Of a stretch of DNA of 64,000 nucleotides, positions 1-64,000 are shown one piece after another (within the stretch, counting starts at the first letter, position 1; each line of letters begins with the position of its first letter). The translations under genes were made by a program, and so were the position numbers. The notes beneath the pieces were generated by a model that worked only from the letters and a program-made list of their open reading frames with translations, searched no databases and was not told where the DNA came from. Source of the DNA: Bdellovibrio bacteriovorus (lineage in GTDB: Bacteria; Bdellovibrionota; Bdellovibrionia; Bdellovibrionales; Bdellovibrionaceae); NCBI RefSeq assembly GCF_002208115.1, contig NZ_CP020946.1:1054001-1118000 (forward strand), in the 5' to 3' direction.

Positions 1-234
1 CTTGCCGACGATGTTGTGGGGCAGATGGCAGTCGTTGCATTTAGCGACGTGGTGATGGGCGGACTTTTGCCAGGAATCCAGGTTTTCGCGCATGACGTGG
101 CAGTTCACACAGGCCTTGGGATCGTCCGACAGGTACGAATATCCCTTCGCATAGATGAACGAGTAGCAGCCCAAGCCGATGACAACACCGAAAAGAACCA
201 AGATAAGCAGGTTGAGTTTGCTGAAGTTGGACAT
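1..234 (-). CDS. nrfH: NrfH-type tetraheme cytochrome c, nitrite reductase small subunit (partial, N-terminal 78 residues)
   Basis: The reading frame is open from ATG at 234 to the window edge, so the C-terminal half is missing. Residues about 6-29 form one N-terminal membrane anchor. Two heme-binding motifs follow: CVNCH at 42-46 and CNDCH at 66-70. The first continues as CxxCHxM (Met48), the arrangement known in NrfH, where the Met is a heme ligand. In that family the protein takes electrons from menaquinol and passes them to the periplasmic ammonia-forming nitrite reductase NrfA. nrfA would be expected to the left, outside the window. NapC/NirT relatives are the alternative, but the CxxCHxM signature and short anchor favour NrfH. 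Confidence 0.85.
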   Translation of the reverse strand, partial: MSNFSKLNLLILVLFGVVIGLGCYSFIYAKGYSYLSDDPKACVNCHVMRENLDSWQKSAHHHVAKCNDCHLPHNIVGK

Positions 235-323
235 AAACGGATTATCAATTACTTTGCAGTATTTAGGTAGCTTTAATCCGACACTGGGCCTGCCAATCCA
301 ACCCGGGTTGAAGGCAAAAAAAA

Positions 324-355
324 GCCGACCCCTTGGGTGGAGTCGGCCGATTTTT
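324..355. terminator. Rho-independent terminator
   Basis: A GCCGAC/GTCGGC hairpin has an A-run on its left and a T-run on its right, so it can work in both directions. It lies between the start of nrfH and the end of the 379-687 gene. For that minus-strand gene the A-run at 315-323 reads as the U-tract. Confidence 0.8.
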
Positions 356-378
356 AACAAATTTATGACGGCGGTTAT

Positions 379-687
379 TTACTTCGCGCTGATTTCGACA
401 AGAGCGCAAGTTGGAGCCTGAACCACAACTTCATATTGAGCTGTCCAGGATTCGCCTTCATCGTTGGCGCCGGTGATTTCCACGGCAACTGCCACCTGGC
501 TCTGATCAAGTTTTGTGTAGCCAGTGATGGAGGAATCATATTCGTGGCCTTGGATGCCGGTGGCGTCACGCAGATAGTCTGCAACCGCTGCACCTTGCGC
601 AAATTGCGCGCATGGAAGTTTGTCAAGTTTAGCGGCCATAGCGGAAGTGGACACCAGGGTCATCAGAGCAAGAATCAAAGATTTCAT
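379..687 (-). CDS. Small secreted protein of unknown function
   Basis: A 102-residue protein. I chose the internal ATG at 687 because AAAGGAG lies just upstream and the protein then begins with a clean signal peptide (MKSLILALMTLVSTSAMA, cleavage before Ala-Lys). The mature part is about 83 residues, with two cysteines (PCAQ near the start and PTCAL near the end) that could form a disulfide. I recognise no family. It is probably periplasmic or outer-membrane associated. It is monocistronic, with a terminator immediately downstream. Confidence 0.7.
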   Translation of the reverse strand: MKSLILALMTLVSTSAMAAKLDKLPCAQFAQGAAVADYLRDATGIQGHEYDSSITGYTKLDQSQVAVAVEITGANDEGESWTAQYEVVVQAPTCALVEISAK

Positions 688-851
688 GGAAAACTCCTTT
701 GGTTTTTTATGGATCCTCTGTAGCACAACCAAAAGAGATTCTCTATGGGGGGAAGGAGGCAGATAAAAAATATTCACTGCACTTTTAAAATGCGTGCTCC
801 GTCAGATTCCGACGAAGCACGGGTTGTCAGGTTTTTGTCGGGATTTGGTTA

Positions 852-1784
852 TTAAGGCGTAAACACCTTAAACCAAATCGCCTGATCGGTGCCTTTCACA
901 TAGATGACCAAATATCCCGGCGCCAGGGCGGCGGCTCCGGGACCGGAGGTTAAAACTCCTCCCAAGGATTCCCATGAGTTCCACTTTCCATCCCACCACA
1001 GGTGCCATAAAGCATTGTCTGTGCCACGCACGAAGATATCCAGACGATCCGGGCCCCAGGCAGCCACATCAGGATCCGAAGTCAGAATGCCACCCAGAGA
1101 CTCCCATCCTGACCAGCCACCAGCAAACCACTTGTGCCAGAGAGCATTGTCAGTGCCGCGAACAAAGACGTCGATTCTTCCCGCAGACCAGGAGGCTGCC
1201 GCGGGATCCGAAGTCAGAACGCCGCCCAAGGATTCCCATTCGGACCATGCACCACTGGCGAACCACTTGTGCCAGAGAGCATTGTCAGTCCCTCGTACAA
1301 ACACATCCACCCGGCCAAACTCCCAAGAAGTCACGGCGGGCCCGGACGTCAGCACGCCACCAATGCTGATCCATTCACTCCATTGGGAGCCCCACCAGTA
1401 ACGGGCCCAAAGGGCGTTGTCAGTGCCTCGGGCAAAGACATAGATCTGTTCACCTTGGCAGGCTGCTGCCGGAGATGATGTCAGTACGCCCCCTAAAGAA
1501 AACCATTCTGACCAACTGGCGCCATTCCAATAGCGCGACCACAGTGCATTGTCGGTGCCTTTTACAAACACGATGTTGCGAAAACCCGACATGGAGCAAC
1601 TGGCCGGATCGGAAGTGCCAATTCCACCGATAGTGATCCAATCGGACCACCCGGCGGGATTGATTTTTTCCGTCAGGCCGAATGAAGGATCATTTGTTGT
1701 GAGAGGCGAGTTGGGCACGTACCCGTGGGCCGAGAATGAAGACAACAACAACGTCGCAAAAAGTGAAATTATTTTGAAACGCAT
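852..1784 (-). CDS. Secreted PLL-like (DUF346) repeat beta-propeller protein
   Basis: A 310-residue exported protein with a signal peptide (about residues 1-22). The rest is built from roughly 43-residue repeats with the pattern GTDNALW...W...WSEWxSLGGVLTSxPA. Six to seven copies are visible, which fits a seven-bladed propeller. This repeat is known from DUF346 proteins and from the PLL fucose-binding lectins of Photorhabdus, so a sugar-binding role is plausible but inferred. Start: ATG at 1784 has AGGAGG eight bases upstream. A GTG two codons earlier is possible but would bring the SD too close. The copies are very similar in DNA, suggesting recent internal duplication. Confidence 0.8.
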   Translation of the reverse strand: MRFKIISLFATLLLSSFSAHGYVPNSPLTTNDPSFGLTEKINPAGWSDWITIGGIGTSDPASCSMSGFRNIVFVKGTDNALWSRYWNGASWSEWFSLGGVLTSSPAAACQGEQIYVFARGTDNALWARYWWGSQWSEWISIGGVLTSGPAVTSWEFGRVDVFVRGTDNALWHKWFASGAWSEWESLGGVLTSDPAAASWSAGRIDVFVRGTDNALWHKWFAGGWSGWESLGGILTSDPDVAAWGPDRLDIFVRGTDNALWHLWWDGKWNSWESLGGVLTSGPGAAALAPGYLVIYVKGTDQAIWFKVFTP

Positions 1785-1853
1785 AACCACCTCCTTGTAA
1801 GAATGTGTGGAGCTGATGGCTTCAAAATAGCACCGGGAATTTACGCTGCCAAA

Positions 1854-1876
1854 CCAGTCAGGATCAGACTGGCCTT
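1854..1876 (-). terminator. Probable terminator after the pseudouridine synthase gene
   Basis: A CCAGTC/GACTGG hairpin with a 7-nt loop starts a few bases beyond the stop codon of the minus-strand gene at 1877. The U-tract is short (TTT), so efficiency is doubtful. Confidence 0.45.
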
Positions 1877-2569
1877 TTAATATTCGTAATCAATGAGTGT
1901 GCGGAAATAATTCGGGACAGGAGCCTTGATGGTGATGCGCTTTTTATTGTGCGGATGCGTGAACTCAAGACTGGCGGAATGCAGGCGCAGTTCTTTGAAA
2001 TTGGTAGAGGCTTTTCCGTACTTGGGATCACCGACGATCGGGTGCCCTTCACCGGCAAGATGCACACGGATCTGGTTTTTCTTGCCGGTCAGCAGGTTGA
2101 TCTTCAAAAGACTGAATTTCTCAGTTTCTTTCAAAACTTCATATTCGGTAATGGCAAGCTTTCCTTTGTCGGAATCCTTGCTGGAATGAACAACATAGTT
2201 TTCATCCTCTTCCAAATAGCTGCTGATGGTGCCGCTTTTTTTCGGCATTTTACCGTGAACAATGGCGTAGTAAGTCTTGATCGTGGACTTCCAGTCGTCC
2301 TTTAGAAATTGCTGAACCTGTTGGGTTTTTGCAAAGATCAAAACCCCCGTGGTGGCCTGATCCAGACGATGCACAACATAAACACATTTGTTGGAGCGGG
2401 GATTGCCTTTACGGACATACAGATTCAGCAGATTGTGAATCGTGTTTTCACGGTCCCACTTGGCTGCCACAGTCAGAACCCCCGGAGCCTTGTTACCCAC
2501 GATGACATCCAGGTCTTCATGAAGAATTTCAAAGCCGCGGGGTTGATGTTTTTTAGGGATCTTTTTCAT
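1877..2569 (-). CDS. RluA-family pseudouridine synthase
   Basis: 230 residues. The family signature HRLDQATTG lies at residues 67-75, with the catalytic aspartate at Asp70. The segment LLTGKKNQIRVHLAG and the PIVGDPKYG motif, both typical of RluA/RluD enzymes, follow. No N-terminal S4 domain is present, so it resembles the short RluA or RluC-like single-domain forms. These enzymes isomerise specific uridines in rRNA or tRNA, but the target cannot be told from sequence. The ATG is preceded by AGCAGG, which sits in the stem of a long hairpin (see the regulatory entry at 2576-2622). Confidence 0.9.
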   Translation of the reverse strand: MKKIPKKHQPRGFEILHEDLDVIVGNKAPGVLTVAAKWDRENTIHNLLNLYVRKGNPRSNKCVYVVHRLDQATTGVLIFAKTQQVQQFLKDDWKSTIKTYYAIVHGKMPKKSGTISSYLEEDENYVVHSSKDSDKGKLAITEYEVLKETEKFSLLKINLLTGKKNQIRVHLAGEGHPIVGDPKYGKASTNFKELRLHSASLEFTHPHNKKRITIKAPVPNYFRTLIDYEY

Positions 2570-2575
2570 GGGGAA

Positions 2576-2622
2576 CCTGCTGTCTGTTGAGAGCTTGTTT
2601 TTAGCTTAAACGGACAGCAGGT
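2576..2622 (-). promoter_or_regulatory. Long hairpin burying the SD of the pseudouridine synthase gene
   Basis: On the minus strand the arms CCTGCTGTC and GACAGCAGG pair over 9 bp. After one mismatch they continue through GTT/AAC and AGCT/AGCT to an AAAAACA loop. The 3' arm contains AGCAGG, the only SD candidate, seven bases from the ATG at 2569. A transcript starting upstream of the hairpin would have its ribosome site closed, which suggests translational control. Confidence 0.55.
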
Positions 2623-2648
2623 GCCTAGTGGAAATTAAGCAAAATGAA

Positions 2649-3221
2649 TTAATTGTCCTGGCCGACCGGTTCACCCGTGATTTTGCAGTATCTTTGGTTG
2701 CGAACGGGGATTTCCAGTTCGATCGGGGTGTTACCCAAGGATTTCACAGTGGCTTTAAGCAGCATGGTTCCGTTCGGGTTGACGGACAACGAGGCCGTCA
2801 CCTCAGCCTTTAGCTGACTGTGGATGGTCGTGCGGTCGAAGATTCCATCTGCGGAAGAGGTGCTTTCGCCCTTGGCAATGATGGTTGCGTCCACCGGGCC
2901 GCAAGTGAACGAGGTGGTCAGCAGTTCCCCGTGTGGAAGGGTGCAGGCCGCTTTCGGGCTGATGGCCAAGGTCACGGCAGTCACGGTTTTGTCGGCGTCC
3001 TGGGCGCGCCCCGTCACTTGAGAAAGGCTGTAGTTTCCGCGATGACCCCAGTAGCCCAGGTCCGCCTGCATTGTAATGTAGGTGCCGTCAAAGCCGATCG
3101 CGCCGTCACGGTTGATGAAGAAACTGCGCTGTGTGAAAGAGGGACTGTCAGTGCACTCCAGATTTAATGCCATGGCTGGGTGACCAAGAAGAAGAGCTGC
3201 TACCAAGAAAATCGATTTCAT
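2649..3221 (-). CDS. Secreted protein of unknown function
   Basis: 190 residues beginning MKSIFLVAALLLGHPAMA, a clear signal peptide cleaved before LNLECTD. The mature protein of about 172 residues has four to five cysteines (LECTD, AACTL, FTCGP, RYCKI) and a beta-rich look, with a charged, proline-containing C-terminus. I recognise no family. The general plan (small, Cys-paired, beta-rich, exported) recurs several times in this window. AGGTATCC lies just upstream of the ATG as a weak SD. The following 225 bp to the next gene are AT-rich and carry no clear gene. Confidence 0.7.
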   Translation of the reverse strand: MKSIFLVAALLLGHPAMALNLECTDSPSFTQRSFFINRDGAIGFDGTYITMQADLGYWGHRGNYSLSQVTGRAQDADKTVTAVTLAISPKAACTLPHGELLTTSFTCGPVDATIIAKGESTSSADGIFDRTTIHSQLKAEVTASLSVNPNGTMLLKATVKSLGNTPIELEIPVRNQRYCKITGEPVGQDN

Positions 3222-3446
3222 AGGATACCTCCGTTTTGTTAGGCGGAAGGTATAACTAGGGTATTGATATGTAAATAAAGATACTGGTTATATATTTAAT
3301 AGGTATTTACCTATATAAAAGAACGGCCCGGCGTCTGTGGGGGATCGGAAGGGTTGAATAGGGCCCCTGGATCCGTGTTTGTTGTCAGAGATTGTAGCGG
3401 ACGGGGGGCTTATATTGTTTAATGTAAGCTATCCAGCGAGGTGGTT

Positions 3447-3662
3447 ATGGATTCAAACAAGACTTCCGACGTGTCTCCTATCGCGGGCAACTTCAGTAAA
3501 GAACGCAATCCTTCCGTTCAAAACGGAGTTCAGTACAATCAAGGGGACATCGAAGATCATCAAAGCAAAGAAGATATGCAAAAGAACTGGGACAAAAAGG
3601 ACGGGGACAAGTCCGAGGTCATTGATAGCGAAGGTCACCGCAATCGTATTAATCACTACTGA
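3447..3662 (+). CDS. Small hydrophilic protein of unknown function
   Basis: 71 residues, strongly charged, rich in Asp, Lys, Asn and Gln, without hydrophobic segments. It is probably cytoplasmic and disordered (for example HQSKEDMQKNWDKKDGDKS). The ATG at 3447 follows GCGAGGTGGTT, the same spacing and wording as the starts at 1784 and 49621. A GTG two codons upstream is the alternative. No family is recognised and expression is unproven. A start signal like that of two other genes here supports it being real. Confidence 0.5.
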   Translation: MDSNKTSDVSPIAGNFSKERNPSVQNGVQYNQGDIEDHQSKEDMQKNWDKKDGDKSEVIDSEGHRNRINHY

Positions 3663-3676
3663 CTTTTAAACACAAA

Positions 3677-4615
3677 CTATTCACACAGTTCATCGCGGAT
3701 TTTCATGAACAAGTCCGCGCGGTCGGTGATGACTCCATCGGCCCCAGCGGCTATCACCCACTTTAATTCCTCCACCGAGTTCGGGGTCCACGCGATCACG
3801 CGAATGCCTTTCTGATGCAGGCCGAAGACCACCTCGGGCGTCAGTTGGGGCCAGCCGGTGGTGACCAGGCGACTGCCCAGCTTCGAGGCCGCTTCCAGCG
3901 CTCCGCGCGCATCCCAGATCAAGGGCACCACGTCGATTTCCGGAGCTTTGGCTTTCAGGTTCTTCAGAGTTTCGTGATTAAAGGACTGAACAAAGAATCG
4001 ATCCTGGCTCCAGCCGCTTTGGCGGATTTCTTTGATAATCAGATCCAGATACTGATCTTCGGCGGGGAAGTACTGCTCCTGGTCTTTGAAATATTTAATT
4101 TCGATGTTCAGACGGGCAGGTTTGCCTGCGACTTTATAGTCTTTGAAAGCAGAAAATACTTCGCGAAAAAGCGGGATGGGTTCGGTGCGGGGCTCTGAAT
4201 AATGTCGCTCTCCGCAGCGGATCTGCGATGTTTCGGCGTAACTCATATGGCGAAGCGCGGCCTTTTCCAGGGACTTGCCATGCAGCGAGCAGCGCTCGGC
4301 CTTGATATTGGGAATCGGATCGTGGGCGGCGACGATCTGATCATCACCGGTGATCATCAAATCCAGCTCTGCCGTGTCAGCTCCGGCGTCAAAGGCGGCT
4401 TTGAACGAAGCCAGAGTGTTGTTGGCATATCCGTCAATGCCACGATGACCGTGGACTTCCATATTTTTGGCAATCAGGCACATCACCGCATTTTTTCCCA
4501 AAGTGTCGCCACTGAAGGGGCGGCGCTGAATAGGGGCCGTTGTTTGCGCCAGCGCTGTCAGGCTGAACGCCACGGTCACCAGGAATGCCATGCCGGATGG
4601 AAAAATACGTTTCAT
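3677..4615 (-). CDS. Exported glycerophosphodiester phosphodiesterase (GDPD family)
   Basis: 312 residues with a signal peptide (about 1-24, ending ALAQ). The GDPD catalytic pattern is present: HRG at 57-59, the metal-binding ExD pair at Glu83/Asp85, and His99 in the AAHDP motif. Further conserved parts are IEIKY and the C-terminal IAWTPNS...GADGVITDRADL. The family cleaves glycerophosphodiesters to glycerol-3-phosphate and an alcohol using a divalent metal. Here it would act in the periplasm, possibly on phospholipid breakdown products, which would suit a predator that digests prey membranes (inference). Monocistronic. Confidence 0.92.
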   Translation of the reverse strand: MKRIFPSGMAFLVTVAFSLTALAQTTAPIQRRPFSGDTLGKNAVMCLIAKNMEVHGHRGIDGYANNTLASFKAAFDAGADTAELDLMITGDDQIVAAHDPIPNIKAERCSLHGKSLEKAALRHMSYAETSQIRCGERHYSEPRTEPIPLFREVFSAFKDYKVAGKPARLNIEIKYFKDQEQYFPAEDQYLDLIIKEIRQSGWSQDRFFVQSFNHETLKNLKAKAPEIDVVPLIWDARGALEAASKLGSRLVTTGWPQLTPEVVFGLHQKGIRVIAWTPNSVEELKWVIAAGADGVITDRADLFMKIRDELCE

Positions 4616-4710
4616 AGAATAAAGATATCGGATGAAACTGGACCTGAATTAACTGGTGCGATTGCAAAGTCTCATTTTGTGACACTGATTTGTGACAAGT
4701 AAGAAGGGTC

Positions 4711-5673
4711 GTGACGTCAGGAAAGGTGCCCACATCGCCGATCTTTCATAAAATGACAGGCATGGAAGACACTGAATTGTATCAGCAGTTAAAACAGATC
4801 TGGCAGATGCTGAACGAGCCGATCTTTCGTATCAAGGATGCCGAGGTTTCTGCGGCCAGTGTTTTGGTTTCCATTTTGTTGATGGTTGTGGCCGTTTACG
4901 GATCGAAGCTGGTCAGTAAGATTGTGGTCAAGCAGCTTTCGCGCCGCCGGGTGGACAGCGGGGTGCGTGACTCCATCGCGAAGTTTGTGCGCTATGTGCT
5001 GGTGGTGATGGGGGGCATATTTGCCCTTGATAACATGGGGATCTCGATCAGCTCGTTGGCGGCAGTCGGGGCCGTCCTGATGGTCGGGATCGGCTTTGGT
5101 TTGCAAAACGTCACGCAAAATTTTATAGCCGGGATAATTTTACTGATAGAGCGTCCGATCAAGGTCGGCGACATCATTCGGGTGGGCGACACTTCTGGAA
5201 AAGTCATCGACATCCGGGTGCGTTCCTCGATCATCCAGACCCGGGATGATATCACCATCATCGTTCCCAATTCCAAATTCATCGCGGAAGAAGTCACCAA
5301 TGAAAGTTTGGCCTCGGGCAAAATTCGCCAGCACATCACGGTGGGTGTGGCCTATGGTTCTGACGTGGCATTGGTGAAAAAGATTCTGATTGCAGCCGCT
5401 TTGGAGCATCCCGAGGTCGTAAAGGAGCCCAAACCCAATGCTTTGCTTAAAGACTTCGGGGAATCGTCGCTGGATTTCGATCTGCGCTTTTGGTGTCAGA
5501 ATATCTGGCGCATCGAAAGCATCACCAGCGATATTCGTTCCATAATCGTGGAGCGTTTTAAGGAAAATAAAATACTCATTCCTTATCCACAGCGGGATCT
5601 GCATATAGTAGAGTCCTCACCTCAGGACTCTACCTCCCGGGCCCCGACACAAAATCCGGAGCTGGATCACTAG
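4711..5673 (+). CDS. MscS-family small-conductance mechanosensitive channel
   Basis: 320 residues. Three membrane segments lie at about 47-66, 90-108 and 112-141. The third is the glycine/alanine-rich pore helix (SSLAAVGAVLMVGIGFGLQ), directly followed by the conserved VTQNFIAGIILLIERPIKVGD segment that starts the cytoplasmic beta domain. The family opens on membrane tension and releases solutes after osmotic downshock. Start uncertain: GTG at 4711 has AAGAAGG close by; ATGs at 4753 and 4762 lack a good SD. The stop overlaps the end of the convergent MBL gene by 4 bp. Confidence 0.9.
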   Translation: MTSGKVPTSPIFHKMTGMEDTELYQQLKQIWQMLNEPIFRIKDAEVSAASVLVSILLMVVAVYGSKLVSKIVVKQLSRRRVDSGVRDSIAKFVRYVLVVMGGIFALDNMGISISSLAAVGAVLMVGIGFGLQNVTQNFIAGIILLIERPIKVGDIIRVGDTSGKVIDIRVRSSIIQTRDDITIIVPNSKFIAEEVTNESLASGKIRQHITVGVAYGSDVALVKKILIAAALEHPEVVKEPKPNALLKDFGESSLDFDLRFWCQNIWRIESITSDIRSIIVERFKENKILIPYPQRDLHIVESSPQDSTSRAPTQNPELDH

Positions 5674-6536
5674 TTACGGTTCATCATTTCTTCGAAGGCC
5701 CCGACGGCTTTGGCGTCATGGCTTGGAACTATCAGAAGATCCGGATACTTTTTTTGCAAAGCCTGCAGTTCCAGGATCCGGGTCATGACTTCATCGGGTT
5801 TGTTGTCAGCGAATTTTGAGCTAATCCAGAACTTGGGCAGCCCTTTGGTGATCCCATCGGAATTCCATACGGTGTCACCGACCAGAAAGGCTCTTTTGCC
5901 GCTGGCAAGATTGATGAAAAGACCCACAGACCCCGGAGAATGCCCCGGCATTCCGACCAGAATCAGACTGCCATCACCAAAGATGTCGCGGCTTTTTGCA
6001 TAGCCTTCATAGCTTTTGTTTTCCAGTGTGTAGGTCTGCCATACAATCTGCTCGTTGAACAAAGAGGGGAAGATTGCCGGAGACGCATTTTTTGTTTTTA
6101 AAAAGTCCAGTTCCTCTTGAAGAACCTCGACGGGGACGGATGGAAAATCGATCAAGCCACTGGAATGATCAAAGTGGGCATGGGACAGAATAATACGGTC
6201 TGCCTTAAGTCCAAGGGCTTTCAGTTGATCTGCGGCGGATTCTTTTTGTATAAACTTTGTCGCTGATCGAGCCCACCAAACCATATCCTTCACCTGAGTT
6301 TTAATGGAATGTCCCAAACCGGTATCAAACAGGAATGTCCCTTTCGGATGCTGGATAAAGAATGCGGGGTGGACCATGGAAAACTTTTTAAACCACGAGC
6401 CTCCTTTGATAGTTTCAGCCTCGGGCGGGGAAATGGTTCCGGTATACAGAACCTTCACATTCAGTTTCTCATCACGAGACCAGCTCGGGAACGAGATTGC
6501 GGTTATGGCCATTAAAATCATCAAATATTTTCTCAT
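5670..6536 (-). CDS. Exported metallo-beta-lactamase-fold hydrolase (lactonase-like)
   Basis: 288 residues with a signal peptide (about 1-21, PSWSRDE). The zinc motif HAHFDH at 119-124 is intact. The later ligands are in GMPGHSPGS and FLVGDTVW, with a terminal histidine in VPSHDAK. The layout resembles N-acyl-homoserine-lactone lactonases and related MBL enzymes, but the substrate is not proven. Start: ATG at 6536 has GGGAG six bases upstream; an upstream ATG at 6557 would disrupt the signal peptide. It is divergent from a MerR regulator and is preceded by a MerR-style promoter with an internal dyad, so that regulator very probably controls it. Confidence 0.85.
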   Translation of the reverse strand: MRKYLMILMAITAISFPSWSRDEKLNVKVLYTGTISPPEAETIKGGSWFKKFSMVHPAFFIQHPKGTFLFDTGLGHSIKTQVKDMVWWARSATKFIQKESAADQLKALGLKADRIILSHAHFDHSSGLIDFPSVPVEVLQEELDFLKTKNASPAIFPSLFNEQIVWQTYTLENKSYEGYAKSRDIFGDGSLILVGMPGHSPGSVGLFINLASGKRAFLVGDTVWNSDGITKGLPKFWISSKFADNKPDEVMTRILELQALQKKYPDLLIVPSHDAKAVGAFEEMMNRN

Positions 6537-6565
6537 AGGAACTCCCATGGACTTCATCCTAAACT

Positions 6566-6589
6566 ATGGAGTAAACTCCATGGTCAAGA
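6566..6589 (-). promoter_or_regulatory. MerR-type operator/promoter for the MBL gene
   Basis: A perfect dyad ATGGAGT-AA-ACTCCAT (6566-6581) lies between TTGACC (6589-6584) and a TAGGAT-like -10 on the minus strand, giving the long spacer of about 20 bp typical of MerR-activated promoters. It sits between the divergent MBL gene and the MerR gene. Confidence 0.7.
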
Positions 6590-6598
6590 GGGCTTTTT

Positions 6599-6949
6599 AT
6601 GCTGATTGGACAATTATCCAAAGAAACCGGTATCTCCCGGGATACCTTGCGTTTTTATGAAAAAGAGGGGCTGATCCGCAGCTCATTAAGAGAAAATGGA
6701 TACAGGGACTATTCGTCTGCGGTGGTGGAGGAGCTGAAGCTGATCCAGCTTGCCAAAACCCTGGGTTTCAGCCTGAAAGAAATCAAGAGTTTGAAAGTGG
6801 CCTTGCTGAAGGGAGAGCTGTCCCGAGAAAAAGTGCGTTTACAGCTTGAAAAGAAGCTTCTTTGGATCGAGCAGCAAAGTCAGGGTCTGAAAATGATGAA
6901 AAAGCTGATTCTGGAAAAATTGAATAATTGCGACTCGCCCATTTGTTAA
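6599..6949 (+). CDS. MerR-family transcriptional regulator
   Basis: 116 residues. The N-terminal winged HTH is classical: LIGQLSKETGISRDTLRFYE, the ENGYRDY wing, then LGFSLKEIKSLK. A coiled-coil dimerisation helix (about 75-105) follows. The C-terminus ends in NNCDSPIC, with two cysteines that might act as a sensor or metal site (inference). There is no large effector domain. Such proteins bind a dyad in an over-long promoter spacer and untwist DNA when activated. The dyad at 6566-6581 lies in its own upstream region, so it probably controls both itself and the divergent exported MBL enzyme. Confidence 0.9.
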   Translation: MLIGQLSKETGISRDTLRFYEKEGLIRSSLRENGYRDYSSAVVEELKLIQLAKTLGFSLKEIKSLKVALLKGELSREKVRLQLEKKLLWIEQQSQGLKMMKKLILEKLNNCDSPIC

Positions 6950-7212
6950 CAGGTGCTCCGCGCGGGCGCGACTGTTTTATTTTCCTTCGTAGCGGAACAA
7001 AGAACTTGCCTAACATCTGTGCGTTGGCCAATAAAACCGGTTTGTAAATATCACCGGAAGTTGTTTGGTATTCTACTGGAATCGCATGTTATTTGTGAAG
7101 ACTCCGATACGCTCAAGATTCCAGATTGTTTGCATTCCTAAATATAGTATCCTCGCTACACAAAACTATCAGACACCCGTTGATTGGGTATTCCCCTTTG
7201 GAGGATGGGACA
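6950..7212. other. Intergenic region without a supported gene
   Basis: 263 bp between the MerR gene and the first small HTH gene. I see no gene, RNA or strong hairpin. The right half is AT-rich and probably holds the HTH gene's promoter. Confidence 0.5.
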
Positions 7213-7473
7213 ATGAACATGGCGAAGTTTCTCAAGGAGAAAAGAATAGATGCAGCTTTGACTCAACTGGAAGTGGGGCAGCGCCTCGGCTTTCACAAAT
7301 CGCAGTTCATTTCCAGCCTGGAAAGAGGCACCAGCAGGCCGCCGGTGATGGTTTTAAAAAGAATGTGTGAAATCTACCGTGTTTCTGAAGAAGAGATGCG
7401 GCGGGCTTACTTGGAAAATGCCGTGGAAGAAGCAGAAGTCAAGGCCGTCAAAGCCTGGAACTCTGAATCTTAA
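7213..7473 (+). CDS. Small XRE-type HTH regulator, paralog 1
   Basis: 86 residues, essentially one Cro/CI-type HTH: FLKEKRIDAALTQLEVGQRL, then FHKSQFISSLERGTSRPP as recognition helix and following turn. A short charged C-terminal helix ends it. ATG at 7213 follows GGAGG by eight bases; ATG at 7219 is a possible internal start. It is nearly identical to the proteins at 8344 and 10430 and related to the one at 32002. No ligand or dimerisation domain is present. A response-regulator gene begins 39 bp downstream, possibly in the same operon. Confidence 0.85.
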   Translation: MNMAKFLKEKRIDAALTQLEVGQRLGFHKSQFISSLERGTSRPPVMVLKRMCEIYRVSEEEMRRAYLENAVEEAEVKAVKAWNSES

Positions 7474-7512
7474 TATAAATAACAAAGCAACTTTATCAAA
7501 GTTAGGGACAGA

Positions 7513-8187
7513 ATGTCTTATCGATTTCTATTGCTTGAAGATGATCCTGAGATTGCCGCTATCGTTCTGCAGGGGCTGTTTGCGGAAGGTTATGAAGGGG
7601 AGTGGGTGCCCAACGGAGAGCGCGCGCTGGACCGTTGTCAGAGTCAGAAATATGATCTTATGATTTCTGATATTTTGATGCAGGGGATGAGCGGACTGGA
7701 AGTGGTTCGTCGTGCAAAGACCCTTCAGCCGGATCTTCCTGTTATCTTTCTAAGCGCCCTCAGTGCTGATGAGGAACGCATTTTGGGGCTGTCTTGTGGG
7801 GATGACTATTTGTGCAAGCCTTTTTCTGTGGCCGAGTTGCAGATTCGCATCCGCAAGATTCTTCAGCCCAGGGACAGTTCCGCGGTTTTGACATACGGAA
7901 ATCTGAAGCTGGACCGATTGAAGCGGAAAGTGGTGTGCGGCACCGAGCTGGTTGATATGCAAGAGCGTGAATTTAAGCTCTTGGATTTGTTCATCTCCAA
8001 TCCTCATCGCATTATCAGTCGGGAGCATATTCTGCGGGAAATTTGCGGGTACAATCATTTTCCAAGCACAAATGTTCTGGATGTCCTGATTTGCCGGCTG
8101 CGGGAAAAGATCTCTGCGGGGACCGGGCGGGTTTCGATCCGCACCGTACGCGGAGTCGGCTATAAAATTCACCTTGAAGCGGTGTAA
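7513..8187 (+). CDS. OmpR/PhoB-family response regulator (orphan)
   Basis: 224 residues. The receiver domain (1-120) has the acidic pair Glu9/Asp10, phosphoacceptor Asp53, a Ser at 81 and Lys102 in CKPF, so phosphorylation should work. The C-terminal winged helix (about 128-222) shows EFKLLDLFISNP, IISREHIL and the VRGVGYKI ending. No histidine kinase gene is nearby. It sits between two near-identical small HTH genes and is followed by a GC-rich hairpin at 8195-8214. Targets cannot be deduced from sequence. Confidence 0.92.
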   Translation: MSYRFLLLEDDPEIAAIVLQGLFAEGYEGEWVPNGERALDRCQSQKYDLMISDILMQGMSGLEVVRRAKTLQPDLPVIFLSALSADEERILGLSCGDDYLCKPFSVAELQIRIRKILQPRDSSAVLTYGNLKLDRLKRKVVCGTELVDMQEREFKLLDLFISNPHRIISREHILREICGYNHFPSTNVLDVLICRLREKISAGTGRVSIRTVRGVGYKIHLEAV

Positions 8188-8194
8188 ATACCAA

Positions 8195-8214
8195 GGGGCT
8201 CTGGATCGAGCCCC
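8195..8214 (+). terminator. GC-rich hairpin after the response regulator
   Basis: A perfect GGGGCTC/GAGCCCC stem with a 6-nt loop starts 7 bp after the stop codon. No U-tract follows, so it may be a weak terminator or an mRNA-stabilising end. Confidence 0.45.
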
Positions 8215-8286
8215 TGACTAAATAGCCTACGACGTGATTGTTACGATTGCGCCATCGTTGAGATTCTAGGTTCTTTTCTCGCCCAA

Positions 8287-8302
8287 ATGGAGTAGAGTCC
8301 AT
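8287..8302. promoter_or_regulatory. Dyad similar to the MerR operator
   Basis: ATGGAGTAGAGTCCAT matches the 6566-6581 dyad at 14 of 16 positions and keeps its outer ATGGA/TCCAT symmetry. It lies 41 bp upstream of the second small HTH gene. It may be a second target of the MerR protein or a chance likeness. Confidence 0.3.
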
Positions 8303-8343
8303 GGGCTCCATAATAATAATACTTTAACTCCTTAGGAGAGTGT

Positions 8344-8607
8344 ATGCCTCTCGCCAGATTCCTCAAGAATAAGCGGACGTGTGCAGCTTTGACTCAGCTT
8401 GAAGTTGGACAGCGTTTGGGTTTTCACAAGTCACAGTTTGTTTCAAGTATGGAGAGGGGAACCAGCCGTCCTCCTATTCGGGTCCTTAAGAAAATGTGCG
8501 AGATCTATCAAATTCCTGAAACGGAGATGAGAAAGGCATATGTCCACAATGCCGTCGTTAAAGCCGAAGCACGCGCCTGCGACGACTGGGATAACGAGGA
8601 TCATTAA
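8344..8607 (+). CDS. Small XRE-type HTH regulator, paralog 2
   Basis: 87 residues with the same plan as the gene at 7213. The core TQLEVGQRLGFHKSQF is identical, followed by VSSMERGTSRPPIRVLKKMC. The C-terminal segment (VVKAEARACDDWDNEDH) is more acidic than in paralog 1. ATG at 8344 follows TTAGGAGAGTGT, a good SD. The DNA is also highly similar to the other copies, pointing to recent duplication. It would act as a dimeric DNA-binding repressor. Nothing in the sequence indicates a ligand. Confidence 0.85.
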   Translation: MPLARFLKNKRTCAALTQLEVGQRLGFHKSQFVSSMERGTSRPPIRVLKKMCEIYQIPETEMRKAYVHNAVVKAEARACDDWDNEDH

Positions 8608-8706
8608 TCTCGCTTCAGCCAGGGTCATGAATTCCGCCCGTGCTGGGTTTGTTCATGACTCGAATTTACACTTTTGCTAAATTGGATGTCAGGAGCTGGC
8701 CACGCC

Positions 8707-9195
8707 ATGAAACATCCACTGAATGATCTTTACTGGATCGAAGATCTGCTGCCCCCGGGTTATGAGTGTCTGCCCAAGCACGGCGGCTTAGCTTATTATC
8801 TGGATATGAAGCTTGTGCTGATTCTGGTCGAGCGCAAAGGCCTTTATGAACACAAGGGCGTCAGTTATCCTTTTGAGCTGTGGAATGGATGCATCATCCC
8901 GGTTGAAAAGAAAAAGCAAAATGCTTTCTTTCTGAAATACCTGTTTTTGGAAAATCACCCGGCGAACAAGGACTGGTTGTATATTCCAGCCCAGTCCGAG
9001 GATTTTGAAGAAGAGGTCAAACAACTGATGCGGGAAATCAGCAAAGGCAATCCGTTGTTGGGCCTTCCCGTGAAATCCAGCTTGTCTGAAAAAGCCGAAA
9101 CAGCTTCCGCGAAGAAAACTCCGCGGAAAGCCAAGACCGACAAGAAGAAGGAAAATGCCTTCTTCCTTTCCATCGCCAAGAAAACCGGAAAATAA
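8707..9195 (+). CDS. Conserved-looking cytoplasmic protein, possibly TfoX-like fold
   Basis: 162 residues from ATG at 8707, 11 bases after AGGAG; an upstream ATG at 8686 or TTG at 8674 is possible. Residues 1-110 form a compact alpha/beta domain (GYECLPKHGGLAYYLDMKLV, then a run of beta strands). This recalls TfoX N-terminal or MmcQ/YjbR-like domains, but the match is too weak for a firm call. Residues 120-162 are a lysine- and alanine-rich low-complexity tail (AKKTPRKAKTDKKKE) like histone-H1-type tails, which could bind nucleic acid. No signal peptide. Convergent with the alcohol dehydrogenase gene, 5 bp apart. Confidence 0.6.
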   Translation: MKHPLNDLYWIEDLLPPGYECLPKHGGLAYYLDMKLVLILVERKGLYEHKGVSYPFELWNGCIIPVEKKKQNAFFLKYLFLENHPANKDWLYIPAQSEDFEEEVKQLMREISKGNPLLGLPVKSSLSEKAETASAKKTPRKAKTDKKKENAFFLSIAKKTGK

Positions 9196-9200
9196 GCTTT

Positions 9201-10199
9201 CTATGGCAGCAGGGCCATGCGGGACTTGATTCGTCCGGCTTCCAGCTCATGCAGCCAGTGATTGACTTCTTTCATGGGAGCGGTCTGAACCTGAGGTTTG
9301 ATCTTTCCCTGCTCAATCAGCTCGTAAAGTTCCTGCATTTCAACGTGAGTCCCCCAGAAAGACGCCTGCACCTTGGTTTCAAAGGTGATGGCTGTCGCTG
9401 TCGTCAAGGGCACTTGTGCCGAACCCAAACCGATCAGCAGAATGGTGCCGCCGGGTTTTACAAAGTTCTGAGCATCTTTAAACGTGGACTCCAGTCCCAC
9501 AAAATCAACGACCACATCAAAGGACAGGGGTTGCAGCGAAGAGATCTGTTTGGAGTTTAAAACATTCTGCACGCCAAAAGATTTGGCCATCTCCAGATTC
9601 GCATCTTTTAAATCCACCGCTGTTACTTCCGCACCCAAAGCCAGAGCAATCTGAACGCCGTTCATCCCCAGACCGCCCAAACCGATCGCCAGCACTTTGG
9701 ATCCCAAGCCCACGCCACCTTTGGTTTTGATGGCATGATAAGGAGTCAGTACCGCGTCGGTGGCAACAGCCGCGATTTCGGGGCTGATGCCTTTGGGCAC
9801 CTTCACGATGTTGCGTGCGGGAACTTTCAGATATTCCGCATAGGCGCCATCTTGTCCCAGGCCGATGAAAGTTCTGCTGGGATCGTTGCACAGATTGTCG
9901 TGACCGGTGCGGCAATAGTTGCAATGACCGCAAGGGTTCGGGCCGTGGACGGCGTAAAGGTCCCCTGCAGAGTAGTTCTCAGTGACTTCCGAACCTTTTT
10001 CCACGACTTCACCGCAGGCTTCATGGCCCATGGTGAAAGTTTCTTTGTAAGGAACTTCACCATGCAGGACGTGCAGGTCGGAATGGCAAATGCCTGCCGC
10101 ACGGATTTTTAAAATAACATCCAAAGGGCCCGGAGTTGGTTTGGGAATATCAACAAGGGAAAGCTCTTTTTTTCCAGGAACGTATCTTGCGGCGAACAT
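9201..10199 (-). CDS. Zinc-dependent alcohol dehydrogenase (MDR family)
   Basis: 332 residues. The catalytic zinc ligands Cys38 (GICHSD) and His59/Glu60 (GHE) are present. The structural zinc lobe has four cysteines, Cys90, 93, 96 and 104 (CGHCNYCRTGHDNLC). The NAD(P)-binding Rossmann motif GLGGLG follows in the second half. This is the standard class that oxidises primary or secondary alcohols or reduces aldehydes. Similarity is closest to AdhP/AdhA-type bacterial enzymes, but substrate and cofactor choice are inferred. Monocistronic, with an SD (GAGGAGCAACT) just upstream of the ATG. Confidence 0.92.
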   Translation of the reverse strand: MFAARYVPGKKELSLVDIPKPTPGPLDVILKIRAAGICHSDLHVLHGEVPYKETFTMGHEACGEVVEKGSEVTENYSAGDLYAVHGPNPCGHCNYCRTGHDNLCNDPSRTFIGLGQDGAYAEYLKVPARNIVKVPKGISPEIAAVATDAVLTPYHAIKTKGGVGLGSKVLAIGLGGLGMNGVQIALALGAEVTAVDLKDANLEMAKSFGVQNVLNSKQISSLQPLSFDVVVDFVGLESTFKDAQNFVKPGGTILLIGLGSAQVPLTTATAITFETKVQASFWGTHVEMQELYELIEQGKIKPQVQTAPMKEVNHWLHELEAGRIKSRMALLP

Positions 10200-10429
10200 A
10201 GTTGCTCCTCTGATAAAGATTCTTGTCTTCTCATGGTCTCATTGCTCGAGTGCGCAGGTGAATTAATAATATTTGTGGGGCGTTGGAATGACAAAAATCA
10301 GATTGCTGGAATTTTATTAAAAGTGGGAAATCGCCCAGATTCCGCGTTTCTTCATCGCCTGTTTGGGTTATAAATTCGAGTTCTATAGCATTTTATTTCG
10401 CAAATATTTCGACTCATTAAGGAAGGTAT

Positions 10430-10699
10430 ATGAGCATCGGAAAGTTTCTTAGAGACAAAAGGGCCAATGCAGCTTTGACTCAACTTGAAGTGGGCCGGCG
10501 TTTGGGCTTTCATAAATCGCAGTTTATTTCCAGTATGGAAAGGGGAACGAGTCGGCCTCCGATTCAGGTTTTGAAACGGATGTGCGCAATCTATCGGATC
10601 TCTGAAGAAGAAATGAAGCAAGTTTATTTGAGTAGTGCCGTCCGCGCCGCCGAAGCCCGGGCTCTTGCCGAGTGGGATAAAGCCAGCTGTGAACTATAG
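10430..10699 (+). CDS. Small XRE-type HTH regulator, paralog 3
   Basis: 89 residues, nearly the same as the proteins at 7213 and 8344 (TQLEVGRRLGFHKSQFISSM, then ERGTSRPPIQVLKRMC). The C-terminal tail reads VRAAEARALAEWDKASCEL. ATG at 10430 has AAGGAAGG seven bases upstream. It lies directly upstream of the NO reductase gene but about 170 bp away, with an FNR-type site between them, so the two are probably transcribed separately. Whether it regulates the reductase is unknown. Confidence 0.85.
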   Translation: MSIGKFLRDKRANAALTQLEVGRRLGFHKSQFISSMERGTSRPPIQVLKRMCAIYRISEEEMKQVYLSSAVRAAEARALAEWDKASCEL

Positions 10700-10728
10700 T
10701 CTAAGACCCGGGTGTATATTCTTAGATA

Positions 10729-10742
10729 TTGATGTCAATCAA
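10729..10742 (+). promoter_or_regulatory. Perfect FNR/DNR-type box upstream of the NO reductase gene
   Basis: TTGAT-GTCA-ATCAA matches the FNR/CRP-family consensus at all ten defined positions. A TATTTT hexamer at 10765-10770 stands where the -10 of a class II promoter should be (box centre about 41.5 bp before a start near 10777). This predicts activation of the reductase under low oxygen or NO. Confidence 0.8.
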
Positions 10743-10870
10743 GACTCTTCCATCAATTTAGGTCTATTTTCATGTCGAAACCGCGTTTGCGGAACGGCAG
10801 AGTCGTACAGAAACTCTTGCGAATTCGGCCATCATGACTTTGTTTAGTAGCTGAATATGGAGAAGATAAA

Positions 10871-13168
10871 ATGAGCAGCATGAAAAAACTTTGGATCGCG
10901 TTCGGTGTAGTGGTTGGGACCTCTTTTGCGGTCTTACTTTTCTACGGTGTTGAGATCTATCGGGAAGCACCACCGATTCCTGATAACGTCGTCACATCTG
11001 CCGGTGAGACCTTATTCACCGGCGAAGACATTTTAAATGGCCAAAACGTCTGGCAGTCCATGGGCGGGCAGGAGGTCGGATCGATTTGGGGTCATGGTGC
11101 TTATGTGGCGCCGGATTGGACGGCCGACTGGCTTCACCGCGAAGCTGTTTTTATTTTAGACAGATGGTCCAATGCCGAGTTCGGTAAATCCTACGAGAGT
11201 TTGGGCGAGGAACAAAAGTCTGCTTTGGTGGCGCGCTTGAAAAAAGAAATGCGCACCAACACCTATAGCAAAGAAAGCGGTGTGCTGACGGTCTCTGCCG
11301 TTCGCAAAGATGCGATGGATGCAAACAATGCGCACTATCGCTCTTTGTTCATGGATGATCCAGAACTAAAGAATTTGCGCGAAGCGTATGCCATTCCCGC
11401 AAATTCAATCCGCGATCAGGATCGAATGCGCCAGATGAATGCCTTTTTCTTCTGGGCTTCCTGGGCGGCGGTCACCGAGCGTCCTGGTCACAGCATCACA
11501 TATACCAACAACTGGCCTCCGGACAAATTGATTGGCAATGAACCGACGGGTTCGATGCTGCTCTGGACCGGGTTCAGCGTCATTATTTTGCTCGCAGGTG
11601 TTGGAGCCTTGGCGCTTTACTATGCGGCTCAACGTGAAGAAGAGCCCAGCTCCGTAAGTTTGCCGGAAAAAGATCCTTTGCTGGGACTTAATCCCACGCC
11701 GTCGATGTCGGCAACCTTGAAGTACTTTTGGGTGGTGACCGCCCTGATTGTGGTGCAGGTGATTCTGGGTGCGGTGGCCGCCCACTATGCGGTGGAAGGT
11801 GACGGTTTTTATGGCATCCCTCTGTCCGATTTCCTGCCATATTCCGTGACACGCACCTGGCACGTGCAAATGGGTATTTTCTGGATCGCAACTTCGTGGC
11901 TGGCTACGGGATTATTTATTGGTCCGGCGATCTCAGAGTATGAACCCAAGTTCCAGAGATTCGGGGTGAATTTCCTTTTCATTGCTTTGCTGGTGATTGT
12001 CGTAGGTTCCATGGCGGGACAATGGTTCGGGGTCATGCAGAAGCTGGATCTGGTGCAGAACTTCTGGTTCGGACACCAAGGGTATGAATATGTGGATCTG
12101 GGGCGCTTTTGGCAGGCATTCCTGCTGATTGGCCTGTTCTTATGGTTGTTCCTGATGGTGCGCTCGGTTTGGCCGGCGTTCAAAAAGGCGCAAGAGTCTC
12201 GGCACTTGCTGGCGCTGTTCCTGATATCCTGTGCCGCCATTGCGTTGTTCTATGGTGCAGGCATGATGTGGGGCCGTCATACAAATCTAGCAGTGGCCGA
12301 GTACTGGAGATGGTGGGTCGTACATTTGTGGGTTGAGGGCTTCTTTGAGGTCTTTGCAACTGTCGTCATTGCTTTTCTGTTTGTGCGAATGGGATTGGTC
12401 AACGTCAAGCTGGCGTCCAGCACGGTTCTGTTCTCAACAGTGATCTTTCTGTTCGGGGGCATTCTGGGGACCTTCCACCATTTGTACTTTACCGGAACTC
12501 CCACGGCAGTGCTGGCGCTCGGAGCCTCTTTCAGTGCGCTGGAATGTGTGCCGTTGGTGCTGATGGGTTTTGAGGCATATCACAATCTGAAGCTGGGTAA
12601 ATCGACGGAATGGTTAAAGGCCTACAAGTGGCCCATCTATTGCTTCGTATCAGTGGCGTTCTGGAATTTCCTGGGGGCTGGTATCTTTGGCTTCTTGATC
12701 AATCCGCCCATTGCCCTTTATTATATGCAAGGGTTGAACACGACTCCACTGCATGGGCACACCGCTTTGTTCGGGGTTTACGGCATGCTGGGAATCGGGC
12801 TGATGCTGTTTGTTCTAAAAGGTCTTGCCGCGCGAAACGAGTGGCGCGACGGTGTTATTGGCTTTGCATTCTGGAGCATCAATATTGGATTGCTACTAAT
12901 GGCGCTGTTAAGTTTGTTGCCTCTGGGTCTGCTGCAGACAATGGCCAGTGTGGAGCACGGGCTTTGGTATGCTAGGTCGGCAGAATTCATGCAGACGGAC
13001 CTGTTGGACATCATTCGTTGGCTGCGAGTCATCGGGGATACTGTCTTTGCATTGGGCGCCCTGGCTTTGGGGTGGTTTGTAATTGGTCTAAAAACCGGAC
13101 ATTCCCTGAAAAAGACGGTGGATCTTTCCCAGACAACCTATCCAAGTTCCGCTCCGAAAAAACGATAA
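10871..13168 (+). CDS. norZ: Quinol-dependent nitric oxide reductase (single-subunit qNOR)
   Basis: 765 residues, the normal length for single-chain qNOR. It has an N-terminal membrane helix, a hydrophilic domain of about 190 residues replacing the cytochrome c subunit (QSMGGQEVGSIWGHGAYVAPDW), and then about 12 membrane helices of the heme-copper oxidase fold. Conserved histidines are visible in TRTWHVQMGIFW, FHHLYFTG and PLHGHTALFGVYG, the heme and non-heme iron ligands of this family. It reduces two NO to N2O using menaquinol, for detoxification or respiration. SD GGAGAAGATAAA precedes the ATG. The FNR box at 10729 indicates oxygen/NO control. Together with nrfH it suggests nitrogen-oxide handling. 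Confidence 0.95.
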   Translation: MSSMKKLWIAFGVVVGTSFAVLLFYGVEIYREAPPIPDNVVTSAGETLFTGEDILNGQNVWQSMGGQEVGSIWGHGAYVAPDWTADWLHREAVFILDRWSNAEFGKSYESLGEEQKSALVARLKKEMRTNTYSKESGVLTVSAVRKDAMDANNAHYRSLFMDDPELKNLREAYAIPANSIRDQDRMRQMNAFFFWASWAAVTERPGHSITYTNNWPPDKLIGNEPTGSMLLWTGFSVIILLAGVGALALYYAAQREEEPSSVSLPEKDPLLGLNPTPSMSATLKYFWVVTALIVVQVILGAVAAHYAVEGDGFYGIPLSDFLPYSVTRTWHVQMGIFWIATSWLATGLFIGPAISEYEPKFQRFGVNFLFIALLVIVVGSMAGQWFGVMQKLDLVQNFWFGHQGYEYVDLGRFWQAFLLIGLFLWLFLMVRSVWPAFKKAQESRHLLALFLISCAAIALFYGAGMMWGRHTNLAVAEYWRWWVVHLWVEGFFEVFATVVIAFLFVRMGLVNVKLASSTVLFSTVIFLFGGILGTFHHLYFTGTPTAVLALGASFSALECVPLVLMGFEAYHNLKLGKSTEWLKAYKWPIYCFVSVAFWNFLGAGIFGFLINPPIALYYMQGLNTTPLHGHTALFGVYGMLGIGLMLFVLKGLAARNEWRDGVIGFAFWSINIGLLLMALLSLLPLGLLQTMASVEHGLWYARSAEFMQTDLLDIIRWLRVIGDTVFALGALALGWFVIGLKTGHSLKKTVDLSQTTYPSSAPKKR

Positions 13169-13174
13169 ACTCGT

Positions 13175-13207
13175 CAGGGCTTTTTGTGACTGCAAAGAGC
13201 CTTTTTG
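13175..13207 (+). terminator. Terminator after norZ
   Basis: An imperfect hairpin (AGGGCTTT pairing with AAAGAGCCT) is followed by CTTTTTG shortly after the norZ stop codon. Confidence 0.55.
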
Positions 13208-13229
13208 TTCTTTTCCTTTGTGATTCCGC

Positions 13230-13243
13230 TTGATAGAAATCAG
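13230..13243. promoter_or_regulatory. Near-consensus FNR-type box upstream of the DoxX-like gene
   Basis: TTGAT-AGAA-ATCAG matches nine of ten FNR consensus positions. It lies only 17 bp before the ATG at 13261, too close for class II activation of that gene unless the site represses or the start is further downstream. Confidence 0.35.
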
Positions 13244-13260
13244 GCATAAGGAATCTTACG

Positions 13261-13680
13261 ATGAAATCCAAAATCAAACTGTTTCTGAGAATTCTGCTCG
13301 GCGCTTTTCTAGTGTATGCTGGGACCGGACATTTGACATGGCTTCGCACCGAGTTCTTGGCTCAAGTTCCGAAGTGGCAGCCTTTTGACCCCGATTTCGT
13401 GGTGGTGGCTTCAGGAGTCGTTGAAATTTTGCTGGGCCTTAGTTTCCTGTTTCTGACCCGCTATAAAGCGCAGGTCGGAGTTGTCGGGGGGCTGTTTTTC
13501 ATTGCGATTTTTCCTGGGAACATAAATCAGTACGTCTACCAGATTGATGCCTTTGGTTTGAATACGGACAAGGCAAGGTTGATTCGCTTGTTCTTTCAAC
13601 CGGTCTTGGTGGCTTGGTCCCTGTGGTGTACTGGTGGTTGGGACTATTTGAAGGCGCAGTGGCGTCGTCGAGGGACGTAA
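13261..13680 (+). CDS. DoxX-like small integral membrane protein
   Basis: 139 residues with four hydrophobic segments (about 6-24, 44-64, 70-88 and 107-126). The first ends in YAGTGHLTWLRTEFLAQVP, a typical opening of DoxX/DoxD-like proteins. Members are linked to quinone-dependent redox and stress tolerance, but this protein's role is unknown. SD AAGGAATCTTACG precedes the ATG. It follows norZ on the same strand after a terminator, and has a near-consensus FNR box just upstream, so it may share oxygen/NO control. Confidence 0.75.
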   Translation: MKSKIKLFLRILLGAFLVYAGTGHLTWLRTEFLAQVPKWQPFDPDFVVVASGVVEILLGLSFLFLTRYKAQVGVVGGLFFIAIFPGNINQYVYQIDAFGLNTDKARLIRLFFQPVLVAWSLWCTGGWDYLKAQWRRRGT

Positions 13681-13753
13681 AACGTCGTTTTTTCAGGTTT
13701 AAATGAAAATAATAGGTCTGCAGGCTTGGCGCATTTTTCGCTAGTCAAAGGGA

Positions 13754-14740
13754 ATGGTTCTAAGTCGTTTAAAAGCCGTTTTCATTTTGGTTATGGGTCT
13801 GGTGGTCAGCCTGTGGGGCAGGGCCGCGGATCTGACGCCGGCTTTTCATAAGACCTACGCCAATAATTCGCTGCTGACTGTGGAAGAGCAAATCCTGCTG
13901 CGCCAATTTGATTTCTATCTGGTGCCGGGCATTTTGTCTGAAGCTTTTTTGCAAGCGGACGATCGATCTTCGGTCAGTTTTGCACGCCTGACTGGCGATT
14001 ACCTGGGGGCTCAGCAAGAGCTGTTGCAGAAAGTTTATAAATTTAATTCCGTCCGCCTTTCCAGCTCTTCCAAATCAGTCAAAGAAATCAAAGAAAACAT
14101 CCGCAAGGCTTTAAATCAGTCCGTCGATGCCGGCAGAAAAGCGGTGTTTTTAACTCACTCCTTGGGTGGTTTGGCTTTGCTCGAAGAACTGGTGGATTCT
14201 TCCAACCTCAGGGACGTTGTGGCGGGGATCGTGTTCCTGCAAAGCCCTTTCAGGGGTTCGCCGATTGCTGATGCGTATTTTGATAATCCAATTTATCTGG
14301 ATAAACTGCTGGGTACGGTGATTCCATTCTTTAACACTTCGCCAGACACCATTCGTTATCTGGGAACCTCCAGCCGTTCGCAGTTTATGAAAGAAAACTT
14401 CGAGGCAATCACCGCGATCACAAACATTCCCATGATCACTGTCGGCGGCGTTGTAAACGGGCAGAAGAGTCTGTTCACCCCCGCGGTCAATATCATGGCG
14501 ATGGGCTGTCTGGAAAAAGTCTTCGGTCAGTGTGTGGTTCGTCTGTATTCGGGCCCGTATGATCTTAGCGATGGCATGGTGCCTTTTGAAAGCTCAAAAC
14601 TTCCAGGCGTGGACTTTGTTCGGCTGGATGGCGCAGACCACGGTGAAACGGTCGTGAATATACCGTTTCAACGATACGACAAGGCCCGCACTACGACCAC
14701 CTTGCTGCGCTTGCTGCTGCCGTCCTTGAATCCGCTTTAG
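13754..14740 (+). CDS. Exported alpha/beta-hydrolase (lipase/PGAP1-like)
   Basis: 328 residues with a signal peptide (about 1-24). The nucleophile elbow THSLGG places Ser136 in a GxSxG-like turn whose first Gly is Thr. Candidates for the acid and base are an Asp in YDLSDGMVP and the His in LDGADHGETV near the C-terminus, the usual order. The fold resembles lipases or PGAP1-like esterases; the substrate is unknown, but a secreted lipid or polyester hydrolase is likely. The gene ends 4 bp into the convergent HAD gene. No SD is obvious before the ATG. Confidence 0.75.
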   Translation: MVLSRLKAVFILVMGLVVSLWGRAADLTPAFHKTYANNSLLTVEEQILLRQFDFYLVPGILSEAFLQADDRSSVSFARLTGDYLGAQQELLQKVYKFNSVRLSSSSKSVKEIKENIRKALNQSVDAGRKAVFLTHSLGGLALLEELVDSSNLRDVVAGIVFLQSPFRGSPIADAYFDNPIYLDKLLGTVIPFFNTSPDTIRYLGTSSRSQFMKENFEAITAITNIPMITVGGVVNGQKSLFTPAVNIMAMGCLEKVFGQCVVRLYSGPYDLSDGMVPFESSKLPGVDFVRLDGADHGETVVNIPFQRYDKARTTTTLLRLLLPSLNPL

Positions 14741-15342
14741 CGAGTGTGAATCAGGCTGTAGTCCTCGGTGACTTTCAGGCAGTTCATGCCGGCGGTGTGA
14801 GCCGCTTCAATTCCCAAAACAGCATCCTCAAACGCCAGGCAGTCCGTCGGGGCGATATTGACTTTCGCCGCTGCCAGTAAGAAACAATCCGGCGCAGGTT
14901 TGCCTTGGGAATAGTCCTCTGCGCACACCCATGTGTCGAAGTACTTTTGAATGCCCAGTTGATTCATCGTCAGTTCGACGATCTTGCGGCGGCTGCCGGT
15001 GACAATCGCCATCGGGATCTTGCCATGATAGTGCTCGATGATTTCCATCACCGAAGCTATCGTGGTGACATCGTTTAAAGAAGCCAGATAGTGGGCCTCT
15101 TTTTCTTTTACAAACTGCTCAGGGTTGATTTCGGTCTTATGCAGCTCGTTCATCATCTCAACAATTCTCGCCGTGGGGCGGCCCGCCCAGGACAGGTGCT
15201 GCTCGCGGCTGAGTGTCAGGTCATATTTATCCAGGGCCTTGTTCCAAGCGGCCAGGTGCGCCGGCATGGTGTCGGCAACAGTGCCATCGAAGTCAAACAG
15301 CAGGGCTTTAAAAGAGTGCTCAGGAAAGAAATGATGAAGCAT
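14737..15342 (-). CDS. HAD-superfamily sugar-phosphatase/beta-phosphoglucomutase-like hydrolase
   Basis: 201 residues with the four HAD motifs. Motif I is LLFDFDGTVADT (Asp17 nucleophile, Asp19), motif II is IVTGSRR, motif III is the Lys in SQGKPAPDCF, and motif IV is FEDAVLGIEAA. The cap is the small helical type (about residues 30-90), as in beta-phosphoglucomutase and YqaB-like phosphatases. It should act on a small phosphorylated metabolite in the cytoplasm; phosphatase and mutase cannot be told apart here. Monocistronic. Confidence 0.9.
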   Translation of the reverse strand: MLHHFFPEHSFKALLFDFDGTVADTMPAHLAAWNKALDKYDLTLSREQHLSWAGRPTARIVEMMNELHKTEINPEQFVKEKEAHYLASLNDVTTIASVMEIIEHYHGKIPMAIVTGSRRKIVELTMNQLGIQKYFDTWVCAEDYSQGKPAPDCFLLAAAKVNIAPTDCLAFEDAVLGIEAAHTAGMNCLKVTEDYSLIHTR

Positions 15343-15417
15343 GGATGGATTCTCCGAATCAGAAATTAAATCTATCAGTTCGTTTTTAATAGTACTATCC
15401 TTTATTGGGGAGCATTT

Positions 15418-16326
15418 ATGAAATACGCCAGACTATGGATCGGTTTGCAGTTGGTTTTAACGGGTTCCTTTGCTATGGCCGGTGCGCCAGAGGCACAACG
15501 GGTGGCCGTCGAGGCACCGGAGTGCAAGTCCATCCGGCCGTTTTATTGGGAAGTCGGAAATTCTCAAGGACTTCTTGCCGCAGGATCGCCGGGAAAAAAG
15601 TATGAACGCAAAGATGAAATGAAGGTCGCCTCGGCTTCGAAGTGGATTTTCGCAGCCTACTATGTCGAAGTAAAAAAAGGCCTGTTGGCAGAACAGGACA
15701 AGAATTTGCTTCTGATGCGCGGGGGGTATGATCAGTTCAATGTCATTCCATGTGCTTTGCGCCTGACCGTAGAGGCCTGCTTCCAGGCCCGCAGCAACAG
15801 CACGGTGAACCCCGCCCATGTCGGTAAGTTCTATTACGGCGGGGGCAGTGCTCAGGCTTTGGCAGTGAATGCGGGCTTGGGAAAGTTGAACCGCAAAAAA
15901 CTGAGCCAAGAAATCGAAAGCACCCTGAAGAACAAATTCAGACTCAGTTATCCGAACCTGGCCTTGGCCGGTGGGGCGGAAATGAGTGCGGAAAATTATG
16001 CCCGCTTCCTGCAGGAAATACTGAAAGGCACGTATCTGATCAAGGATATGTTGGGGGCCGATGCGATTTGTACCAGTCCTGCCACCTGCAAGCAGGCCGC
16101 ATTTTCTCCGGCCAAAGAGGACTGGAAGTATTCTTACCATCACTGGGTTGAAACCAACGGCAGTCAGGTCGAGGCCTACAGCAGTCCAGGGGCCTTTGGC
16201 TTTTATCCCTGGATCAGCGCTGATAAAAAGACTTACGGAATCGTGGCCCGCGAAGGGCGGGGCGAGCAGGCGTACTGGGACTCGGTCCAGTGCGGGCGCG
16301 CGATTCGCAAGGCTTATTTCAAGTAA
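15418..16326 (+). CDS. Exported serine hydrolase, beta-lactamase/PBP-like fold
   Basis: 302 residues with a signal peptide (about 1-22). Residues 72-75, Ser-Ala-Ser-Lys in VASASKWIFAAYYV, form an SxxK motif at the start of a helix as in penicillin-binding proteins and class A/C beta-lactamases. LAGGAEMSAENYARFL matches the conserved GG...sxxDlarf segment of class C-like proteins. Four to six cysteines suggest disulfides. A clear KTG box is not seen. It may be a peptidoglycan peptidase or esterase in the periplasm, and activity is unproven. Its last 13 bp overlap the convergent TPR gene. Confidence 0.7.
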   Translation: MKYARLWIGLQLVLTGSFAMAGAPEAQRVAVEAPECKSIRPFYWEVGNSQGLLAAGSPGKKYERKDEMKVASASKWIFAAYYVEVKKGLLAEQDKNLLLMRGGYDQFNVIPCALRLTVEACFQARSNSTVNPAHVGKFYYGGGSAQALAVNAGLGKLNRKKLSQEIESTLKNKFRLSYPNLALAGGAEMSAENYARFLQEILKGTYLIKDMLGADAICTSPATCKQAAFSPAKEDWKYSYHHWVETNGSQVEAYSSPGAFGFYPWISADKKTYGIVAREGRGEQAYWDSVQCGRAIRKAYFK

Positions 16327-18080
16327 GATATTTTAACAGACAGCTCGCGCAGTTTTCCGCGAATCTTGTTTGCACGCTTTTCATCCGTCGTCAGGCTTGC
16401 CGCCTTTTCATACATCTGTTTGGCTTTGTCGGTTTGGGATTCCATCGAATAAGCGTCCGCCAGATGTTCAGCAATGATGCTGGCCGAGGCTTGATACTCG
16501 TGCGCTTTTTCCAATACCTGAATGGATTCCGAGAAGCGTTTTTGTTTGAACAGCACCCATCCCAGAGTGTCCAGAACGTAACCGTCCTTGGGATCAAGCT
16601 CCAGCGCGCGACGGGCCAGTCTTTCGGCCTCGGGCAGATGCTGGTTCAGTTCAGCCAATGAAAAGGCCAGATAGCTCAAGCTCTGCACGTGATTGGGTTC
16701 AATCTCCAGAACCTTTTTCATCTGGGCGATCATGTTTTCTTTTTTGCCCAGACGATCCAGGATCAGTGCATGTTGGAACAACAACTCCACATTCTTGGAG
16801 TATTTGGAAAGACCTTGTTCCAACACCTGAGCAGCCCCCAGGTAATCAGCCTTCGCATCAAGCAGCGAGGCGTACATCGTATAGACTTGCGGTTTGTCGG
16901 CGTTGGTTTGCAGACCCTTTTTGGTGACGACCAGGGCTTGGTTCAGCTTGCCCTGACCTTTTAACAAATGGGCGGCATGCACAATGGCCTCGCTGAAGTG
17001 CTTGCTTGAATGCGGCACCTGCATATAGTTGCGAACGGCATTTTCCATGTCGCCGGTTTCTTCCTGAACCGCAGCCAGGTAATAGCGGGCCGAATCTGCT
17101 GTCGGGTGCTGGGTGACGATGTCTTGTAGTTTTGCTCCGGCCTGATTGAAGCGTTTTTGTTCAATCAACAGCAGGGCCATTTTCATCTGCACATCCAGCG
17201 ATGATTCGGAATTACCGGTGATCAGCTCCAACTGGGAATAGGCTTTTTCCGAATCGCCGTCCTCCAGATAGATTTGTGCGATCAGGTCGGCCACTTTCGG
17301 GCTGAAGTTTTCCTGTCTTTGGTATTCCAGACACAAAGACAACGCTTTGCCGCGATTGTTCTGTTGCAGGTATAGATTCGCCAAAGCCATCAAAGCGTCT
17401 TCAAAACCCGGTTTGATGGTCAGGGCTTTCTTGAAGGCGGCTTCTGCAGCCTTTTGATGACCGGCCCCCTCCTGATCCAGATGGGTCAGGCCGATATAAT
17501 AAAGCACCTCGTGCGGGGTTTCATAGTTGGGATCTTTCAGCAGGGAGTTGAAGTACTGCTCTGCTTTTTTGAATTCTTTCTTATCCGCATACAAAGAGCC
17601 GATGTAGATAGGCGCTTCGCTGTTTTTCGGTTCCAGACGAAGCACAGCCTGATACTGAGCGATGGCTTTGTCATAGGATTTTTCTGCGGAATACAGTCCA
17701 CCCAAGACCAACAGTGATTCGACGTTTTTGGAATCTTTCGCCACTGCCTGTTCGGCTTTCTGAATGGCTTCTTTCACTTTGCCGATCTTCAGGTATTCAG
17801 CGGACAGGCGCATCTGCACCGCCGCAGAGTTCGGATCCAGGGCAGCGACCTTTTCAAACAGGGCCACGGCTTGTTCGGACTTTCCTTCACGGCTTAGCAC
17901 ATCCCCCATAATGAAGTTATAGTCCGCCTCGGCACGGGCATTGATGGCATCCGTTTTCGCAGCAGGAATCACAAGGCTTTGTTTTTCGGGGGCGGCGGGT
18001 TTCTTGGCAGGCGTGCTTGCGCAGGCTGTAAGGGTCAGCAGAAGAGCGGCACTGGCAGTCGTTTTGAAGGATGGGCGCAT
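16314..18080 (-). CDS. TPR-repeat lipoprotein
   Basis: 588 residues with a lipoprotein signal ending in LTLTAC (lipidation Cys20), then a Lys/Pro-rich linker. From about residue 50 to 575 there are about fifteen tetratricopeptide repeats (for example AVALFEKVAALDPNSAAVQ and LARRALELDPKDGYVLDTLG). TPR arrays make protein-protein scaffolds. With a lipid anchor it probably works at the inner face of the outer membrane, in envelope or export complexes (inference). It has an SD (AAGGAG) seven bases before the ATG. The 248 bp upstream (18081-18328) carry no visible gene. Confidence 0.88.
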   Translation of the reverse strand: MRPSFKTTASAALLLTLTACASTPAKKPAAPEKQSLVIPAAKTDAINARAEADYNFIMGDVLSREGKSEQAVALFEKVAALDPNSAAVQMRLSAEYLKIGKVKEAIQKAEQAVAKDSKNVESLLVLGGLYSAEKSYDKAIAQYQAVLRLEPKNSEAPIYIGSLYADKKEFKKAEQYFNSLLKDPNYETPHEVLYYIGLTHLDQEGAGHQKAAEAAFKKALTIKPGFEDALMALANLYLQQNNRGKALSLCLEYQRQENFSPKVADLIAQIYLEDGDSEKAYSQLELITGNSESSLDVQMKMALLLIEQKRFNQAGAKLQDIVTQHPTADSARYYLAAVQEETGDMENAVRNYMQVPHSSKHFSEAIVHAAHLLKGQGKLNQALVVTKKGLQTNADKPQVYTMYASLLDAKADYLGAAQVLEQGLSKYSKNVELLFQHALILDRLGKKENMIAQMKKVLEIEPNHVQSLSYLAFSLAELNQHLPEAERLARRALELDPKDGYVLDTLGWVLFKQKRFSESIQVLEKAHEYQASASIIAEHLADAYSMESQTDKAKQMYEKAASLTTDEKRANKIRGKLRELSVKISYLK

Positions 18081-18328
18081 CAGTTCTCCTTGTCAGAGTA
18101 CAGTGTAAAGAACTTTGCTGATTTATAATAAATTTGTTGAAGATCGAGCCTAAGACTGGCCCTAGATGCGGTTTCCACGGCGTTTGGGGGATACGGATAC
18201 TAGTAATGTTCACTTGTCGCTGACTGGCTCTTGGTAAGGGCGGCGGGGATGGACTGGCGCTTGCAATCTAAGCTGGCAGACGAAGTTTTTTACCTCAAAG
18301 ACAAGCTATTGGAACAGGGAGTGGAAAT

Positions 18329-18961
18329 ATGAAGGCACTATGGGTCGCAATTTGTTTACTGTCTGTTTCATTGACATCCTTGGCAGAGGAACAACTGGCT
18401 TCGGTTCGTGTGGTTAAAGGCCGCCTGGAGCTATTAAATCAAGACGGCCGTGCGGTGGCGATCAAGGACGGGGCCGTAAAGCTTGAAATCAGCAAACCCT
18501 CGAAGCTGTCGTCTCCTGTTCGCTGGATGAAAAACGAACGCGTGGTGCGCATTCAGGATCAGGGCCATGTTTTTGAATTTAGAATTCCAAAAAGCTCAAT
18601 CAAGGGAGAAGGGCAATTCTTGGTTAGTGCCGAAGCGGCGGAACAAAGCGCCAACCTCAGCTCCGTTGTGCAGAAGTCGGATGTGACTTCCGAGCGTTTG
18701 GAAGTCGTGAAGGGCTGCAGTTATTTTGTTCTGGTGCCAACGCCAGTAACCCGTGTCGATAGTAATGGCAATATCTCAACCACCATCGAGATTCAGCAGC
18801 AGTCTTATTCAGGCCGACAAGATGTTCTTGTTCATGCGATGAACTGGACTGAACAAGTCATCATACAGGTCTATAACGAGGAAGGCACGATTGAAATCAA
18901 GTCCGAGCCCGTGGCAAGACATGATGAAGTCGTTGTTCGCGAACTGTCGGACTGCCGATAA
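18329..18961 (+). CDS. Secreted protein of unknown function
   Basis: 210 residues beginning MKALWVAICLLSVSLTSLAEE, a signal peptide. The mature part is beta-rich and charged, with two cysteines (GCSYF and the last LSDCR), and resembles a small periplasmic beta-sandwich. I recognise no family. It starts an apparent two-gene unit: the next exported protein starts 11 bp after its stop. An SD-like GGGAGTGGAAAT precedes the ATG. Confidence 0.75.
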   Translation: MKALWVAICLLSVSLTSLAEEQLASVRVVKGRLELLNQDGRAVAIKDGAVKLEISKPSKLSSPVRWMKNERVVRIQDQGHVFEFRIPKSSIKGEGQFLVSAEAAEQSANLSSVVQKSDVTSERLEVVKGCSYFVLVPTPVTRVDSNGNISTTIEIQQQSYSGRQDVLVHAMNWTEQVIIQVYNEEGTIEIKSEPVARHDEVVVRELSDCR

Positions 18962-18972
18962 CTGAGGGATCT

Positions 18973-19887
18973 ATGATTAAGCTTGGCAAGTTTCTGAGTA
19001 TCATTGCGTTAGGTCTGATTCTGGGCGTGGAAGCCTTTGCCGCTTCTGCCGAGGCCCTGCTGGCGCGTGATTTGCGAAATGCCAAGATGACCTTTGGTCA
19101 TGAGCAGCGGCTATATCATTACTTCGATATTTATCAGGAAGCGGCCCCGGCCACGCAGGCTTTGATGGCGACACCTCAAGGGCGAAAGCAGGTTTTGCAA
19201 ACCCGCATTTCTTATGCGACTTCCAAGTTTTGGTCCAAGGCCTCTGGCAGCAAAGGGCTGTTTGCCGGGGAAGGCCTTTATCTGGCCATCGACCCCCATA
19301 TTTCTGAAAGCTATGGCAAGATGATGATCGAATTCACGGTCAAGCCGGACTCCTATTATATCAGCCTGGCTCGCGGTCTTTATCTCAGCGCAGACACGGT
19401 GAAGGCTATTTATCAGGAAGGCCATCTGGTGGCGGACCCGGCTAACGGTATTCCAGACACGATGCGGATTTCAGAGATGACTTTGGCGATGATTCTTCAG
19501 CCCGAAAACGCACGCTTCCGGTTGCTTCTGCAAAAAGCCCTGAAAAGTGAAAACATCATGATGGCCGAATACGTGTGGCGTTCGGACCTGGATGTGGTTT
19601 GTGGGGAGGAATCCCTGCAGACAGCCTTCGTGTATATTGGGACAGATCCTCGGCTTCCGGAATTCAGCGCCGTTGAAATGGCGGATGTGAAGCAGGCTTA
19701 TGCCGGGATTGCGATGACGGCAGGGGAGCAGCGAGCCTCCCAGGAAGCGCAGAAGCTTCGCACCTTGATAGATATCAATCAGCAGGCGATGTCCGCCAAC
19801 GAGATGGTTGAAAATGCCTTGGCGATTTATAAGTCTGAAAATGAATTTAAGAATGCCGTCGGGCGACTTCATGGGTGCAGGCCCTAA
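18973..19887 (+). CDS. Secreted protein of unknown function, partner of 18329
   Basis: 304 residues with a signal peptide (about 1-24, VEAFAAS). The segment YHYFDIYQEAAPAT, then SKGLFAGEGLYLAIDPHIS, then VKPDSYYISLARGLYL recalls the cleft of ADP-ribosyltransferase or RES-type toxin folds (a conserved H/Y-G-x-GxYxA pattern), but this is a loose resemblance only. The C-terminal third is helical. Two cysteines are present (VVCGEE and LHGCRP). It lies 11 bp after the previous exported protein, so they are likely co-transcribed and may work together outside the cytoplasm. Confidence 0.65.
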   Translation: MIKLGKFLSIIALGLILGVEAFAASAEALLARDLRNAKMTFGHEQRLYHYFDIYQEAAPATQALMATPQGRKQVLQTRISYATSKFWSKASGSKGLFAGEGLYLAIDPHISESYGKMMIEFTVKPDSYYISLARGLYLSADTVKAIYQEGHLVADPANGIPDTMRISEMTLAMILQPENARFRLLLQKALKSENIMMAEYVWRSDLDVVCGEESLQTAFVYIGTDPRLPEFSAVEMADVKQAYAGIAMTAGEQRASQEAQKLRTLIDINQQAMSANEMVENALAIYKSENEFKNAVGRLHGCRP

Positions 19888-19914
19888 AGCCGCCGCAATC
19901 GGGCTTCAGGCGGG

Positions 19915-20181
19915 CTATTTGTTTTTAAATCCCAGGATGTCCACGTAAGTGATGCCTTTGGCAACAGAAGAAGACGGCGTTGCTCTTTGTCCTTTGATCA
20001 GGATTTTTCCGGAATTGAAAAGTTCTTTGTACTGGGTGCGGGAAATCTCGCGCAGGTTCAGGTCTTCGTTTTGGTTTTTAATCGCCGTTAACAAAACACC
20101 GTCAAGACGCTTCGCAGACTTAAACAGCTCCAGAACAATGCGGAAGGATTTTGGGGGCTGTGGAGGGATGAAGTCTTGCAT
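19915..20181 (-). CDS. Small protein of unknown function
   Basis: 88 residues from ATG at 20181, preceded by AGGAAATACGTT, a good SD. A longer in-frame version from 20394 (159 residues) is possible but its extra part lacks any domain character. The protein is basic and helical (PKSFRIVLELFKSAKRLDGVL and LNLREISRTQYKELFNSGKI), with a winged-helix feel that might bind DNA or RNA. The C-terminus has a run of Ser and ends KNK. No signal peptide and no family match. Confidence 0.5.
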   Translation of the reverse strand: MQDFIPPQPPKSFRIVLELFKSAKRLDGVLLTAIKNQNEDLNLREISRTQYKELFNSGKILIKGQRATPSSSVAKGITYVDILGFKNK

Positions 20182-20463
20182 AACGTATTTCCTGTTTTTA
20201 GGGGATGACGGGCGAAAGTCCCATAAAAACGGGGGGATGAGCAAGGGCTTTTGACCCTTTTGTAGTTTTAACTGAGCGTCAGCTAAGAAACCGGACCCTC
20301 GCAAATAAAAGGATGCTTCAACTTTCTGTCTCATGCTGCGACGGAAAGTTGTTTCATCCCATTTCAGAAACACAGTTTTCCTCGCGATTATCATAGTTTA
20401 TCCAGATTTTCCTAAGGGGACCCGATAAAAATATGAGCTATTCCGTGGGATATCGGGGGAAAT

Positions 20464-23400
20464 ATGAATATTTTGGTGCGTTCTGCAAAACTGCTGCTGA
20501 TCTGTCTGCCGGCCTTTATGGGGGCAGTTGGGTGTACCCTCAAGGCAGATCTCCTCCAAAAAAGTCTCCCTTCGATTGAGGCTCCGGATGTGGGTGATGG
20601 GGACGGCGAAACTGATAATGACCTTTCAGGCTATTTTCCGGTGGATAAGACAACTCCATTTTTCCAGGATGACTTTAATCGCGACGATGAACTTCTGGCC
20701 AGTAACATAAAATGGATTGATTTAGGCGGTGCTCCCACCAGACTGACAAACAAAGAAGTGTCCACGTCGGACAATAGTGGGCAGTTATTGATTTCTCCCA
20801 ACAATCCTGCGGTCTTTCCTGATCAACCCAAGGTTTATCTGGAGTCTTCAGTTGTATTTGATTCTAGTGCAGACCAGATTTTCGGTATAACGCCTGCTGC
20901 GGATATGGGAAGCATGAACATCGTGGGATGTTTCTATCGATTTACAGCGGCAACTCAAACGCTCAGCATTTATGCCGGGGATTTTATGAGCTTTTACGGA
21001 GGCGCATTGACGCCTTACCTGACTCTGACAAATTACCCCGTGGAGTCGCCAAACTACCTCGGGTGTGAAGTGGACGAAGTCGCTGGTACAGCTACGGTGT
21101 TTCACAATCTCATAGAGTTGGGGACCGCGTCGGTGGTCGTACCTCCGTCCGCGAGTGCTGTTCCTTTGATTATTGCTCTGGGCAGCATCGTTGTAGATAA
21201 TGTGAAAGCTTTTCCTTCCTTTGAGGTGGGAAGAGATCCAAACGGCGACAATAAGCTGAAGATTTACAATCCTCCATATCAGAAGCACTACCTTAGCAAT
21301 CTGGCAAACTTTGTTCTTCAGGGCTATTGTGCGGATGACGGGGCCACGATTCAGGTCAAGGACTCGCCTCCTGGAACATTTCAATCAGGTCCTGTCACTT
21401 GTGCCGGCAACAAATTCTCTATTCCTTTGGATTTATCAGACGTAACTAGATTTGCAGAGGGAACCAATCAGATCCGCATCGAATACACAGTGGGTGGGGT
21501 TAGCAGTGAATACTTCTGGCACTTTATCCACGTCCCAACGCCACCTCCTCCGGTCGTTTCCATCGCCATTGGCGCACCGTCACCTTCATCTGGGTCCAGC
21601 ACCACGGAATTTGAATGGTCGGTCACTTATCAAAATGCAAGTGCGATTTCTTTAAATAGTAGTGATATTACTTTATCGGGAAACACCACAGGCTGTGTTG
21701 TTTCGATTGTGAACACCGGCCCCTCCAGTCGGACCGTGAAGGTGACAGGGTGTTCTGCCGGATCTGGCAGTGTCGCTATTTCGTTGAAGGCAGGGACTGC
21801 GGTGAACAGTGTTGCGGTTCCAGCCGGTCCGCAGGGACCTTCGGCAGCGGCTTTGTTGAAGCCCTCGATTTCTATCGGATCTTCGACCCCGGATCACGGA
21901 GGCAATGGAATCACTGAGTTTGTCTGGCCGATCACATATACCGGGGCATCGACTATCAGTCTCAGTTCAGCAGACGTCTTTCTTGTGGGCACAGCCAGCA
22001 AGACTGGCTGTAGTGTTTCGATTGCGGGCAGTGGTACAGTCAATCGTCAAGTCAAGGTGTCTGGGTGTCAGGCGACGTCGGGAACATTGGCCATTGTCAT
22101 CACTGCGGGCACCGCGCAAGGCAGTAATGGAACCTTGGCACCAGCTTCAGCAACTTCGCCCTCCGTCACCATGATGGTTCCTTTAAGCATCAGAACCTTT
22201 GCTCCCTATGAAACTTCAGCCGGTGCCAGAAAAGGTTATAGATTCCAAATTGCTTTTGATGGAGCTACGGCGGCGACTCTTGATCCAACGGATGTCGTGC
22301 TTGCTGGCGCCACCGCGGATTGTGTGGTGGAAGTTGAAGCATATGATTTTACCACGTTTCAGGTCGGGTACATAAATCTTTGGGATTGTTCGTCGTTAGC
22401 CTACGGAGCGGCGGTCACCATTTCTGTTAAAGAAGGGGTTGCGACAAACAGCTATGGCGATCTTTCACCAGCGTTGCCGAATGCGACGGTGATAGTGCTG
22501 GACAATCAGATTGAGGTTTCTTTTGCCAAAGCCGTCGATGTGATCCCGGGTGGTGCTTCAACAAATACCCAGCAACTGATGTTGGCGTTGGATCGCCCTT
22601 CTCCCGTTGATGTGCTGGTGGAATACACGGTTTCACCATTCTTTACGACGGCGGCAAATCCGACAAACTTCAATCTGCCCTCACGAGGCACAGTTCTTGT
22701 CCCCGCGGGGCAGACCTCCTGGCCGGTGTCTTATAGTTACCACGGTGGCTTAAGCACGGATGGGCATAAGATTCTTCAAGTGGGAATCTCGGGCGTGGTG
22801 GCCGTCGGCTATCGCGCCGTCGTCGGAGTCAATCAAGTGGCCCGCCGTGTGATTTCTGAAGAGTCCGGCCGGGTCACGCAAATGGTTCTTTCTCAAGGCG
22901 ACGAGCCTGTCTTTATGTGCAGTCTTCGTGGAGGCCGGGTCTTCTGTATCGGGGACAATACTTACGGTCAGCTCGGCGATGGAACAACTGTCAATAAAAC
23001 GGCTCCAACCCAGGTTGTCGGTGGGGATGTCTTCACTGAGATTTCCGCCGGTTCCAAATCCGTATGCGGGATCACCTCTGCGGGAGTTGTAAAATGCTGG
23101 GGTGATAATTCAAATGGTCAGTTGGGGGATAGCACAACCGTTTCCAAGTCGGTGCCCACCGCTGTGAGTGACGCTTCCACTTACAAGTCCATTTCGGTCG
23201 GGAACATGCATGCTTGTGGCGTGACGACGGCGGGGGTGACGAAGTGTTGGGGTTCGAATAACATCCTTGGCAATGGAGGAGCAACACCTTTAGTCCCGAC
23301 AGCGGTCACGGGTGGGGATCTTTATAACTCTGTTTCTGCGGGAGCGTTCACAACTTGTGGCATTCTGACCTCGGGCTTGGTGAAATGTTGGGGCGACAAC

Positions 23401-25107
23401 GAATACGGGCAGATCGGTGATGGCACCAGCGGAATGTGGGAAGATCGGGCGGCTCCAACTGCAGTGAGTGACAGTGATACCTACAGTGTTGTTTCTGTTG
23501 GATACGGGCATGTCTGTGGCGTGCTTGTTTCGGGTGGGGTAAAATGCTGGGGTAATAACGAATACGGGCAAGTCGGAGACGGCACTACGACTCCTCGACT
23601 TGTGCCCACTCCGATCAGTGGCGCTGACACTTATGTGACGGTCTTTAGCAGTCGCGGGAAATTCTACGGCTGGCCCGATTATAATATTTACGATCAGAGT
23701 TGCGGCGTGACCAGTGCCGGTGTTGTAAAGTGCTGGGGTTACTCTTTAGGGTTGGTTCCTGAGCAAAAAATTAACGGCCAATTCGTTTCCGTAGTCACAG
23801 GGCTTTCCAGACATTGCGCTGTTGATGTGAATGGTGTCGCTCAGTGTTGGGGTGCTTCGTCCGAAATTGCATTAGGTGATGCGCTTGATGGTCGACTGAC
23901 CTCCCCGGTGTTAAGCCCGACTTTAACGGCGGACACGACGTTGTATGACTCCATTTCAGGATCGGCTTTAAATCGGTGCGGGATCTCAACCACGGGCGGC
24001 GAACTGCGCTGTTGGGGAGTACGCAGTGGTCAGGAAAAAGACATGTCGATCCTTATGAATTCCGGTGATCAGTATGTGAAGGTGGCCCCAGGCCGAAGTC
24101 ATTCTTGTGGTATAACCTCGACAGGAACGGCTAAGTGCTGGGGGGACGGATTCGCAGGTAAACTTGGGACATTCAAGACCGCAGAAGTTCGAATCCCAGA
24201 ACCTGTATTTGGAAATGATACCTATACGGATATTGCCGTTTCCTATCATCACACCTGTGCTGTGACTTCGACCGGACAGGCGAAGTGTTGGGGTTACAAC
24301 AATACGGGTGAACTGGGGAATGGAAACACGTCGACAGTCTATGGACCTCAAACCGTGGTGGGTGGTGACAGCTTTAAAGCTATTGCGGTTTCTCCGGGTC
24401 GCTCCTGCGGGATTACGACGTCGGATGCATTGAAGTGTTGGGGGCTCGGGTTCTATTATGGTGGTAATCGTCTGACTCCTGTGGAAATTGCGGGTGGACC
24501 TTATAAGGCTATTGCCATGAGTGAATTGGCTCAACATGCCTGCGGATTGACGACGGCAGGGAAAATCTGGTGTTGGGGCAATAATGATTTTGGTCAGTTA
24601 GGAGACGGAACGGCCAATTCCCGCGAGGAAGCCGTTGCCGTCAGTGGCAGCGAAACTTACAAGGCTGTCTATGTTGGAGGGGGCACAACTTGTGGCCTTA
24701 CAACTTCTGGGGCCGCTCTGTGCTGGGGAGCTTACGTCGGGGATGGAACAATTATCAGTCGTACCTCACCAACAGCCGTCACTGGCGGGGATGTTTACAC
24801 TTCGTTGTCCGTCAGTGCCGATTATACTTGTGGTGTGACGGATGCGGGACTGGTCAAGTGTTGGGGTTTGAACCAAAAAGGTCAGTTGGGTGATGGGACG
24901 ACGGTTGATAAATATGCTCCTACTGCGGTCCTGGGGGCCGACAGTTACAAGGCCGTCTCAACTGGTGTTGTCTGGTCTGATGCAGACGGTAACAGCACTT
25001 GTGCGTTGACCGTGGCGGGCAGAGTGAAATGTTGGGGCGGCAGTCAAAAAGGTTTAGGGGTTGGAAATCTTAGATCTGCGTATCAGCCGATACCGATGGC
25101 GCTGTAG
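20464..25107 (+). CDS. Giant outer-surface lipoprotein with Ig-like domains and RCC1-type propeller
   Basis: 1547 residues. The lipobox GAVGC puts the lipidated cysteine at 24. Residues about 60-250 look like a concanavalin/LamG-type domain, about 360-570 carry two related Ig-like repeats (each with TEFEWSVTYQNAS-like openings), and about 690-810 a Calx-beta-like unit. From about 815 to the end there are about fourteen RCC1-type repeats of the form CGVTTxGxVKCWGxNxxGQLGDGTT. Each blade has two cysteines, so many disulfides are likely. RCC1 arrays form beta-propellers for binding partners. Probably a surface or prey-contact protein (inference). A terminator-like palindrome follows. Confidence 0.85.
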   Translation: MNILVRSAKLLLICLPAFMGAVGCTLKADLLQKSLPSIEAPDVGDGDGETDNDLSGYFPVDKTTPFFQDDFNRDDELLASNIKWIDLGGAPTRLTNKEVSTSDNSGQLLISPNNPAVFPDQPKVYLESSVVFDSSADQIFGITPAADMGSMNIVGCFYRFTAATQTLSIYAGDFMSFYGGALTPYLTLTNYPVESPNYLGCEVDEVAGTATVFHNLIELGTASVVVPPSASAVPLIIALGSIVVDNVKAFPSFEVGRDPNGDNKLKIYNPPYQKHYLSNLANFVLQGYCADDGATIQVKDSPPGTFQSGPVTCAGNKFSIPLDLSDVTRFAEGTNQIRIEYTVGGVSSEYFWHFIHVPTPPPPVVSIAIGAPSPSSGSSTTEFEWSVTYQNASAISLNSSDITLSGNTTGCVVSIVNTGPSSRTVKVTGCSAGSGSVAISLKAGTAVNSVAVPAGPQGPSAAALLKPSISIGSSTPDHGGNGITEFVWPITYTGASTISLSSADVFLVGTASKTGCSVSIAGSGTVNRQVKVSGCQATSGTLAIVITAGTAQGSNGTLAPASATSPSVTMMVPLSIRTFAPYETSAGARKGYRFQIAFDGATAATLDPTDVVLAGATADCVVEVEAYDFTTFQVGYINLWDCSSLAYGAAVTISVKEGVATNSYGDLSPALPNATVIVLDNQIEVSFAKAVDVIPGGASTNTQQLMLALDRPSPVDVLVEYTVSPFFTTAANPTNFNLPSRGTVLVPAGQTSWPVSYSYHGGLSTDGHKILQVGISGVVAVGYRAVVGVNQVARRVISEESGRVTQMVLSQGDEPVFMCSLRGGRVFCIGDNTYGQLGDGTTVNKTAPTQVVGGDVFTEISAGSKSVCGITSAGVVKCWGDNSNGQLGDSTTVSKSVPTAVSDASTYKSISVGNMHACGVTTAGVTKCWGSNNILGNGGATPLVPTAVTGGDLYNSVSAGAFTTCGILTSGLVKCWGDNEYGQIGDGTSGMWEDRAAPTAVSDSDTYSVVSVGYGHVCGVLVSGGVKCWGNNEYGQVGDGTTTPRLVPTPISGADTYVTVFSSRGKFYGWPDYNIYDQSCGVTSAGVVKCWGYSLGLVPEQKINGQFVSVVTGLSRHCAVDVNGVAQCWGASSEIALGDALDGRLTSPVLSPTLTADTTLYDSISGSALNRCGISTTGGELRCWGVRSGQEKDMSILMNSGDQYVKVAPGRSHSCGITSTGTAKCWGDGFAGKLGTFKTAEVRIPEPVFGNDTYTDIAVSYHHTCAVTSTGQAKCWGYNNTGELGNGNTSTVYGPQTVVGGDSFKAIAVSPGRSCGITTSDALKCWGLGFYYGGNRLTPVEIAGGPYKAIAMSELAQHACGLTTAGKIWCWGNNDFGQLGDGTANSREEAVAVSGSETYKAVYVGGGTTCGLTTSGAALCWGAYVGDGTIISRTSPTAVTGGDVYTSLSVSADYTCGVTDAGLVKCWGLNQKGQLGDGTTVDKYAPTAVLGADSYKAVSTGVVWSDADGNSTCALTVAGRVKCWGGSQKGLGVGNLRSAYQPIPMAL

Positions 25108-25125
25108 GCAGGAATCGGTCTTCCT

Positions 25126-25150
25126 ACGAAAAGGCGTCACGCCTTTTCGT
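25126..25150. terminator. Near-perfect palindrome between convergent genes
   Basis: Arms ACGAAAAGGCGT and ACGCCTTTTCGT flank a single central C. It lies just after the giant lipoprotein and before the end of the convergent TIGR02147 gene, so it is likely a two-way terminator though a U-tract is lacking. Confidence 0.6.
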
Positions 25151-25184
25151 CCTAGCTTCTGTCTGAGCCCGATATTTCGGCTTT

Positions 25185-26105
25185 TTATTTCTTCTTCGTC
25201 AGCGGAAATAGATTCAGATCCAGTTGCATAAGATAAGAGTCCGTCGAAGGAGATTTTGACTGCGCAAGGTGCTGGCGTGAAAGTTCGTCAATCCAGTTTC
25301 GCAGTTCGATGAGTTTCATTGCCACCGGCATAAACTGCCCCCGAGGAATAACCACAGGATGGTTATGATAGGTGGACGGACTTTGCGGATTTTCAATAAA
25401 TGTTAAAAAGTTATTAACCGCATCGCGATGAAGCTCGATTCCCTGGTAGGGCGCATCGCCCTTCGTAGTGGAGTGGTCAAATTCGGCCGGAGCCGCCGTC
25501 AGCGGGCTTCCTTCTATGAGCTCTCCGTTGTCATCCCATTGCAGATATTTTTCTTTCTCAATTCTGTCGAGTGCGTTTTGCATCCGCAGAGACGATATTC
25601 CCGGAATTTCAAAGCTTTCTTCGATCTCTTTGACAGAGAGGCGTTTTTTCTTCCAAGTCATCAAACGCAGAGCCCAGACAATGTCTGACCAGAGCACCTG
25701 ATCCATTCCAGCTTCCTTCTGATAGAGCGATGGGTTGGGATCGGTTTTTGATTTTTCCTGAAATAGCTGATCGGATTGATTTTTGGGGGAATGAGCCAAC
25801 GCAAGCCACAACATGTGTTCTTTTTGGGCGTTGTTCATTTTGAAATAGTTCGCAAATTCCAGGGCGCGTGTAACACTGAGATTTTTTCTACCTGAGCTTA
25901 AATCCGAAAGATAGCTTGCCGGCCAATTTAATAAATTGGCGAACACCCGGTAAGAAAACTTAGCATCACGCACTTTGTTTTCGACAAAAAAATCCTTGAA
26001 GTAGTCTTTCGCATCTTTGTATGGCATGGGCGAGACAAATTTTAACTTCTTTTCCACTGCAGGCATCCTTTGCAAACATTTTAGGGGATCAAGGTTCGAA
26101 TTCAA
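25185..26105 (-). CDS. TIGR02147-family regulator-like protein
   Basis: 306 residues. The N-terminus (about 25-110) has the hallmark YKDAKDYFKDFF...FSYRVFANLLNWPASYLSDL and SSGRKNLS of the TIGR02147 paralog family, known mainly from Fibrobacter and Bdellovibrio and thought to hold an HTH-like unit. The middle (about 140-200) forms a winged-helix-like segment with LSVKEIEESFEI. The C-terminal DUF4423-type region ends in a helical unit (PVAMKLIELRNWIDELSRQ). The family is presumed regulatory, targets unknown. A plausible role is control of neighbouring secreted proteins (inference). Confidence 0.8.
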   Translation of the reverse strand: MNSNLDPLKCLQRMPAVEKKLKFVSPMPYKDAKDYFKDFFVENKVRDAKFSYRVFANLLNWPASYLSDLSSGRKNLSVTRALEFANYFKMNNAQKEHMLWLALAHSPKNQSDQLFQEKSKTDPNPSLYQKEAGMDQVLWSDIVWALRLMTWKKKRLSVKEIEESFEIPGISSLRMQNALDRIEKEKYLQWDDNGELIEGSPLTAAPAEFDHSTTKGDAPYQGIELHRDAVNNFLTFIENPQSPSTYHNHPVVIPRGQFMPVAMKLIELRNWIDELSRQHLAQSKSPSTDSYLMQLDLNLFPLTKKK

Positions 26106-26308
26106 GAGTTAAACCGCGAAAGAAGTGTACTCATTTTTAGTACACCAGGTCTAGAAATGTACTCTTGCCGAGTAGAAAGTGACCAGCAAGGTCCGCTGCA
26201 AAAGCTAGTGACAGCCCAACCTGCTTACGCTTCTTTCCGGGGTGGTTTTTGATTTGCAAAAGAAGGTGGCAAATGTGTTCAACTACCAAACAAGAAAGAA
26301 GGTATGAA

Positions 26309-26719
26309 ATGAAAAACGCAGTCGTTCTTATGATCGGTCTCTTGGCGGCAAGTACGGTGATGGCGCAAGGAACAGCTAAGGTTGTGTCGGTAAACTGTCA
26401 GTCTCCTTCAATGATGGCTGGCGGTGTCTCAGCATCCCTAACGGGCACCCTTGAAATCATCGTCAGCCCGACAACGGGTATGACAAAAGTACGTCCCGGC
26501 AGCGAAGTTGTTTTGAGTGTTGGCGGCGAAACTGCGTCAGTTGCCATTGAAGGAGTTTATTTTGTGGCAGGTGCCCGGGAATACATCAACGGGAGTTTGG
26601 ATCAAGACGCGGTTCCCTTTTCAAGTACTCGAATTGATTTTAATGACTCTTCAGAAAGTCAAAGAAGCTACATTCAGCGTTTGAACGGCCAAAAGATTCC
26701 ACTTCATTGTGCGCACTAG
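26309..26719 (+). CDS. Small secreted protein of unknown function
   Basis: 136 residues from ATG at 26309, after AAGAAGGTATGAA, an SD. It begins MKNAVVLMIGLLAASTVMA, a signal peptide cleaved before QGTAKV. Mature part about 117 residues, with cysteines in VNCQSP and at the C-terminal LHCAH, and a beta-sandwich pattern of alternating polar and hydrophobic residues. No family is recognised. It stands divergent to the TIGR02147 gene and is followed by a hairpin at 26735-26767. Confidence 0.7.
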   Translation: MKNAVVLMIGLLAASTVMAQGTAKVVSVNCQSPSMMAGGVSASLTGTLEIIVSPTTGMTKVRPGSEVVLSVGGETASVAIEGVYFVAGAREYINGSLDQDAVPFSSTRIDFNDSSESQRSYIQRLNGQKIPLHCAH

Positions 26720-26730
26720 AATTACCTAGT

Positions 26731-26768
26731 AGGTAGCAGAGCTCGGCTTCCCAGGTTGGGCTCTTGCT
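26731..26768. repeat. Copy of a short structured repeat (other copy at 36007)
   Basis: This segment matches 36007-36043 along its whole length apart from one indel and a few substitutions, including the core CTTCCCAGGTTGGGCTC. It forms a hairpin in which CCCA pairs with TGGG and AGAG with CTCT. It lies between convergent genes and may also act as a terminator. Confidence 0.5.
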
Positions 26769-28262
26769 TTATCTCTTTTTTAGAACCACAAAGACGGCGA
26801 TAGCAACAATGGCAATGACAGCCCCAGCCGATACTAAGACGTTCTGATGGGCCGACGAAAACGCAACCTTTGCCGCCGACACCAAGGTTTCGGCCGAAGC
26901 ACTATCAAGAGCTTTTGCCGCAATCATGGTGTCGCCAATGCTTAAAGTCCCTTGTGCCGGGATGCTGCTCGCAATTTCGGCAGGCAGCTGAATGGCTTTT
27001 CTGTAGCTTTGCGACAGCAATAATCCGAACAGGGTGATCCCCAGTCCCATGCCCAGCTCATATCCTACGGCTTCAATCGAGCCTGCGGCGCCCGCTTTTT
27101 CCGGGGGTGCCGCACTCATGATCGCAATGGATGAAGCAGTAAGGCCAATGGCTAAAAACAGACCCAGCAAGAAAAGTGAAATGATGATCAGCGCATTCAT
27201 CGTGGAAAAATCCGCAGCAGCCAAGCTGAATAAACATCCGGCTGAAACCAGCAGGCTTGTCGTCGCGACGGATCTGACTCCGTACCTGCCGACAAAAAAT
27301 CCGGACACGGGGCCGCCAATGGCGGTTGCCAGCATCAAAGGCAGCATGACAGCGCCGGCTTCAAGCGGTGTTTTTCCAAAAACAAACTGCAGTTCCTGGG
27401 CGATGGTGAATTCAACCCCGGCCATCGCACCGGCGACCAGCAGTGCTAGCACAAGCCCGACGCAGATAGCAGGTTTTTTAAACAGCCCCAGGTCCAGTAA
27501 AGGATTTTTCGAGCGAAGCTGAATCCTGATAAATACGGAAATCGCTGAAAGGCCGATGGCCAGCGATCCGAATTTTTCCATGGGACTGACATCCCCTTTG
27601 AAAAAGGATTTCAGGGCATAGACGCACCCGATAAGTCCGACAACCAGAATAAGGGCCTGATCAATGGCCCACTTGGAAGAACTGGTGGTTTGGGATTTAG
27701 GATAGACGATGTATCCCAGCGGCAGAATCAAAGCAATCAACGGGGCATTGATTAGAAACACCCAGTTCCATGAAGAATGAGTCAGGATATACCCACCGAT
27801 TAAAGGTCCGATAGCGCCGCCGGCAGCCCCCACGGTGGACCAGGCACCCAGCGCCAAGGCCCGTTCTTTGTCATCCTCAAACACCGTGCGAATGATTGAT
27901 AAAATACTGGGCATAATCATAGCCGCACCAAAGGCGGTGGCAGCTCGGGCAACGATCAAAAGATTTGCGGAGGTCACTAGTGAAGCAAAGACCGAAGCGA
28001 TCAGAAATAACAGCAATCCATTCAGCATCAGTTTTCTGGATCCGATTTTGTCAGCCAGGGTGCCCATCGGGATCAGTAATCCTGACATCATCAGGGCGTA
28101 AATATCGATGATCCAAAGAACCTGAGTGCCGGTGGCTTTCAGCGAAGTGGTTAGGGTCGGGATCGCCACGTGTAATGTTGTCATATTAATGACAACAGGC
28201 AGGCTGGCCAAAAGGGCCGCGAAAAGAACTAACCATCTGTTGTGCTTAAGTGTCTGTTTCAT
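26769..28262 (-). CDS. MFS multidrug exporter (DHA2, 14-TM type)
   Basis: About 497 residues from ATG at 28262, with 14 predicted membrane segments. The MFS signature GTLADKIGSRKLML lies between TM2 and TM3, and motif C-like GAAGGAIGPLIGGYI in TM5 marks a drug:H+ antiporter. The overall plan is close to SmvA/QacA-type pumps. An ATG at 28280 would add six residues. Neither start has an SD, but a TTGCCA/TATGTC promoter would begin transcription near 28262, so a leaderless mRNA is possible. The adjacent TetR regulator and palindrome imply drug-inducible repression. Confidence 0.9.
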   Translation of the reverse strand: MKQTLKHNRWLVLFAALLASLPVVINMTTLHVAIPTLTTSLKATGTQVLWIIDIYALMMSGLLIPMGTLADKIGSRKLMLNGLLLFLIASVFASLVTSANLLIVARAATAFGAAMIMPSILSIIRTVFEDDKERALALGAWSTVGAAGGAIGPLIGGYILTHSSWNWVFLINAPLIALILPLGYIVYPKSQTTSSSKWAIDQALILVVGLIGCVYALKSFFKGDVSPMEKFGSLAIGLSAISVFIRIQLRSKNPLLDLGLFKKPAICVGLVLALLVAGAMAGVEFTIAQELQFVFGKTPLEAGAVMLPLMLATAIGGPVSGFFVGRYGVRSVATTSLLVSAGCLFSLAAADFSTMNALIIISLFLLGLFLAIGLTASSIAIMSAAPPEKAGAAGSIEAVGYELGMGLGITLFGLLLSQSYRKAIQLPAEIASSIPAQGTLSIGDTMIAAKALDSASAETLVSAAKVAFSSAHQNVLVSAGAVIAIVAIAVFVVLKKR

Positions 28263-28277
28263 AGAATTGACATAATA

Positions 28278-28293
28278 CATACCGATCGGTATG
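28278..28293. promoter_or_regulatory. TetR-type operator palindrome
   Basis: CATACCGATCGGTATG is a perfect 16-bp palindrome between the divergent MFS and TetR genes. It covers the ATG of the TetR gene and the upstream ATG (28280) of the exporter, and lies inside the putative promoter spacers of both. The CCGATCGG core is common in TetR-family operators. Confidence 0.75.
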
Positions 28294-28785
28294 GCAACCG
28301 CCGGGATTGCCAGTGAGGAAGGGGTTCACGCCATCAGACTGAGCAAGGTTTCTGCCGCGGCCGGGGTGACCAAGGGGGCGTTATTTCATCACTTTGTAAA
28401 TAGGGAAGCGCTGATTGCAGCGATGGCTTCGTATCTGATGGATCATCTGGATGCAGAGATTGATCAGCTTATTGAAAAAGACACGCAAGAATACGTGGTT
28501 TTTACCCGCGCGTATATTCAAGCAACCCTGAATATGGAAAGCGAATTCGGCAAAGCCTTTTCTACTTTACTGCTGGCCGAACCCAGCGTGGTTTCCATCA
28601 GCAGCGATTGGTTTGTTGGAAGGATGAAGAAACACGTGAAGACGGATTCTGATCCAAGTCTTGAGGTCGTCCGTTATGCCGCTGACGGAGCGTGGCTGGC
28701 GGCGGTGACGAACTACAATCCTAAGATGGATTTGGCTAAGGTCAGAAAGCGTCTTATCGCGATGACAGAAGTTAAGGGCGACTGA
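28291..28785 (+). CDS. TetR-family repressor (short N-terminus)
   Basis: 164 residues. The HTH RLSKVSAAAGVTKGALFHHF is typical and is followed by the DNA-contact helix end VNREALIAAM. The first helix found in the family (about 10-15 residues before ATAGIASEEG) is absent from the ATG at 28291, and a stop codon lies five codons upstream in frame, so it is truly short or begins on a non-standard codon. The C-terminal ligand domain (50-164) has no recognisable ligand motif. It should bind the palindrome that overlaps its own start and control the divergent exporter. Confidence 0.8.
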   Translation: MATAGIASEEGVHAIRLSKVSAAAGVTKGALFHHFVNREALIAAMASYLMDHLDAEIDQLIEKDTQEYVVFTRAYIQATLNMESEFGKAFSTLLLAEPSVVSISSDWFVGRMKKHVKTDSDPSLEVVRYAADGAWLAAVTNYNPKMDLAKVRKRLIAMTEVKGD

Positions 28786-28861
28786 GTTCTTGTCGCGTGC
28801 GGAAATCTCGCGCATAGATCATGCGAGCGATGTGATAGTACAGGTCGAAGTGGAATATTGA

Positions 28862-29980
28862 TCATTCGGTATTTGGCAGGAGTAAAGAGTTTAATTTTGC
28901 AGTCTCGTAGCCGTGCGTAAATATCGTATCAAAGGATTCTGGGGTCATTTTAAGTAGAGAGGTCGGAAATGATCTTGCGTATGATACGCTTTTTTCATCT
29001 AGCCACATCTCGCCATTCGGACACAGGTTTTGAAATGATGGGGCACTCGAGATAGTACCGATCTGTAAATACATTCCTAATGACGGATTGTTTTTTATAA
29101 AGTTCACTATACTTCGAACACGAAGTGCTCGTGTTTGTTCGCTCATTATGTCCATCAATCTTTTGAATCTGAAAGGATTTAATGGGTGAGGAATATCTTC
29201 CGTTGCAAACGGTTTGCCTGCGTCAGATACGATCAGAAAGTCGACATTTTCATTGGAAGACTTAATCCTTTGTGTGCCACAATCATAGAGAGGTTCGACC
29301 CCTAGGTTGTCGTAAACTCCTCCATCATAAAGGTGGAGGGTCTTCTGTTGAAGGGTAGTTGGTTTGGCATTGGCTTGAGAGCCCCATTCCGCTTTGCGCC
29401 AAACATACTTATCAGAGGCTATCTTGAGTGGGCCAATTCCTCCGGGAAACGCTGCTGACATGGCCATGGCGTTGGCTATTGGGAAATCGGTCATATCCGC
29501 ATAGCCGATTGAGTAGTCACCTCCGGTACCTTTTTTAAATCTAAATCGTTTTCCATTTTCGGCTGTGGTGCCGTTGATGGACCAGGTTGGTGATGGGGGT
29601 AGATCTCCCAATGTTCCTGTTATCTGAAACAACTCATTGATGGATTCAGCTACTATATTTGCACGATATGTAAGTCTATGCCAATTCAAGGGGCTCAGCG
29701 CTTTTGTTTTTGCTGTCGACTGGAGGCAATTTGATGTCAGGATATTTTTGATTTCGAGGCAGTGATTTTGATATTCGCCGCTACTAGGCCACTTGTAATT
29801 TGAAATGTGAAATAGGAGGCCGATGAAAATGCTTCCACCCGAAACGCTGGATACGTGAGATACATGCTCTAGTTGTTGAGTGTCGGCAAGCCACTTGAGT
29901 ACGCCGGCATGAAATGCTGCGGCTCTCATTCCTCCGCCAGATAAACAAATTCCAATACTTCGATGTGGTGTATTTCTCAT
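28862..29980 (-). CDS. Patatin-like phospholipase (effector-like)
   Basis: 372 residues without a signal peptide. The oxyanion loop SGGGMRA starts at residue 14, nucleophile Ser47 is in VSGGS (the usual first Gly of GxSxG is Ser), and the catalytic Asp219 is in YDGGVYDNLG. All three parts of the patatin Ser-Asp dyad enzyme are intact. Such enzymes cut acyl chains from phospholipids; several are known effectors in antiphage systems (CBASS CapV). It is the second gene of a two-gene operon, 13 bp after an MBL-fold gene. Base composition is clearly more AT-rich than the surrounding chromosome. Confidence 0.88.
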   Translation of the reverse strand: MRNTPHRSIGICLSGGGMRAAAFHAGVLKWLADTQQLEHVSHVSSVSGGSIFIGLLFHISNYKWPSSGEYQNHCLEIKNILTSNCLQSTAKTKALSPLNWHRLTYRANIVAESINELFQITGTLGDLPPSPTWSINGTTAENGKRFRFKKGTGGDYSIGYADMTDFPIANAMAMSAAFPGGIGPLKIASDKYVWRKAEWGSQANAKPTTLQQKTLHLYDGGVYDNLGVEPLYDCGTQRIKSSNENVDFLIVSDAGKPFATEDIPHPLNPFRFKRLMDIMSEQTRALRVRSIVNFIKNNPSLGMYLQIGTISSAPSFQNLCPNGEMWLDEKSVSYARSFPTSLLKMTPESFDTIFTHGYETAKLNSLLLPNTE

Positions 29981-29993
29981 GGGAAAAACATCC

Positions 29994-30818
29994 TTAGATG
30001 CTATATTTTGTACTTATAGGATCTTTCCCGGCCTCGAGCGTGGTCAAAATTGATTGACCGTCACTCCCTGTATTTGTTTGGTACCAAATTTTAGAGTGTT
30101 GGTTAAATAGCTCGACTGCTTCTTTGTGGGGATGGCCATATTGATTGTTTACTCCGGCGCTAACTATAATTTTGTAAGGGGAAACGGCAGACAACAGCTC
30201 TTTCGATGATCCATTTTTTGAACCATGATGAGGAGCTGTCATCATTTGAGAAGCTAAACTATTGCCAAACTCTTTTATAATATTAGCCCATCTGTCGATT
30301 TCGGTATCGCCGGTGACTAAGTAAGACTGCTGAGAGGAATTTTCGACCACTTTACAAACTAGCGAGCAGTTGTTGGAAGAAGATTTATCCTCCGCATGGG
30401 GGGAGAAAATCTCGAAGGTAAACTCCTTTGAAAGTTTCGAGTAAAAACGTGATTTATTGTCATTTAAAAGAATCGGAACACGTTGAATTTTGCTGTTAGT
30501 GTCGTGAGCGTCAATAAGCTTAAAGCACTCGGAAGCATTATCAGTTGCTTTGAAATACTTTGGATACATGATCCAATTTGGAAGATATTTGTGAAGAATT
30601 ATGCTTAAACCCACTGAATTAAAGTGGTCTGCATCAAAGCCAGTAATCATTAATCCAATTAAGGCCTTGTTTTTTAGGATGTCGGCAAGAGCCCCTTTGA
30701 TATTGATAACTTTTTGGTCGGTTCCCATTGGCACATGGGTATCGACTATGAATGCTTCGTTAGTGCCAACTACAACGGTAAAGTTTCCTTGCGCAACATT
30801 TAGAGAATAGACTTTCAT
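29994..30818 (-). CDS. ComEC-like MBL-fold hydrolase paired with a patatin
   Basis: 274 residues, cytoplasmic. The opening MKVYSLNVAQGNFTVV and the later VTGDTEIDRW, TAPHHGSKNG and YGHPHKEAVELF match the soluble ComEC/Rec2-type MBL domain. The first motif reads GFDADH (60-65), where ComEC-like proteins often have HxDxDH, so the first His is Gly; the other metal ligands are kept. The substrate is unknown; related domains cut nucleic acids or nucleotides. It has a good SD (AGGAG) and a TTGACA/TATACT promoter, and leads the operon with the patatin gene. I infer one functional module. Confidence 0.75.
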   Translation of the reverse strand: MKVYSLNVAQGNFTVVVGTNEAFIVDTHVPMGTDQKVINIKGALADILKNKALIGLMITGFDADHFNSVGLSIILHKYLPNWIMYPKYFKATDNASECFKLIDAHDTNSKIQRVPILLNDNKSRFYSKLSKEFTFEIFSPHAEDKSSSNNCSLVCKVVENSSQQSYLVTGDTEIDRWANIIKEFGNSLASQMMTAPHHGSKNGSSKELLSAVSPYKIIVSAGVNNQYGHPHKEAVELFNQHSKIWYQTNTGSDGQSILTTLEAGKDPISTKYSI

Positions 30819-30845
30819 TTTAACTCCTGCAAATTACGGTATGTA

Positions 30846-30872
30846 AGTATACAGCTGTTTGTTTTTTGTCAA
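30846..30872 (-). promoter_or_regulatory. Sigma70-type promoter of the MBL-patatin operon
   Basis: TTGACA at 30872-30867 and TATACT at 30851-30846 on the minus strand, spaced 15 bp (16 if TTTGAC is used). The start of transcription would lie about 20 bp before the ATG at 30818, which has a clear AGGAG. Confidence 0.6.
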
Positions 30873-30945
30873 ACTCCACTGGTGATATCGAATGGTCAGA
30901 ATCAATTGTGTCTCGGGATTGTAATTTGCGAGCCTATTGCTCTCT

Positions 30946-30964
30946 TCGAGTCCCGCTACCCCAA
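30946..30964 (+). repeat. Fragment of a tRNA-Gln-like 3' end (attachment-site remnant)
   Basis: TTCGAGTCCCGCTACCCCA matches the 3' end of tRNA-Gln (36237-36308) at 18 of 19 positions but lies in the opposite orientation. It begins at the T-loop, the usual crossover region of tRNA integrating elements. It stands just upstream of the recombinase-like gene. Confidence 0.6.
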
Positions 30965-30973
30965 CGGTAGATT

Positions 30974-31600
30974 TTGGACGTAGCAAAGCCCGTTTGGGAT
31001 TCGATATATTTTGTTTTAAAGGGAGAAAATGGATGTCCTAAGACATCAATAAGCAATAATTGCCCGTCCCTTGATATTATTGAGTTTTTTCAAAAAATTG
31101 AACCCCGCATTTACGAAATTATCGCGCCGCTGCACGTGGAAGGCATGTCGATAACTGATATTGAGCAGCAAACGGGCTTAAAAAGAACCTCGATCTGGAA
31201 GGCATTGAAGGCTCATGATCAAAGCCTTCCCTCCAAACAGTCAGTTCCATACGCAAGGTGGCGCAAAGGTCATAAAAGGACCGGCGCCAGACCCCCTTAT
31301 GGATTTTGCTTTCTTTAGGGGGAGTTGGTGAGAGACCCCAAAGAGTACCCCACGCTTCTTTTAATCCACAACTTATGGACTCGCGGCAGTGATATTATGT
31401 CTATTTTTTCTGCCCTTAGTGATCGTGGCCTTAAATCCCGAACGGGTAAAGAGTGGAGCTACGGAGTCATTAAATCCATTGGTCAGAGAATTGAGTCGGG
31501 GGCGATAGTTCTTCAGTCGGGGAAGTTAGCGCTCTCCGAGAGCTTCCTAAAAGGAACTTCGTCGGCTTCAAAAGTACTAACAAAAAAGAGAAAGGGATGA
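30974..31600 (+). pseudogene. Recombinase-domain protein broken by an in-frame amber codon
   Basis: The frame gives 114 residues with a small HTH (GMSITDIEQQTGLKRTSIWKAL) up to RPPYGFCFL, then TAG at 31316-31318, then continues in the same frame with GELVRDPKEYPTLLLIHNLW and SALSDRGLKSRTGKEWSYG. This second part fits the recombinase domain (PF07508) of serine recombinases (pattern PYGY...Gxlv.dpeE...i..l...g.s...i...Ln..g..t..Gk.Ws). The stop could be one CAG-to-TAG change. No resolvase catalytic domain is present. The beginning lacks a good ATG (TTG at 30974). Downstream part could also restart at TTG 31325. Confidence 0.65.
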
Positions 31601-31603
31601 ATT

Positions 31604-31953
31604 ATGAACCTCACGAATCTTATTTTTTGGAGTGCCAGTGTCATCACCGGGTTGGCTGGAGTTCACAACATAGATTCCATTCAGCGAGCCATTTGGAAGG
31701 TCCAAGCACGAATCGTCTACGAGTCGCGTACCGAGACATGGGGATCTCCAAAGTTTTTAAGGAATGACCAAGGTCCTCACAAGTTAAGTCAGAGGAGCGG
31801 TCAGGAAAGGAACTGACTTCAAAAGAGCTTTTATTTGTCCATACTTTAGCGGTCATAGACCTAGGCGCGATGTTTCAATTCTCGGATCAGAACCGAAGTT
31901 CGGTTGATATGATTGATGAGGCTTTGGTGATCTTGTTGAAATTCGAGATGTGA
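31604..31953 (+). pseudogene. Possible frameshifted small gene
   Basis: An ATG at 31604, four bases after the recombinase stop and with AAGGGATGAATT as SD, opens a 70-residue frame that stops at 31816. From about 31780 a second frame (+2) runs to TGA at 31951-31953 with coherent coding character (KELTSKELLFVHTLAVIDLG, then FSDQNRSSVDMIDEALVIL) but no start codon of its own. A single frameshift between 31780 and 31810 would join them. No family is recognised. The N-terminal part has a hydrophobic stretch (LIFWSASVITGLAGV). Confidence 0.35.
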
Positions 31954-32001
31954 GCTTCATCTTTCTATATTAAGATTTTTCTATTCGCTAGGAGATTAGT
32001 A

Positions 32002-32274
32002 ATGGCGCTAAAGAAGAATACCCTGGGGCAATTTCTGAAAGAAAAGAGAACTCTTTCCGGACTCTCTCAAGGTGAGGTCTCAAAAAAACTTGGTTATTCG
32101 ACTCCGCAGTTTATTTCAAACTGGGCGCGAGGAGTTTCCTCGTCTCCCATTGATACTCTTAAGAAGATCGGCCAAATTTATCATGTGTCGGCAGACGAAT
32201 TATTTGAACGAGTACTTGAAGGCACAATTGAGAGTGTAAGAGACGATATGGCGAAGAAATTTAAGAAGGGTTAG
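32002..32274 (+). CDS. Small XRE-type HTH regulator, divergent member of the paralog family
   Basis: 90 residues. TLGQFLKEKRTLSGLSQGEV then SKKLGYSTPQFISNWARGVS is the same layout as the three small HTH proteins at 7-10.7 kb but with lower identity, and it has an N-terminal extension (MALKKN) and a longer basic C-terminus. SD TAGGAGATTAGTA precedes the ATG. It stands in the AT-rich island upstream of two membrane-protein genes. A dyad repeated twice between them (32368 and 32499) could be its binding site. Confidence 0.85.
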   Translation: MALKKNTLGQFLKEKRTLSGLSQGEVSKKLGYSTPQFISNWARGVSSSPIDTLKKIGQIYHVSADELFERVLEGTIESVRDDMAKKFKKG

Positions 32275-32367
32275 GGGGGGGCCGCCGAGGGCAGGTAGTC
32301 AATTTTTCTAGAAAAACCTCACCTCAATAGACCGAATCTAAACCATTCGACTGTCTACCCGTGACCC

Positions 32368-32381
32368 TAGTAAAACTACTA
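32368..32381. promoter_or_regulatory. Dyad TAGTA-N4-TACTA, copy 1
   Basis: TAGTA-AAAC-TACTA, extended outward to CCTAGTA/TACTAGG (32366-32383). The same dyad with AAAA spacer recurs at 32499-32512. Both lie in the 270-bp gap between the HTH gene and the membrane protein gene, which holds no other feature I can support. Confidence 0.55.
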
Positions 32382-32498
32382 GGCTTCTCTCCGAATTATA
32401 GCCTGAGTTATCAGTATCAGAAACCTTAAGAGTGAACTCAGATCAAGTGAAGGGCTTTTGTGAACTCTTTACACGCCAATAGCATGCTTCTTGTTGCA

Positions 32499-32512
32499 TA
32501 GTAAAAATACTA
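32499..32512. promoter_or_regulatory. Dyad TAGTA-N4-TACTA, copy 2
   Basis: TAGTA-AAAA-TACTA, 33 bp before the ATG at 32545, where it could block or activate the promoter of the two-gene unit that follows. It repeats the half-sites of the dyad at 32368. Confidence 0.55.
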
Positions 32513-32544
32513 GTAGAAATACTTTTAAGCAATTGGAGGATGTT

Positions 32545-32790
32545 ATGACTGATGAAACAAAAGATGGGTTAAAAGAAGCAGGAAAAGATGCCAGCTCAGC
32601 TACTATCGGGGCGGGAGTTGCTATTACTAGTTTGTCAGTAGCAGGAGTTCCAGGCCTCAGTGCTGCTGGAATCACTTCTGGCTTAGCTGTACTTGGCGGC
32701 TCGATGATCGGTGGAATTTTTGTTGTTGGAGCAATTGGATATGGCGGCTACAAATTATCACGCCTCATCATAAATAAATGTAGCGAATAG
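32545..32790 (+). CDS. Glycine-zipper small membrane protein
   Basis: 81 residues from ATG at 32545, with GGAGG seven bases upstream. After a charged N-terminus (MTDETKDGLKEAGKDASS), residues 19-71 are almost wholly hydrophobic and rich in Gly, Ala, Ser and Val (GLAVLGGSMIGGIFVVGAIG), with GxxxG spacings suited to tight helix packing, and a short basic end. It resembles pore-forming or holin-like small proteins and bacteriocin-type peptides in composition, not in family. No signal peptide. Eleven bases separate it from an HTH protein with a similar hydrophobic hairpin, so the two are likely co-expressed. Confidence 0.65.
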   Translation: MTDETKDGLKEAGKDASSATIGAGVAITSLSVAGVPGLSAAGITSGLAVLGGSMIGGIFVVGAIGYGGYKLSRLIINKCSE

Positions 32791-32801
32791 AGGCTTGCAA
32801 T

Positions 32802-33206
32802 ATGAATGAGTTCACTGGAGGAGATCTTCGCGCATTCAGGACTGAGCTTAGGCTATCAAGGGCGCAGCTCGCGGCACTATTGAATGTAAGTCCCACAACG
32901 GTCGAAAAATGGGAGCAGCGAGAAAGTGAGCCTATACGCTCTAAGTATCATACGCTGCTATCGTCACTGGGTGCAAAGGGCGTCGGTGTAGCTATAGGAG
33001 CTGGGATAGCCGGGGTTGTGGCTGCGCCGGCAGTCCTAGGGTTCGCGGCAGCGTTAGGGGCAACTGCTTTGGCAACTGGATCAGGAGCTTCTTTTTTGAA
33101 AGAGGATTCGGACACTCAATCTCTTAGGAACTTTCTGGTAAAGTTTGGGGGACTATCTGAAGAAGAAAAAAGAACGTTTATTGATGTTCTTCAAAAGATG
33201 ATCTAG
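32802..33206 (+). CDS. XRE HTH fused to a glycine-zipper membrane hairpin
   Basis: 134 residues. Residues 7-55 are a complete HTH of the XRE/MerR-like helix plan (FRTELRLSRAQLAALLNVSP, then TTVEKWEQRESEPIRS). Residues 60-98 form a Gly/Ala-rich hydrophobic hairpin (GVGVAIGAGIAGVVAAPAVL), and the end (105-134) is a helical, acidic tail (LSEEEKRTFIDVLQKM). The hairpin resembles the protein encoded just upstream. A membrane-embedded DNA-binding protein, or an antitoxin that recognises a membrane toxin, are two possible readings. It lies in an island with two possible binding dyads upstream. Confidence 0.65.
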   Translation: MNEFTGGDLRAFRTELRLSRAQLAALLNVSPTTVEKWEQRESEPIRSKYHTLLSSLGAKGVGVAIGAGIAGVVAAPAVLGFAAALGATALATGSGASFLKEDSDTQSLRNFLVKFGGLSEEEKRTFIDVLQKMI

Positions 33207-33240
33207 AGGGTTTGTATACTTTTAATCTCAATCCATCTTT

Positions 33241-33702
33241 TCAAGTTTGATTTCCCAATGAGCCAGATTGAATTATTTTGGAAAGATCATTTACCAGTGA
33301 AGGAAGATTTGCTCTAAGGTCACAAGATAGGTCAATAGTGGCCGCGATGAATGTGGCATCGGACCCATTTACTTGAAACTCCTTTCTTATGTGGACGTTG
33401 GATTTTGGATATAGCAATGCTACAGAAGGCGCCGCAACTCCTGAATGATGAATTTGTCTGTATGCTAGAACTTGGTAGGCATCCTGGTTGCTAATACCAT
33501 AGTGATTTTTAGTGTCGTTGATGATTTTATATTTTGTGTCCAAAATGAATTCTGATCCTGATTTTGATTTAATGTGGATATCGGTAAAGGTGTCGAAGAG
33601 GCTTCGTGGTACCCATTCTCCATTTTCCAATAGGTCGCGCTCTGCTGAGAGATTATGAGAAGATTGCCAGCGGAGAATCTTCGATATGTAAAAATTGACA
33701 AC
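33241..33702 (-). pseudogene. McrC-like fragment (C-terminal domain only)
   Basis: The frame, open from 33702 to TGA at 33241, lacks an ATG and holds only the C-terminal third of McrC, the nuclease subunit of the McrBC modified-DNA restriction enzyme. Matches are FILDTKYK (the PD-(D/E)xK catalytic core, Asp and Lys retained), DAYQVLAYRQIHHS, SVALLYPKSNVHIRK and FQVNG. The remaining N-terminal two thirds and McrB are absent. A TTG at 33630 could allow a 129-residue version. It overlaps head-to-head the start of the gene at 33655. I read it as a decayed gene. Confidence 0.7.
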
Positions 33703-34845
33703 TTAAGTCAGATAGATAGCAAGTTGGCGGACTTATCTAAGTTTCAACTGCTTTCGTTTAGTATGCCTAGTACTCTTGGAAGCGAACCGTGGTTTTTTGT
33801 TCATCCTGATTTGAAGTCTTTGCGAGATAGAATGGTGGAGCGTTTTGGAACGATTGAACATTTTGGCAAAAGCATGTCGATCAATGTTGGACTTCAAGTC
33901 CTTTACAAGAAGTTCTATCTAATCAGAGGTAGAATAGAAAAGAACAAAGTTATAGGTCAGAATTATGCCGGAATTCCGGTGAGCATTGAGAAGTCAATTT
34001 GTCGGCCTCTTGCAATAAATCGGAAGTTCTATCCCTTTAAAGTTATTGAGAAAGATAATTTTGTATTGTTCCCATATCAGCTCTCTTTGATTGATTCAAA
34101 AAAGAAGAGGTCATTGGCAAATTTGAAATGTGACGCAATCAAGTTCACAGCACTTAAAGAAACGTTTCCAAAAACATGGGAATACTTAAAGGAATCTAAA
34201 GAAGAGATTCAAGATAAGGTGGAAACTAAGACTGGAGTAAATTGGTACCACTACACCTATGAAAAAAATCATTGTTTGCAGAGCCTACCAAAGATGTTGA
34301 TTCCATCAACGTGCTTGGATACAACAGCTACCGTTGATGCGCTTGGTGAATTTTATCAAGATAATGTGCGGGTAAATTCTATCATCATTGATGGCGCGGA
34401 TGTTCGCCATTATAAAGCTCTAGCTGCGATCTTCAATTCGAGGATTTTTGACTGCCTTGCAAAAATCACGGCTGAATCTCTTGATAATGGTTATATTCAG
34501 TTGAATAAGCAATTCCTCTTACCAGTTCCTCTTCCCGTACAAAGACTATTGGATGAGGTAGAGGTAACGGATTCACTGGCTTCGGTTTATGATGAAATGC
34601 AAAGTGTCATTAGTGCTTATGTCAATGCTTCGGATAAAGAAACACGTGAAGCCTTAAAGATTGCTTTGAGTAGCGCCGAAGAGAACCTCAACAGTTTGGT
34701 AAACACTCGAGTCTACGAGTTGAACGATCAAGATGTTCAGGAACTGCAGCGATTTGGAAAACGTCTGCCTATCGGCTCTTATGTTGATCAAACTCTACGA
34801 GAAGTGGGAGAACTGGATTTCGTAGAAGAGGCAGAGGCTGTATAA
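33655..34845 (+). CDS. Truncated type IIG/Eco57I-like restriction-modification protein (target-recognition half)
   Basis: 396 residues matching the C-terminal target-recognition region of type IIG enzymes and N6-adenine methylases: GLQVLYKKFYLIRG, PFKVIEKDNFVLFPY, ALKETFPKTWEYLKESKEEI and ALAAIFNSRIFDCLAKI near the end, with NGYIQLNKQFLLPVPLP. The catalytic NPPY and nuclease parts are absent, and the frame begins directly after a stop, so it is a fragment that may or may not be expressed from ATG 33655. No intact methylase is in the window. Strong sign of a lost restriction locus. Confidence 0.7.
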   Translation: MRRLPAENLRYVKIDNLSQIDSKLADLSKFQLLSFSMPSTLGSEPWFFVHPDLKSLRDRMVERFGTIEHFGKSMSINVGLQVLYKKFYLIRGRIEKNKVIGQNYAGIPVSIEKSICRPLAINRKFYPFKVIEKDNFVLFPYQLSLIDSKKKRSLANLKCDAIKFTALKETFPKTWEYLKESKEEIQDKVETKTGVNWYHYTYEKNHCLQSLPKMLIPSTCLDTTATVDALGEFYQDNVRVNSIIIDGADVRHYKALAAIFNSRIFDCLAKITAESLDNGYIQLNKQFLLPVPLPVQRLLDEVEVTDSLASVYDEMQSVISAYVNASDKETREALKIALSSAEENLNSLVNTRVYELNDQDVQELQRFGKRLPIGSYVDQTLREVGELDFVEEAEAV

Positions 34846-34901
34846 TTAACAGGGCGTGGGGGCATTATGAAAATGCTCCCATTCAGAAGAGAAAGAAATT
34901 T

Positions 34902-35375
34902 TTAGAGTATACTATTGGCGGTGGATTCTTTTTTATTACCACCAGACTTCTTAACTAGCTTATTAAACATCAACTCATCAAGACCAAAAAGTTCTTTATA
35001 TTTGTTTGCCCACGCTAAATCGCCATCAATAGCTCTCTTTAGAGTGTTTAAGGTTCGAGCGTGAGGAATGTCTTCCACAATAATGCGTGCAAATCGGGGA
35101 TTCTCCGCCGCGATATCGATAATTTTTTGAATATTTTTTGCTCCACTGACAAACTTTAAAACATCAAAAGCGAGCTGTGGATTCTTTGCGCACTCAAGCA
35201 TATTATCTGCTGTTTGCAGAGCTGGGACAGACGCTAAAAAGCGAATTGCACGATTGTAGTCACTATTGGAAAGAGCATCGTCGAGCATCATTTGAGGTGT
35301 CATAATCTTATTCTCTTTTAAGAACAAATTATTGGGCAATCTGATTGCACGCGATATTGGAAAATTCAAGACCAA
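34902..35375 (-). CDS. Helical cytoplasmic protein of unknown function
   Basis: 157 residues starting at TTG 35375, seven bases after AGGAG; an internal ATG at 35303 has only AAGAGA. It is helix-rich with regular short repeats (AIRFLASVPALQTADNMLEC, then AFDVLKFVSGAKNIQKII) that resemble armadillo- or HEAT-like units. It ends with a basic tail (KKSGGNKKESTANSIL). No signal peptide or membrane segment. It is the last gene of the AT-rich island before the tRNA-Gln region; its function is not recognised. Confidence 0.6.
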   Translation of the reverse strand: MVLNFPISRAIRLPNNLFLKENKIMTPQMMLDDALSNSDYNRAIRFLASVPALQTADNMLECAKNPQLAFDVLKFVSGAKNIQKIIDIAAENPRFARIIVEDIPHARTLNTLKRAIDGDLAWANKYKELFGLDELMFNKLVKKSGGNKKESTANSIL

Positions 35376-36236
35376 AGCCTATCTCCTCGGTACTGACCCG
35401 CAAATTTAAACGGTCATAGCAGTAATCTTCATTAGGTGATTATGCTCAACCAGTCATCTCCGTAGTTGGGGTTAGCTGCGTCAATATGTTGGTTTTTAGC
35501 TAGTTTTTGCAGATATACGAGGTTGGCCTGTAGAAATTACAAAAGGTTGATAGGCGACCTGATGATGATTTAAGGAGCTTTACAAACCAAATACTGAAGT
35601 AGCTTGTAGGCAAACTTACCACCAAAAGCTTCCACTTATTATTGAAATGCTGAAGTCCATTTTGTGCAATACTCAGGCTGCGGGCAGCCTCAGCCCTGGA
35701 GTTTAGAAAGGGCTTTCCGAAGACAACGCCAGCTCTAAAAAGAAGACTTGTGAGAAAGGTCTTAAAGAAGTTGGTGCTCACTCTGAAGGGCTTGGAGACG
35801 TTCTTCTGCGTGGATGAGAGCGGTGTTGAGAAGGCGGCTGGGCGACATGTCCCTGGGGCCTCAGTTAAAATATTGAGATTTGAAAGAAAAAAGGAATCGG
35901 AAAGTCAGATTTTGGGCGCGACAGAGCCGTCAGCGTTGACCCTGCGGGCAGCCGGATCTGATTGATTCCGTCGTTTGAATTTTTGCTTAATGATGGAAAT
36001 GGATGGGGTAGCAGGACTCGGTCTTCCCAGGTTGGGCTCCTGCCCAACCTTCCAGAGCCGGGGCCGTTCGCTCAGCCGGCCATCGTGGCCGTCTGCCCCG
36101 AATCGAATGCTCCTAAGGTCGCATCCGACACGGGTCGCTCTCTCTATTCTCGTCCTGCAACCCCGGGGCAGACGTAGCTGTGCCCTAAGGGGAATTTTGC
36201 TGGCTTATTTTCTGTGATTTTTTAAGAAAAAATGGA
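35376..36236. other. Long gene-poor stretch with tRNA and repeat remnants
   Basis: 861 bp without a gene I can support. Short open frames occur but show no domain. It holds a duplicated tRNA-Gln 3' end (35997-36020) followed by a GC-rich block with hairpins: AGGTTGGG/CCCAACCT (36029-36050) and an 11-bp pair CGTCTGCCCCG/CGGGGCAGACG (36090-36100, 36164-36174). It looks like a decayed mobile-element end. Confidence 0.6.
35997..36020 (-). repeat. Direct repeat of the tRNA-Gln 3' end (putative att site)
   Basis: 24 bases identical to 36230-36253, covering the last 17 bases of tRNA-Gln plus 7 flanking bases, in the same orientation. Such duplications of a tRNA 3' end mark integration. The repeat breaks off at the T-loop of the tRNA, as expected for att core ends. 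Confidence 0.7.
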
Positions 36237-36308
36237 TGGGGTAGCAGGACTCGAACCTGCGAATGACAGAATCAAAATCTGTTGTCTTACCAACTTGACG
36301 ATACCCCA
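36237..36308 (-). tRNA. tRNA-Gln (anticodon TTG)
   Basis: 72 nt, minus strand. The acceptor stem TGGGGTA pairs with TACCCCA. The anticodon loop ATTTTGATT gives TTG, reading CAA/CAG. The T-arm GCAGGTTCGAGTCCTGC is standard. The CCA is not encoded. It lies downstream of spoVG on the same strand, an order common in related bacteria, and its 3' end is duplicated at 35997-36020. Confidence 0.95.
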
Positions 36309-36579
36309 GCAAGATGATGCGTTCGAAGGCCCAAATTACGGATATTGCGGCCCAAAATCAAGAAAAGACTTTATGCGTTGAAAGATAACGCACCATGGGC
36401 CGGAAAAAGAACCAGGAACCTTTTGAATGAAAAAGCCCGTCAGGGATCTGACGGGCTAAGAATTCCAGGGGGTTTACTTGAAGCCGCCGTTGCTGGCTGC
36501 CTCCACATTAGGCAGCCAGGTGTGCGTGAGCAGGGAACTCGACCCCGGCCCCATGGCCCTAGGGTGAATCAAGTCAAAC
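36309..36579 (-). other. Structured region between spoVG and tRNA-Gln
   Basis: 271 bp, no open gene. On the minus strand it has a perfect 10-bp hairpin CTGGCTGCCT/AGGCAGCCAG (36493-36519) and then a terminator at 36430-36457. It may be a structured spoVG 3' UTR or a small RNA; I cannot tell which. Confidence 0.35.
36430..36457 (-). terminator. Terminator downstream of spoVG
   Basis: Perfect AGCCCGTCAG/CTGACGGGCT stem with a GGAT loop, followed on the minus strand by TTTTT. It separates spoVG from tRNA-Gln transcription. Confidence 0.85.
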
Positions 36580-36906
36580 CTAGTAGTCGTCGTTGCCGTA
36601 GTCGCTCCCAGGAGCTTTTTGGCGTTTTAGACTGACCAGGGTTTCGCCCATGGATTTTAGTTCTTTTTCGTAGGCCTCAAATATGAGGTCTTCAATCATC
36701 GCCCGGGTCTCCTGATTCAGGGGGTGGGCGATATCGCGGAACTGACCGTCTTTGCGTTTTTTGCTGGGCATAGCCACGAACAAACCGCTGGTTCCTTGGA
36801 TGACCTTCAGATCCCTCACGACAAAACAGTTGTCCAGAGTGATCGAGACGTAGGCCTTCAGCCGGTCCTCATTGACGGGGAAAACTTTCACCTCGGTGAC
36901 TTTCAT
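36580..36906 (-). CDS. spoVG: SpoVG family RNA/DNA-binding regulator
   Basis: 108 residues from ATG at 36906, after AAAGGGACTGT. The family signature is complete: VTEVKVFPVNEDRLKAYVSI, VVRDLKVI, GLFVAMPSKKRKDGQFRDIA and HPLNQETRAMIEDLI. SpoVG proteins bind nucleic acid and regulate cell-envelope and other genes; in deltaproteobacteria-like genomes the gene lies next to tRNA-Gln. The C-terminal 20 residues (LVSLKRQKAPGSDYGNDDY) form an extra acidic tail. Its upstream palindrome at 37091-37109 may be an operator. Confidence 0.93.
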   Translation of the reverse strand: MKVTEVKVFPVNEDRLKAYVSITLDNCFVVRDLKVIQGTSGLFVAMPSKKRKDGQFRDIAHPLNQETRAMIEDLIFEAYEKELKSMGETLVSLKRQKAPGSDYGNDDY

Positions 36907-37090
36907 ACAGTCCCTTTCTTGTTGCCGTTCTTGTTGCCATAACAGTTGCTCATTCTTAAAAGCCATTTGACCGGCCTTTTTGTCGCAATCTTGGAGCCAA
37001 ACTATGGTCCGTATTTCTTCTCGGTGGGCCCAAGAAAAACTAAAGACCTAGGTCGAGGATTTTTTTATATTTTTACTGAGGTTCCGCGAA

Positions 37091-37109
37091 CTGCCTCAAT
37101 TTGAGGCAG
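37091..37109. promoter_or_regulatory. Perfect palindrome upstream of spoVG
   Basis: CTGCCTCAA-T-TTGAGGCAG. On the minus strand TTGAGG could act as the -35 of a spoVG promoter with a TAAAAAT-like -10 some 18 bp on, so a bound protein would cover the promoter. Position is 185 bp before the spoVG start. Confidence 0.4.
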
Positions 37110-37134
37110 GTGTTTACTTATATAGCGGCAAAAT

Positions 37135-37161
37135 AAAAAAGCCCATCCGAAGATGGGCTTT
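37135..37161 (-). terminator. Terminator after the HtrA protease gene
   Basis: AAGCCCATC/GATGGGCTT with a CGAA tetraloop and a T-run on the minus strand, just beyond the stop at 37199. Confidence 0.85.
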
Positions 37162-37198
37162 GAAGCGCTGCTCTTTATTAAAATTTCTGAGTTTAGAA

Positions 37199-38620
37199 TT
37201 ACTCGATGTTGATGATCTGAATACGGGTGTTGCGGGCAATTCTAAGGGTGTTCTTGCCCTTTTTAAGAGCTTTTAAAACGTCCTTGGCGGTGTCGACGGG
37301 CTGTTTATTAACATCCAAAATCACATCGCCCACGCGCAAACCGCCCTTTGAAGCGTTGGAGTTTCTTTCCGTCTCGATCACCACGGGCTGCTTCATATCG
37401 TCCGGCAGGCCCCATTCCTTGCGAAGCTCGGTGGTTGGATCAATCACCGTGAAGCCCAGATCAAACGGAGCTTTCTGGCCCGCATAGGTTTTAGTCGCCG
37501 CACGAACCGCGCGTTTTTCTTCCACACGTTCTGCCGTCACCACATTCAGGGTCATTTCCTTGTTGTTGCGGATGATCTTGGTTTTAATCGGCTGACCGAT
37601 AGGGGCGTCGGCCACGGCATCCATCAGATCCAAAGAGGTTCTGATTTTCTTGCCGTTAAACTCGGTCACGATGTCGTACATCTTCAAACCGGCTTTCAAA
37701 GCCGGGCTGCCCGGAGACACCTGCGTGATCACGGCCCCGCGAAGCTCGCCCAGTCCCAGGTACTCGGCCGCTTCCGGATCCAAGTCACCCAAAGCCGTAC
37801 CCAGGAAACCTCGGGCAATGCGGCCCTTGGATTCAAGAATTGGCAAGATGGCTTTCACTTCATCAATCGGAATCGCAAAACCGATCCCCTGCGCGCGGGC
37901 ATCAATCGCCGAGTTCACGCCGATCACCTGACCTTTGGTGTTCACCAGCGGACCACCCGAGTTCCCCGGATTGATGCTGGCATCGGTCTGAAGCAATGGA
38001 ATTTTATTGATCTCTGTGATGTCGCGGCCTTTGGAAGAGATAATCCCTTTCGTCATGGAGTGACCGTGACCGAACGGATTCCCGAACGCCGCCACCCATT
38101 CGCCGACTTCAACATCTTTGGACGAGCCCAGCACCGCCACAGGCAGTTTGCCTTTCGGAGTGATCTTGATCAAAGCAATGTCCGTGCGTTCGTCGCTGCC
38201 GACAAGGGTCGCTTCAAACACGTCCGTGGATTTTTCGCTTAATTGAACGTTGATGATGTCGGCGCCGGCGATCACGTGGTTGTTCGTGATGATCAGGCCG
38301 TCTTCACGGATGATAAAGCCTGTGCCCAGACCCATTTGTTGCGGACGCTGTTGTTGTTGAGGTTGCTGCATGCGGAAACCATAAAGCTGTTCCAGCATAT
38401 CCAGCATCGGATCACGCATGCGCGGAGAGTTCTTGGGCATCGCCGTGGTTGAGATATTCACAACCGCCGGGTTGATGGCCTTGGCCAGCTCAACAAACAA
38501 GTTGCCGGGCAGGGCGGCGCTCAGATTCATCTTCGGTGGATCTTTCGGGAGTTCCTTCGCGCCCGTTTGGGCTTGAGCGGTCATTGCGACAGACAGAATA
38601 AGAACCAACAGCGTCTTCAT
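37199..38620 (-). CDS. HtrA/DegP-family periplasmic serine protease
   Basis: 473 residues with a signal peptide (about 1-18). Catalytic triad His115 (TNNHVI), Asp147 (RTDIAL) and Ser221 (GNSGGP). Two PDZ domains follow (about 260-355 and 380-470) and a Gln/Pro-rich stretch precedes the protease domain. It degrades or refolds misfolded envelope proteins. The following gene (82-residue DUF1844 protein) begins 263 bp upstream on the same strand and ends 14 bp before this gene, so they may be one transcript. Start ATG 38620 has AAGGAGAAAAC upstream. Confidence 0.95.
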   Translation of the reverse strand: MKTLLVLILSVAMTAQAQTGAKELPKDPPKMNLSAALPGNLFVELAKAINPAVVNISTTAMPKNSPRMRDPMLDMLEQLYGFRMQQPQQQQRPQQMGLGTGFIIREDGLIITNNHVIAGADIINVQLSEKSTDVFEATLVGSDERTDIALIKITPKGKLPVAVLGSSKDVEVGEWVAAFGNPFGHGHSMTKGIISSKGRDITEINKIPLLQTDASINPGNSGGPLVNTKGQVIGVNSAIDARAQGIGFAIPIDEVKAILPILESKGRIARGFLGTALGDLDPEAAEYLGLGELRGAVITQVSPGSPALKAGLKMYDIVTEFNGKKIRTSLDLMDAVADAPIGQPIKTKIIRNNKEMTLNVVTAERVEEKRAVRAATKTYAGQKAPFDLGFTVIDPTTELRKEWGLPDDMKQPVVIETERNSNASKGGLRVGDVILDVNKQPVDTAKDVLKALKKGKNTLRIARNTRIQIINIE

Positions 38621-38634
38621 AGACAGTTTTCTCC

Positions 38635-38883
38635 TTACATAGACACAAATTTCATTTGCAGATCACTGATTAAGTTTTCCAAAAATTTGGCTTCATCGCC
38701 AGTCAGATTTCCTTTGGTCTTTTGTTGCAGGACCACCAAAAGGTCGATGTTAAAGCGAGCCATATTTTTATCTTTGCTCACTTCGCCGTTTTGAGGATTT
38801 GGAGCCAGACCCATAGCCATAATCGCCGAAGAGGCGACGGACATAATTAGGACTGAAAAGGAGGCTTCAATTTTTTCGTTCAT
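38635..38883 (-). CDS. DUF1844 family small protein
   Basis: 82 residues. The family pattern is visible: SFSVLIMSVASSAIMAMGLAPNPQ, then FNIDLLVVLQQKTKGNLTGDEA and FLENLISDLQMKFV. The first part is a hydrophobic helix. The function of DUF1844 is unknown; it is widespread in deltaproteobacteria-like genomes. The ATG is preceded by GAGGATACTT. It lies 14 bp upstream of the HtrA gene on the same strand, which suggests co-transcription. Confidence 0.85.
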   Translation of the reverse strand: MNEKIEASFSVLIMSVASSAIMAMGLAPNPQNGEVSKDKNMARFNIDLLVVLQQKTKGNLTGDEAKFLENLISDLQMKFVSM

Positions 38884-38928
38884 AAGTATCCTCTCTGTGA
38901 ATGTGAGTTCTCTGTTAATCCTGTCAAG

Positions 38929-39741
38929 TTAGATGGGGTAATAACCCATCAGTTTTTGCAAACGGACCTCAATGGCCGGGTGGGATTTCAGGAACAGATT
39001 TTTTTGTCTAAAACCTTCCGGGTTCACCATGAAAAGATGACTGGTGCAGGCCGGGATATCCAGCGGCTGGGTTTGAGCCAGGCCTTCCATGCGCCACAAA
39101 ACTTCGCCCAGGCGGTTGCGACTTTCCAGAAGTTCAGAAGCCATCAGATCATTTTCAAAGAAGGACTTTTCCACCACCACAAGCTTGATGATCAACCAGC
39201 CAATCGGGGACAGCAGCGGCATAAAGAATCGCAGCTTGTACGGGATCAAGTTGTCCAAGAACTGTCCCAGGCCCACGACGGAATTGGCCAGTGTGCTGCT
39301 GACGCTAAAAGCAAACGTATCCAGACGGCGGATGTGGCAGATTTGATGGGCCACGACGGCTTCCAATTCCTCATCACTCAGTTTTTGCAATAGCCCTGCG
39401 GTGAAGCCCAAAGATCCGCGTTTCCAGGAATGACCCACGCAGAAGGCATTCACGGACGAGTGCGGGGTGATATAAACTGCCGGAGCGGGCATGGACAGTT
39501 GGGCGGACATCTTTTGAACCTTGTCGATCAGACCCCAGGAGTCCTGGCCTTTGATTCGTTGTGCGTTCAGTTTCGCCAGCACGCGGCTTTCGCCGTAAAA
39601 GAACACAAAGAAGTTCAAAAGAACCGCAAAGAAGAAACCAATCAACAACCCCAGACGTTCCCCAAACTGGTAACCAAGAACCAGCAGGGCCAGAGAGCTT
39701 GATAGAATGAATATCCAGACTTTTGTATTGTTGTTGATCAT
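38929..39741 (-). CDS. HtpX/M48-like membrane protein lacking the catalytic glutamate
   Basis: 270 residues. Two N-terminal membrane helices (about 8-24, 29-48), then the conserved PAPAVYITPHSSVNAFCVGHS and LSDEELEAVVAH segments of HtpX-type M48 peptidases. The zinc motif should be HExxH but reads HQICH (132-136), the codon being CAA for Gln, so peptide hydrolysis is unlikely. Two more hydrophobic segments follow at about 140-190. It stands divergent from and 140 bp from moxR, suggesting a structural or regulatory role near the Bat complex (inference). Confidence 0.85.
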   Translation of the reverse strand: MINNNTKVWIFILSSSLALLVLGYQFGERLGLLIGFFFAVLLNFFVFFYGESRVLAKLNAQRIKGQDSWGLIDKVQKMSAQLSMPAPAVYITPHSSVNAFCVGHSWKRGSLGFTAGLLQKLSDEELEAVVAHQICHIRRLDTFAFSVSSTLANSVVGLGQFLDNLIPYKLRFFMPLLSPIGWLIIKLVVVEKSFFENDLMASELLESRNRLGEVLWRMEGLAQTQPLDIPACTSHLFMVNPEGFRQKNLFLKSHPAIEVRLQKLMGYYPI

Positions 39742-39881
39742 ATAAAATTAGTCCCACTAAAGAGGGGTCTTGGCAAGCACAGGAACGGCGCATAGTTTTT
39801 CGTCGGGATTTCACTCTAAACTTGCGTAGTTTTTGGCTTAATTGTGAAATAGAGAGGTTCATCTACTCAGGAGGCAAGAAC

Positions 39882-40874
39882 GTGAGTGAAGTCGATATCA
39901 TGGCCCTGAATGCCGCGATCAAGCAAGAGAGCCAATTCATTGATAAAATGATGGCTGAAATCAACAAGGTTGTCGTAGGGCAAAAGGAAATGGTGGAGGG
40001 CATCATGATGGGCCTTCTGACCGGGGGCCACATCCTGCTGGAAGGTGTGCCGGGCTTGGCTAAGACGCTGACCATCGCGACCGTTTCGAAATCCATCTCA
40101 TTGGATTTCCAACGCATCCAGTTCACTCCAGATCTGCTACCAACGGACTTGATCGGTACCATGATCTTCAACCCGAAATCCGGTGAATTTGCTCCGCGCA
40201 AAGGACCTATCTTCACGAACATCGTTCTGGCGGATGAGATCAACCGTGCTCCGGCGAAAGTGCAATCCGCACTGCTTGAAGCCATGGCTGAAAAACAAGT
40301 CACCATCGGGGATGAGTCCTACAAACTTTCAAGCCCGTTCCTGGTTCTGGCGACTCAGAACCCGTTGGAACAAGAAGGTACTTATCCTCTGCCGGAAGCC
40401 CAGATGGACCGTTTCATGTTCAAGATCAACGTCGTTTACCCAGGTAAAGGCGAAGAGCTTGAAATCCTCAACCGCATGGGCACCAACGAAAAACCGGAAG
40501 TGCAGCCGGTAATTTCAAAAGAAGACCTTTTGCGTGCGGCTCACCGTGCGGATCAGATCTATGTTGATAACAAAATCAAAAACTACATCGTGGAATTGAT
40601 CATGGCCTCCCGTAAACCGGGTGAATACGGTCTAAGCCGTATTGCGAACCTGATCAACGTGGGTGGTTCCCCGCGAGCGACGATCAGCTTGTATCGTGCG
40701 GCGAAAGCTCATGCGTTCTTGCGTGGTCGCGGTTATGTGACTGCCGAAGACGTAAAGGCCATTGCGTACCACGTTCTGCGCCACCGTCTGATTCTGACGT
40801 ACGAAGCCGAAGCTGAAAACATCAGAACCGATGACATCATCAAAGAAATCCTAAGTCAGGTCGAGGTGCCATAG
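39882..40874 (+). CDS. moxR: MoxR-family AAA+ ATPase
   Basis: 330 residues from GTG at 39882, seven bases after AGGAGG (an ATG at 39822 lacks an SD). Walker A GVPGLAKT lies at 55-62, Walker B is in IVLADEINRAP, and sensor/arginine-finger regions are normal. MoxR ATPases act as chaperones for von Willebrand factor (VWA) proteins. The gene opens a seven-gene run: stop TAG and the next start GTG share one base. Followed by DUF58, batA, batB, batC, batD and an AgmX-like gene. Confidence 0.95.
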   Translation: MSEVDIMALNAAIKQESQFIDKMMAEINKVVVGQKEMVEGIMMGLLTGGHILLEGVPGLAKTLTIATVSKSISLDFQRIQFTPDLLPTDLIGTMIFNPKSGEFAPRKGPIFTNIVLADEINRAPAKVQSALLEAMAEKQVTIGDESYKLSSPFLVLATQNPLEQEGTYPLPEAQMDRFMFKINVVYPGKGEELEILNRMGTNEKPEVQPVISKEDLLRAAHRADQIYVDNKIKNYIVELIMASRKPGEYGLSRIANLINVGGSPRATISLYRAAKAHAFLRGRGYVTAEDVKAIAYHVLRHRLILTYEAEAENIRTDDIIKEILSQVEVP

Positions 40875-41743
40875 TGAGCTTGCCTCCTGAGGTCTTAAAG
40901 AAAGTCAAACTGCTTGAGATCAACACAAGAAAGCTTGTGAACAATCTCTTTGCCGGTGAATACCACACGGCCTTCAAAGGGCAGGGGATGACTTTTGCGG
41001 ATTTCAGGGAGTACGTTCCCGGCGATGACGTTCGTTCGATTTCTTGGCCGCTGACCGCGCGCACGGGAAAGCCGTACATCAAAACCTTCGAGGAAGAGCG
41101 CGAGCTGACCCTGATTCTGGCCGTGGATGTCAGTGGTTCCAGTGATTTTGGAACCGGGCCTTATTTTAAGGGCGAAGTCATGACTCACATGGCGGCGTTG
41201 TTGGCGTTTTCTGCGGTGAAGAACAACGACCAGATTGGTTTGTTGCTGTTCAGTGATCAGGTGGAACACTTTGTTCCGCCGAAAAAAGGACGGGGCCACG
41301 TGCACCGTCTGTTGCGTGACTTGTTTTACTATAAACCAAAAAGCCATCGCACCAAGCTGTCTGCCGGGTTCTCTTATTTGCAGGGGATCTTAAAGAAGCG
41401 CGCGACGGTGTTTGTATTTAGTGATTTTATGGATCAGGGCTTTGAACAGTCCTTGCGTTTGCTGGGAAGAAAGCATGACGTCGTGGCCTGCGTGGTCAAC
41501 GATGCGGCCGAGTATTCCTTGCCTTCCATGGGTGTGATCGAAGTGCAAGATGCCGAGACCGGGGAAATCGTCACCGTCGATACGTCTTCGCAATCGTTCC
41601 GCGCCCAGTATGAAGAGGCCGTGGCCAAACGCAAAGACGCCCGGGATCGTCTGCTTCGCCTGGCTCAGGTGGAGCGTGTGGATGTGAAGTCCAGCGAGGA
41701 TTATGTGAATCCTTTGGTGGCCTTCTTTAAGAAGAGAAGATAA
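40874..41743 (+). CDS. DUF58 protein with MIDAS motif
   Basis: 289 residues. The DUF58 signature PGDDVRSISWPLTARTGKP is followed by a metal-ion-dependent adhesion site DVSGS (85-89) in a VWA fold. Strongly linked with MoxR in many bacteria; MoxR is thought to act on such VWA proteins. It begins inside the moxR stop and its stop overlaps the next start (TAATGG), so translation is coupled. No signal or membrane segment: cytoplasmic. Confidence 0.92.
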   Translation: MSLPPEVLKKVKLLEINTRKLVNNLFAGEYHTAFKGQGMTFADFREYVPGDDVRSISWPLTARTGKPYIKTFEEERELTLILAVDVSGSSDFGTGPYFKGEVMTHMAALLAFSAVKNNDQIGLLLFSDQVEHFVPPKKGRGHVHRLLRDLFYYKPKSHRTKLSAGFSYLQGILKKRATVFVFSDFMDQGFEQSLRLLGRKHDVVACVVNDAAEYSLPSMGVIEVQDAETGEIVTVDTSSQSFRAQYEEAVAKRKDARDRLLRLAQVERVDVKSSEDYVNPLVAFFKKRR

Positions 41744-42642
41744 TGGCGGCAATTCAGTGTAAGGCAGAAATTCCCAAAGTCGAGGGACTGAAAGACAACG
41801 AGCTCACCGTAGGGCGCGAGTTTCTTTTGGTGTGTGACGGGGACTTCCCGCGCGATCTTCAGCAGGAAAAACTTCATTTTGTTCTGAAGCCGGAACAAAA
41901 ATACCAGATTAAACTTCTGGGTTTTGAGTTCCGTTCTCCGACGGTGGCGGATATCAAGGCCACGGCTTACACGGCCGGCAACATTCCGTTTGAAAACCTG
42001 CAACTAAGTGACGGCGTGCAGACTCTGGATCTGGGGCCGATACAATACGCGGTGACCTCGGTGCTGCCGCCGCCTCCGCAAAATCCGGGCGAACAGCCCG
42101 TGAAACAAGAACCTTACGGTCCGATCGGGCCTGCCAGCATTGGGGTGCCGATGCTTTATTGGGGAATTTTAGCGGCATTCCTGGGTGTGATTGCTTTGAT
42201 TGCCATCACCAAGATTTATCGCGTGATTCAAAGACGCAACATGCTGGAACGCCTGCGCGAACATGACTCGGCCTTAACACCGCTGTCTGAATTCCATCAA
42301 AACTATCGCCGCCTTCAGCGCACCAATCCGGTTTTCTTTGGCAAAGACGCCAAAAAAGAAGAAATCGATCAGGTGCTGGTTGAAACGAACAAGATGTTTA
42401 AGCTCTTCCTGACCCGCCAGTTCCGTGTGCCGGCTTTGGAGTGGAGTGAGCGTCTGGTGATCAAGGATATCAAGAAATACCATCGCAACGTCTATGTGGA
42501 AACGGGCGAAGGCCTGCTGAAGCTGTTCCATGAATACCAGCACGCATTTGCCGATCAGAAGAACCTTTCCAGCAGCGACGTTTTGAATTTGGCCACCCAC
42601 TGCCGCACTCTGGTAGAGAAAATGGAAAGGGTGTCCTCATGA
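41743..42642 (+). CDS. Single-pass membrane protein of the Bat operon
   Basis: 299 residues. N-terminal region (1-130) is a beta-rich periplasmic-type domain with a proline-rich linker (VLPPPPQNPGEQPVKQ), a membrane helix at about 140-160 (MLYWGILAAFLGVIALIAI), and a helical cytoplasmic domain (170-299). No signal peptide is obvious. The placement between DUF58 and batA matches proteins of the DUF4381-like type in such clusters, but I do not call a family. Overlaps by one base at its start and by four (ATGA) at its end. Confidence 0.8.
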   Translation: MAAIQCKAEIPKVEGLKDNELTVGREFLLVCDGDFPRDLQQEKLHFVLKPEQKYQIKLLGFEFRSPTVADIKATAYTAGNIPFENLQLSDGVQTLDLGPIQYAVTSVLPPPPQNPGEQPVKQEPYGPIGPASIGVPMLYWGILAAFLGVIALIAITKIYRVIQRRNMLERLREHDSALTPLSEFHQNYRRLQRTNPVFFGKDAKKEEIDQVLVETNKMFKLFLTRQFRVPALEWSERLVIKDIKKYHRNVYVETGEGLLKLFHEYQHAFADQKNLSSSDVLNLATHCRTLVEKMERVSS

Positions 42643-43649
42643 CGTATCATTCATTGTGGGCCCTGTGGTTCCTGTTGCCGCTGGTTTTGATTCTGATCTG
42701 GAACTTCTGGAAAAGAAAAAAGAAGACGCCGACGTTGCAGTTTGGTTCGGTTGAACTGTTAAAGTCTGTGACGCCGACCGTGCGCACGCGTTTGATGCAC
42801 CTGCCGGTGATCTTAAAATCCCTGGCGCTGGTGTTTGCGATTGTCGCTTTGGCGCGCCCGCAGGAAATGAACACCAAGATCCGCAAGAACGTGGAAGGGA
42901 TCGACATCGTCATCTGTCTGGACGTGTCTGACTCGATGCTGATTGAAGACATGAAACCTTTAAACCGTCTGGAAGCCGCGAAAGAAACCATCGCGAAATT
43001 CATCAGCGCGCGGACCTCAGATCGTATCGGTCTGGTGGTCTTTGCCGGTGAATCCTTCACCATGGTTCCACCAACGCTGGATTATCAGATGATCTTGCAG
43101 CGAGTGAATGAAATCTCCAGTGCGTCGAGTGCAAAAATCAAGGACGGGACCGCCTTGGGTGTGGCCATGGCCAATGCCGCAGGCCGCTTGAAAGATTCCC
43201 AAGCCCGCAGCCGTGTCATGATCTTTATGACGGACGGGGAGAACAACTCCGGCACCATTGATCCTGAAACGGGTCTTGAAATCGCCAAGGGTTACGGCAT
43301 CAAGGTTTATTCCATCGGTATTGGTAAAGACGGTCCGACACGCATCCCGGTTTATTCCCGCGACATCTTCGGCCAGAGGGTAAAAACCTATCAGCCATTT
43401 GAAAGCACCGTGAACGAGGATCTTTTGGGTCGTATGGCTTCCGACACCGGTGGTAAATACTATCGCGCGACCAATGAAGGCGCCTTGCAACGGGTCTTTA
43501 ATGACATCGACACCTTGGAAAAAACCAAGATCGATGTGAACAAGTTCACCAACTACACTGAAAAATTCCCGCCCTTCCTGATTTGGGCTTTGGTTCTTTA
43601 TTTGGCCGGACTGCTTTTGGGCCGTTCCTGGTTAAGGAGGGTGCCATAA
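42639..43649 (+). CDS. batA: BatA-like VWA membrane protein
   Basis: 336 residues. Membrane helices at about 7-23 and 57-72, a VWA domain with complete MIDAS (CLDVSDSM, Asp95, Ser97, Ser99) and a C-terminal helix (about 308-328). This is the BatA/BatB plan: two N-terminal and one C-terminal anchors around a periplasmic VWA domain. Bat proteins were named for aerotolerance in Bacteroides; their molecular job is unclear. Starts with ATGA overlap and ends TAATG, so it is tightly coupled to its neighbours. Confidence 0.92.
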   Translation: MTYHSLWALWFLLPLVLILIWNFWKRKKKTPTLQFGSVELLKSVTPTVRTRLMHLPVILKSLALVFAIVALARPQEMNTKIRKNVEGIDIVICLDVSDSMLIEDMKPLNRLEAAKETIAKFISARTSDRIGLVVFAGESFTMVPPTLDYQMILQRVNEISSASSAKIKDGTALGVAMANAAGRLKDSQARSRVMIFMTDGENNSGTIDPETGLEIAKGYGIKVYSIGIGKDGPTRIPVYSRDIFGQRVKTYQPFESTVNEDLLGRMASDTGGKYYRATNEGALQRVFNDIDTLEKTKIDVNKFTNYTEKFPPFLIWALVLYLAGLLLGRSWLRRVP

Positions 43650-44713
43650 TGTTCCGCTTTGAAAATCTGGCAGCATTTAATTATTTGTGGCTGATTCCGG
43701 TGATTATCATCGTGGGCTTTATCTTTGATCGCATGTCGAGAAAAAAGATGGAAGCCGCCATCGGTTCAAGATTGTATCCGTTCCTTTCAAGTTCCGTATC
43801 GCGCAAGAAGCGTTCAATCAAAACCACTTTGCAGGTTTTGGCCGTGCTGTGTTTTGTACTGGCTTTGGCACGCCCACAAATGGGTGAATCCCAACAGGAA
43901 GTCAAAAGTGAAGGGGTTGAGATCATCTTCGCTGTCGACGTTTCTGAAAGTATGATGGCCGAAGACGTGAAACCTTCGCGCTTGGCACAAGCCAAAGCCG
44001 AACTGAGCCGTCTGGTGGATCTGATGCCGGGAAATAAAGTGGGCATCGTGGCCTTTGCCGGATCGGCGGCGTTGTTGTCGCCCCTGACAAATGATCCGGG
44101 TGCGATCAAAATGTATCTGGAATCCCTGGAGCCAAGCTCTGTGTCCTCGCAAGGAACAAACTTCACGGAAGCTTTGAAGATCTCCAAAGACGCCTTCGAG
44201 CGCGGTGGGGTTTCCACCGATGAAACCGTGAAAGTCACGCGCGTGATCCTGTTTGCCTCCGACGGGGAAGATCACGAGCAGGGCGCCTTGGATGAAGCCA
44301 AAAAAATGGCCGGTGAAGGTGTCAGAATCTTCTCGCTGGCTTACGGCACGGAAAAAGGCGGGGCGATTCCGGTTCGTGATGGTATGGGCTTCTTAAAAGG
44401 TTATAAAAAAGACCGTCAAGGTCAGACCATCCTGACGACCGTCAAAGGCGATGCTTTGCGCGCGCTGGCTGAAGCCGGTCAAGGCAGCTTCTATTTCGCC
44501 ACTTTTGGGGGCGAACAGACCAAGCTGCTGGTGGAAGATATCAGCAAACTTGAAAAAGCCCAGTTTGACACGACTATGGCCACCCAGTACGAAGAACGCT
44601 TCCAGACAGTTCTGATGTTGGGAATTATCATCGCGCTTTTAGAACTGTTCCTGGGTGAACGCAGAAACTCTTTCCTGTTCTGGAAAGGCCGCTACGAGGT
44701 GCCTCCCGCATGA
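43649..44713 (+). CDS. batB: BatB-like VWA membrane protein
   Basis: 354 residues from ATG at 43649 (GGAGGGTGCCATA upstream; the stop of batA overlaps). Same design as batA with MIDAS in FAVDVSESM (Asp97, Ser99, Ser101). Hydrophobic segments at about 10-25, 60-75 and near the C-terminus (LMLGIIIALLELFLG). With batA it probably forms a membrane complex. Ends 4 bp inside the batC start (ATGA). Confidence 0.92.
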   Translation: MFRFENLAAFNYLWLIPVIIIVGFIFDRMSRKKMEAAIGSRLYPFLSSSVSRKKRSIKTTLQVLAVLCFVLALARPQMGESQQEVKSEGVEIIFAVDVSESMMAEDVKPSRLAQAKAELSRLVDLMPGNKVGIVAFAGSAALLSPLTNDPGAIKMYLESLEPSSVSSQGTNFTEALKISKDAFERGGVSTDETVKVTRVILFASDGEDHEQGALDEAKKMAGEGVRIFSLAYGTEKGGAIPVRDGMGFLKGYKKDRQGQTILTTVKGDALRALAEAGQGSFYFATFGGEQTKLLVEDISKLEKAQFDTTMATQYEERFQTVLMLGIIIALLELFLGERRNSFLFWKGRYEVPPA

Positions 44714-45564
44714 AGCGCTTGGCCTGTGGTTTTTACTCGAAGCTTCGGACAGTCCTCGCTCGTGATGGGCAGGGGGTAGATATGGCATTTAGTGGCTCGC
44801 TGTGGAACTTGCTTCAAGCAAAAACCACAGGCCAAGCTTTGTGTGTTGTGTTGCTTTCGCAATTGCTAGTTAGTTGTGGACCTGGAAGACCTCACTTGAA
44901 GACCCTTGAACTGAATCGTGAGGGGAATAAAGCTCTGACGGGGCAGAAGTATCCGGGGGCGATGGAGAAGTATCTTGAGGCTCTTCGCTATGATCCGTTT
45001 GTGGGGCAGCTTCATTTGAATTTGGGTTTGAGCTTTGAAGGTCTGCAGCAGGCGGAAAAAGCGCTGCAGTCTTATCGTGAGGCCGAGAAGCTGGCCTTGG
45101 CCGACAAGAATTTTGAGCTGGTGTTTATGGCGCGCTTTAATCAGGCGCAGCTTTTAGGCAAGGCCAAGCAGGTGGACGAGGCTTTGGCGGTTTATCAAAA
45201 GGCGCTGGAGATCATTCCGTCTTCCAAGGAAGTGAAAACCAACATCGAGCTTTTGACCCAACAACAGCAGGGTCAGGGTGGCGGTGAGGGCAAGCAAGAT
45301 CAGCCGCAAAATGGTGACAAGAATCAACAGCAGCAAAATCAGGATGGAAAAGATCCTAAAGAAGGCGACAAGGATCAGGAACAAAAAGAGGGGAAAACCC
45401 CTCAGCAGTCCCAAAAGTACAAGCCTCGCCCGTTTAACGGGAAAGAGCTGACTGAAGGGGACGTGAAAAAGATCCTGGGCGAATTGAAACAGCAGGAAGA
45501 AAAAATCCGTGCTGAATACAATCGCAAAGATGTGAAGGAGCAGCCTCGTGACAAAGACTGGTAA
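44710..45564 (+). CDS. batC: BatC-like TPR lipoprotein
   Basis: 284 residues from ATG 44710. The lipobox SQLLVSC lies unusually late (about residue 56); an internal ATG at 44782 with GGGGGTAGAT upstream gives a shorter leader of 32 residues, which is more like a normal lipoprotein. TPR units follow (GAMEKYLEALRYDPFVGQLH and AEKALQSYREAEKLALADKN), then a Gln/Asn/Lys-rich low-complexity region (190-240) and a helical end. An 18-bp inverted repeat (44717-44734 and 44820-44837) sits in the first codons. BatC and BatD overlap. Confidence 0.85.
   Translation: MKRLACGFYSKLRTVLARDGQGVDMAFSGSLWNLLQAKTTGQALCVVLLSQLLVSCGPGRPHLKTLELNREGNKALTGQKYPGAMEKYLEALRYDPFVGQLHLNLGLSFEGLQQAEKALQSYREAEKLALADKNFELVFMARFNQAQLLGKAKQVDEALAVYQKALEIIPSSKEVKTNIELLTQQQQGQGGGEGKQDQPQNGDKNQQQQNQDGKDPKEGDKDQEQKEGKTPQQSQKYKPRPFNGKELTEGDVKKILGELKQQEEKIRAEYNRKDVKEQPRDKDW
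44717..44837. repeat. 18-bp perfect inverted repeat in the batC start
   Basis: Arms 44717-44734 and 44820-44837 are exact reverse complements (GCTTGGCCTGTGGTTTTT) and continue for nine more bases with two mismatches. The 85-bp between them holds the better SD and internal ATG of batC. The reading frame would stay open if the segment were inverted. Confidence 0.7.
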
Positions 45565-47533
45565 TTTCCTGTTCTTTCTAAGTTTTATTTTCTTCGGGCT
45601 TTTTGCCCAAGCCGCGGGCACCACCGTGCAGTCCACTGTGGATCGCAACGAAATGGGCCTGGGTGATACATTCACTTTGACCGTAGCCGTGACGTCCAGT
45701 GAAGACGTTGACATCCAGGACCCGCGTTTGCCGGATCTGGATGGTTTTGATCTTTTGAACAACTGGCAAAGCAATGCCGTGGCCCAGAAGCTGGTGAACA
45801 CGCCCTCCGGGATGCAGTTTCAGACCCAGCGTCGCAAAGAATTCCATTATCAGATGAGCCCCAAGAAAACGGGGACCCTCAGTGTGGGTTCTTTTGAAGT
45901 GGTGATCGGTGGCAAAGTTCACCGCACCCAACCTATCGTGATCAAAGTCGGTCAGGAAAGCATGGGGGGCGGAAAACCTCCTAAGCGTCCGTCCATGGCG
46001 CCTCCGGGGTTTGATGATCCGTTTGAATCCATGGATCAGGCCGAACAAGAGATCTTTGATCAGTTGTTGCGTCAGCGGCAAAGACTTTTGCAGCAGCAAA
46101 TGCAAGGGCAGCAACAGCAGGAGGACTTTGGTGGCTATCCGAATTCCACAGGTCTGCCAGAGGCTGCTTTCCGCAGTCTGCCGACAAATCCGAACGAGGC
46201 TTTTTTCATCTCTGTTGAAGTCGACAAAACAGAAGTCTTTGAAGGCGAGCAGGTCACAGTCAACTGGTACATCTACACCCGTGGTCAGATGGAAACCCTG
46301 GATCGTCTGAAATTCCCAAGTCTGAAAGGCTTCTGGAAAGAAATCATCGAAGAGGTTCCGTCCATCCAGTTCACCGAAGAAATCGTCAACGGCACGCCAT
46401 GGAAAAAGGCCCTGCTGGCGTCCCACGCCCTGTTCCCGATCAAGCCGGGAACAGCGACGATTGATGAATACAAGATCAAGTCCCGCGTGCGCCTGCCGAC
46501 CCAAGGGTTCGGATTCTATGGCAAGCCGTATGAATACACGAAAAGCTCGGCCGCTGTTCCAATCAAAGTGAAACCTTTGCCAGTGGAAGGGCGTCCTTCC
46601 GACTTTACCGGGGCAGTGGGGCAGTTTGAACTGCATGCGTCTGTCGAAAATCCGCAAGTTTTGGTGAATCAGCCGTTCAGTCTGAAAGTGCGCTTTGAAG
46701 GGGCCGGCAATGCGAAGATGATTGATCTTCCGGCCTTGAATCTGCCCACGGGCCTTGAACAGTACGACAGCAAGTCGGAATCCAAGTTCTTTAAAAACGG
46801 GCGCAGCTACAAGGAATTTGAAGTGCTGGTGATCCCTCGTCAGGAAGGCCAGATGGTTCTGCCGGGCTTGAGTGTCAGTATGTTTGATCCTCAGACCAAG
46901 AAGTACTACACCCGCACGACTCAACCGATCAATTTGACGGTTTCGAATAATCCAAATGCACCCGTGGGGTCTTCTTCGCGCATGGCCGATGCGGGGAAAA
47001 AAGCAGAGGCTCCGAAAGTGGTTGAAAACCGTTTGCCGGATCCTTTGATGCAGTGGCAGCCAGCGGCTGAAGCCAGCGTCCTTTATCGCCCGTGGTTGTG
47101 GGCGGTGCTTTATTCCGTGGCATCATTGTTGTTGCTGGTAAAAGCACAGCGTGAATTCGGCTGGGGCCGCCGTCGCCGTACTTTGAAAGAGCTTGTGCAA
47201 AAACGCTTTAAGGTTGTCGACACGGCTTTGGGTAAAAATGATTACCGCAAAGTGGGTGTTGAAATGACCAACACGTTCTACACCGTTCTGGGGGAAGTGT
47301 CGGGCACAGGTGGGGCGGCGATGGAAATTGAACGTTTGTTGGAAGTCATTCCACCAAGCATTCGTCGTGACCATGGTGATGACATCGCAAAAAGTTTTGA
47401 GTTCTTCCAGACCTTGAGTTTTGCACCGGAAGAGATGCTGGGCAAAATGAAAGAAAAAGAAACCATGAAATCCCAGGTGGATCATGCTAAGAAAGTTCTG
47501 ACCGCGGTGGTATCCGCGGTCGAGGAGAAATAA
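45548..47533 (+). CDS. batD: BatD-like protein
   Basis: 661 residues from GTG 45548, overlapping batC by 17 bp. A signal peptide (about 1-24), then BatD-type beta-sandwich repeats: TTVQSTVDRNEMGLGDTFTL and EVDKTEVFEGEQVTVNWYIY, and a Gln-rich loop (about 175-190). A membrane helix near 516-535 is followed by a helical cytoplasmic end. BatD proteins belong to the aerotolerance operon and are thought to bind the VWA proteins. Follows the MoxR plan. Confidence 0.9.
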   Translation: MTKTGNFLFFLSFIFFGLFAQAAGTTVQSTVDRNEMGLGDTFTLTVAVTSSEDVDIQDPRLPDLDGFDLLNNWQSNAVAQKLVNTPSGMQFQTQRRKEFHYQMSPKKTGTLSVGSFEVVIGGKVHRTQPIVIKVGQESMGGGKPPKRPSMAPPGFDDPFESMDQAEQEIFDQLLRQRQRLLQQQMQGQQQQEDFGGYPNSTGLPEAAFRSLPTNPNEAFFISVEVDKTEVFEGEQVTVNWYIYTRGQMETLDRLKFPSLKGFWKEIIEEVPSIQFTEEIVNGTPWKKALLASHALFPIKPGTATIDEYKIKSRVRLPTQGFGFYGKPYEYTKSSAAVPIKVKPLPVEGRPSDFTGAVGQFELHASVENPQVLVNQPFSLKVRFEGAGNAKMIDLPALNLPTGLEQYDSKSESKFFKNGRSYKEFEVLVIPRQEGQMVLPGLSVSMFDPQTKKYYTRTTQPINLTVSNNPNAPVGSSSRMADAGKKAEAPKVVENRLPDPLMQWQPAAEASVLYRPWLWAVLYSVASLLLLVKAQREFGWGRRRRTLKELVQKRFKVVDTALGKNDYRKVGVEMTNTFYTVLGEVSGTGGAAMEIERLLEVIPPSIRRDHGDDIAKSFEFFQTLSFAPEEMLGKMKEKETMKSQVDHAKKVLTAVVSAVEEK

Positions 47534-47535
47534 AA

Positions 47536-48021
47536 ATGAAATCTTTGATTGTTACTTCATTGACCCTGATGGCTTTGCAAGCAGGGGCGCAGACGCCTCC
47601 GGTAGAGCCGGTGCCTGGCTCTGAAACTCCAGAGCAGATGCCCTCAGAAAACATCACTTTGACGGCCCCTCAGGGCGAAGCCAAAGTCGATCTGAAGTCC
47701 GCGCACCACACCAACAAAGATGTTGTGATTGCCGAGCTAAAAAAATGTCATGACCAGACCGTGGCAGAAGCCAAGGCGGCCAATCAGCCGATTCCGGTGG
47801 GTAAAGTGGTTGTGGATTTCAGCTTTGATTCTGAAGGCTCTGTGACTATGTTCCAATTCAAGGAAAACCGTGTTCGTCCGGCGTCACCGGCTTTGAATTC
47901 CTGTATTGAAACATCCATTCGTCAGGCGAAGTTTGAAAAGCTTCAGAACCAAAGAACGGGGAAAATCGTCAGCGTTTTCTATCCGTACATCTTTGAAGTT
48001 CAGAAAACCAAAAAGAAATAG
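47536..48021 (+). CDS. AgmX/PglI C-terminal-type periplasmic protein
   Basis: 161 residues beginning MKSLIVTSLTLMALQAGAQTP, a signal peptide. The domain GKVVVDFSFDSEGSVTMFQF with ALNSCIETSIRQAKFEK and a last beta strand fits the AgmX/PglI C-terminal domain known from gliding and TonB-like proteins of myxobacteria-like genomes. It follows batD by 2 bp, so it belongs to the operon. A role as periplasmic linker for the Bat complex is an inference. Two cysteines (KKCHDQ, NSCIE) may form a disulfide. Confidence 0.8.
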   Translation: MKSLIVTSLTLMALQAGAQTPPVEPVPGSETPEQMPSENITLTAPQGEAKVDLKSAHHTNKDVVIAELKKCHDQTVAEAKAANQPIPVGKVVVDFSFDSEGSVTMFQFKENRVRPASPALNSCIETSIRQAKFEKLQNQRTGKIVSVFYPYIFEVQKTKKK

Positions 48022-48190
48022 TCCGTGACGAATCCTCAGCAGTTGCCGGGTCCCCGGCAGACTGCCTTGCCGAGATTCCGGCAGCCTTCCTCTCAGATCA
48101 AAATAAAGCCATTTTCAAGGGTGTAAAGCTTTGGCACCGCCGTTGCTTTATAGGTTTGTATCTAAAACAAATCACCTGAAAGAGGTTGTT

Positions 48191-48922
48191 ATGAAAAAGT
48201 TCATCCTGATTGCGCAAATTCTGTTGGCTCTGTCCCTGACTGCTACGGCTCATGCCGGTGAATATGATTGCGGACTTTCTGAAGTGCGTGCTTTTAACGC
48301 TGCTACTGTTCCCGATGAAAATGTCTGGATGAAAGCTGACGGGCGTCTTATTGATATCAATCAAAATATGGCTTTGTTTTCTTTGCTGGGTAATAAATAT
48401 GGCGGGGACTATCGTATGAATTTTGCTCTGCCTAAAGTTGCAGACCTGAATCTGAACGGGACAAAATTCGTTCACTATGTCTGTGTCTATGGAATTTATC
48501 CCACGGGAGGAACAGACAATGGCAACACCGGATTCCTTCGCCAGTACGCAGGCCGGTTCAATCTGGATTCTTACAGTGAGATGATAGTTGAAAACGAACT
48601 TGAACTTCCAATTCAGCGCTACCAAGCCCTGGCAAGTGTAATGAATAAGGATCTGGTCACTTACTATAGCCTTCAAATTCCGACGGTGAATATGCCGGCC
48701 GTCGTCCTGAATGGTGAAAAAGACAATAAAATGAGCACTGTGCTTGAGCTGAATGGTTTCTATCCGATGTACAATATTCTCTGTGAAAAAGGCGGCTTGT
48801 ATATTTCTCTGGGTAAAATGCGCGAACCAGAGAACGTGAAAGAGATCGTCGTCGACGGCATGGCGGGCATCTCCTTCCGTGGTAATGTCAAGGAGTCCGC
48901 TCATCTGTATGAGTGCTTGTAA
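48191..48922 (+). CDS. Secreted protein of unknown function
   Basis: 243 residues from ATG 48191, after AAAGAGGTTGTT. Signal peptide about 1-22 (ATAHAGE). The mature protein has cysteines at EYDCGL, HYVCVYG, NILCEKG and the end YECL, and a beta-rich pattern. No family is recognised. It stands after the Bat operon with a 170-bp gap, on the same strand, and ends at a good terminator. Confidence 0.75.
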   Translation: MKKFILIAQILLALSLTATAHAGEYDCGLSEVRAFNAATVPDENVWMKADGRLIDINQNMALFSLLGNKYGGDYRMNFALPKVADLNLNGTKFVHYVCVYGIYPTGGTDNGNTGFLRQYAGRFNLDSYSEMIVENELELPIQRYQALASVMNKDLVTYYSLQIPTVNMPAVVLNGEKDNKMSTVLELNGFYPMYNILCEKGGLYISLGKMREPENVKEIVVDGMAGISFRGNVKESAHLYECL

Positions 48923-48931
48923 GGGGGCAAT

Positions 48932-48962
48932 AAAAAAGCCGGATTTTCATCCGGCTTTTTTT
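48932..48962. terminator. Two-way terminator
   Basis: GCCGGAT/ATCCGGC with a TTTC loop, T-runs on both strands, between the convergent genes ending at 48922 and 48961. Confidence 0.9.
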
Positions 48963-49491
48963 ATTGTTTGAAGAACGGCAGCGGTTCGTATTTTTTATGG
49001 CGCTGGGAAGGGGACTTGCCGCTTCCTTGCGCTGAAGCTGCACCGATGTACAAAAGCTCAGCGCCGTCTTTTTGTTCGGTTTTGAAGATCGAATAGGTTT
49101 TGTCGCCCACATTCGGAGCTTTGTATTCGTCACACAAATATCCCGAGACGACTTTTTTCTCGCCCCGTTTCCAGTCGGTGTAGTCGCAGTATTTCACCAT
49201 ATTCAAAGCCTCCGCCACTTCTTCAGTCAATGGAGTGTACGAGGACTCAGACACAGTCAAATCAACATCGGTCCCGGCCGTGGCGGTGGTGTACTGGATT
49301 TCAAAAGCCAGATAGGCCTGCTTGCATGCATCTTCTTCATAAGCCAGATGGGTCAAAATCCACTGGTCTTCAGAAACCTGCAGGTGCGTGGTCAGCGCAT
49401 CGCCCTCGTCCATGTAACAAGGTCGTTCATAAAGAGCCGCCTGCGGAGCCGCCCATACCAATTGTGTCAGCAGTAAAAATAGATGCATCAT
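48961..49491 (-). CDS. Secreted protein of unknown function
   Basis: 176 residues with a short signal peptide (MMHLFLLLTQLVWA). The mature part is acidic, has four cysteines (ERPCYM, EDACKQ, KYCDY, YLCDEY) and several tyrosine-rich strands, and ends in a basic, Ser-rich tail (GKSPSQRHKKYEPLPFFKQ). No family is recognised. Convergent with the 48191 gene through a shared terminator. SD: AGGGGTATG is weak. Confidence 0.7.
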   Translation of the reverse strand: MMHLFLLLTQLVWAAPQAALYERPCYMDEGDALTTHLQVSEDQWILTHLAYEEDACKQAYLAFEIQYTTATAGTDVDLTVSESSYTPLTEEVAEALNMVKYCDYTDWKRGEKKVVSGYLCDEYKAPNVGDKTYSIFKTEQKDGAELLYIGAASAQGSGKSPSQRHKKYEPLPFFKQ

Positions 49492-49620
49492 ACCCCTAGA
49501 CTATCGAACAGAGCTTCGTTGCCAACAGAAATCAGAGCGGCTGGTGCAGAATGGCAGAGCAAAAGACCTTGGGCTCCCTTGCGCTAGGGGGGATAATCAG
49601 AGGCAAAGAAGGAGGTGGTT

Positions 49621-49893
49621 ATGACTACTCCCGATTTCTCTCCGTTTCGCCATATGAATGATATTGAGGGCCTTGAACCTGAAGGCATCTTTGTCGACGC
49701 CAAAACCGGAGAGCCGATCCTGCTTCGGGCGGACAACGATTATTGGGTGAATCCTTTTGCCTTAAAATTCATTCCGGTCCGCGACCTTTCCCAAAATGGT
49801 TATCAGGATTACGTCGAGCTTTTTGAAACCGACGAAGAAGAAGCCGAACGGGAAGCTGGCGGCGCCAAAGAAGCCGGGGCTCCGGGCTATTAA
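49621..49893 (+). CDS. Small acidic protein of unknown function
   Basis: 90 residues from ATG 49621, with GGAGGTGGTT directly upstream. The N-terminal half (FVDAKTGEPILLRADNDYWV) looks like a small beta domain. The C-terminus is strongly acidic, ending in Glu/Ala/Gly repeats (EEAEREAGGAKEAGAPGY), and is likely disordered. No signal peptide. Stop codon overlaps the convergent membrane-protein gene by 4 bp. No family is recognised. Confidence 0.7.
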   Translation: MTTPDFSPFRHMNDIEGLEPEGIFVDAKTGEPILLRADNDYWVNPFALKFIPVRDLSQNGYQDYVELFETDEEEAEREAGGAKEAGAPGY

Positions 49894-50786
49894 GGCGTCT
49901 TCCTTTTTGGATTTCCTGGGAATTGGCCGGAGGCAACGGTGATACTGGCTTTTTTGCCTTTATATTTTGCCAGGTGGCCTCTTAGCTTGATCTTGTTTTG
50001 GCTATGTTGCTTTGCTCGCGCCACGGTCTGAGTATGGCGAAGTGTCACTGCGCGATTTCGAGCGCTTTCCATGGCTCTTTTTTTCTGGTCTAAGTATGCG
50101 CTAAGCAGATTTTTAACTTCATCATGGCCGATCTTTTTCGATCTCAAATCGACGATGAAGCTGTTCAAAACCCAGTTTTTTTCTTTAACTGACTTTTCGA
50201 GTACGCGTGCAAAAAACTCACTAAATGACTTCTGGTGGTACAGATCCAAATCAAAGAGGTCATACGCGATGAGAGCTTCTAAATACTCCTCTTTTCGGTT
50301 GAAGAAATAAAGCTCCAGTCTGTCAGTTGGAGTGTTGGTAATCCTCATTTTAACGAGCTCATTATAAAGCCCCGCGCAGTAAGTCCATCGTCGACCGAAG
50401 ATAGCATCCAAACTCCAGTAAACTGCAATTGGAGCCATTGTGAGAGTCAGGAATCCTTGAGTTAAGTTTCTAGTGGAACCATTGACAGCGGTAAATGTGT
50501 CCCGGATGAGGCGAGCCGTCGTAGCAAAATCGAATCCTGAAAGAACAAGTGAGCAAAAGAAAATCAGCAGGGATCCCAAAATGAACGTGATCCAAATTGC
50601 CCTGATCAGTTCCTGGCTGCGACGTGAAAAGATTCGACTTACGAAGTTGAAGTCGCAGAAAAGGAACCGGGTGAACGGGTTCTCTTTCTTCAGCAAAATA
50701 AGGTCATCCGAGGTAATGGTGGGCTCTCGATATTGGTCCATAGACCAACGTATCGGATAAACAACAGCCGGATTAACGCCGTTCAT
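49890..50786 (-). CDS. Inner-membrane protein of unknown function
   Basis: 298 residues. Two membrane helices (about 65-85 and 110-130), a long charged cytoplasmic part (150-275), and a basic C-terminus. Two motifs stand out: FFNRKEEYLEALIAYDLFDL and KSFSEFFARVLEKSV. Base composition is more AT-rich than the flanking genes, which may signal recent acquisition. No family is recognised. Start ATG 50786 has no clear SD; ATG 50741 (MDQYRE) is an alternative. Confidence 0.7.
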   Translation of the reverse strand: MNGVNPAVVYPIRWSMDQYREPTITSDDLILLKKENPFTRFLFCDFNFVSRIFSRRSQELIRAIWITFILGSLLIFFCSLVLSGFDFATTARLIRDTFTAVNGSTRNLTQGFLTLTMAPIAVYWSLDAIFGRRWTYCAGLYNELVKMRITNTPTDRLELYFFNRKEEYLEALIAYDLFDLDLYHQKSFSEFFARVLEKSVKEKNWVLNSFIVDLRSKKIGHDEVKNLLSAYLDQKKRAMESARNRAVTLRHTQTVARAKQHSQNKIKLRGHLAKYKGKKASITVASGQFPGNPKRKTP

Positions 50787-50939
50787 AACTTTGTAACCAA
50801 AAAGAAGTTGTCTGTTTTATTTTGATACACCGCGAGGCGGTTTCATTGAGTTTTCATTGAACGGGAAGGCTCGGAGCATTCTTGCTCTTTACGTCTGTGT
50901 CCTTTAAGCATGGGGCCGTTTTCCTAAGGAGGAATCAAA

Positions 50940-51263
50940 ATGCGTATTCTTTTGGCGACTTTGACTTTGTTGGCATCTTCAGCGGCTTTTGCCGGTAACC
51001 TTTGCACAAAATGGGAGCACAGTGACCGCTACGCAGCGGCGATCAAGGTTGTGGCGGCTCAAGAGGATTTCTCTTACGACGAACTTTGCACTTTCGCCAG
51101 AATTCTGGACATTGAAGCTCAACCGTCCCGCGTGATCACACCAAAAGGGGACGTGATTCCTCACGTGCGCATCCAGCTTCACATGGCTTATGAAAGCTGC
51201 CTGTACATGGTTCGTGACTCTGACAAAGTGATCACTTCCCAGCGCTGCTATTCTGGCTGGTAA
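50940..51263 (+). CDS. Small secreted protein of unknown function
   Basis: 107 residues, signal peptide about 1-18 (LASSAAFAGN), after AAGGAGGAATCAAA. The mature part has four cysteines (NLCTKW, ELCTFA, ESCLYM, QRCYSG), which could form two disulfides, and is otherwise helix-rich. No family is recognised. Possibly a periplasmic or prey-facing factor (inference). Convergent with the sirtuin gene, 3 bp away. Confidence 0.8.
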   Translation: MRILLATLTLLASSAAFAGNLCTKWEHSDRYAAAIKVVAAQEDFSYDELCTFARILDIEAQPSRVITPKGDVIPHVRIQLHMAYESCLYMVRDSDKVITSQRCYSGW

Positions 51264-51266
51264 GTT

Positions 51267-51983
51267 CTAGGTTCCTTCCTGAAGGAACTCTGCAATAAAT
51301 CGAGGAACCTCCGTGGAGGCCGGGCCGACATAGTGCTCGTCAAACGCGGGGGAGATCTCGGTGTCTTTAAGATTGATTTCTATCTTCCTGGCTTTCCAAG
51401 CCAGCCGTACAAAGCCCGCAGCCGGGTAAACATTCCCACTGGTTCCAATCGAGATAAAATAATCCGCCTTGTCCAGGGCCGCATAGATTTCCTCCATGTG
51501 ATGGGGCATCTCGCCAAACCAGACGATATCGGGGCGAACGCCGCCTTTTCTGCCGCAAGCCGGGCAGGGGTGCTCCACCGCCAGATCCAGCAGCCACTCG
51601 AAATGCTCATCACAATGCAGGCAGAACACGCGATCCAGGCGCCCGTGCATGTGCAGCAGATTCTTTGAACCTGCGCGTCGGTGAAGGTTGTCGACGTTCT
51701 GGGTGACCAGCAGAAAGTTCCCCTCCCAAAGGTTTTCCAGTTCGACCAATGCCTGGTGGGCAGGGTTCGGGGCAAGGTTTGGCTCTTTCAGTTGAGCTCT
51801 TCTCAGATTGTAAAAGCGCTGAACCAAAGCCGGGTTGCGCGCAAAAGCTTCGGGTGTCGCCACGTCCTCGATGCGGTGATCTTCCCAAAGACCGTTCTGG
51901 TCCCGGAACGTGCGAATCCCGCTCTCGGCCGAGATGCCGGCACCAGTGAGGATGACGATGTTCTTAAATAGCCTTAAGTCCAT
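51267..51983 (-). CDS. cobB: Sir2-family NAD-dependent protein deacylase (CobB/SIRT5-like)
   Basis: 238 residues. NAD motifs GAGIS at 14-18 and QNVD at 95-98, catalytic His113 in HMHG, zinc cysteines 121, 124, 140 and 143. Tyr58 and Arg61 in FYNLRRAQL match the Tyr-x-x-Arg pair of class III sirtuins, which bind succinyl or malonyl groups, so desuccinylase activity is likely. The enzyme couples lysine deacylation to NAD cleavage. Cytoplasmic. Monocistronic. Confidence 0.93.
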   Translation of the reverse strand: MDLRLFKNIVILTGAGISAESGIRTFRDQNGLWEDHRIEDVATPEAFARNPALVQRFYNLRRAQLKEPNLAPNPAHQALVELENLWEGNFLLVTQNVDNLHRRAGSKNLLHMHGRLDRVFCLHCDEHFEWLLDLAVEHPCPACGRKGGVRPDIVWFGEMPHHMEEIYAALDKADYFISIGTSGNVYPAAGFVRLAWKARKIEINLKDTEISPAFDEHYVGPASTEVPRFIAEFLQEGT

Positions 51984-52105
51984 TATGCCTCGCGCAATTC
52001 AGGCCATGGGGACGGTCCCGAGAATGAATCCCAACCCCGCATTTTGTTTGAGATTTCAACTGATTTTCATTAGGATGGGGCGTTCTTAAAAGAAAGGCAA
52101 TTACA

Positions 52106-54364
52106 ATGGCTTCGAAAATCGAAACTACACCGGAAATGGTGCAGAACGTATACAAGAAGACAGCTGAAAGATTGGCTGTTGTTCGCAATCGCTTGAACCG
52201 CCCTTTGACATTGGCGGAGAAAATTTTGTTCGGTCACTTGGATGATCCACAGAACCAGGAATTGGTTCGTGGCGAAAGCTTCCTGCTTCTAAGACCAGAC
52301 CGCGTGGCGATGCAAGATGCGACAGCGCAAATGGCTTTGTTGCAATTCATGCTTGCAGGTAAAGACGAAGCGGCTGTTCCTTCCACAGTCCACTGCGATC
52401 ACTTGATCCAGGCTTACAAAGGTGCGGGCGCAGATATGACTGTTGCCAATGCAACCAACAAAGAAGTTTATGACTTCCTGGCGACAGCTTCTTCCCGTTA
52501 CAACATCGGCTTCTGGAAACCAGGCGCTGGTATCATTCACCAAGTCATCCTTGAAAACTACGCGTTCCCAGGCGGCTTGATGATCGGTACGGACTCTCAC
52601 ACTCCGAATGCGGGTGGTTTGGGTATGTGTGCTGTGGGTGTTGGTGGTTCTGATGCTTCTGACGTGATGGTGGGTCTGCCTTGGGAAGTTAAAAATCCTA
52701 AGCTGATCGGTGTTCACCTGAAAGGCAAACTGGGCGGTTGGGCGTCTGCTAAAGACGTGATCCTGAAACTGTGCGGAATGCTGACTGTAAAAGGTGGTAC
52801 GGATAAAGTTGTCGAGTACTTCGGTGAAGGCACGTCCTCCATCTCTTGTACTGGTAAAGCAACTATCACCAACATGGGTGCTGAGCTGGGTGCAACCTGC
52901 TCTGTATTCCCATACGACGAGCGCATGGGCGCTTACCTGAAATCCACAGGTCGTGATCAATTGGCGTCCATCGCTGACGGTCATAAAGACATCCTGTCTG
53001 CGGATGCCGACGTTGTGGCAAACCCAGGCAAATACTTCGACGAAGTTTACGAAATCGACTTGTCTGCTTTGGAACCACACCTGGTGGGTCCTCACACTCC
53101 AGACTTGGCTCGTCCTATCTCTGCACTTAAAAAAGAAGTGGCTGAGAAAGGTTACACAGTTAAGATTTCCTCTGCTTTGATCGGCTCCTGCACGAATTCT
53201 TCTTACGAAGATATCGGTCGCGCGGCGTTCGTGGCGAAACAAGCTATGGAAGTGGGCGTGAAAATGACGTCTCCGTTTCTGGTTTCCCCGGGCTCCACTC
53301 AGATCCAGAACACGATTGAGCGTGACGGCCAGATGGCAACGTTCAATGAAGTGGGCGCGACTGTTCTTGCGAACGCTTGCGGTCCTTGTATCGGTCAGTG
53401 GAAACGTGACGACATCAAGTCTGGCGAGAAAAACACGATCGTAACTTCCTTCAACCGTAACTTCCGCGCACGTAACGATGCGAACCCGGAAACTCTGGCG
53501 TTCATCGCTTCTCCGGAAATCGTTATGGCGTTGGGTCTGGCAGGTCGTTTGGACTTCAACCCGGCAACTGACGAGCTGGAAGGTCCAAAAGGCAAAATCA
53601 AACTTCAGGCGCCAGTGGCTCCAGAATTGCCGGCTAAAGGCTTCATCGCAGACACTGAAGGCTATCAGAAACCAGCAGGTGCAACCGCTCAAGTGGCAGT
53701 GAATCCTTCTTCTGATCGTTTGCAGCTTCTTTCTCCGTTCACCAAATGGGATGGCAAAGACTTCGTTGATCAACTGGTTCTTGCGAAAGCAAAAGGCAAG
53801 TGCACGACGGATCATATCTCTCCGGGCGGTAAATGGTTGAACTACCGTGGTCACCTGGACAACATCTCCAACAACATGCTGTTGGGTGCGGATAACGCGT
53901 TCACAGGTGAAATTGGTAAAGGTAAAAACCAACTGACTGGTGAAACAGCAGAATTCGCTCAGGTGGCACGTGCTTACCAAAAAGCGGGTAAAGGCTGGGT
54001 TATCATCGGTGACGAAAACTACGGTGAAGGTTCTTCCCGTGAGCACGCGGCAATGTGCCCAAGACACTTGGGTGCTTCTGCTGTTATCACGAAATCTTTC
54101 GCTCGTATCCACGAGACGAATTTGAAAAAACAAGGTGTGCTGGCTTTGACTTTCGTAAATCCAAAAGATTACGACAAAGTTCAGGAAGCAGACCGTGTTT
54201 CCCTGGTTGATCTGAAAGATCTGGCTCCAGGCAAAAACGTGAAAATGAACATCAGACACGCTGATGGCTCTGCTGAGACTATCGAGCTGAAACACACTTA
54301 CAACGCTGAACAGTTGAAATGGTTCCGCGCTGGAAGTGCGTTGAATCTGATCCGCGGTCTGTAA
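52106..54364 (+). CDS. Aconitate hydratase, mitochondrial (Aco2) type
   Basis: 752 residues, the usual size of mitochondrial-type aconitase. The three cluster cysteines are in [14 protein letters not shown] (Cys about 363) and ANACGPCIG (two, about 425-428). Substrate residues appear in HTPNAGGLG and SSREHAA near the C-terminal swivel domain. It interconverts citrate and isocitrate in the TCA cycle with a [4Fe-4S] cluster. Codon use is strongly biased, as for a highly expressed gene, which also explains the 699-residue antisense open frame. A strong terminator follows. Confidence 0.97.
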
Positions 54365-54386
54365 GACCGGGATAGGGTTCAAAAAC

Positions 54387-54419
54387 AAAACCCCTGGTGT
54401 TTTACATCAGGGGTTTTTT
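54387..54419. terminator. Terminator after aconitase
   Basis: AAAACCCCTG/CAGGGGTTTT hairpin with T-runs, serving aconitase and the convergent radical SAM gene. Confidence 0.9.
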
Positions 54420-54429
54420 ATTTTTTGAA

Positions 54430-55506
54430 TCAATCAATATCAAAGCTGAGCTGATTGGTCGGACGCTTGAAGTTTTCCGACGACAGATGAAACTCTTCTT
54501 TGTTCAAGCCCCACTTGCGGCAGTAAATCTCAAACATCTGCTCCAGTTGATCGGCGCGAGCGCCCTCACCCCGCATGCGTGAGCCAAAGTTCGGATCATT
54601 CAGGCGACCGCCGCGAATGTCTTTGACGGCATTAAGCACTTTGTCTTTTTTCAAGGGTTCATGCACTTGCAGCCATTCGGAAAAAATCGGCAGGACCGTG
54701 GACGGCAGTCGCAGGGGAGTATAACCTGCAAACTTGGCTCCGGCGTCTTTCGCTCGTTTTAGAATCATCGGCATTTCATGATCTGTCAGACCGGGAATGC
54801 AAGGGGCGACGTTTACGCCCACAGGAATGCCCGCCGCCGCCAGAGTTTCAATGGCTTTCAGGCGTGCTTCCGGGCGCGAGGTGCGCGGCTCCAGCTTCGC
54901 CGCCAGATCCGCATTCAGGGAAGTCACGGAAATATAAATCAGAATCCCGTCATACTTTGCCATTTCCGTGAAGATATCCAGATCCCGTGTGATCAGCGCA
55001 TTTTTAGTAATCAAAGAGGCCGGGTTTTTGAACTCTGCCAGCACCTGCAGGCATCCGCGGGTCAGTTGCATTTTTCTTTCCAGCGGCTGATAGCAGTCGG
55101 TGATTCCGCTCATCATGATCACATCACCCTTCCACGAGGGCTTCATCAAAGCCTCGCGTAAAAGCTTTGGACCTTCTTCTTTCACATAGATTTTTGATTC
55201 AAAATCAAGGCCTGGGGAATGTCCCAGATATTCGTGCGAGGGGCGGGCATAGCAGTAAGAACAGCCATGTTCGCATCCGCGATACGAGTTGATGGAATAA
55301 GTGAAGCCAATGTCCGGGCTTTTATTCTGCGAGATGATCGTGCGGGAACTGTCTTTCAGGATTTCTGTGCGCAGCAGGGGTTTTTCTTCGTCCTGATAAT
55401 TGTCGAAGTCCTCTTCGGTGGCTTCATAGGTCAGGGAATCATAGCGATTTGAAAAATTGCTACTGGCCCCGCGCCCTTTGATGTCTTTGCGAAATTCCCG
55501 GCTCAT
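54430..55506 (-). CDS. Radical SAM protein (PA0069/SplB-like family)
   Basis: 358 residues. Cluster-binding cysteines Cys78, Cys82 and Cys85 in CEHGCSYCYARPSHEYLG, an unusual YARPSHE extension that marks the PA0069/Rv2578c family. Downstream are ITDCYQPLERKMQLTRG and the TLAAAGIPVGVNVAPCIPG strand. The family is related to spore photoproduct lyase but its substrate is unknown. Cytoplasmic. Opens with ATG 55506, SD-like GGGCATG lacks a clear site. Confidence 0.9.
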   Translation of the reverse strand: MSREFRKDIKGRGASSNFSNRYDSLTYEATEEDFDNYQDEEKPLLRTEILKDSSRTIISQNKSPDIGFTYSINSYRGCEHGCSYCYARPSHEYLGHSPGLDFESKIYVKEEGPKLLREALMKPSWKGDVIMMSGITDCYQPLERKMQLTRGCLQVLAEFKNPASLITKNALITRDLDIFTEMAKYDGILIYISVTSLNADLAAKLEPRTSRPEARLKAIETLAAAGIPVGVNVAPCIPGLTDHEMPMILKRAKDAGAKFAGYTPLRLPSTVLPIFSEWLQVHEPLKKDKVLNAVKDIRGGRLNDPNFGSRMRGEGARADQLEQMFEIYCRKWGLNKEEFHLSSENFKRPTNQLSFDID

Positions 55507-55547
55507 GGGCGCCAGTATGGCACAGGAAAATAGAAATAGCCCTCATC

Positions 55548-56327
55548 TTAAGGTTCAGGCAGGCGCGGAGCGGAAAAATCCTGCGTCAGTGTCAGGCGGT
55601 ATTTGCGGGCAATTTGTTCCAGGGTGCCGTCTTTGTGCAGCTCAACCAGATAGCGTTGAATTTTCTCAAAGCGCTGAGGGTCAAAACTCTTTTTGGAAAA
55701 GGCGATGGAGTACGCCACGGGTTCGCCCAGTTCCGGAACCTCCCGCAAAGGGCTACGGGTCTTTTCAATCCAGCGCATGGCCACGTCGCGGTTTCCGTAA
55801 GCCAGGGCATAGTTTTTCTTCTGCGCTTTCAACAGCGAATTAAAGATGGTCTTTTCAGGCTCAATTTTAAAGTTCTTGTCGGCAAACTCGTGAATACGCT
55901 GCAGACTTATTTCGGTCATGGACGGGGCAAGCACTCCGATACGCATGTCCTTCAGATCCGCATAACTTTTTACTTTTTGGGTGGCTTCCGGAAGGCCAAA
56001 GAAAGAATAGCGGCCGCGGAAAAGGGTGTGCATATAGAATGCAGTTTCACGGGGGCCGGATCGTGACAGGGGACAGCCGATATCCGCCTGACCTTCTTTC
56101 AGCATGGTTAAAAATTTTCTTAGCGGCGCGAACTTGAATTTGCAGTGGGACTTTTCCAGAGAACAAAGTTTTTGCACGATCTCATAACAGGCACCACCAA
56201 TACCCGCAGATCCGTTATTGAAATAATACGGCTCGTATTCTTGGCCCACCACCACCAGGGCGTGGGCTTGGGGGGAACTCAATACAATAAGGCATAAGGC
56301 GGTCAGGGCGGCGGTCCATCGTCTCAT
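55548..56327 (-). CDS. Periplasmic solute-binding protein (SBP_bac_3 type)
   Basis: About 259 residues from ATG 56327 (TTG 56345 is an alternative). Signal peptide about 1-24 (SSPQAHALVV). The fold of polar amino-acid binding proteins is visible: YEPYYF, GGACYEIVQKLC, the mid strands KVKSYADLKDMRIGVLAP and the C-terminal LHKDGTLEQIARKY. No transporter genes adjoin it, so it could be a sensor-like binding protein or serve a distant permease. Ligand unknown. Confidence 0.85.
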   Translation of the reverse strand: MRRWTAALTALCLIVLSSPQAHALVVVGQEYEPYYFNNGSAGIGGACYEIVQKLCSLEKSHCKFKFAPLRKFLTMLKEGQADIGCPLSRSGPRETAFYMHTLFRGRYSFFGLPEATQKVKSYADLKDMRIGVLAPSMTEISLQRIHEFADKNFKIEPEKTIFNSLLKAQKKNYALAYGNRDVAMRWIEKTRSPLREVPELGEPVAYSIAFSKKSFDPQRFEKIQRYLVELHKDGTLEQIARKYRLTLTQDFSAPRLPEP

Positions 56328-56403
56328 GCTATCAGTGTATCGCAACCCTGATTGAATTTTGACAACCGCGAGGTCCAGTGCTAGTAAAGTGATTCTTGTG
56401 AAT

Positions 56404-56895
56404 TTAGAAGCCCAGATTCAGGATCTTTGGACCCACGGTCAACCAAACAAAGAAGCCGATAGAGTTAAACACAATCGCCAGGAACAGACGATTGCGGCTG
56501 GTCTTGCTTAAGGGAACTTCGTGGCGAAGCACACGATAACCCAGCACCATGGAATAGAAGTTACAGATCAGGGGCACCATCGTACAGCCAATGATGGCAT
56601 TCCACAGGGCTTTCTTTGCCAGGGCTTGGGTGTCATAGCCGCTCTCTGTAATAATCTGGACTCGCGGCTTCTCCTGACTTTCCATCAGCAAAGAAGCTTC
56701 CATGTATTCATGTTCCGGGATTTCCAATGTGAGTTTACCCAACAACTGACCAAAATGCGGAGCCACACCACGGGTTTGTTCATCCCGCACGCGGGGATGG
56801 AAGCCTTGTGAAGTCAGGTAAGACTTCACCACCTGGGCTTCAGAAAAATCAGCACAATCCATCAGAAATACATAGTCGGAGTTTTGTTGGCTCAT
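56404..56895 (-). CDS. DUF2007-like protein with two membrane helices
   Basis: 163 residues. N-terminal ferredoxin-like part (DFSEAQVVKSYLTSQGFHPR, then LTLEIPEHEYMEASLLM) resembles DUF2007, a putative signalling domain. Two hydrophobic segments (about 98-115 and 135-157) anchor it in the inner membrane. It starts 4 bp after the gene at 56900 ends, so they are co-transcribed. Function is not established. Confidence 0.75.
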   Translation of the reverse strand: MSQQNSDYVFLMDCADFSEAQVVKSYLTSQGFHPRVRDEQTRGVAPHFGQLLGKLTLEIPEHEYMEASLLMESQEKPRVQIITESGYDTQALAKKALWNAIIGCTMVPLICNFYSMVLGYRVLRHEVPLSKTSRNRLFLAIVFNSIGFFVWLTVGPKILNLGF

Positions 56896-56899
56896 GCGG

Positions 56900-58105
56900 C
56901 TATTTTACGCCGCCGTCCCAGACCTGTACACAGGCATTTTTCGAAACTTTACGATCCGCGATCCAGGGAAAGACCTGCTTCATTCCAAAGAAGCTGTCCA
57001 TACCCGAGGTGTAATGGAATTGCTTCAGTTGGGAGGTTCGCGCATTGAACTTTTTTGGAAACAGCACGGCCTCAGTGGCAATGCGAAGGGTGTTTTCCCA
57101 GATGTCCTGTTCTTCCTTGCTGGGCTTTGCCCCACTCCAGAACGGTTTGTTTTTGTCTGAAGGCGGGCACAGGGCGTGGGCCAGCGGGCCGTTTTTCTGT
57201 CCGTTGTGGGTCTTCATCCAAAGGTTGAACTGTGACGGGGTCGTGACCACTTTCGCCAGATCACTTTTTCCGCCGTGGTGAGAACCTTTGATAAATTCCT
57301 TGTGCCGGCTTTCCGTGTTGGCGCGATTCACGGCAATCTTAGCCACCGCCATCGGATAGTGCAGACCGTGCTTGTAACAGCGGGCCATCTCGGCATACAT
57401 CGTGCGCGCCAGAGCATCGACGGTGATCAGGTCCTGTTGGGTCATCATTTTGCCGTCTTCACGGGTGACTTTGGGAACAGCCTGTTTTTTCAGATGAGGC
57501 AGAACATAGGAATCAAACGGATTTTCGCCCTTATAGGCCGCTGGCGGATTTTTCGGATTGATCACGCAAGCACCCACCGAGTCTTTTAATGCCTTGGCCG
57601 TTTCTTTGACACCTTTGTTGGCAATAGCGGACTGAATTCCGGAAAGGCTTTTTTGAACCTCTTTGGCACCGCCACCAGTTGTGGATTTTTGCATCGGGGG
57701 ACAGTATTCGGATTTGTCGTCAGCAGCGCCATAGACGGCTTTGGTTTTACTGCGGCTGACATACGCGGCATCTACCCAGCCGGTGCCTTGCTGAGTGTAA
57801 GTGATCCCGTCCCGTTCCCGCACGTAAGAGTACTTGATTTGCACGTACTCTTCCATTTGCATGGTGCCGGTGTAGGGGTCTTCCACTTTCATTTTGCGGG
57901 GTTTGGAGATCACTTCCACGGACGCATCGCGATCTGGCCACCCCACCGGGCGACAACTGGGGTCGGCTGAACAGTTTTTCCAGTTCATTCCGGGTTTGTT
58001 AAATACGGAAAGAATCTGGTCTTCTTCCAGATCAAGATAGGCTTTGCCATCAGCCCAGGCATTCACCGATGTCGTCATTAAAAGCAAAAGGGCAATAAAA
58101 CGCAT
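56900..58105 (-). CDS. Exported SleB-like cell-wall hydrolase relative with SH3-like N-terminus
   Basis: 401 residues with a signal peptide (about 1-18). Residues 25-115 look like an SH3-type domain (EEYVQIKYSYVRERDGITYT and GTGWVDAAYVSRSK). The C-terminal domain (220-395) has the SleB/CwlJ-like order: DALARTMYAEMARCYKHGLH, AVAKIAVNRANTE, then a TPSQFNLW stretch. Many cysteines. Likely acts on peptidoglycan, its own or prey, in the periplasm (inference). Possibly a lytic transglycosylase, but the catalytic Glu (in TMYAEM) is the only residue I can name. Confidence 0.7.
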   Translation of the reverse strand: MRFIALLLLMTTSVNAWADGKAYLDLEEDQILSVFNKPGMNWKNCSADPSCRPVGWPDRDASVEVISKPRKMKVEDPYTGTMQMEEYVQIKYSYVRERDGITYTQQGTGWVDAAYVSRSKTKAVYGAADDKSEYCPPMQKSTTGGGAKEVQKSLSGIQSAIANKGVKETAKALKDSVGACVINPKNPPAAYKGENPFDSYVLPHLKKQAVPKVTREDGKMMTQQDLITVDALARTMYAEMARCYKHGLHYPMAVAKIAVNRANTESRHKEFIKGSHHGGKSDLAKVVTTPSQFNLWMKTHNGQKNGPLAHALCPPSDKNKPFWSGAKPSKEEQDIWENTLRIATEAVLFPKKFNARTSQLKQFHYTSGMDSFFGMKQVFPWIADRKVSKNACVQVWDGGVK

Positions 58106-58197
58106 AAATCTATATCGTTCTATCGCCCGTGATCTTTAGAAAAAAGCGCCTGCATTCTCAAATTAATACGGGCTGTAGGTCAGGAATATGACGGATA

Positions 58198-59817
58198 TTA
58201 GCCTTTGATTTTTGTCGCCACTTCGATTGCGCAGTGATGAGCCGTCTCGAAGCAGGGATTCATCCAGTTGTCCTGATTGGCGAAGTGGATGATGCCGTTG
58301 ATCGACTCAGATGCTTTTTGTGGCAAACCATCTTGAATCAGGCCTGCACGAGAAAGCGGCAAAGCGTGACCCCAGCGGGTCAAGCGGATGCCGTGCACGT
58401 CGTTCATGCCAAGATTCATGGTTTGCAGAATCGGTTCTACATCCTGCAGATATTTGGCTTTGTATTTGTCATGGGAAGCCGGGTTGAACAGGAACTGACG
58501 GGCCCCATCGTAAGGGATGCCGTGATAAAGCGTCAGGACGCTGTGATCGACTTTTTCTTCCTGTGCCCAGGTGCCAAAACAGATATCAGTGAAGCTGCGG
58601 TCCCCACGTTTCATCGGAGTCGGGGACGGCGGTACTTGGCCTTTCAGGCAGTAAAGTTCATAGCTGGGGCTTTGGAAGTTCTTTTTCGTCAGGATGTTAC
58701 CTACCAAGTACGCGCGGTAAGGAAGCATGGTGATCGCGTCCGCCTGATCTTTCGGCATCTGCGGCAACAGGCGTTTTGCAACGAATTTCTGGCAGGCCAT
58801 CACAACCTGTTTTGCGCGGATCTTTTTAAGTGCACCCATCGCGTCTTCATAAAGAATCACGGCGGAATCACCTTCGGTGGTCACACGCAAAACAATGCTG
58901 CCTGCGCGCAGGGATTTATCGCCGGCCTCTTTGCGGATTCTTTGCGCCATCTTGTGAGCCACATAGGCGTTGCCGCCCGGATAAGCCATCAGTGTGCCGG
59001 TTTCCGCACAGATAAAGCCCAGATACTGGTAAGCAGACAGTTCATCCGTGGAACCGCAGAACGAGCTCCAGCCATACAACTGGAAGTACTCAAGCAAGTG
59101 CTTGTGCACATCGCCGAATTCTTTGGTCAGCCATTGTTCAAAGTTCAAGTGGTCGACAGATTTAGCCAGTTCGCCGTTATAGTCAAAGTCTGCTTCCGCG
59201 CCGATTTCAGCCAGGCGTTTGAAGACTCTGTTGAAGTTGTCTGCGGCGGCTTTGTCGGTGGCACCTTTCCAGAACGGGGAGGTGAATTTATTGTTGTAAA
59301 GAACTGTGGTGTGATCAGAGCTTTCACGGCGGGCTTTGTCCCAGATACCCAGCTCTGTCAGCAGACTTCCCAAGGGAGCTGTCTGATCTGGTTCAACCAG
59401 ATACGCGGCGCCCGTGGAATAGACCGAGTTTTTGTACTGCTCGCCCTTGGAGTTTCCGCCAAGTTTGAAATCCATTTCAAGCAACGCGATTTTTTTATCG
59501 CGCAGATAGTAAGCCGTGGAAAGACCGGCAATACCGCCACCCACGATCACGACATCCAGGTCCTCAGAGAAGGATTTGGGTTCGCCGCCTTTTTTCTCAA
59601 TATAGCCGTCGATGTTCCAGAAGGCATCGTGCGGGCGATTGATGTCATCACCATTGAAGTCGATGCTGTTGTTTTCAGAGTCCTTCAGACGCGCGATCGG
59701 CCAGTCATCCGTCAACTGGTCATTGACCCACTCCGAACCTTTGGCCAAAGAGGATGCAGGAAGAGAAGAAAGGGCTGCCACGGACAAACTGGTTTTTAGA
59801 AAATCACGTCTTTGCAT
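58198..59817 (-). CDS. Tat-exported FAD-dependent oxidoreductase (amine-oxidase-like)
   Basis: 539 residues. N-terminus MQRRDFLKTSLSVAALSSLP has the twin-arginine motif RRDFLK and an Ala-rich hydrophobic core, so it folds before export. The FAD dinucleotide motif GGGIAGLSTAYYL is at about 93-105, with the second part GVILY-like strands later. Amine-oxidase/flavin monooxygenase fold by general plan; substrate unknown. A terminator for the upstream secreted gene lies before it. Its antisense strand holds a 521-residue open frame, which I reject. Confidence 0.88.
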   Translation of the reverse strand: MQRRDFLKTSLSVAALSSLPASSLAKGSEWVNDQLTDDWPIARLKDSENNSIDFNGDDINRPHDAFWNIDGYIEKKGGEPKSFSEDLDVVIVGGGIAGLSTAYYLRDKKIALLEMDFKLGGNSKGEQYKNSVYSTGAAYLVEPDQTAPLGSLLTELGIWDKARRESSDHTTVLYNNKFTSPFWKGATDKAAADNFNRVFKRLAEIGAEADFDYNGELAKSVDHLNFEQWLTKEFGDVHKHLLEYFQLYGWSSFCGSTDELSAYQYLGFICAETGTLMAYPGGNAYVAHKMAQRIRKEAGDKSLRAGSIVLRVTTEGDSAVILYEDAMGALKKIRAKQVVMACQKFVAKRLLPQMPKDQADAITMLPYRAYLVGNILTKKNFQSPSYELYCLKGQVPPSPTPMKRGDRSFTDICFGTWAQEEKVDHSVLTLYHGIPYDGARQFLFNPASHDKYKAKYLQDVEPILQTMNLGMNDVHGIRLTRWGHALPLSRAGLIQDGLPQKASESINGIIHFANQDNWMNPCFETAHHCAIEVATKIKG

Positions 59818-59849
59818 GGCGTCTTGATAAGTCCGGGTCCGTAAACAGA

Positions 59850-59876
59850 CAAGAGGAGTTCTAGGAACTCCTCTTG
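59850..59876 (-). terminator. Strong hairpin between two minus-strand genes
   Basis: A perfect 12-bp stem CAAGAGGAGTTC/GAACTCCTCTTG with a TAG loop, following the gene ending at 59899 on the minus strand. The U-tract is weak (TTGTCTGTTT). Confidence 0.7.
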
Positions 59877-59898
59877 TTGAAAGGGTATTGAAAGCGTC

Positions 59899-60378
59899 TT
59901 AGTCCACCGTCGGAGTGTCACACTGAGGGACCGTGTAAGATTTTCTAAACAACAGCTCATATCTTTCCACATTGCGGTTGGAGATGCGCTTGTAAACGGG
60001 AATGTTCACAGTCAGTGGGTACGAGCCTGTGACCGTCTCCATTTTGCAGCGGCGCTGGTTGTTGTTCCAGAAGCAGTTTTCTACTTCGTGAGTGTAGTTG
60101 ATAGGCGTGGACAGATAATCGCGGTCGATCACGATGATCTCTTCACGGTCGCCACGAGTGCGGCTGACAGTGGTGTCCACGGGCTTCTGCGTGCGCAGAC
60201 GGTCCCCGTCCTGGCAGGCGAAGGTGTAGTCGATCGCGCGGCCCATGTAGATCGTTGGGGCCTTTACGATCGCATAGCGGTCACGCATGATCTCCTCCCA
60301 GGAAGAGTTGGCGTTCACAGCGGCAAAAGCAGGCATAGCGGACATCAAAGTGATCAAAAGAGTCATAATACGTTTCAT
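59899..60378 (-). CDS. Secreted protein of unknown function
   Basis: 159 residues from ATG 60378, after GGAGACCCCTGATT. Signal peptide about 1-20 (MKRIMTLLITLMSAMPAFAA). The mature part is basic and beta-rich, with cysteines at FACQDG, VENCFW, RRCKME and VPQCDT that could make two disulfides. No family is recognised. It is divergent from the HD-phosphohydrolase gene. Confidence 0.75.
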   Translation of the reverse strand: MKRIMTLLITLMSAMPAFAAVNANSSWEEIMRDRYAIVKAPTIYMGRAIDYTFACQDGDRLRTQKPVDTTVSRTRGDREEIIVIDRDYLSTPINYTHEVENCFWNNNQRRCKMETVTGSYPLTVNIPVYKRISNRNVERYELLFRKSYTVPQCDTPTVD

Positions 60379-60594
60379 AATCAGGGGTCTCCATTTTGTG
60401 TTCGATTTTTTTTGTCCTCTTTGCGCAAAGAGATGGAGGCAGCTTCTGGCAGAGCACATACTTTTCTCAAGTTACCTTCCGGTAAATGGGGGGTGTTTTG
60501 TGTTTTGACTGTTCCGAGAAATTCCTACCCTGACGCGGCGCCTTGCACGGATTCTTCATGCAACTGCGGAAACCATAAGGTAAGCAACCAACCC

Positions 60595-61173
60595 ATGAAT
60601 ATCGAAATGCCCATTCTGCCGGAAAATTTGAATCGTCCTGAAATCGTGGAAAAATCCTGGGTTGTGACCCTTTCTGGAAGCCGCTTTAGTATTCTAAAGC
60701 CGGATCCGGATGCGATCATGATCGAAGACATCGCCTGCGCACTGGCTCGTCAGGCTAGATTTAATGGGCATACCCGTTTCTTTTACAGCGTGGGTCAGCA
60801 CTCGTGCCTGGGGGCGGAAGTTTCTCCAACCAAAGAGATCGCTTTGCACATGCTTTTCCATGATGCGACCGAAGCTTATGTCGGGGATCTGGTGTCTCCG
60901 GTAAAGGCTTTGCTGCCGGATTTTGAGATTATTGAATCACGCATTCACTGGGCGATTTCCAAACGTTTCAACCTGGAATACCCACTGCCAAAAGTGGTGA
61001 AGCAGATCGACCGCCGCCTGCTGGCGACGGAAGTCCGTGACCTGATTACCAAGGACCTGAAGTCCTGGAATATTTCTGAAGATGAGCCGTTTGATTTCCC
61101 GATCATCCCTTGGCCGTCGGAAGTGACGGAAGCCCGCTTCCTGGATCTGGCAAAAAACCTGCTTAAAAAATAA
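60595..61173 (+). CDS. HD-domain phosphohydrolase
   Basis: 192 residues from ATG 60595; AAGG lies 14 bases upstream, so the start is not certain. The HD metal pattern is present: a first His in VGQHSCLGA, the paired HD in LHMLFHDATEAYVGDL (His-Asp), and a late Asp in IDRRLLATEVRDL. This is the YfbR/nucleotidase-like group that cuts phosphate from deoxynucleotides or other nucleotides. Cytoplasmic. Ends at a strong terminator. Confidence 0.88.
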   Translation: MNIEMPILPENLNRPEIVEKSWVVTLSGSRFSILKPDPDAIMIEDIACALARQARFNGHTRFFYSVGQHSCLGAEVSPTKEIALHMLFHDATEAYVGDLVSPVKALLPDFEIIESRIHWAISKRFNLEYPLPKVVKQIDRRLLATEVRDLITKDLKSWNISEDEPFDFPIIPWPSEVTEARFLDLAKNLLKK

Positions 61174-61203
61174 AAAAAGCCGACTGATGAAGTCGGCTTT
61201 TTT
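61174..61203. terminator. Terminator after the HD-phosphohydrolase gene
   Basis: GCCGACT/AGTCGGC with a GATGA loop, flanked by A- and T-runs; works for either convergent gene. Confidence 0.88.
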
Positions 61204-61204
61204 G

Positions 61205-61242
61205 TTTTTGCCCAGTTAAGAACTTTTTGCCCAGTTAAGAAC
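61205..61242. repeat. 19-bp tandem duplication at the OmpA-gene end
   Basis: The 19-bp unit TTTTTGCCCAGTTAAGAAC occurs twice in tandem (61205-61223, 61224-61242); the second copy runs into the stop codon of the OmpA-like gene. Confidence 0.8.
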
Positions 61243-61886
61243 TAGGATTTTGGAACTTTGGATTCGTCGACAGTGATTTCGATTTCCACGCGGCGGTTTT
61301 TAGCGCGCGCTTCTTTCGTTTTCGCCGGGTCCACTGGGTTCAATGCACCCATACCAACAGAAGTCACTGTTTGTGCAGGAACGCCCGCAGCAATCAATTG
61401 CGCGCTGACGGCTTTTGCACGTTGTTCAGACAATGGGTTGTTCACCATCTGAGTACCCGTGTCGTCAGTGTAACCTTTTACAGTCAGCACGTTCTCTGGA
61501 TATTTCTTCATGATCGCAGCCAGTTGATTGATGTTGTTTTGAGCCGCTGGTTTCAAGTCCGCTTTACCCGTGTCAAACAGGATGTCGCTTTTCAGTTTGG
61601 TGATCAGGCCCTGTTCAGTTCTTTTGGTTTCAGCGATTTTCGCCAGTTCTTTTTGCTGTTTGTCCAGACGGTGACCAACAGTACCACCGATACCCGCACC
61701 CAAAGCTGCACCAATCAAAGCGCCTTCATTGCGTTTACCAGTTTGGTGACCGATCACCGCACCAGCCACAGCACCAATCGCCGCACCGATACCAGCACCT
61801 TTAGCTGTGTTTGGGTTTTCTTGTGTAGTTGCGCAGCCAGAAAGCATCATTGCTACTGCTGTGCCGATCAAAAGCATCTTTTTCAT
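61242..61886 (-). CDS. OmpA-like peptidoglycan-binding lipoprotein with glycine-zipper
   Basis: 214 residues. The signal ends with LSGC, lipidation Cys18. A glycine-zipper segment follows (GAGIGAAIGAVAGAVIGHQT and GALIGAALGAGIGGTVGH). The C-terminal OmpA domain (about 95-210) shows KSDILFDTGKADLKPAAQNN, VKGYTDDTG, NPLSEQRAKAVSAQL and the final NRRVEIEI. It attaches the outer membrane to peptidoglycan. Only gene between its neighbours; SD GGAG before the ATG. Confidence 0.93.
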   Translation of the reverse strand: MKKMLLIGTAVAMMLSGCATTQENPNTAKGAGIGAAIGAVAGAVIGHQTGKRNEGALIGAALGAGIGGTVGHRLDKQQKELAKIAETKRTEQGLITKLKSDILFDTGKADLKPAAQNNINQLAAIMKKYPENVLTVKGYTDDTGTQMVNNPLSEQRAKAVSAQLIAAGVPAQTVTSVGMGALNPVDPAKTKEARAKNRRVEIEITVDESKVPKS

Positions 61887-62016
61887 TTGGGGAACTCCTT
61901 GAAAGTTGAGCCTCCAATTATGACTGAACTTTGTTACTTCGCAATCCTTGAAGCAGCTTGTCCTAAAACATTCCCTCCCTTATGCTAGTGTTTTGACCCA
62001 AGGAAAGGGGAGAAGA

Positions 62017-62736
62017 ATGAAGAAGTACGTTTTGGCAGGCCTTATGGCTGTCTCTATGGTATCCGGCGCCCGCGCTTTGGCCGACAGTCGCTACATTATC
62101 GTCAGCGGTTTTGCAGAAAGAGGACTGGACCCGAATATGGTCAACCTCAATATCGAAGTCTGGAGCAAGGCTTCGACGGCGAAGCAAGCTCAAAGCCTGG
62201 CGGCGAACCAGTTTAAGCAAGTCCGAAAAACTCTGGAAGACTTCAAGATCAAAAAAGAGGACATTCAGACTGACAACTATTCTTTGAATCCTGAATACGA
62301 ATACGACCAGAAACTTCGTCAGAATAAAATGGTTGGCTTCCGTGTGTCCCAGTCTTTGACGGTGACATTGCGTAAAGTGGAAGACGCCGGGAATTTCCTG
62401 GACGCTCTGGTGGCAGAGAAAAAGACCATGGATGCCGGGGTGAACGTGTCGTCACTTTCCTGGGATTCAGACAAACGCGATCAGACGGAAACGGCCACTT
62501 TGGGTGAAGCCGTTCGTGCGACCCGCACCAAGGCGGATGAAATTGCCAAGGCAGCCGGTGTGAAGATCAAAGGTGTTTCCAAGATCAGCCACGGTGTTTC
62601 TGGCGGCTTGCCGCCACAACCGGTGTTCAGAAACTTTGGTGGTGCCAAAATGATGGCGGAAGCAGCAAGCACGGACGTGGCTGCAGGTCAGATCAAAGTT
62701 CGTGTTGAAGTCACAGCAGAATACGAGATCAATTAA
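62017..62736 (+). CDS. SIMPL/DUF541-domain periplasmic protein
   Basis: 239 residues from ATG 62017, with GGGGAGAAGA just upstream. Signal peptide about 1-22. The SIMPL pattern is visible: RYIIVSGFAERGLDPNMVNL, IKKEDIQTDNYSLNPEYEYD and GFRVSQSLTVTLRKVEDAG and the later AGQIKVRVEVTAEYEI. The family is periplasmic with unclear function, linked with oxidative stress defence. Convergent with the next gene by 4 bp overlap. Confidence 0.9.
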   Translation: MKKYVLAGLMAVSMVSGARALADSRYIIVSGFAERGLDPNMVNLNIEVWSKASTAKQAQSLAANQFKQVRKTLEDFKIKKEDIQTDNYSLNPEYEYDQKLRQNKMVGFRVSQSLTVTLRKVEDAGNFLDALVAEKKTMDAGVNVSSLSWDSDKRDQTETATLGEAVRATRTKADEIAKAAGVKIKGVSKISHGVSGGLPPQPVFRNFGGAKMMAEAASTDVAAGQIKVRVEVTAEYEIN

Positions 62737-63437
62737 TAAGAAAAGAATTGAATGCACTCGTTGCTATAGCGGGTGCCTTCAATTTTGACGTCCTTCATGT
62801 ACGCCTTTTTGGCGGCATCCTTGTTCAGGTCAGCCCACGTTACGGGCGGATTAGTCGCCTGAGTGCTTTGCGGATAATAAAAATGAGTCACAGATTTCGG
62901 CAGCGGATTTTTCTGCGGGTGGGAGAGTGCCTGATCGGCGGCTTTTTTTGAAAGCTCCCACAGTCTTTGCCACTGCGGGTGCTCACTTGGGCACAGGAAA
63001 AGTCTTGAGTAGGACGACTTTTTCGAAACCGCCGGATTGAACTGGGCTTTCTTGAAGATCACCCCGTGCAGACCCTTGCCAAATTGTTTGGCGTAGCGGG
63101 GCTGGGCTGCGGAAAGAGCCACCCGGTTTTGCACGCCCCAGGCAAGGCTTGCAAACAGCGAGTCTTCGTACTTGGAACACTTGTTCAGATTGGTTGAAAT
63201 GCCTTCGGCAAAAACCAATCGTGCCAGCACTTCAAAGTCGGTCAGCTTTTCGCGCTGAATGATTTCTTCATTGCTTTCATCGTTCTTGCGGGTCAGGCAG
63301 GCCGGAGTGGAATCGATTTTGGACAGCGTGATTTTATCGGGGGTCGAAGACGGCCCCTGACACTTGGCCGGACAAGGGGCTTCGCCAAAAGCCAGCCCCG
63401 AAGTCAGCAGCAGTGCAGATAAAATCACGGCCTTCAT
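62733..63437 (-). CDS. Exported SleB-like cell-wall hydrolase relative
   Basis: 234 residues with a signal peptide (about 1-18). The central part VLARLVFAEGISTN is followed by AWGVQNRVALS and the KKAQFNPAV segment, the same order as the larger protein at 56900 (a catalytic-Glu helix, an AVxNR helix, a QF strand), so the two are distant relatives of the SleB fold. Four to six cysteines. It probably cuts or binds peptidoglycan (inference). It overlaps by one base the gene upstream of it on the same strand (63437), so they share a transcript. Confidence 0.7.
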   Translation of the reverse strand: MKAVILSALLLTSGLAFGEAPCPAKCQGPSSTPDKITLSKIDSTPACLTRKNDESNEEIIQREKLTDFEVLARLVFAEGISTNLNKCSKYEDSLFASLAWGVQNRVALSAAQPRYAKQFGKGLHGVIFKKAQFNPAVSKKSSYSRLFLCPSEHPQWQRLWELSKKAADQALSHPQKNPLPKSVTHFYYPQSTQATNPPVTWADLNKDAAKKAYMKDVKIEGTRYSNECIQFFSY

Positions 63438-63973
63438 TATTGAACCGGGAACAGGTAAGTGGTGGTCATGGCGTTTTTCTCGGTGATGGAGTGGATCTCA
63501 TAGATCTCTACCACGGCGCCGGTTTGTTTTAGATTGTGTTTCACCATGAAGTCATTCACGCGCGGGTACACTTTCAAAGGTCCGATACCCGGGGATCCTG
63601 TGAATACCGCCATCACATACTTGCGCTCGGGGATTTCGCCCACTTGCAGGCCTTCCACCAGTTGTGGCGGTTCGCCGGTGATGATGCAGCCCACTTTAGA
63701 ACGCAGGCGAGCCTCTTCCACGACTTGTGGATCATCAAGGTATTCTCCAAAGGTGCGGCCGCAGGTCATGTTCTGGGAGGTCATGTACTTTTCAATACGT
63801 TCCAGTTGTTTGTTCACCTTGTGGTAAGGGCCGACGTGTTCAACATAGACAATCTTGAACGGTCCCTGAACAGATTCAGAAATATCAACGCCTTTGAAGG
63901 CGCCCAGATAGTTCGCCAGGAAAAGGCCGAAAGAGATCATCGTCACAGCAACAAATACCAAAATATACTTCAT
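63437..63973 (-). CDS. Membrane-anchored GyrI-like effector-binding protein
   Basis: 178 residues. An N-terminal membrane anchor (about 3-22) and then the GyrI-like/AraC-effector fold: GPFKIVYVEHVGPYHKVNKQ and the second half with PERKYVMAVFTGSPGIGPLK and TGAVVEIYEIH. Such domains bind small organic molecules or gyrase. A membrane-bound periplasmic copy is less common; its ligand is unknown. Translationally coupled to the following gene (one-base overlap). ATG 63973 lies near the window end, with 27 bases of upstream sequence. Confidence 0.82.
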   Translation of the reverse strand: MKYILVFVAVTMISFGLFLANYLGAFKGVDISESVQGPFKIVYVEHVGPYHKVNKQLERIEKYMTSQNMTCGRTFGEYLDDPQVVEEARLRSKVGCIITGEPPQLVEGLQVGEIPERKYVMAVFTGSPGIGPLKVYPRVNDFMVKHNLKQTGAVVEIYEIHSITEKNAMTTTYLFPVQ

Positions 63974-64000
63974 CGTCTTAAACCCACTTGATAGAGCAGC

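Follow-up and report, generated by a model that had tools for sequence, protein, structure and literature searches.

A small membrane protein with a Bunzi-type module and a predicted XRE regulator form a two-gene operon on a putative mobile island of Bdellovibrio bacteriovorus

Background

The locus considered here lies in a 64,000-nucleotide stretch of DNA (the window) from the predatory bacterium Bdellovibrio bacteriovorus and consists of two small genes, for the membrane protein GZ81 and the HTH protein HTH-GZ. It can be compared with the Bunzi defence system, with toxin-antitoxin systems, and with RodZ. TerB is common to Shango and Bunzi (PMC10952713), and a 2026 review lists the mechanism of Bunzi as unknown (PMC12926258). 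Shared with Bunzi are a defence-related island setting and a membrane segment, since GZ81 aligns with residues 297-373 of BnzA. However, GZ81 has neither the TerB-like N-terminus nor the coil tail, its matches do not extend over the full length of BnzA (~545 aa), and its partner is an XRE HTH protein instead of BnzB.

The type II toxin-antitoxin systems, such as HigBA and MqsRA, likewise have a small first gene, an XRE HTH second, a short gap, upstream operator dyads, and an HTH of the MqsA/HipB/NadS type. Two small adjacent co-directional genes are present here too, and the place of a DNA-binding antitoxin with upstream palindromes is taken by a predicted XRE HTH and dyads unique in the genome. 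In contrast to these systems, GZ81 is a membrane protein without a known toxin fold, and HTH-GZ bears a hydrophobic stretch. As regards type I toxin-antitoxin systems, an Rfam scan of positions 26000-38000 returned tRNA-Gln alone and no known antitoxin RNA family. RodZ, an XRE-transmembrane protein, resembles HTH-GZ in that a hydrophobic stretch follows a cytoplasmic XRE HTH. Compared by description, HTH-GZ differs from it in having specific operator-like dyads and a small partner, and in having no periplasmic domain.

The two-gene operon

The features of the pair are as follows.

32545..32790, forward strand: GZ81, a Gly/Ala-rich small membrane protein of 81 aa with the GLSAAGITSGLA module (ORF call)
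32802..33206, forward strand: HTH-GZ, 134 aa, with an XRE HTH (residues 4-60), a Gly/Ala-rich hydrophobic stretch (about 57-95) and an acidic helical tail (Pfam, hydropathy)
32536..32540, forward strand: GGAGG, ribosome-binding site of GZ81 (direct sequence reading)

The genes for GZ81 and HTH-GZ, both small (81 and 134 aa) and co-directional, are separated by 11 bp; the ORF calls thus confirm the pair, its coordinates and its gap as given in a first-pass annotation of this DNA. Plausible ribosome-binding sites precede both genes, GGAGG at 4 nt ahead of 32545 and GAGG at 8 nt ahead of 32802. The two genes are a real operon coding for a small membrane protein and an HTH protein. In codon usage the entire island is atypical and scores like non-coding frames, so that this measure does not discriminate for the two ORFs. 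A sigma-70 scan ahead of GZ81 gave no promoter-like match above chance.

GZ81 had been described as almost wholly hydrophobic, which was not confirmed: residues 1-18 are charged, residues 19-71 form a Gly/Ala-rich hydrophobic body, and the last 10 residues are cationic. Nor does the term glycine zipper fit, as GxxxG is not enriched in either protein, with 2 motifs observed against 2.9 expected from composition in GZ81 and 1 against 1.9 in HTH-GZ. AlphaFold models of both proteins are poor, with a pLDDT of about 55.

The GZ module and its relatives

No model in Pfam, NCBIfam, or PHROGs matches GZ81, in line with the earlier statement that no named family has this design. That statement holds in part, since the PADLOC BnzA profile covers GZ81 partly, with an E-value of 4.3e-7 over residues 297-373 of its 544 positions. 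In an alignment of 11 rows (A2), the core of the module is an invariant G-x(2)-GxSxAGIxSG followed by a conserved G a few residues further. The match of GZ81 to BnzA takes in the LSAAGITSGLA core. Judged by these alignments, the unnamed module GLSAAGITSGLA is common to GZ81, the membrane segment of BnzA, TerB fusions, solo phage proteins, and one XRE fusion.

Relatives were gathered by scans of viral contigs and, in the case of L031, from genomes of the phylum. The genuine BnzA/BnzB pairs (L010 and L011) bear the GZ module, both L011 proteins having E-values below 1e-200. Shorter pairs of a GZ-coil protein and a BnzB-like protein (L012-L020) were also found, some of them on IncHI2 plasmids, as were TerB-GZ fusions (L056, L059) and a duplicated GZ (L049). 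Solo GZ proteins occur in phages (L076, L108) and in the phylum (L031). The last of these is 47% identical to GZ81 (E 1.9e-12), and L108 begins with MTEKEK, much like GZ81. L108 gives nothing against the BnzA profile at E 0.01 or better, so a BnzA match is not universal for GZ proteins. None of these three solo proteins has an HTH neighbour, which suggests that GZ can work without a regulator.

GZ was also sought in two further phyla, with about 400 genomes each: one yielded three matches, in two genomes and with Bunzi-like content, and the other none. Taken together, the relatives show wide use of the GZ module in membrane roles, some of them at least in defence. Two matches were discarded: an 'ankyrin' protein on an Alicyclobacillus plasmid, a chance match without the module, and L027, a spurious six-frame match with internal stops across unrelated genes.

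Membership of the locus in Bunzi was rejected, because the membrane segment alone matches BnzA and BnzB was not found. The BnzB profile, which scores 8e-208 on the BnzB of L011, has no match in the B. bacteriovorus genome itself, or in the controls, and none among the ten neighbouring proteins scanned.

Three of the loci collected deserve mention in their own right. On IncHI2 plasmids of Enterobacter and Klebsiella, a short Bunzi-like pair annotated as hypothetical (L020:5866-7756) consists of a 165-aa GZ-coil protein and a 462-aa BnzB-like protein (E 3.2e-52). L056:6197-10783 encodes a TerB-GZ fusion of 229 aa, accompanied by small partner genes and an adjoining 957-aa ATPase-like gene, possibly a separate defence operon. 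At L076:5649-5903, a solo 84-aa GZ protein is encoded directly 5' of a tail-fibre gene, and the phage contig carries an ADP-ribosyltransferase-like gene as well. This GZ protein is a candidate for a holin-type or exclusion-type function.

The HTH-GZ protein and a phage fusion

The XRE HTH assigned earlier to the second protein is confirmed by Pfam, with HTH_31 at 3.5e-7 and HTH_3 at 2.6e-6, both passing the curated cut-off. This HTH matches MqsA, DicA, NadS, and HipB-type models and is nearest to the HTHs of toxin-antitoxin antitoxins and phage repressors. The closest relative of solved structure is the P22 C2 repressor (PDB, E 0.003), and the best one in the phylum is L094, an MqsA-type antitoxin-like protein encoded downstream of a 133-aa ORF. 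Beyond the HTH, HTH-GZ has no homologue in plasmids, phages, viral contigs, the genome collection, or 369 genomes of the phylum. A possible relative with 35% identity (L005) was rejected, as the HTH alone matches and the tail differs.

The rest of the protein had been described as a hairpin comparable to that of GZ81, with a helical tail, and the HTH protein was thought to share its partner's membrane element. A hydrophobic stretch is indeed present at about residues 57-95 (Kyte-Doolittle mean over 19 residues up to 2.18), and the C-terminus is helical in the predicted structure, at low confidence. The comparison of the hydrophobic regions of HTH-GZ and GZ81, however, gave a BLASTP E-value of 0.45 and an hhalign probability of 1.5%, so that the idea of the same hairpin in both proteins was rejected and a shared membrane element is not supported. 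The two stretches seem to resemble each other in composition only and are not demonstrably homologous. HTH-GZ as such has a weak match to BnzA (E 0.0083).

An independent link between an XRE HTH and the GZ module comes from one phage gene. On contig IMGVR_UViG_3300033145_003250 (L013), a protein of 214 aa has an XRE HTH followed by a GZ81-like domain. Its GZ half is 47% identical to GZ81 over 87 residues (E 9.9e-10), and 44% identical in an alignment that starts at Met1 of GZ81. The gene lies between the portal and terminase genes on the strand opposite to the phage head genes, a moron-like position, and a perfect 17-bp dyad is found about 30 bp upstream. Thus, the fusion has an XRE HTH, a GZ81-like domain, and an upstream dyad, like the locus in B. 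bacteriovorus, but in one fused gene. Its HTH half of ~100 aa is not close to the HTH of HTH-GZ (BLASTP E 0.017). L013 is independent evidence, if from a single case, that an XRE HTH and the GZ module function together.

Homologous pairs of GZ81 and an HTH protein, by which the first-pass annotation had asked to be judged, were searched for in 369 genomes of the phylum and in plasmids, phages, and viral contigs. None was found, which goes largely against that annotation.

Operator-like dyads and their possible readers

The leader of GZ81 and the region in front of it contain the following features, the dyads and the palindrome being given without a strand.

32368..32381: dyad O1, TAGTA-AAAC-TACTA, extending to CCTAGTA...TACTAGG with 7-bp arms (exact match)
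32499..32512: dyad O2, TAGTA-AAAA-TACTA (exact match)
32511..32524: dyad O3, TAGTAGAAATACTT, with one mismatch, 12 bp from O2 and abutting it
32002..32274, forward strand: XRE repressor of 90 aa, RstR/ICEBs1-regulator-like, the alternative candidate reader of the dyads (HTH_3 1e-10; RstR 1.3e-7; ICEBs1 regulator structure 7t8i, E 9.8e-6)
31891..31905: palindrome AACCGAAGTTCGGTT upstream of the 32002 repressor, possibly a separate operator for it (30 of 100 shuffles also match at <=2 mismatches)

The two TAGTA-N4-TACTA dyads reported earlier in front of the pair are indeed there, and a third one with one mismatch (32511) had been missed. Exact TAGTA-N4-TACTA occurs twice in the entire genome, a single contig of 3.77 Mb, as O1 and O2, compared with 10 occurrences of the reversed control pattern. 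O1 and O2 are 131 bp apart, both inside the 270-bp leader of GZ81. With ~10 sites expected per genome, the chance of finding two in one such leader is, by a rough estimate, of the order of 1e-7. As predicted sites, O1-O3 are well supported as operators, and the operon is very probably controlled through these operator-like dyads of its own.

A 5-bp arm with an N4 spacer is the operator type of XRE dimers of the P22-c2 class. The geometry of the dyads would fit a P22-c2-type dimer of HTH-GZ, since P22 C2 is the closest solved relative of its HTH. The L013 fusion with its own dyad also supports self-regulation by HTH-GZ, which we infer to be the reader of the dyads.

The reader may instead be 32002, acting as the master repressor of the island. 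GZ81 and HTH-GZ would then be cargo released upon induction of the element, with HTH-GZ acting elsewhere or serving as a membrane-tethered sensor. The 32002 protein has a full XRE fold and is related to immunity repressors of mobile elements; its gene is directly upstream and co-directional, and a two-mismatch dyad at 31997 overlaps its start codon. However, 32002 has a separate palindrome upstream of it, all the good dyads are in front of GZ81, and the phage protein in which an HTH is fused to a GZ domain, with a dyad of its own, favours HTH-GZ. We consider control by 32002 possible, if rather unlikely.

A proposed membrane effector with a dedicated repressor

Our preferred reading, to which we assign a probability of roughly 40%, is that GZ81 is a membrane effector and HTH-GZ its dedicated repressor, autoregulated in the manner of a toxin-first toxin-antitoxin or abortive-infection system. 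GZ81 would be a stand-alone Bunzi-type module that forms a helical bundle in the inner membrane and, when abundant or released, depolarises the membrane or forms leaks. A c2-like XRE dimer of HTH-GZ would bind the three dyads before GZ81 and repress the operon. Through its hydrophobic stretch, HTH-GZ may touch GZ81 or the membrane, which would make repression and neutralisation dependent on the level of GZ81 or the state of the membrane. The logic would be that of a toxin-first toxin-antitoxin or abortive-infection unit, executed at the membrane. Reader of the dyads, topology, interaction between GZ81 and the HTH protein, toxicity, and a role in defence are all conjectural parts of this scheme. 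The word 'effector' is borrowed, Bunzi itself being a system of unknown mechanism.

The toxin-first layout is supported by the gene order, with the membrane gene first and the HTH gene second, and by the HTH matches of the MqsA/NadS/HipB type. The island, with its McrC, type IIG and recombinase fragments and a patatin/MBL pair, is also in keeping with this reading, as is the presence of the module in genuine BnzA/BnzB pairs. Against it speak the absence of the pair from every other genome searched, the solo GZ proteins without an HTH neighbour, the doubtful homology of the two hydrophobic stretches, the lack of a sigma-70-like promoter above chance, the poor structure models, and L108, a GZ protein that the BnzA profile does not match. 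The proposal made earlier, of a regulator that recognises the small protein in a toxin-antitoxin-like or abortive-infection-like unit, thus survives in part: the operon with its dyads, the HTH-module link in L013, the kinship of GZ81 with part of the defence protein BnzA, and the toxin-first gene order speak for it, and the shared membrane element has fallen away. It appears unlikely that, in such a toxin-antitoxin or abortive-infection unit, the repressor uses a membrane segment of its own to sense or neutralise a Bunzi-type effector through direct contact within the bilayer and couples this to DNA binding. If true, a defence operon would here be autoregulated by a transmembrane-coupled repressor, a rare design. 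With a likely repressor beside it, the minimal 81-aa GZ81 should offer an easy handle on the membrane effect of the module and hence on how Bunzi-like systems act.

The pair may also be a phage-derived moron. GZ81 would block superinfection or alter the envelope, in the manner of lysogenic conversion or of a holin, and the HTH protein would keep its expression low, with no relation to toxin-antitoxin systems. The solo GZ genes of phages, L108 and L076 (the latter adjoining a tail-fibre gene, with a terminase gene on the contig), are consistent with this, as is the fusion lying on the opposite strand between portal and terminase genes. Yet a scan of ten proteins around the pair gave no phage structural gene, and BnzA shows that dedicated defence systems use the module too. 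This origin seems to us quite improbable.

Island setting

The locus lies on a low-GC, apparently mobile and partly defence-related island, which is bounded by the following features.

26732..26767, forward strand: 37-bp imperfect direct repeat that marks the bounds of the island, left copy (89% identical to 36007-36043)
36007..36043, forward strand: right copy of the repeat, adjoining tRNA-Gln (the same repeat follows tRNA-Gln in G006)
36233..36308, reverse strand: tRNA-Gln (TTG), the insertion point of the island (3' end duplicated at 35997-36020)

The repeats are 9.3 kb apart, the bounds of the island being 26732-36308, and from 28.9 to 35.9 kb the GC content drops from about 50% to 38-45%. 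G006, a genome of the same genus, has the same tRNA-Gln and repeat, and no more than ~2 kb after them comes sequence that sits near 20.3 kb in the window. As the same repeat has different contents there, the tRNA-Gln site is an insertion hotspot.

That GZ81 and HTH-GZ are the decaying rest of what was once a larger system, Bunzi-like or of the TerB-GZ kind, with no present function, seems quite improbable. McrC, the type IIG enzyme, and the recombinase nearby are all broken, BnzB is not found in the genome, and no orthologous pair turned up anywhere searched, but neither ORF is interrupted, each has a good ribosome-binding site, the three operator-like dyads are preserved, and the start of GZ81 resembles that of solo relatives (MTEKEK in L108).

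Several other parts of the island can be noted. At 33241-34845, McrC (reverse strand) and a type IIG restriction enzyme (forward strand) are present as C-terminal fragments, divergent and 24 bp apart, which represent remnants of two restriction systems; ~130 aa of McrC and ~400 aa of the type IIG enzyme are retained, and the recombinase is in pieces. Between the recombinase fragments and 32002, at 31604-31816 (forward strand), there is a 70-aa ORF with a hydrophobic N-terminus that belongs to no PADLOC family. At 28862-30818 (reverse strand), a patatin-like phospholipase (372 aa) and a ComEC-type MBL-fold hydrolase (274 aa) are encoded with 13 bp between them, possibly as a two-gene defence pair; the MBL protein matches the LmuA, RTasMBL, and Avs1a profiles.
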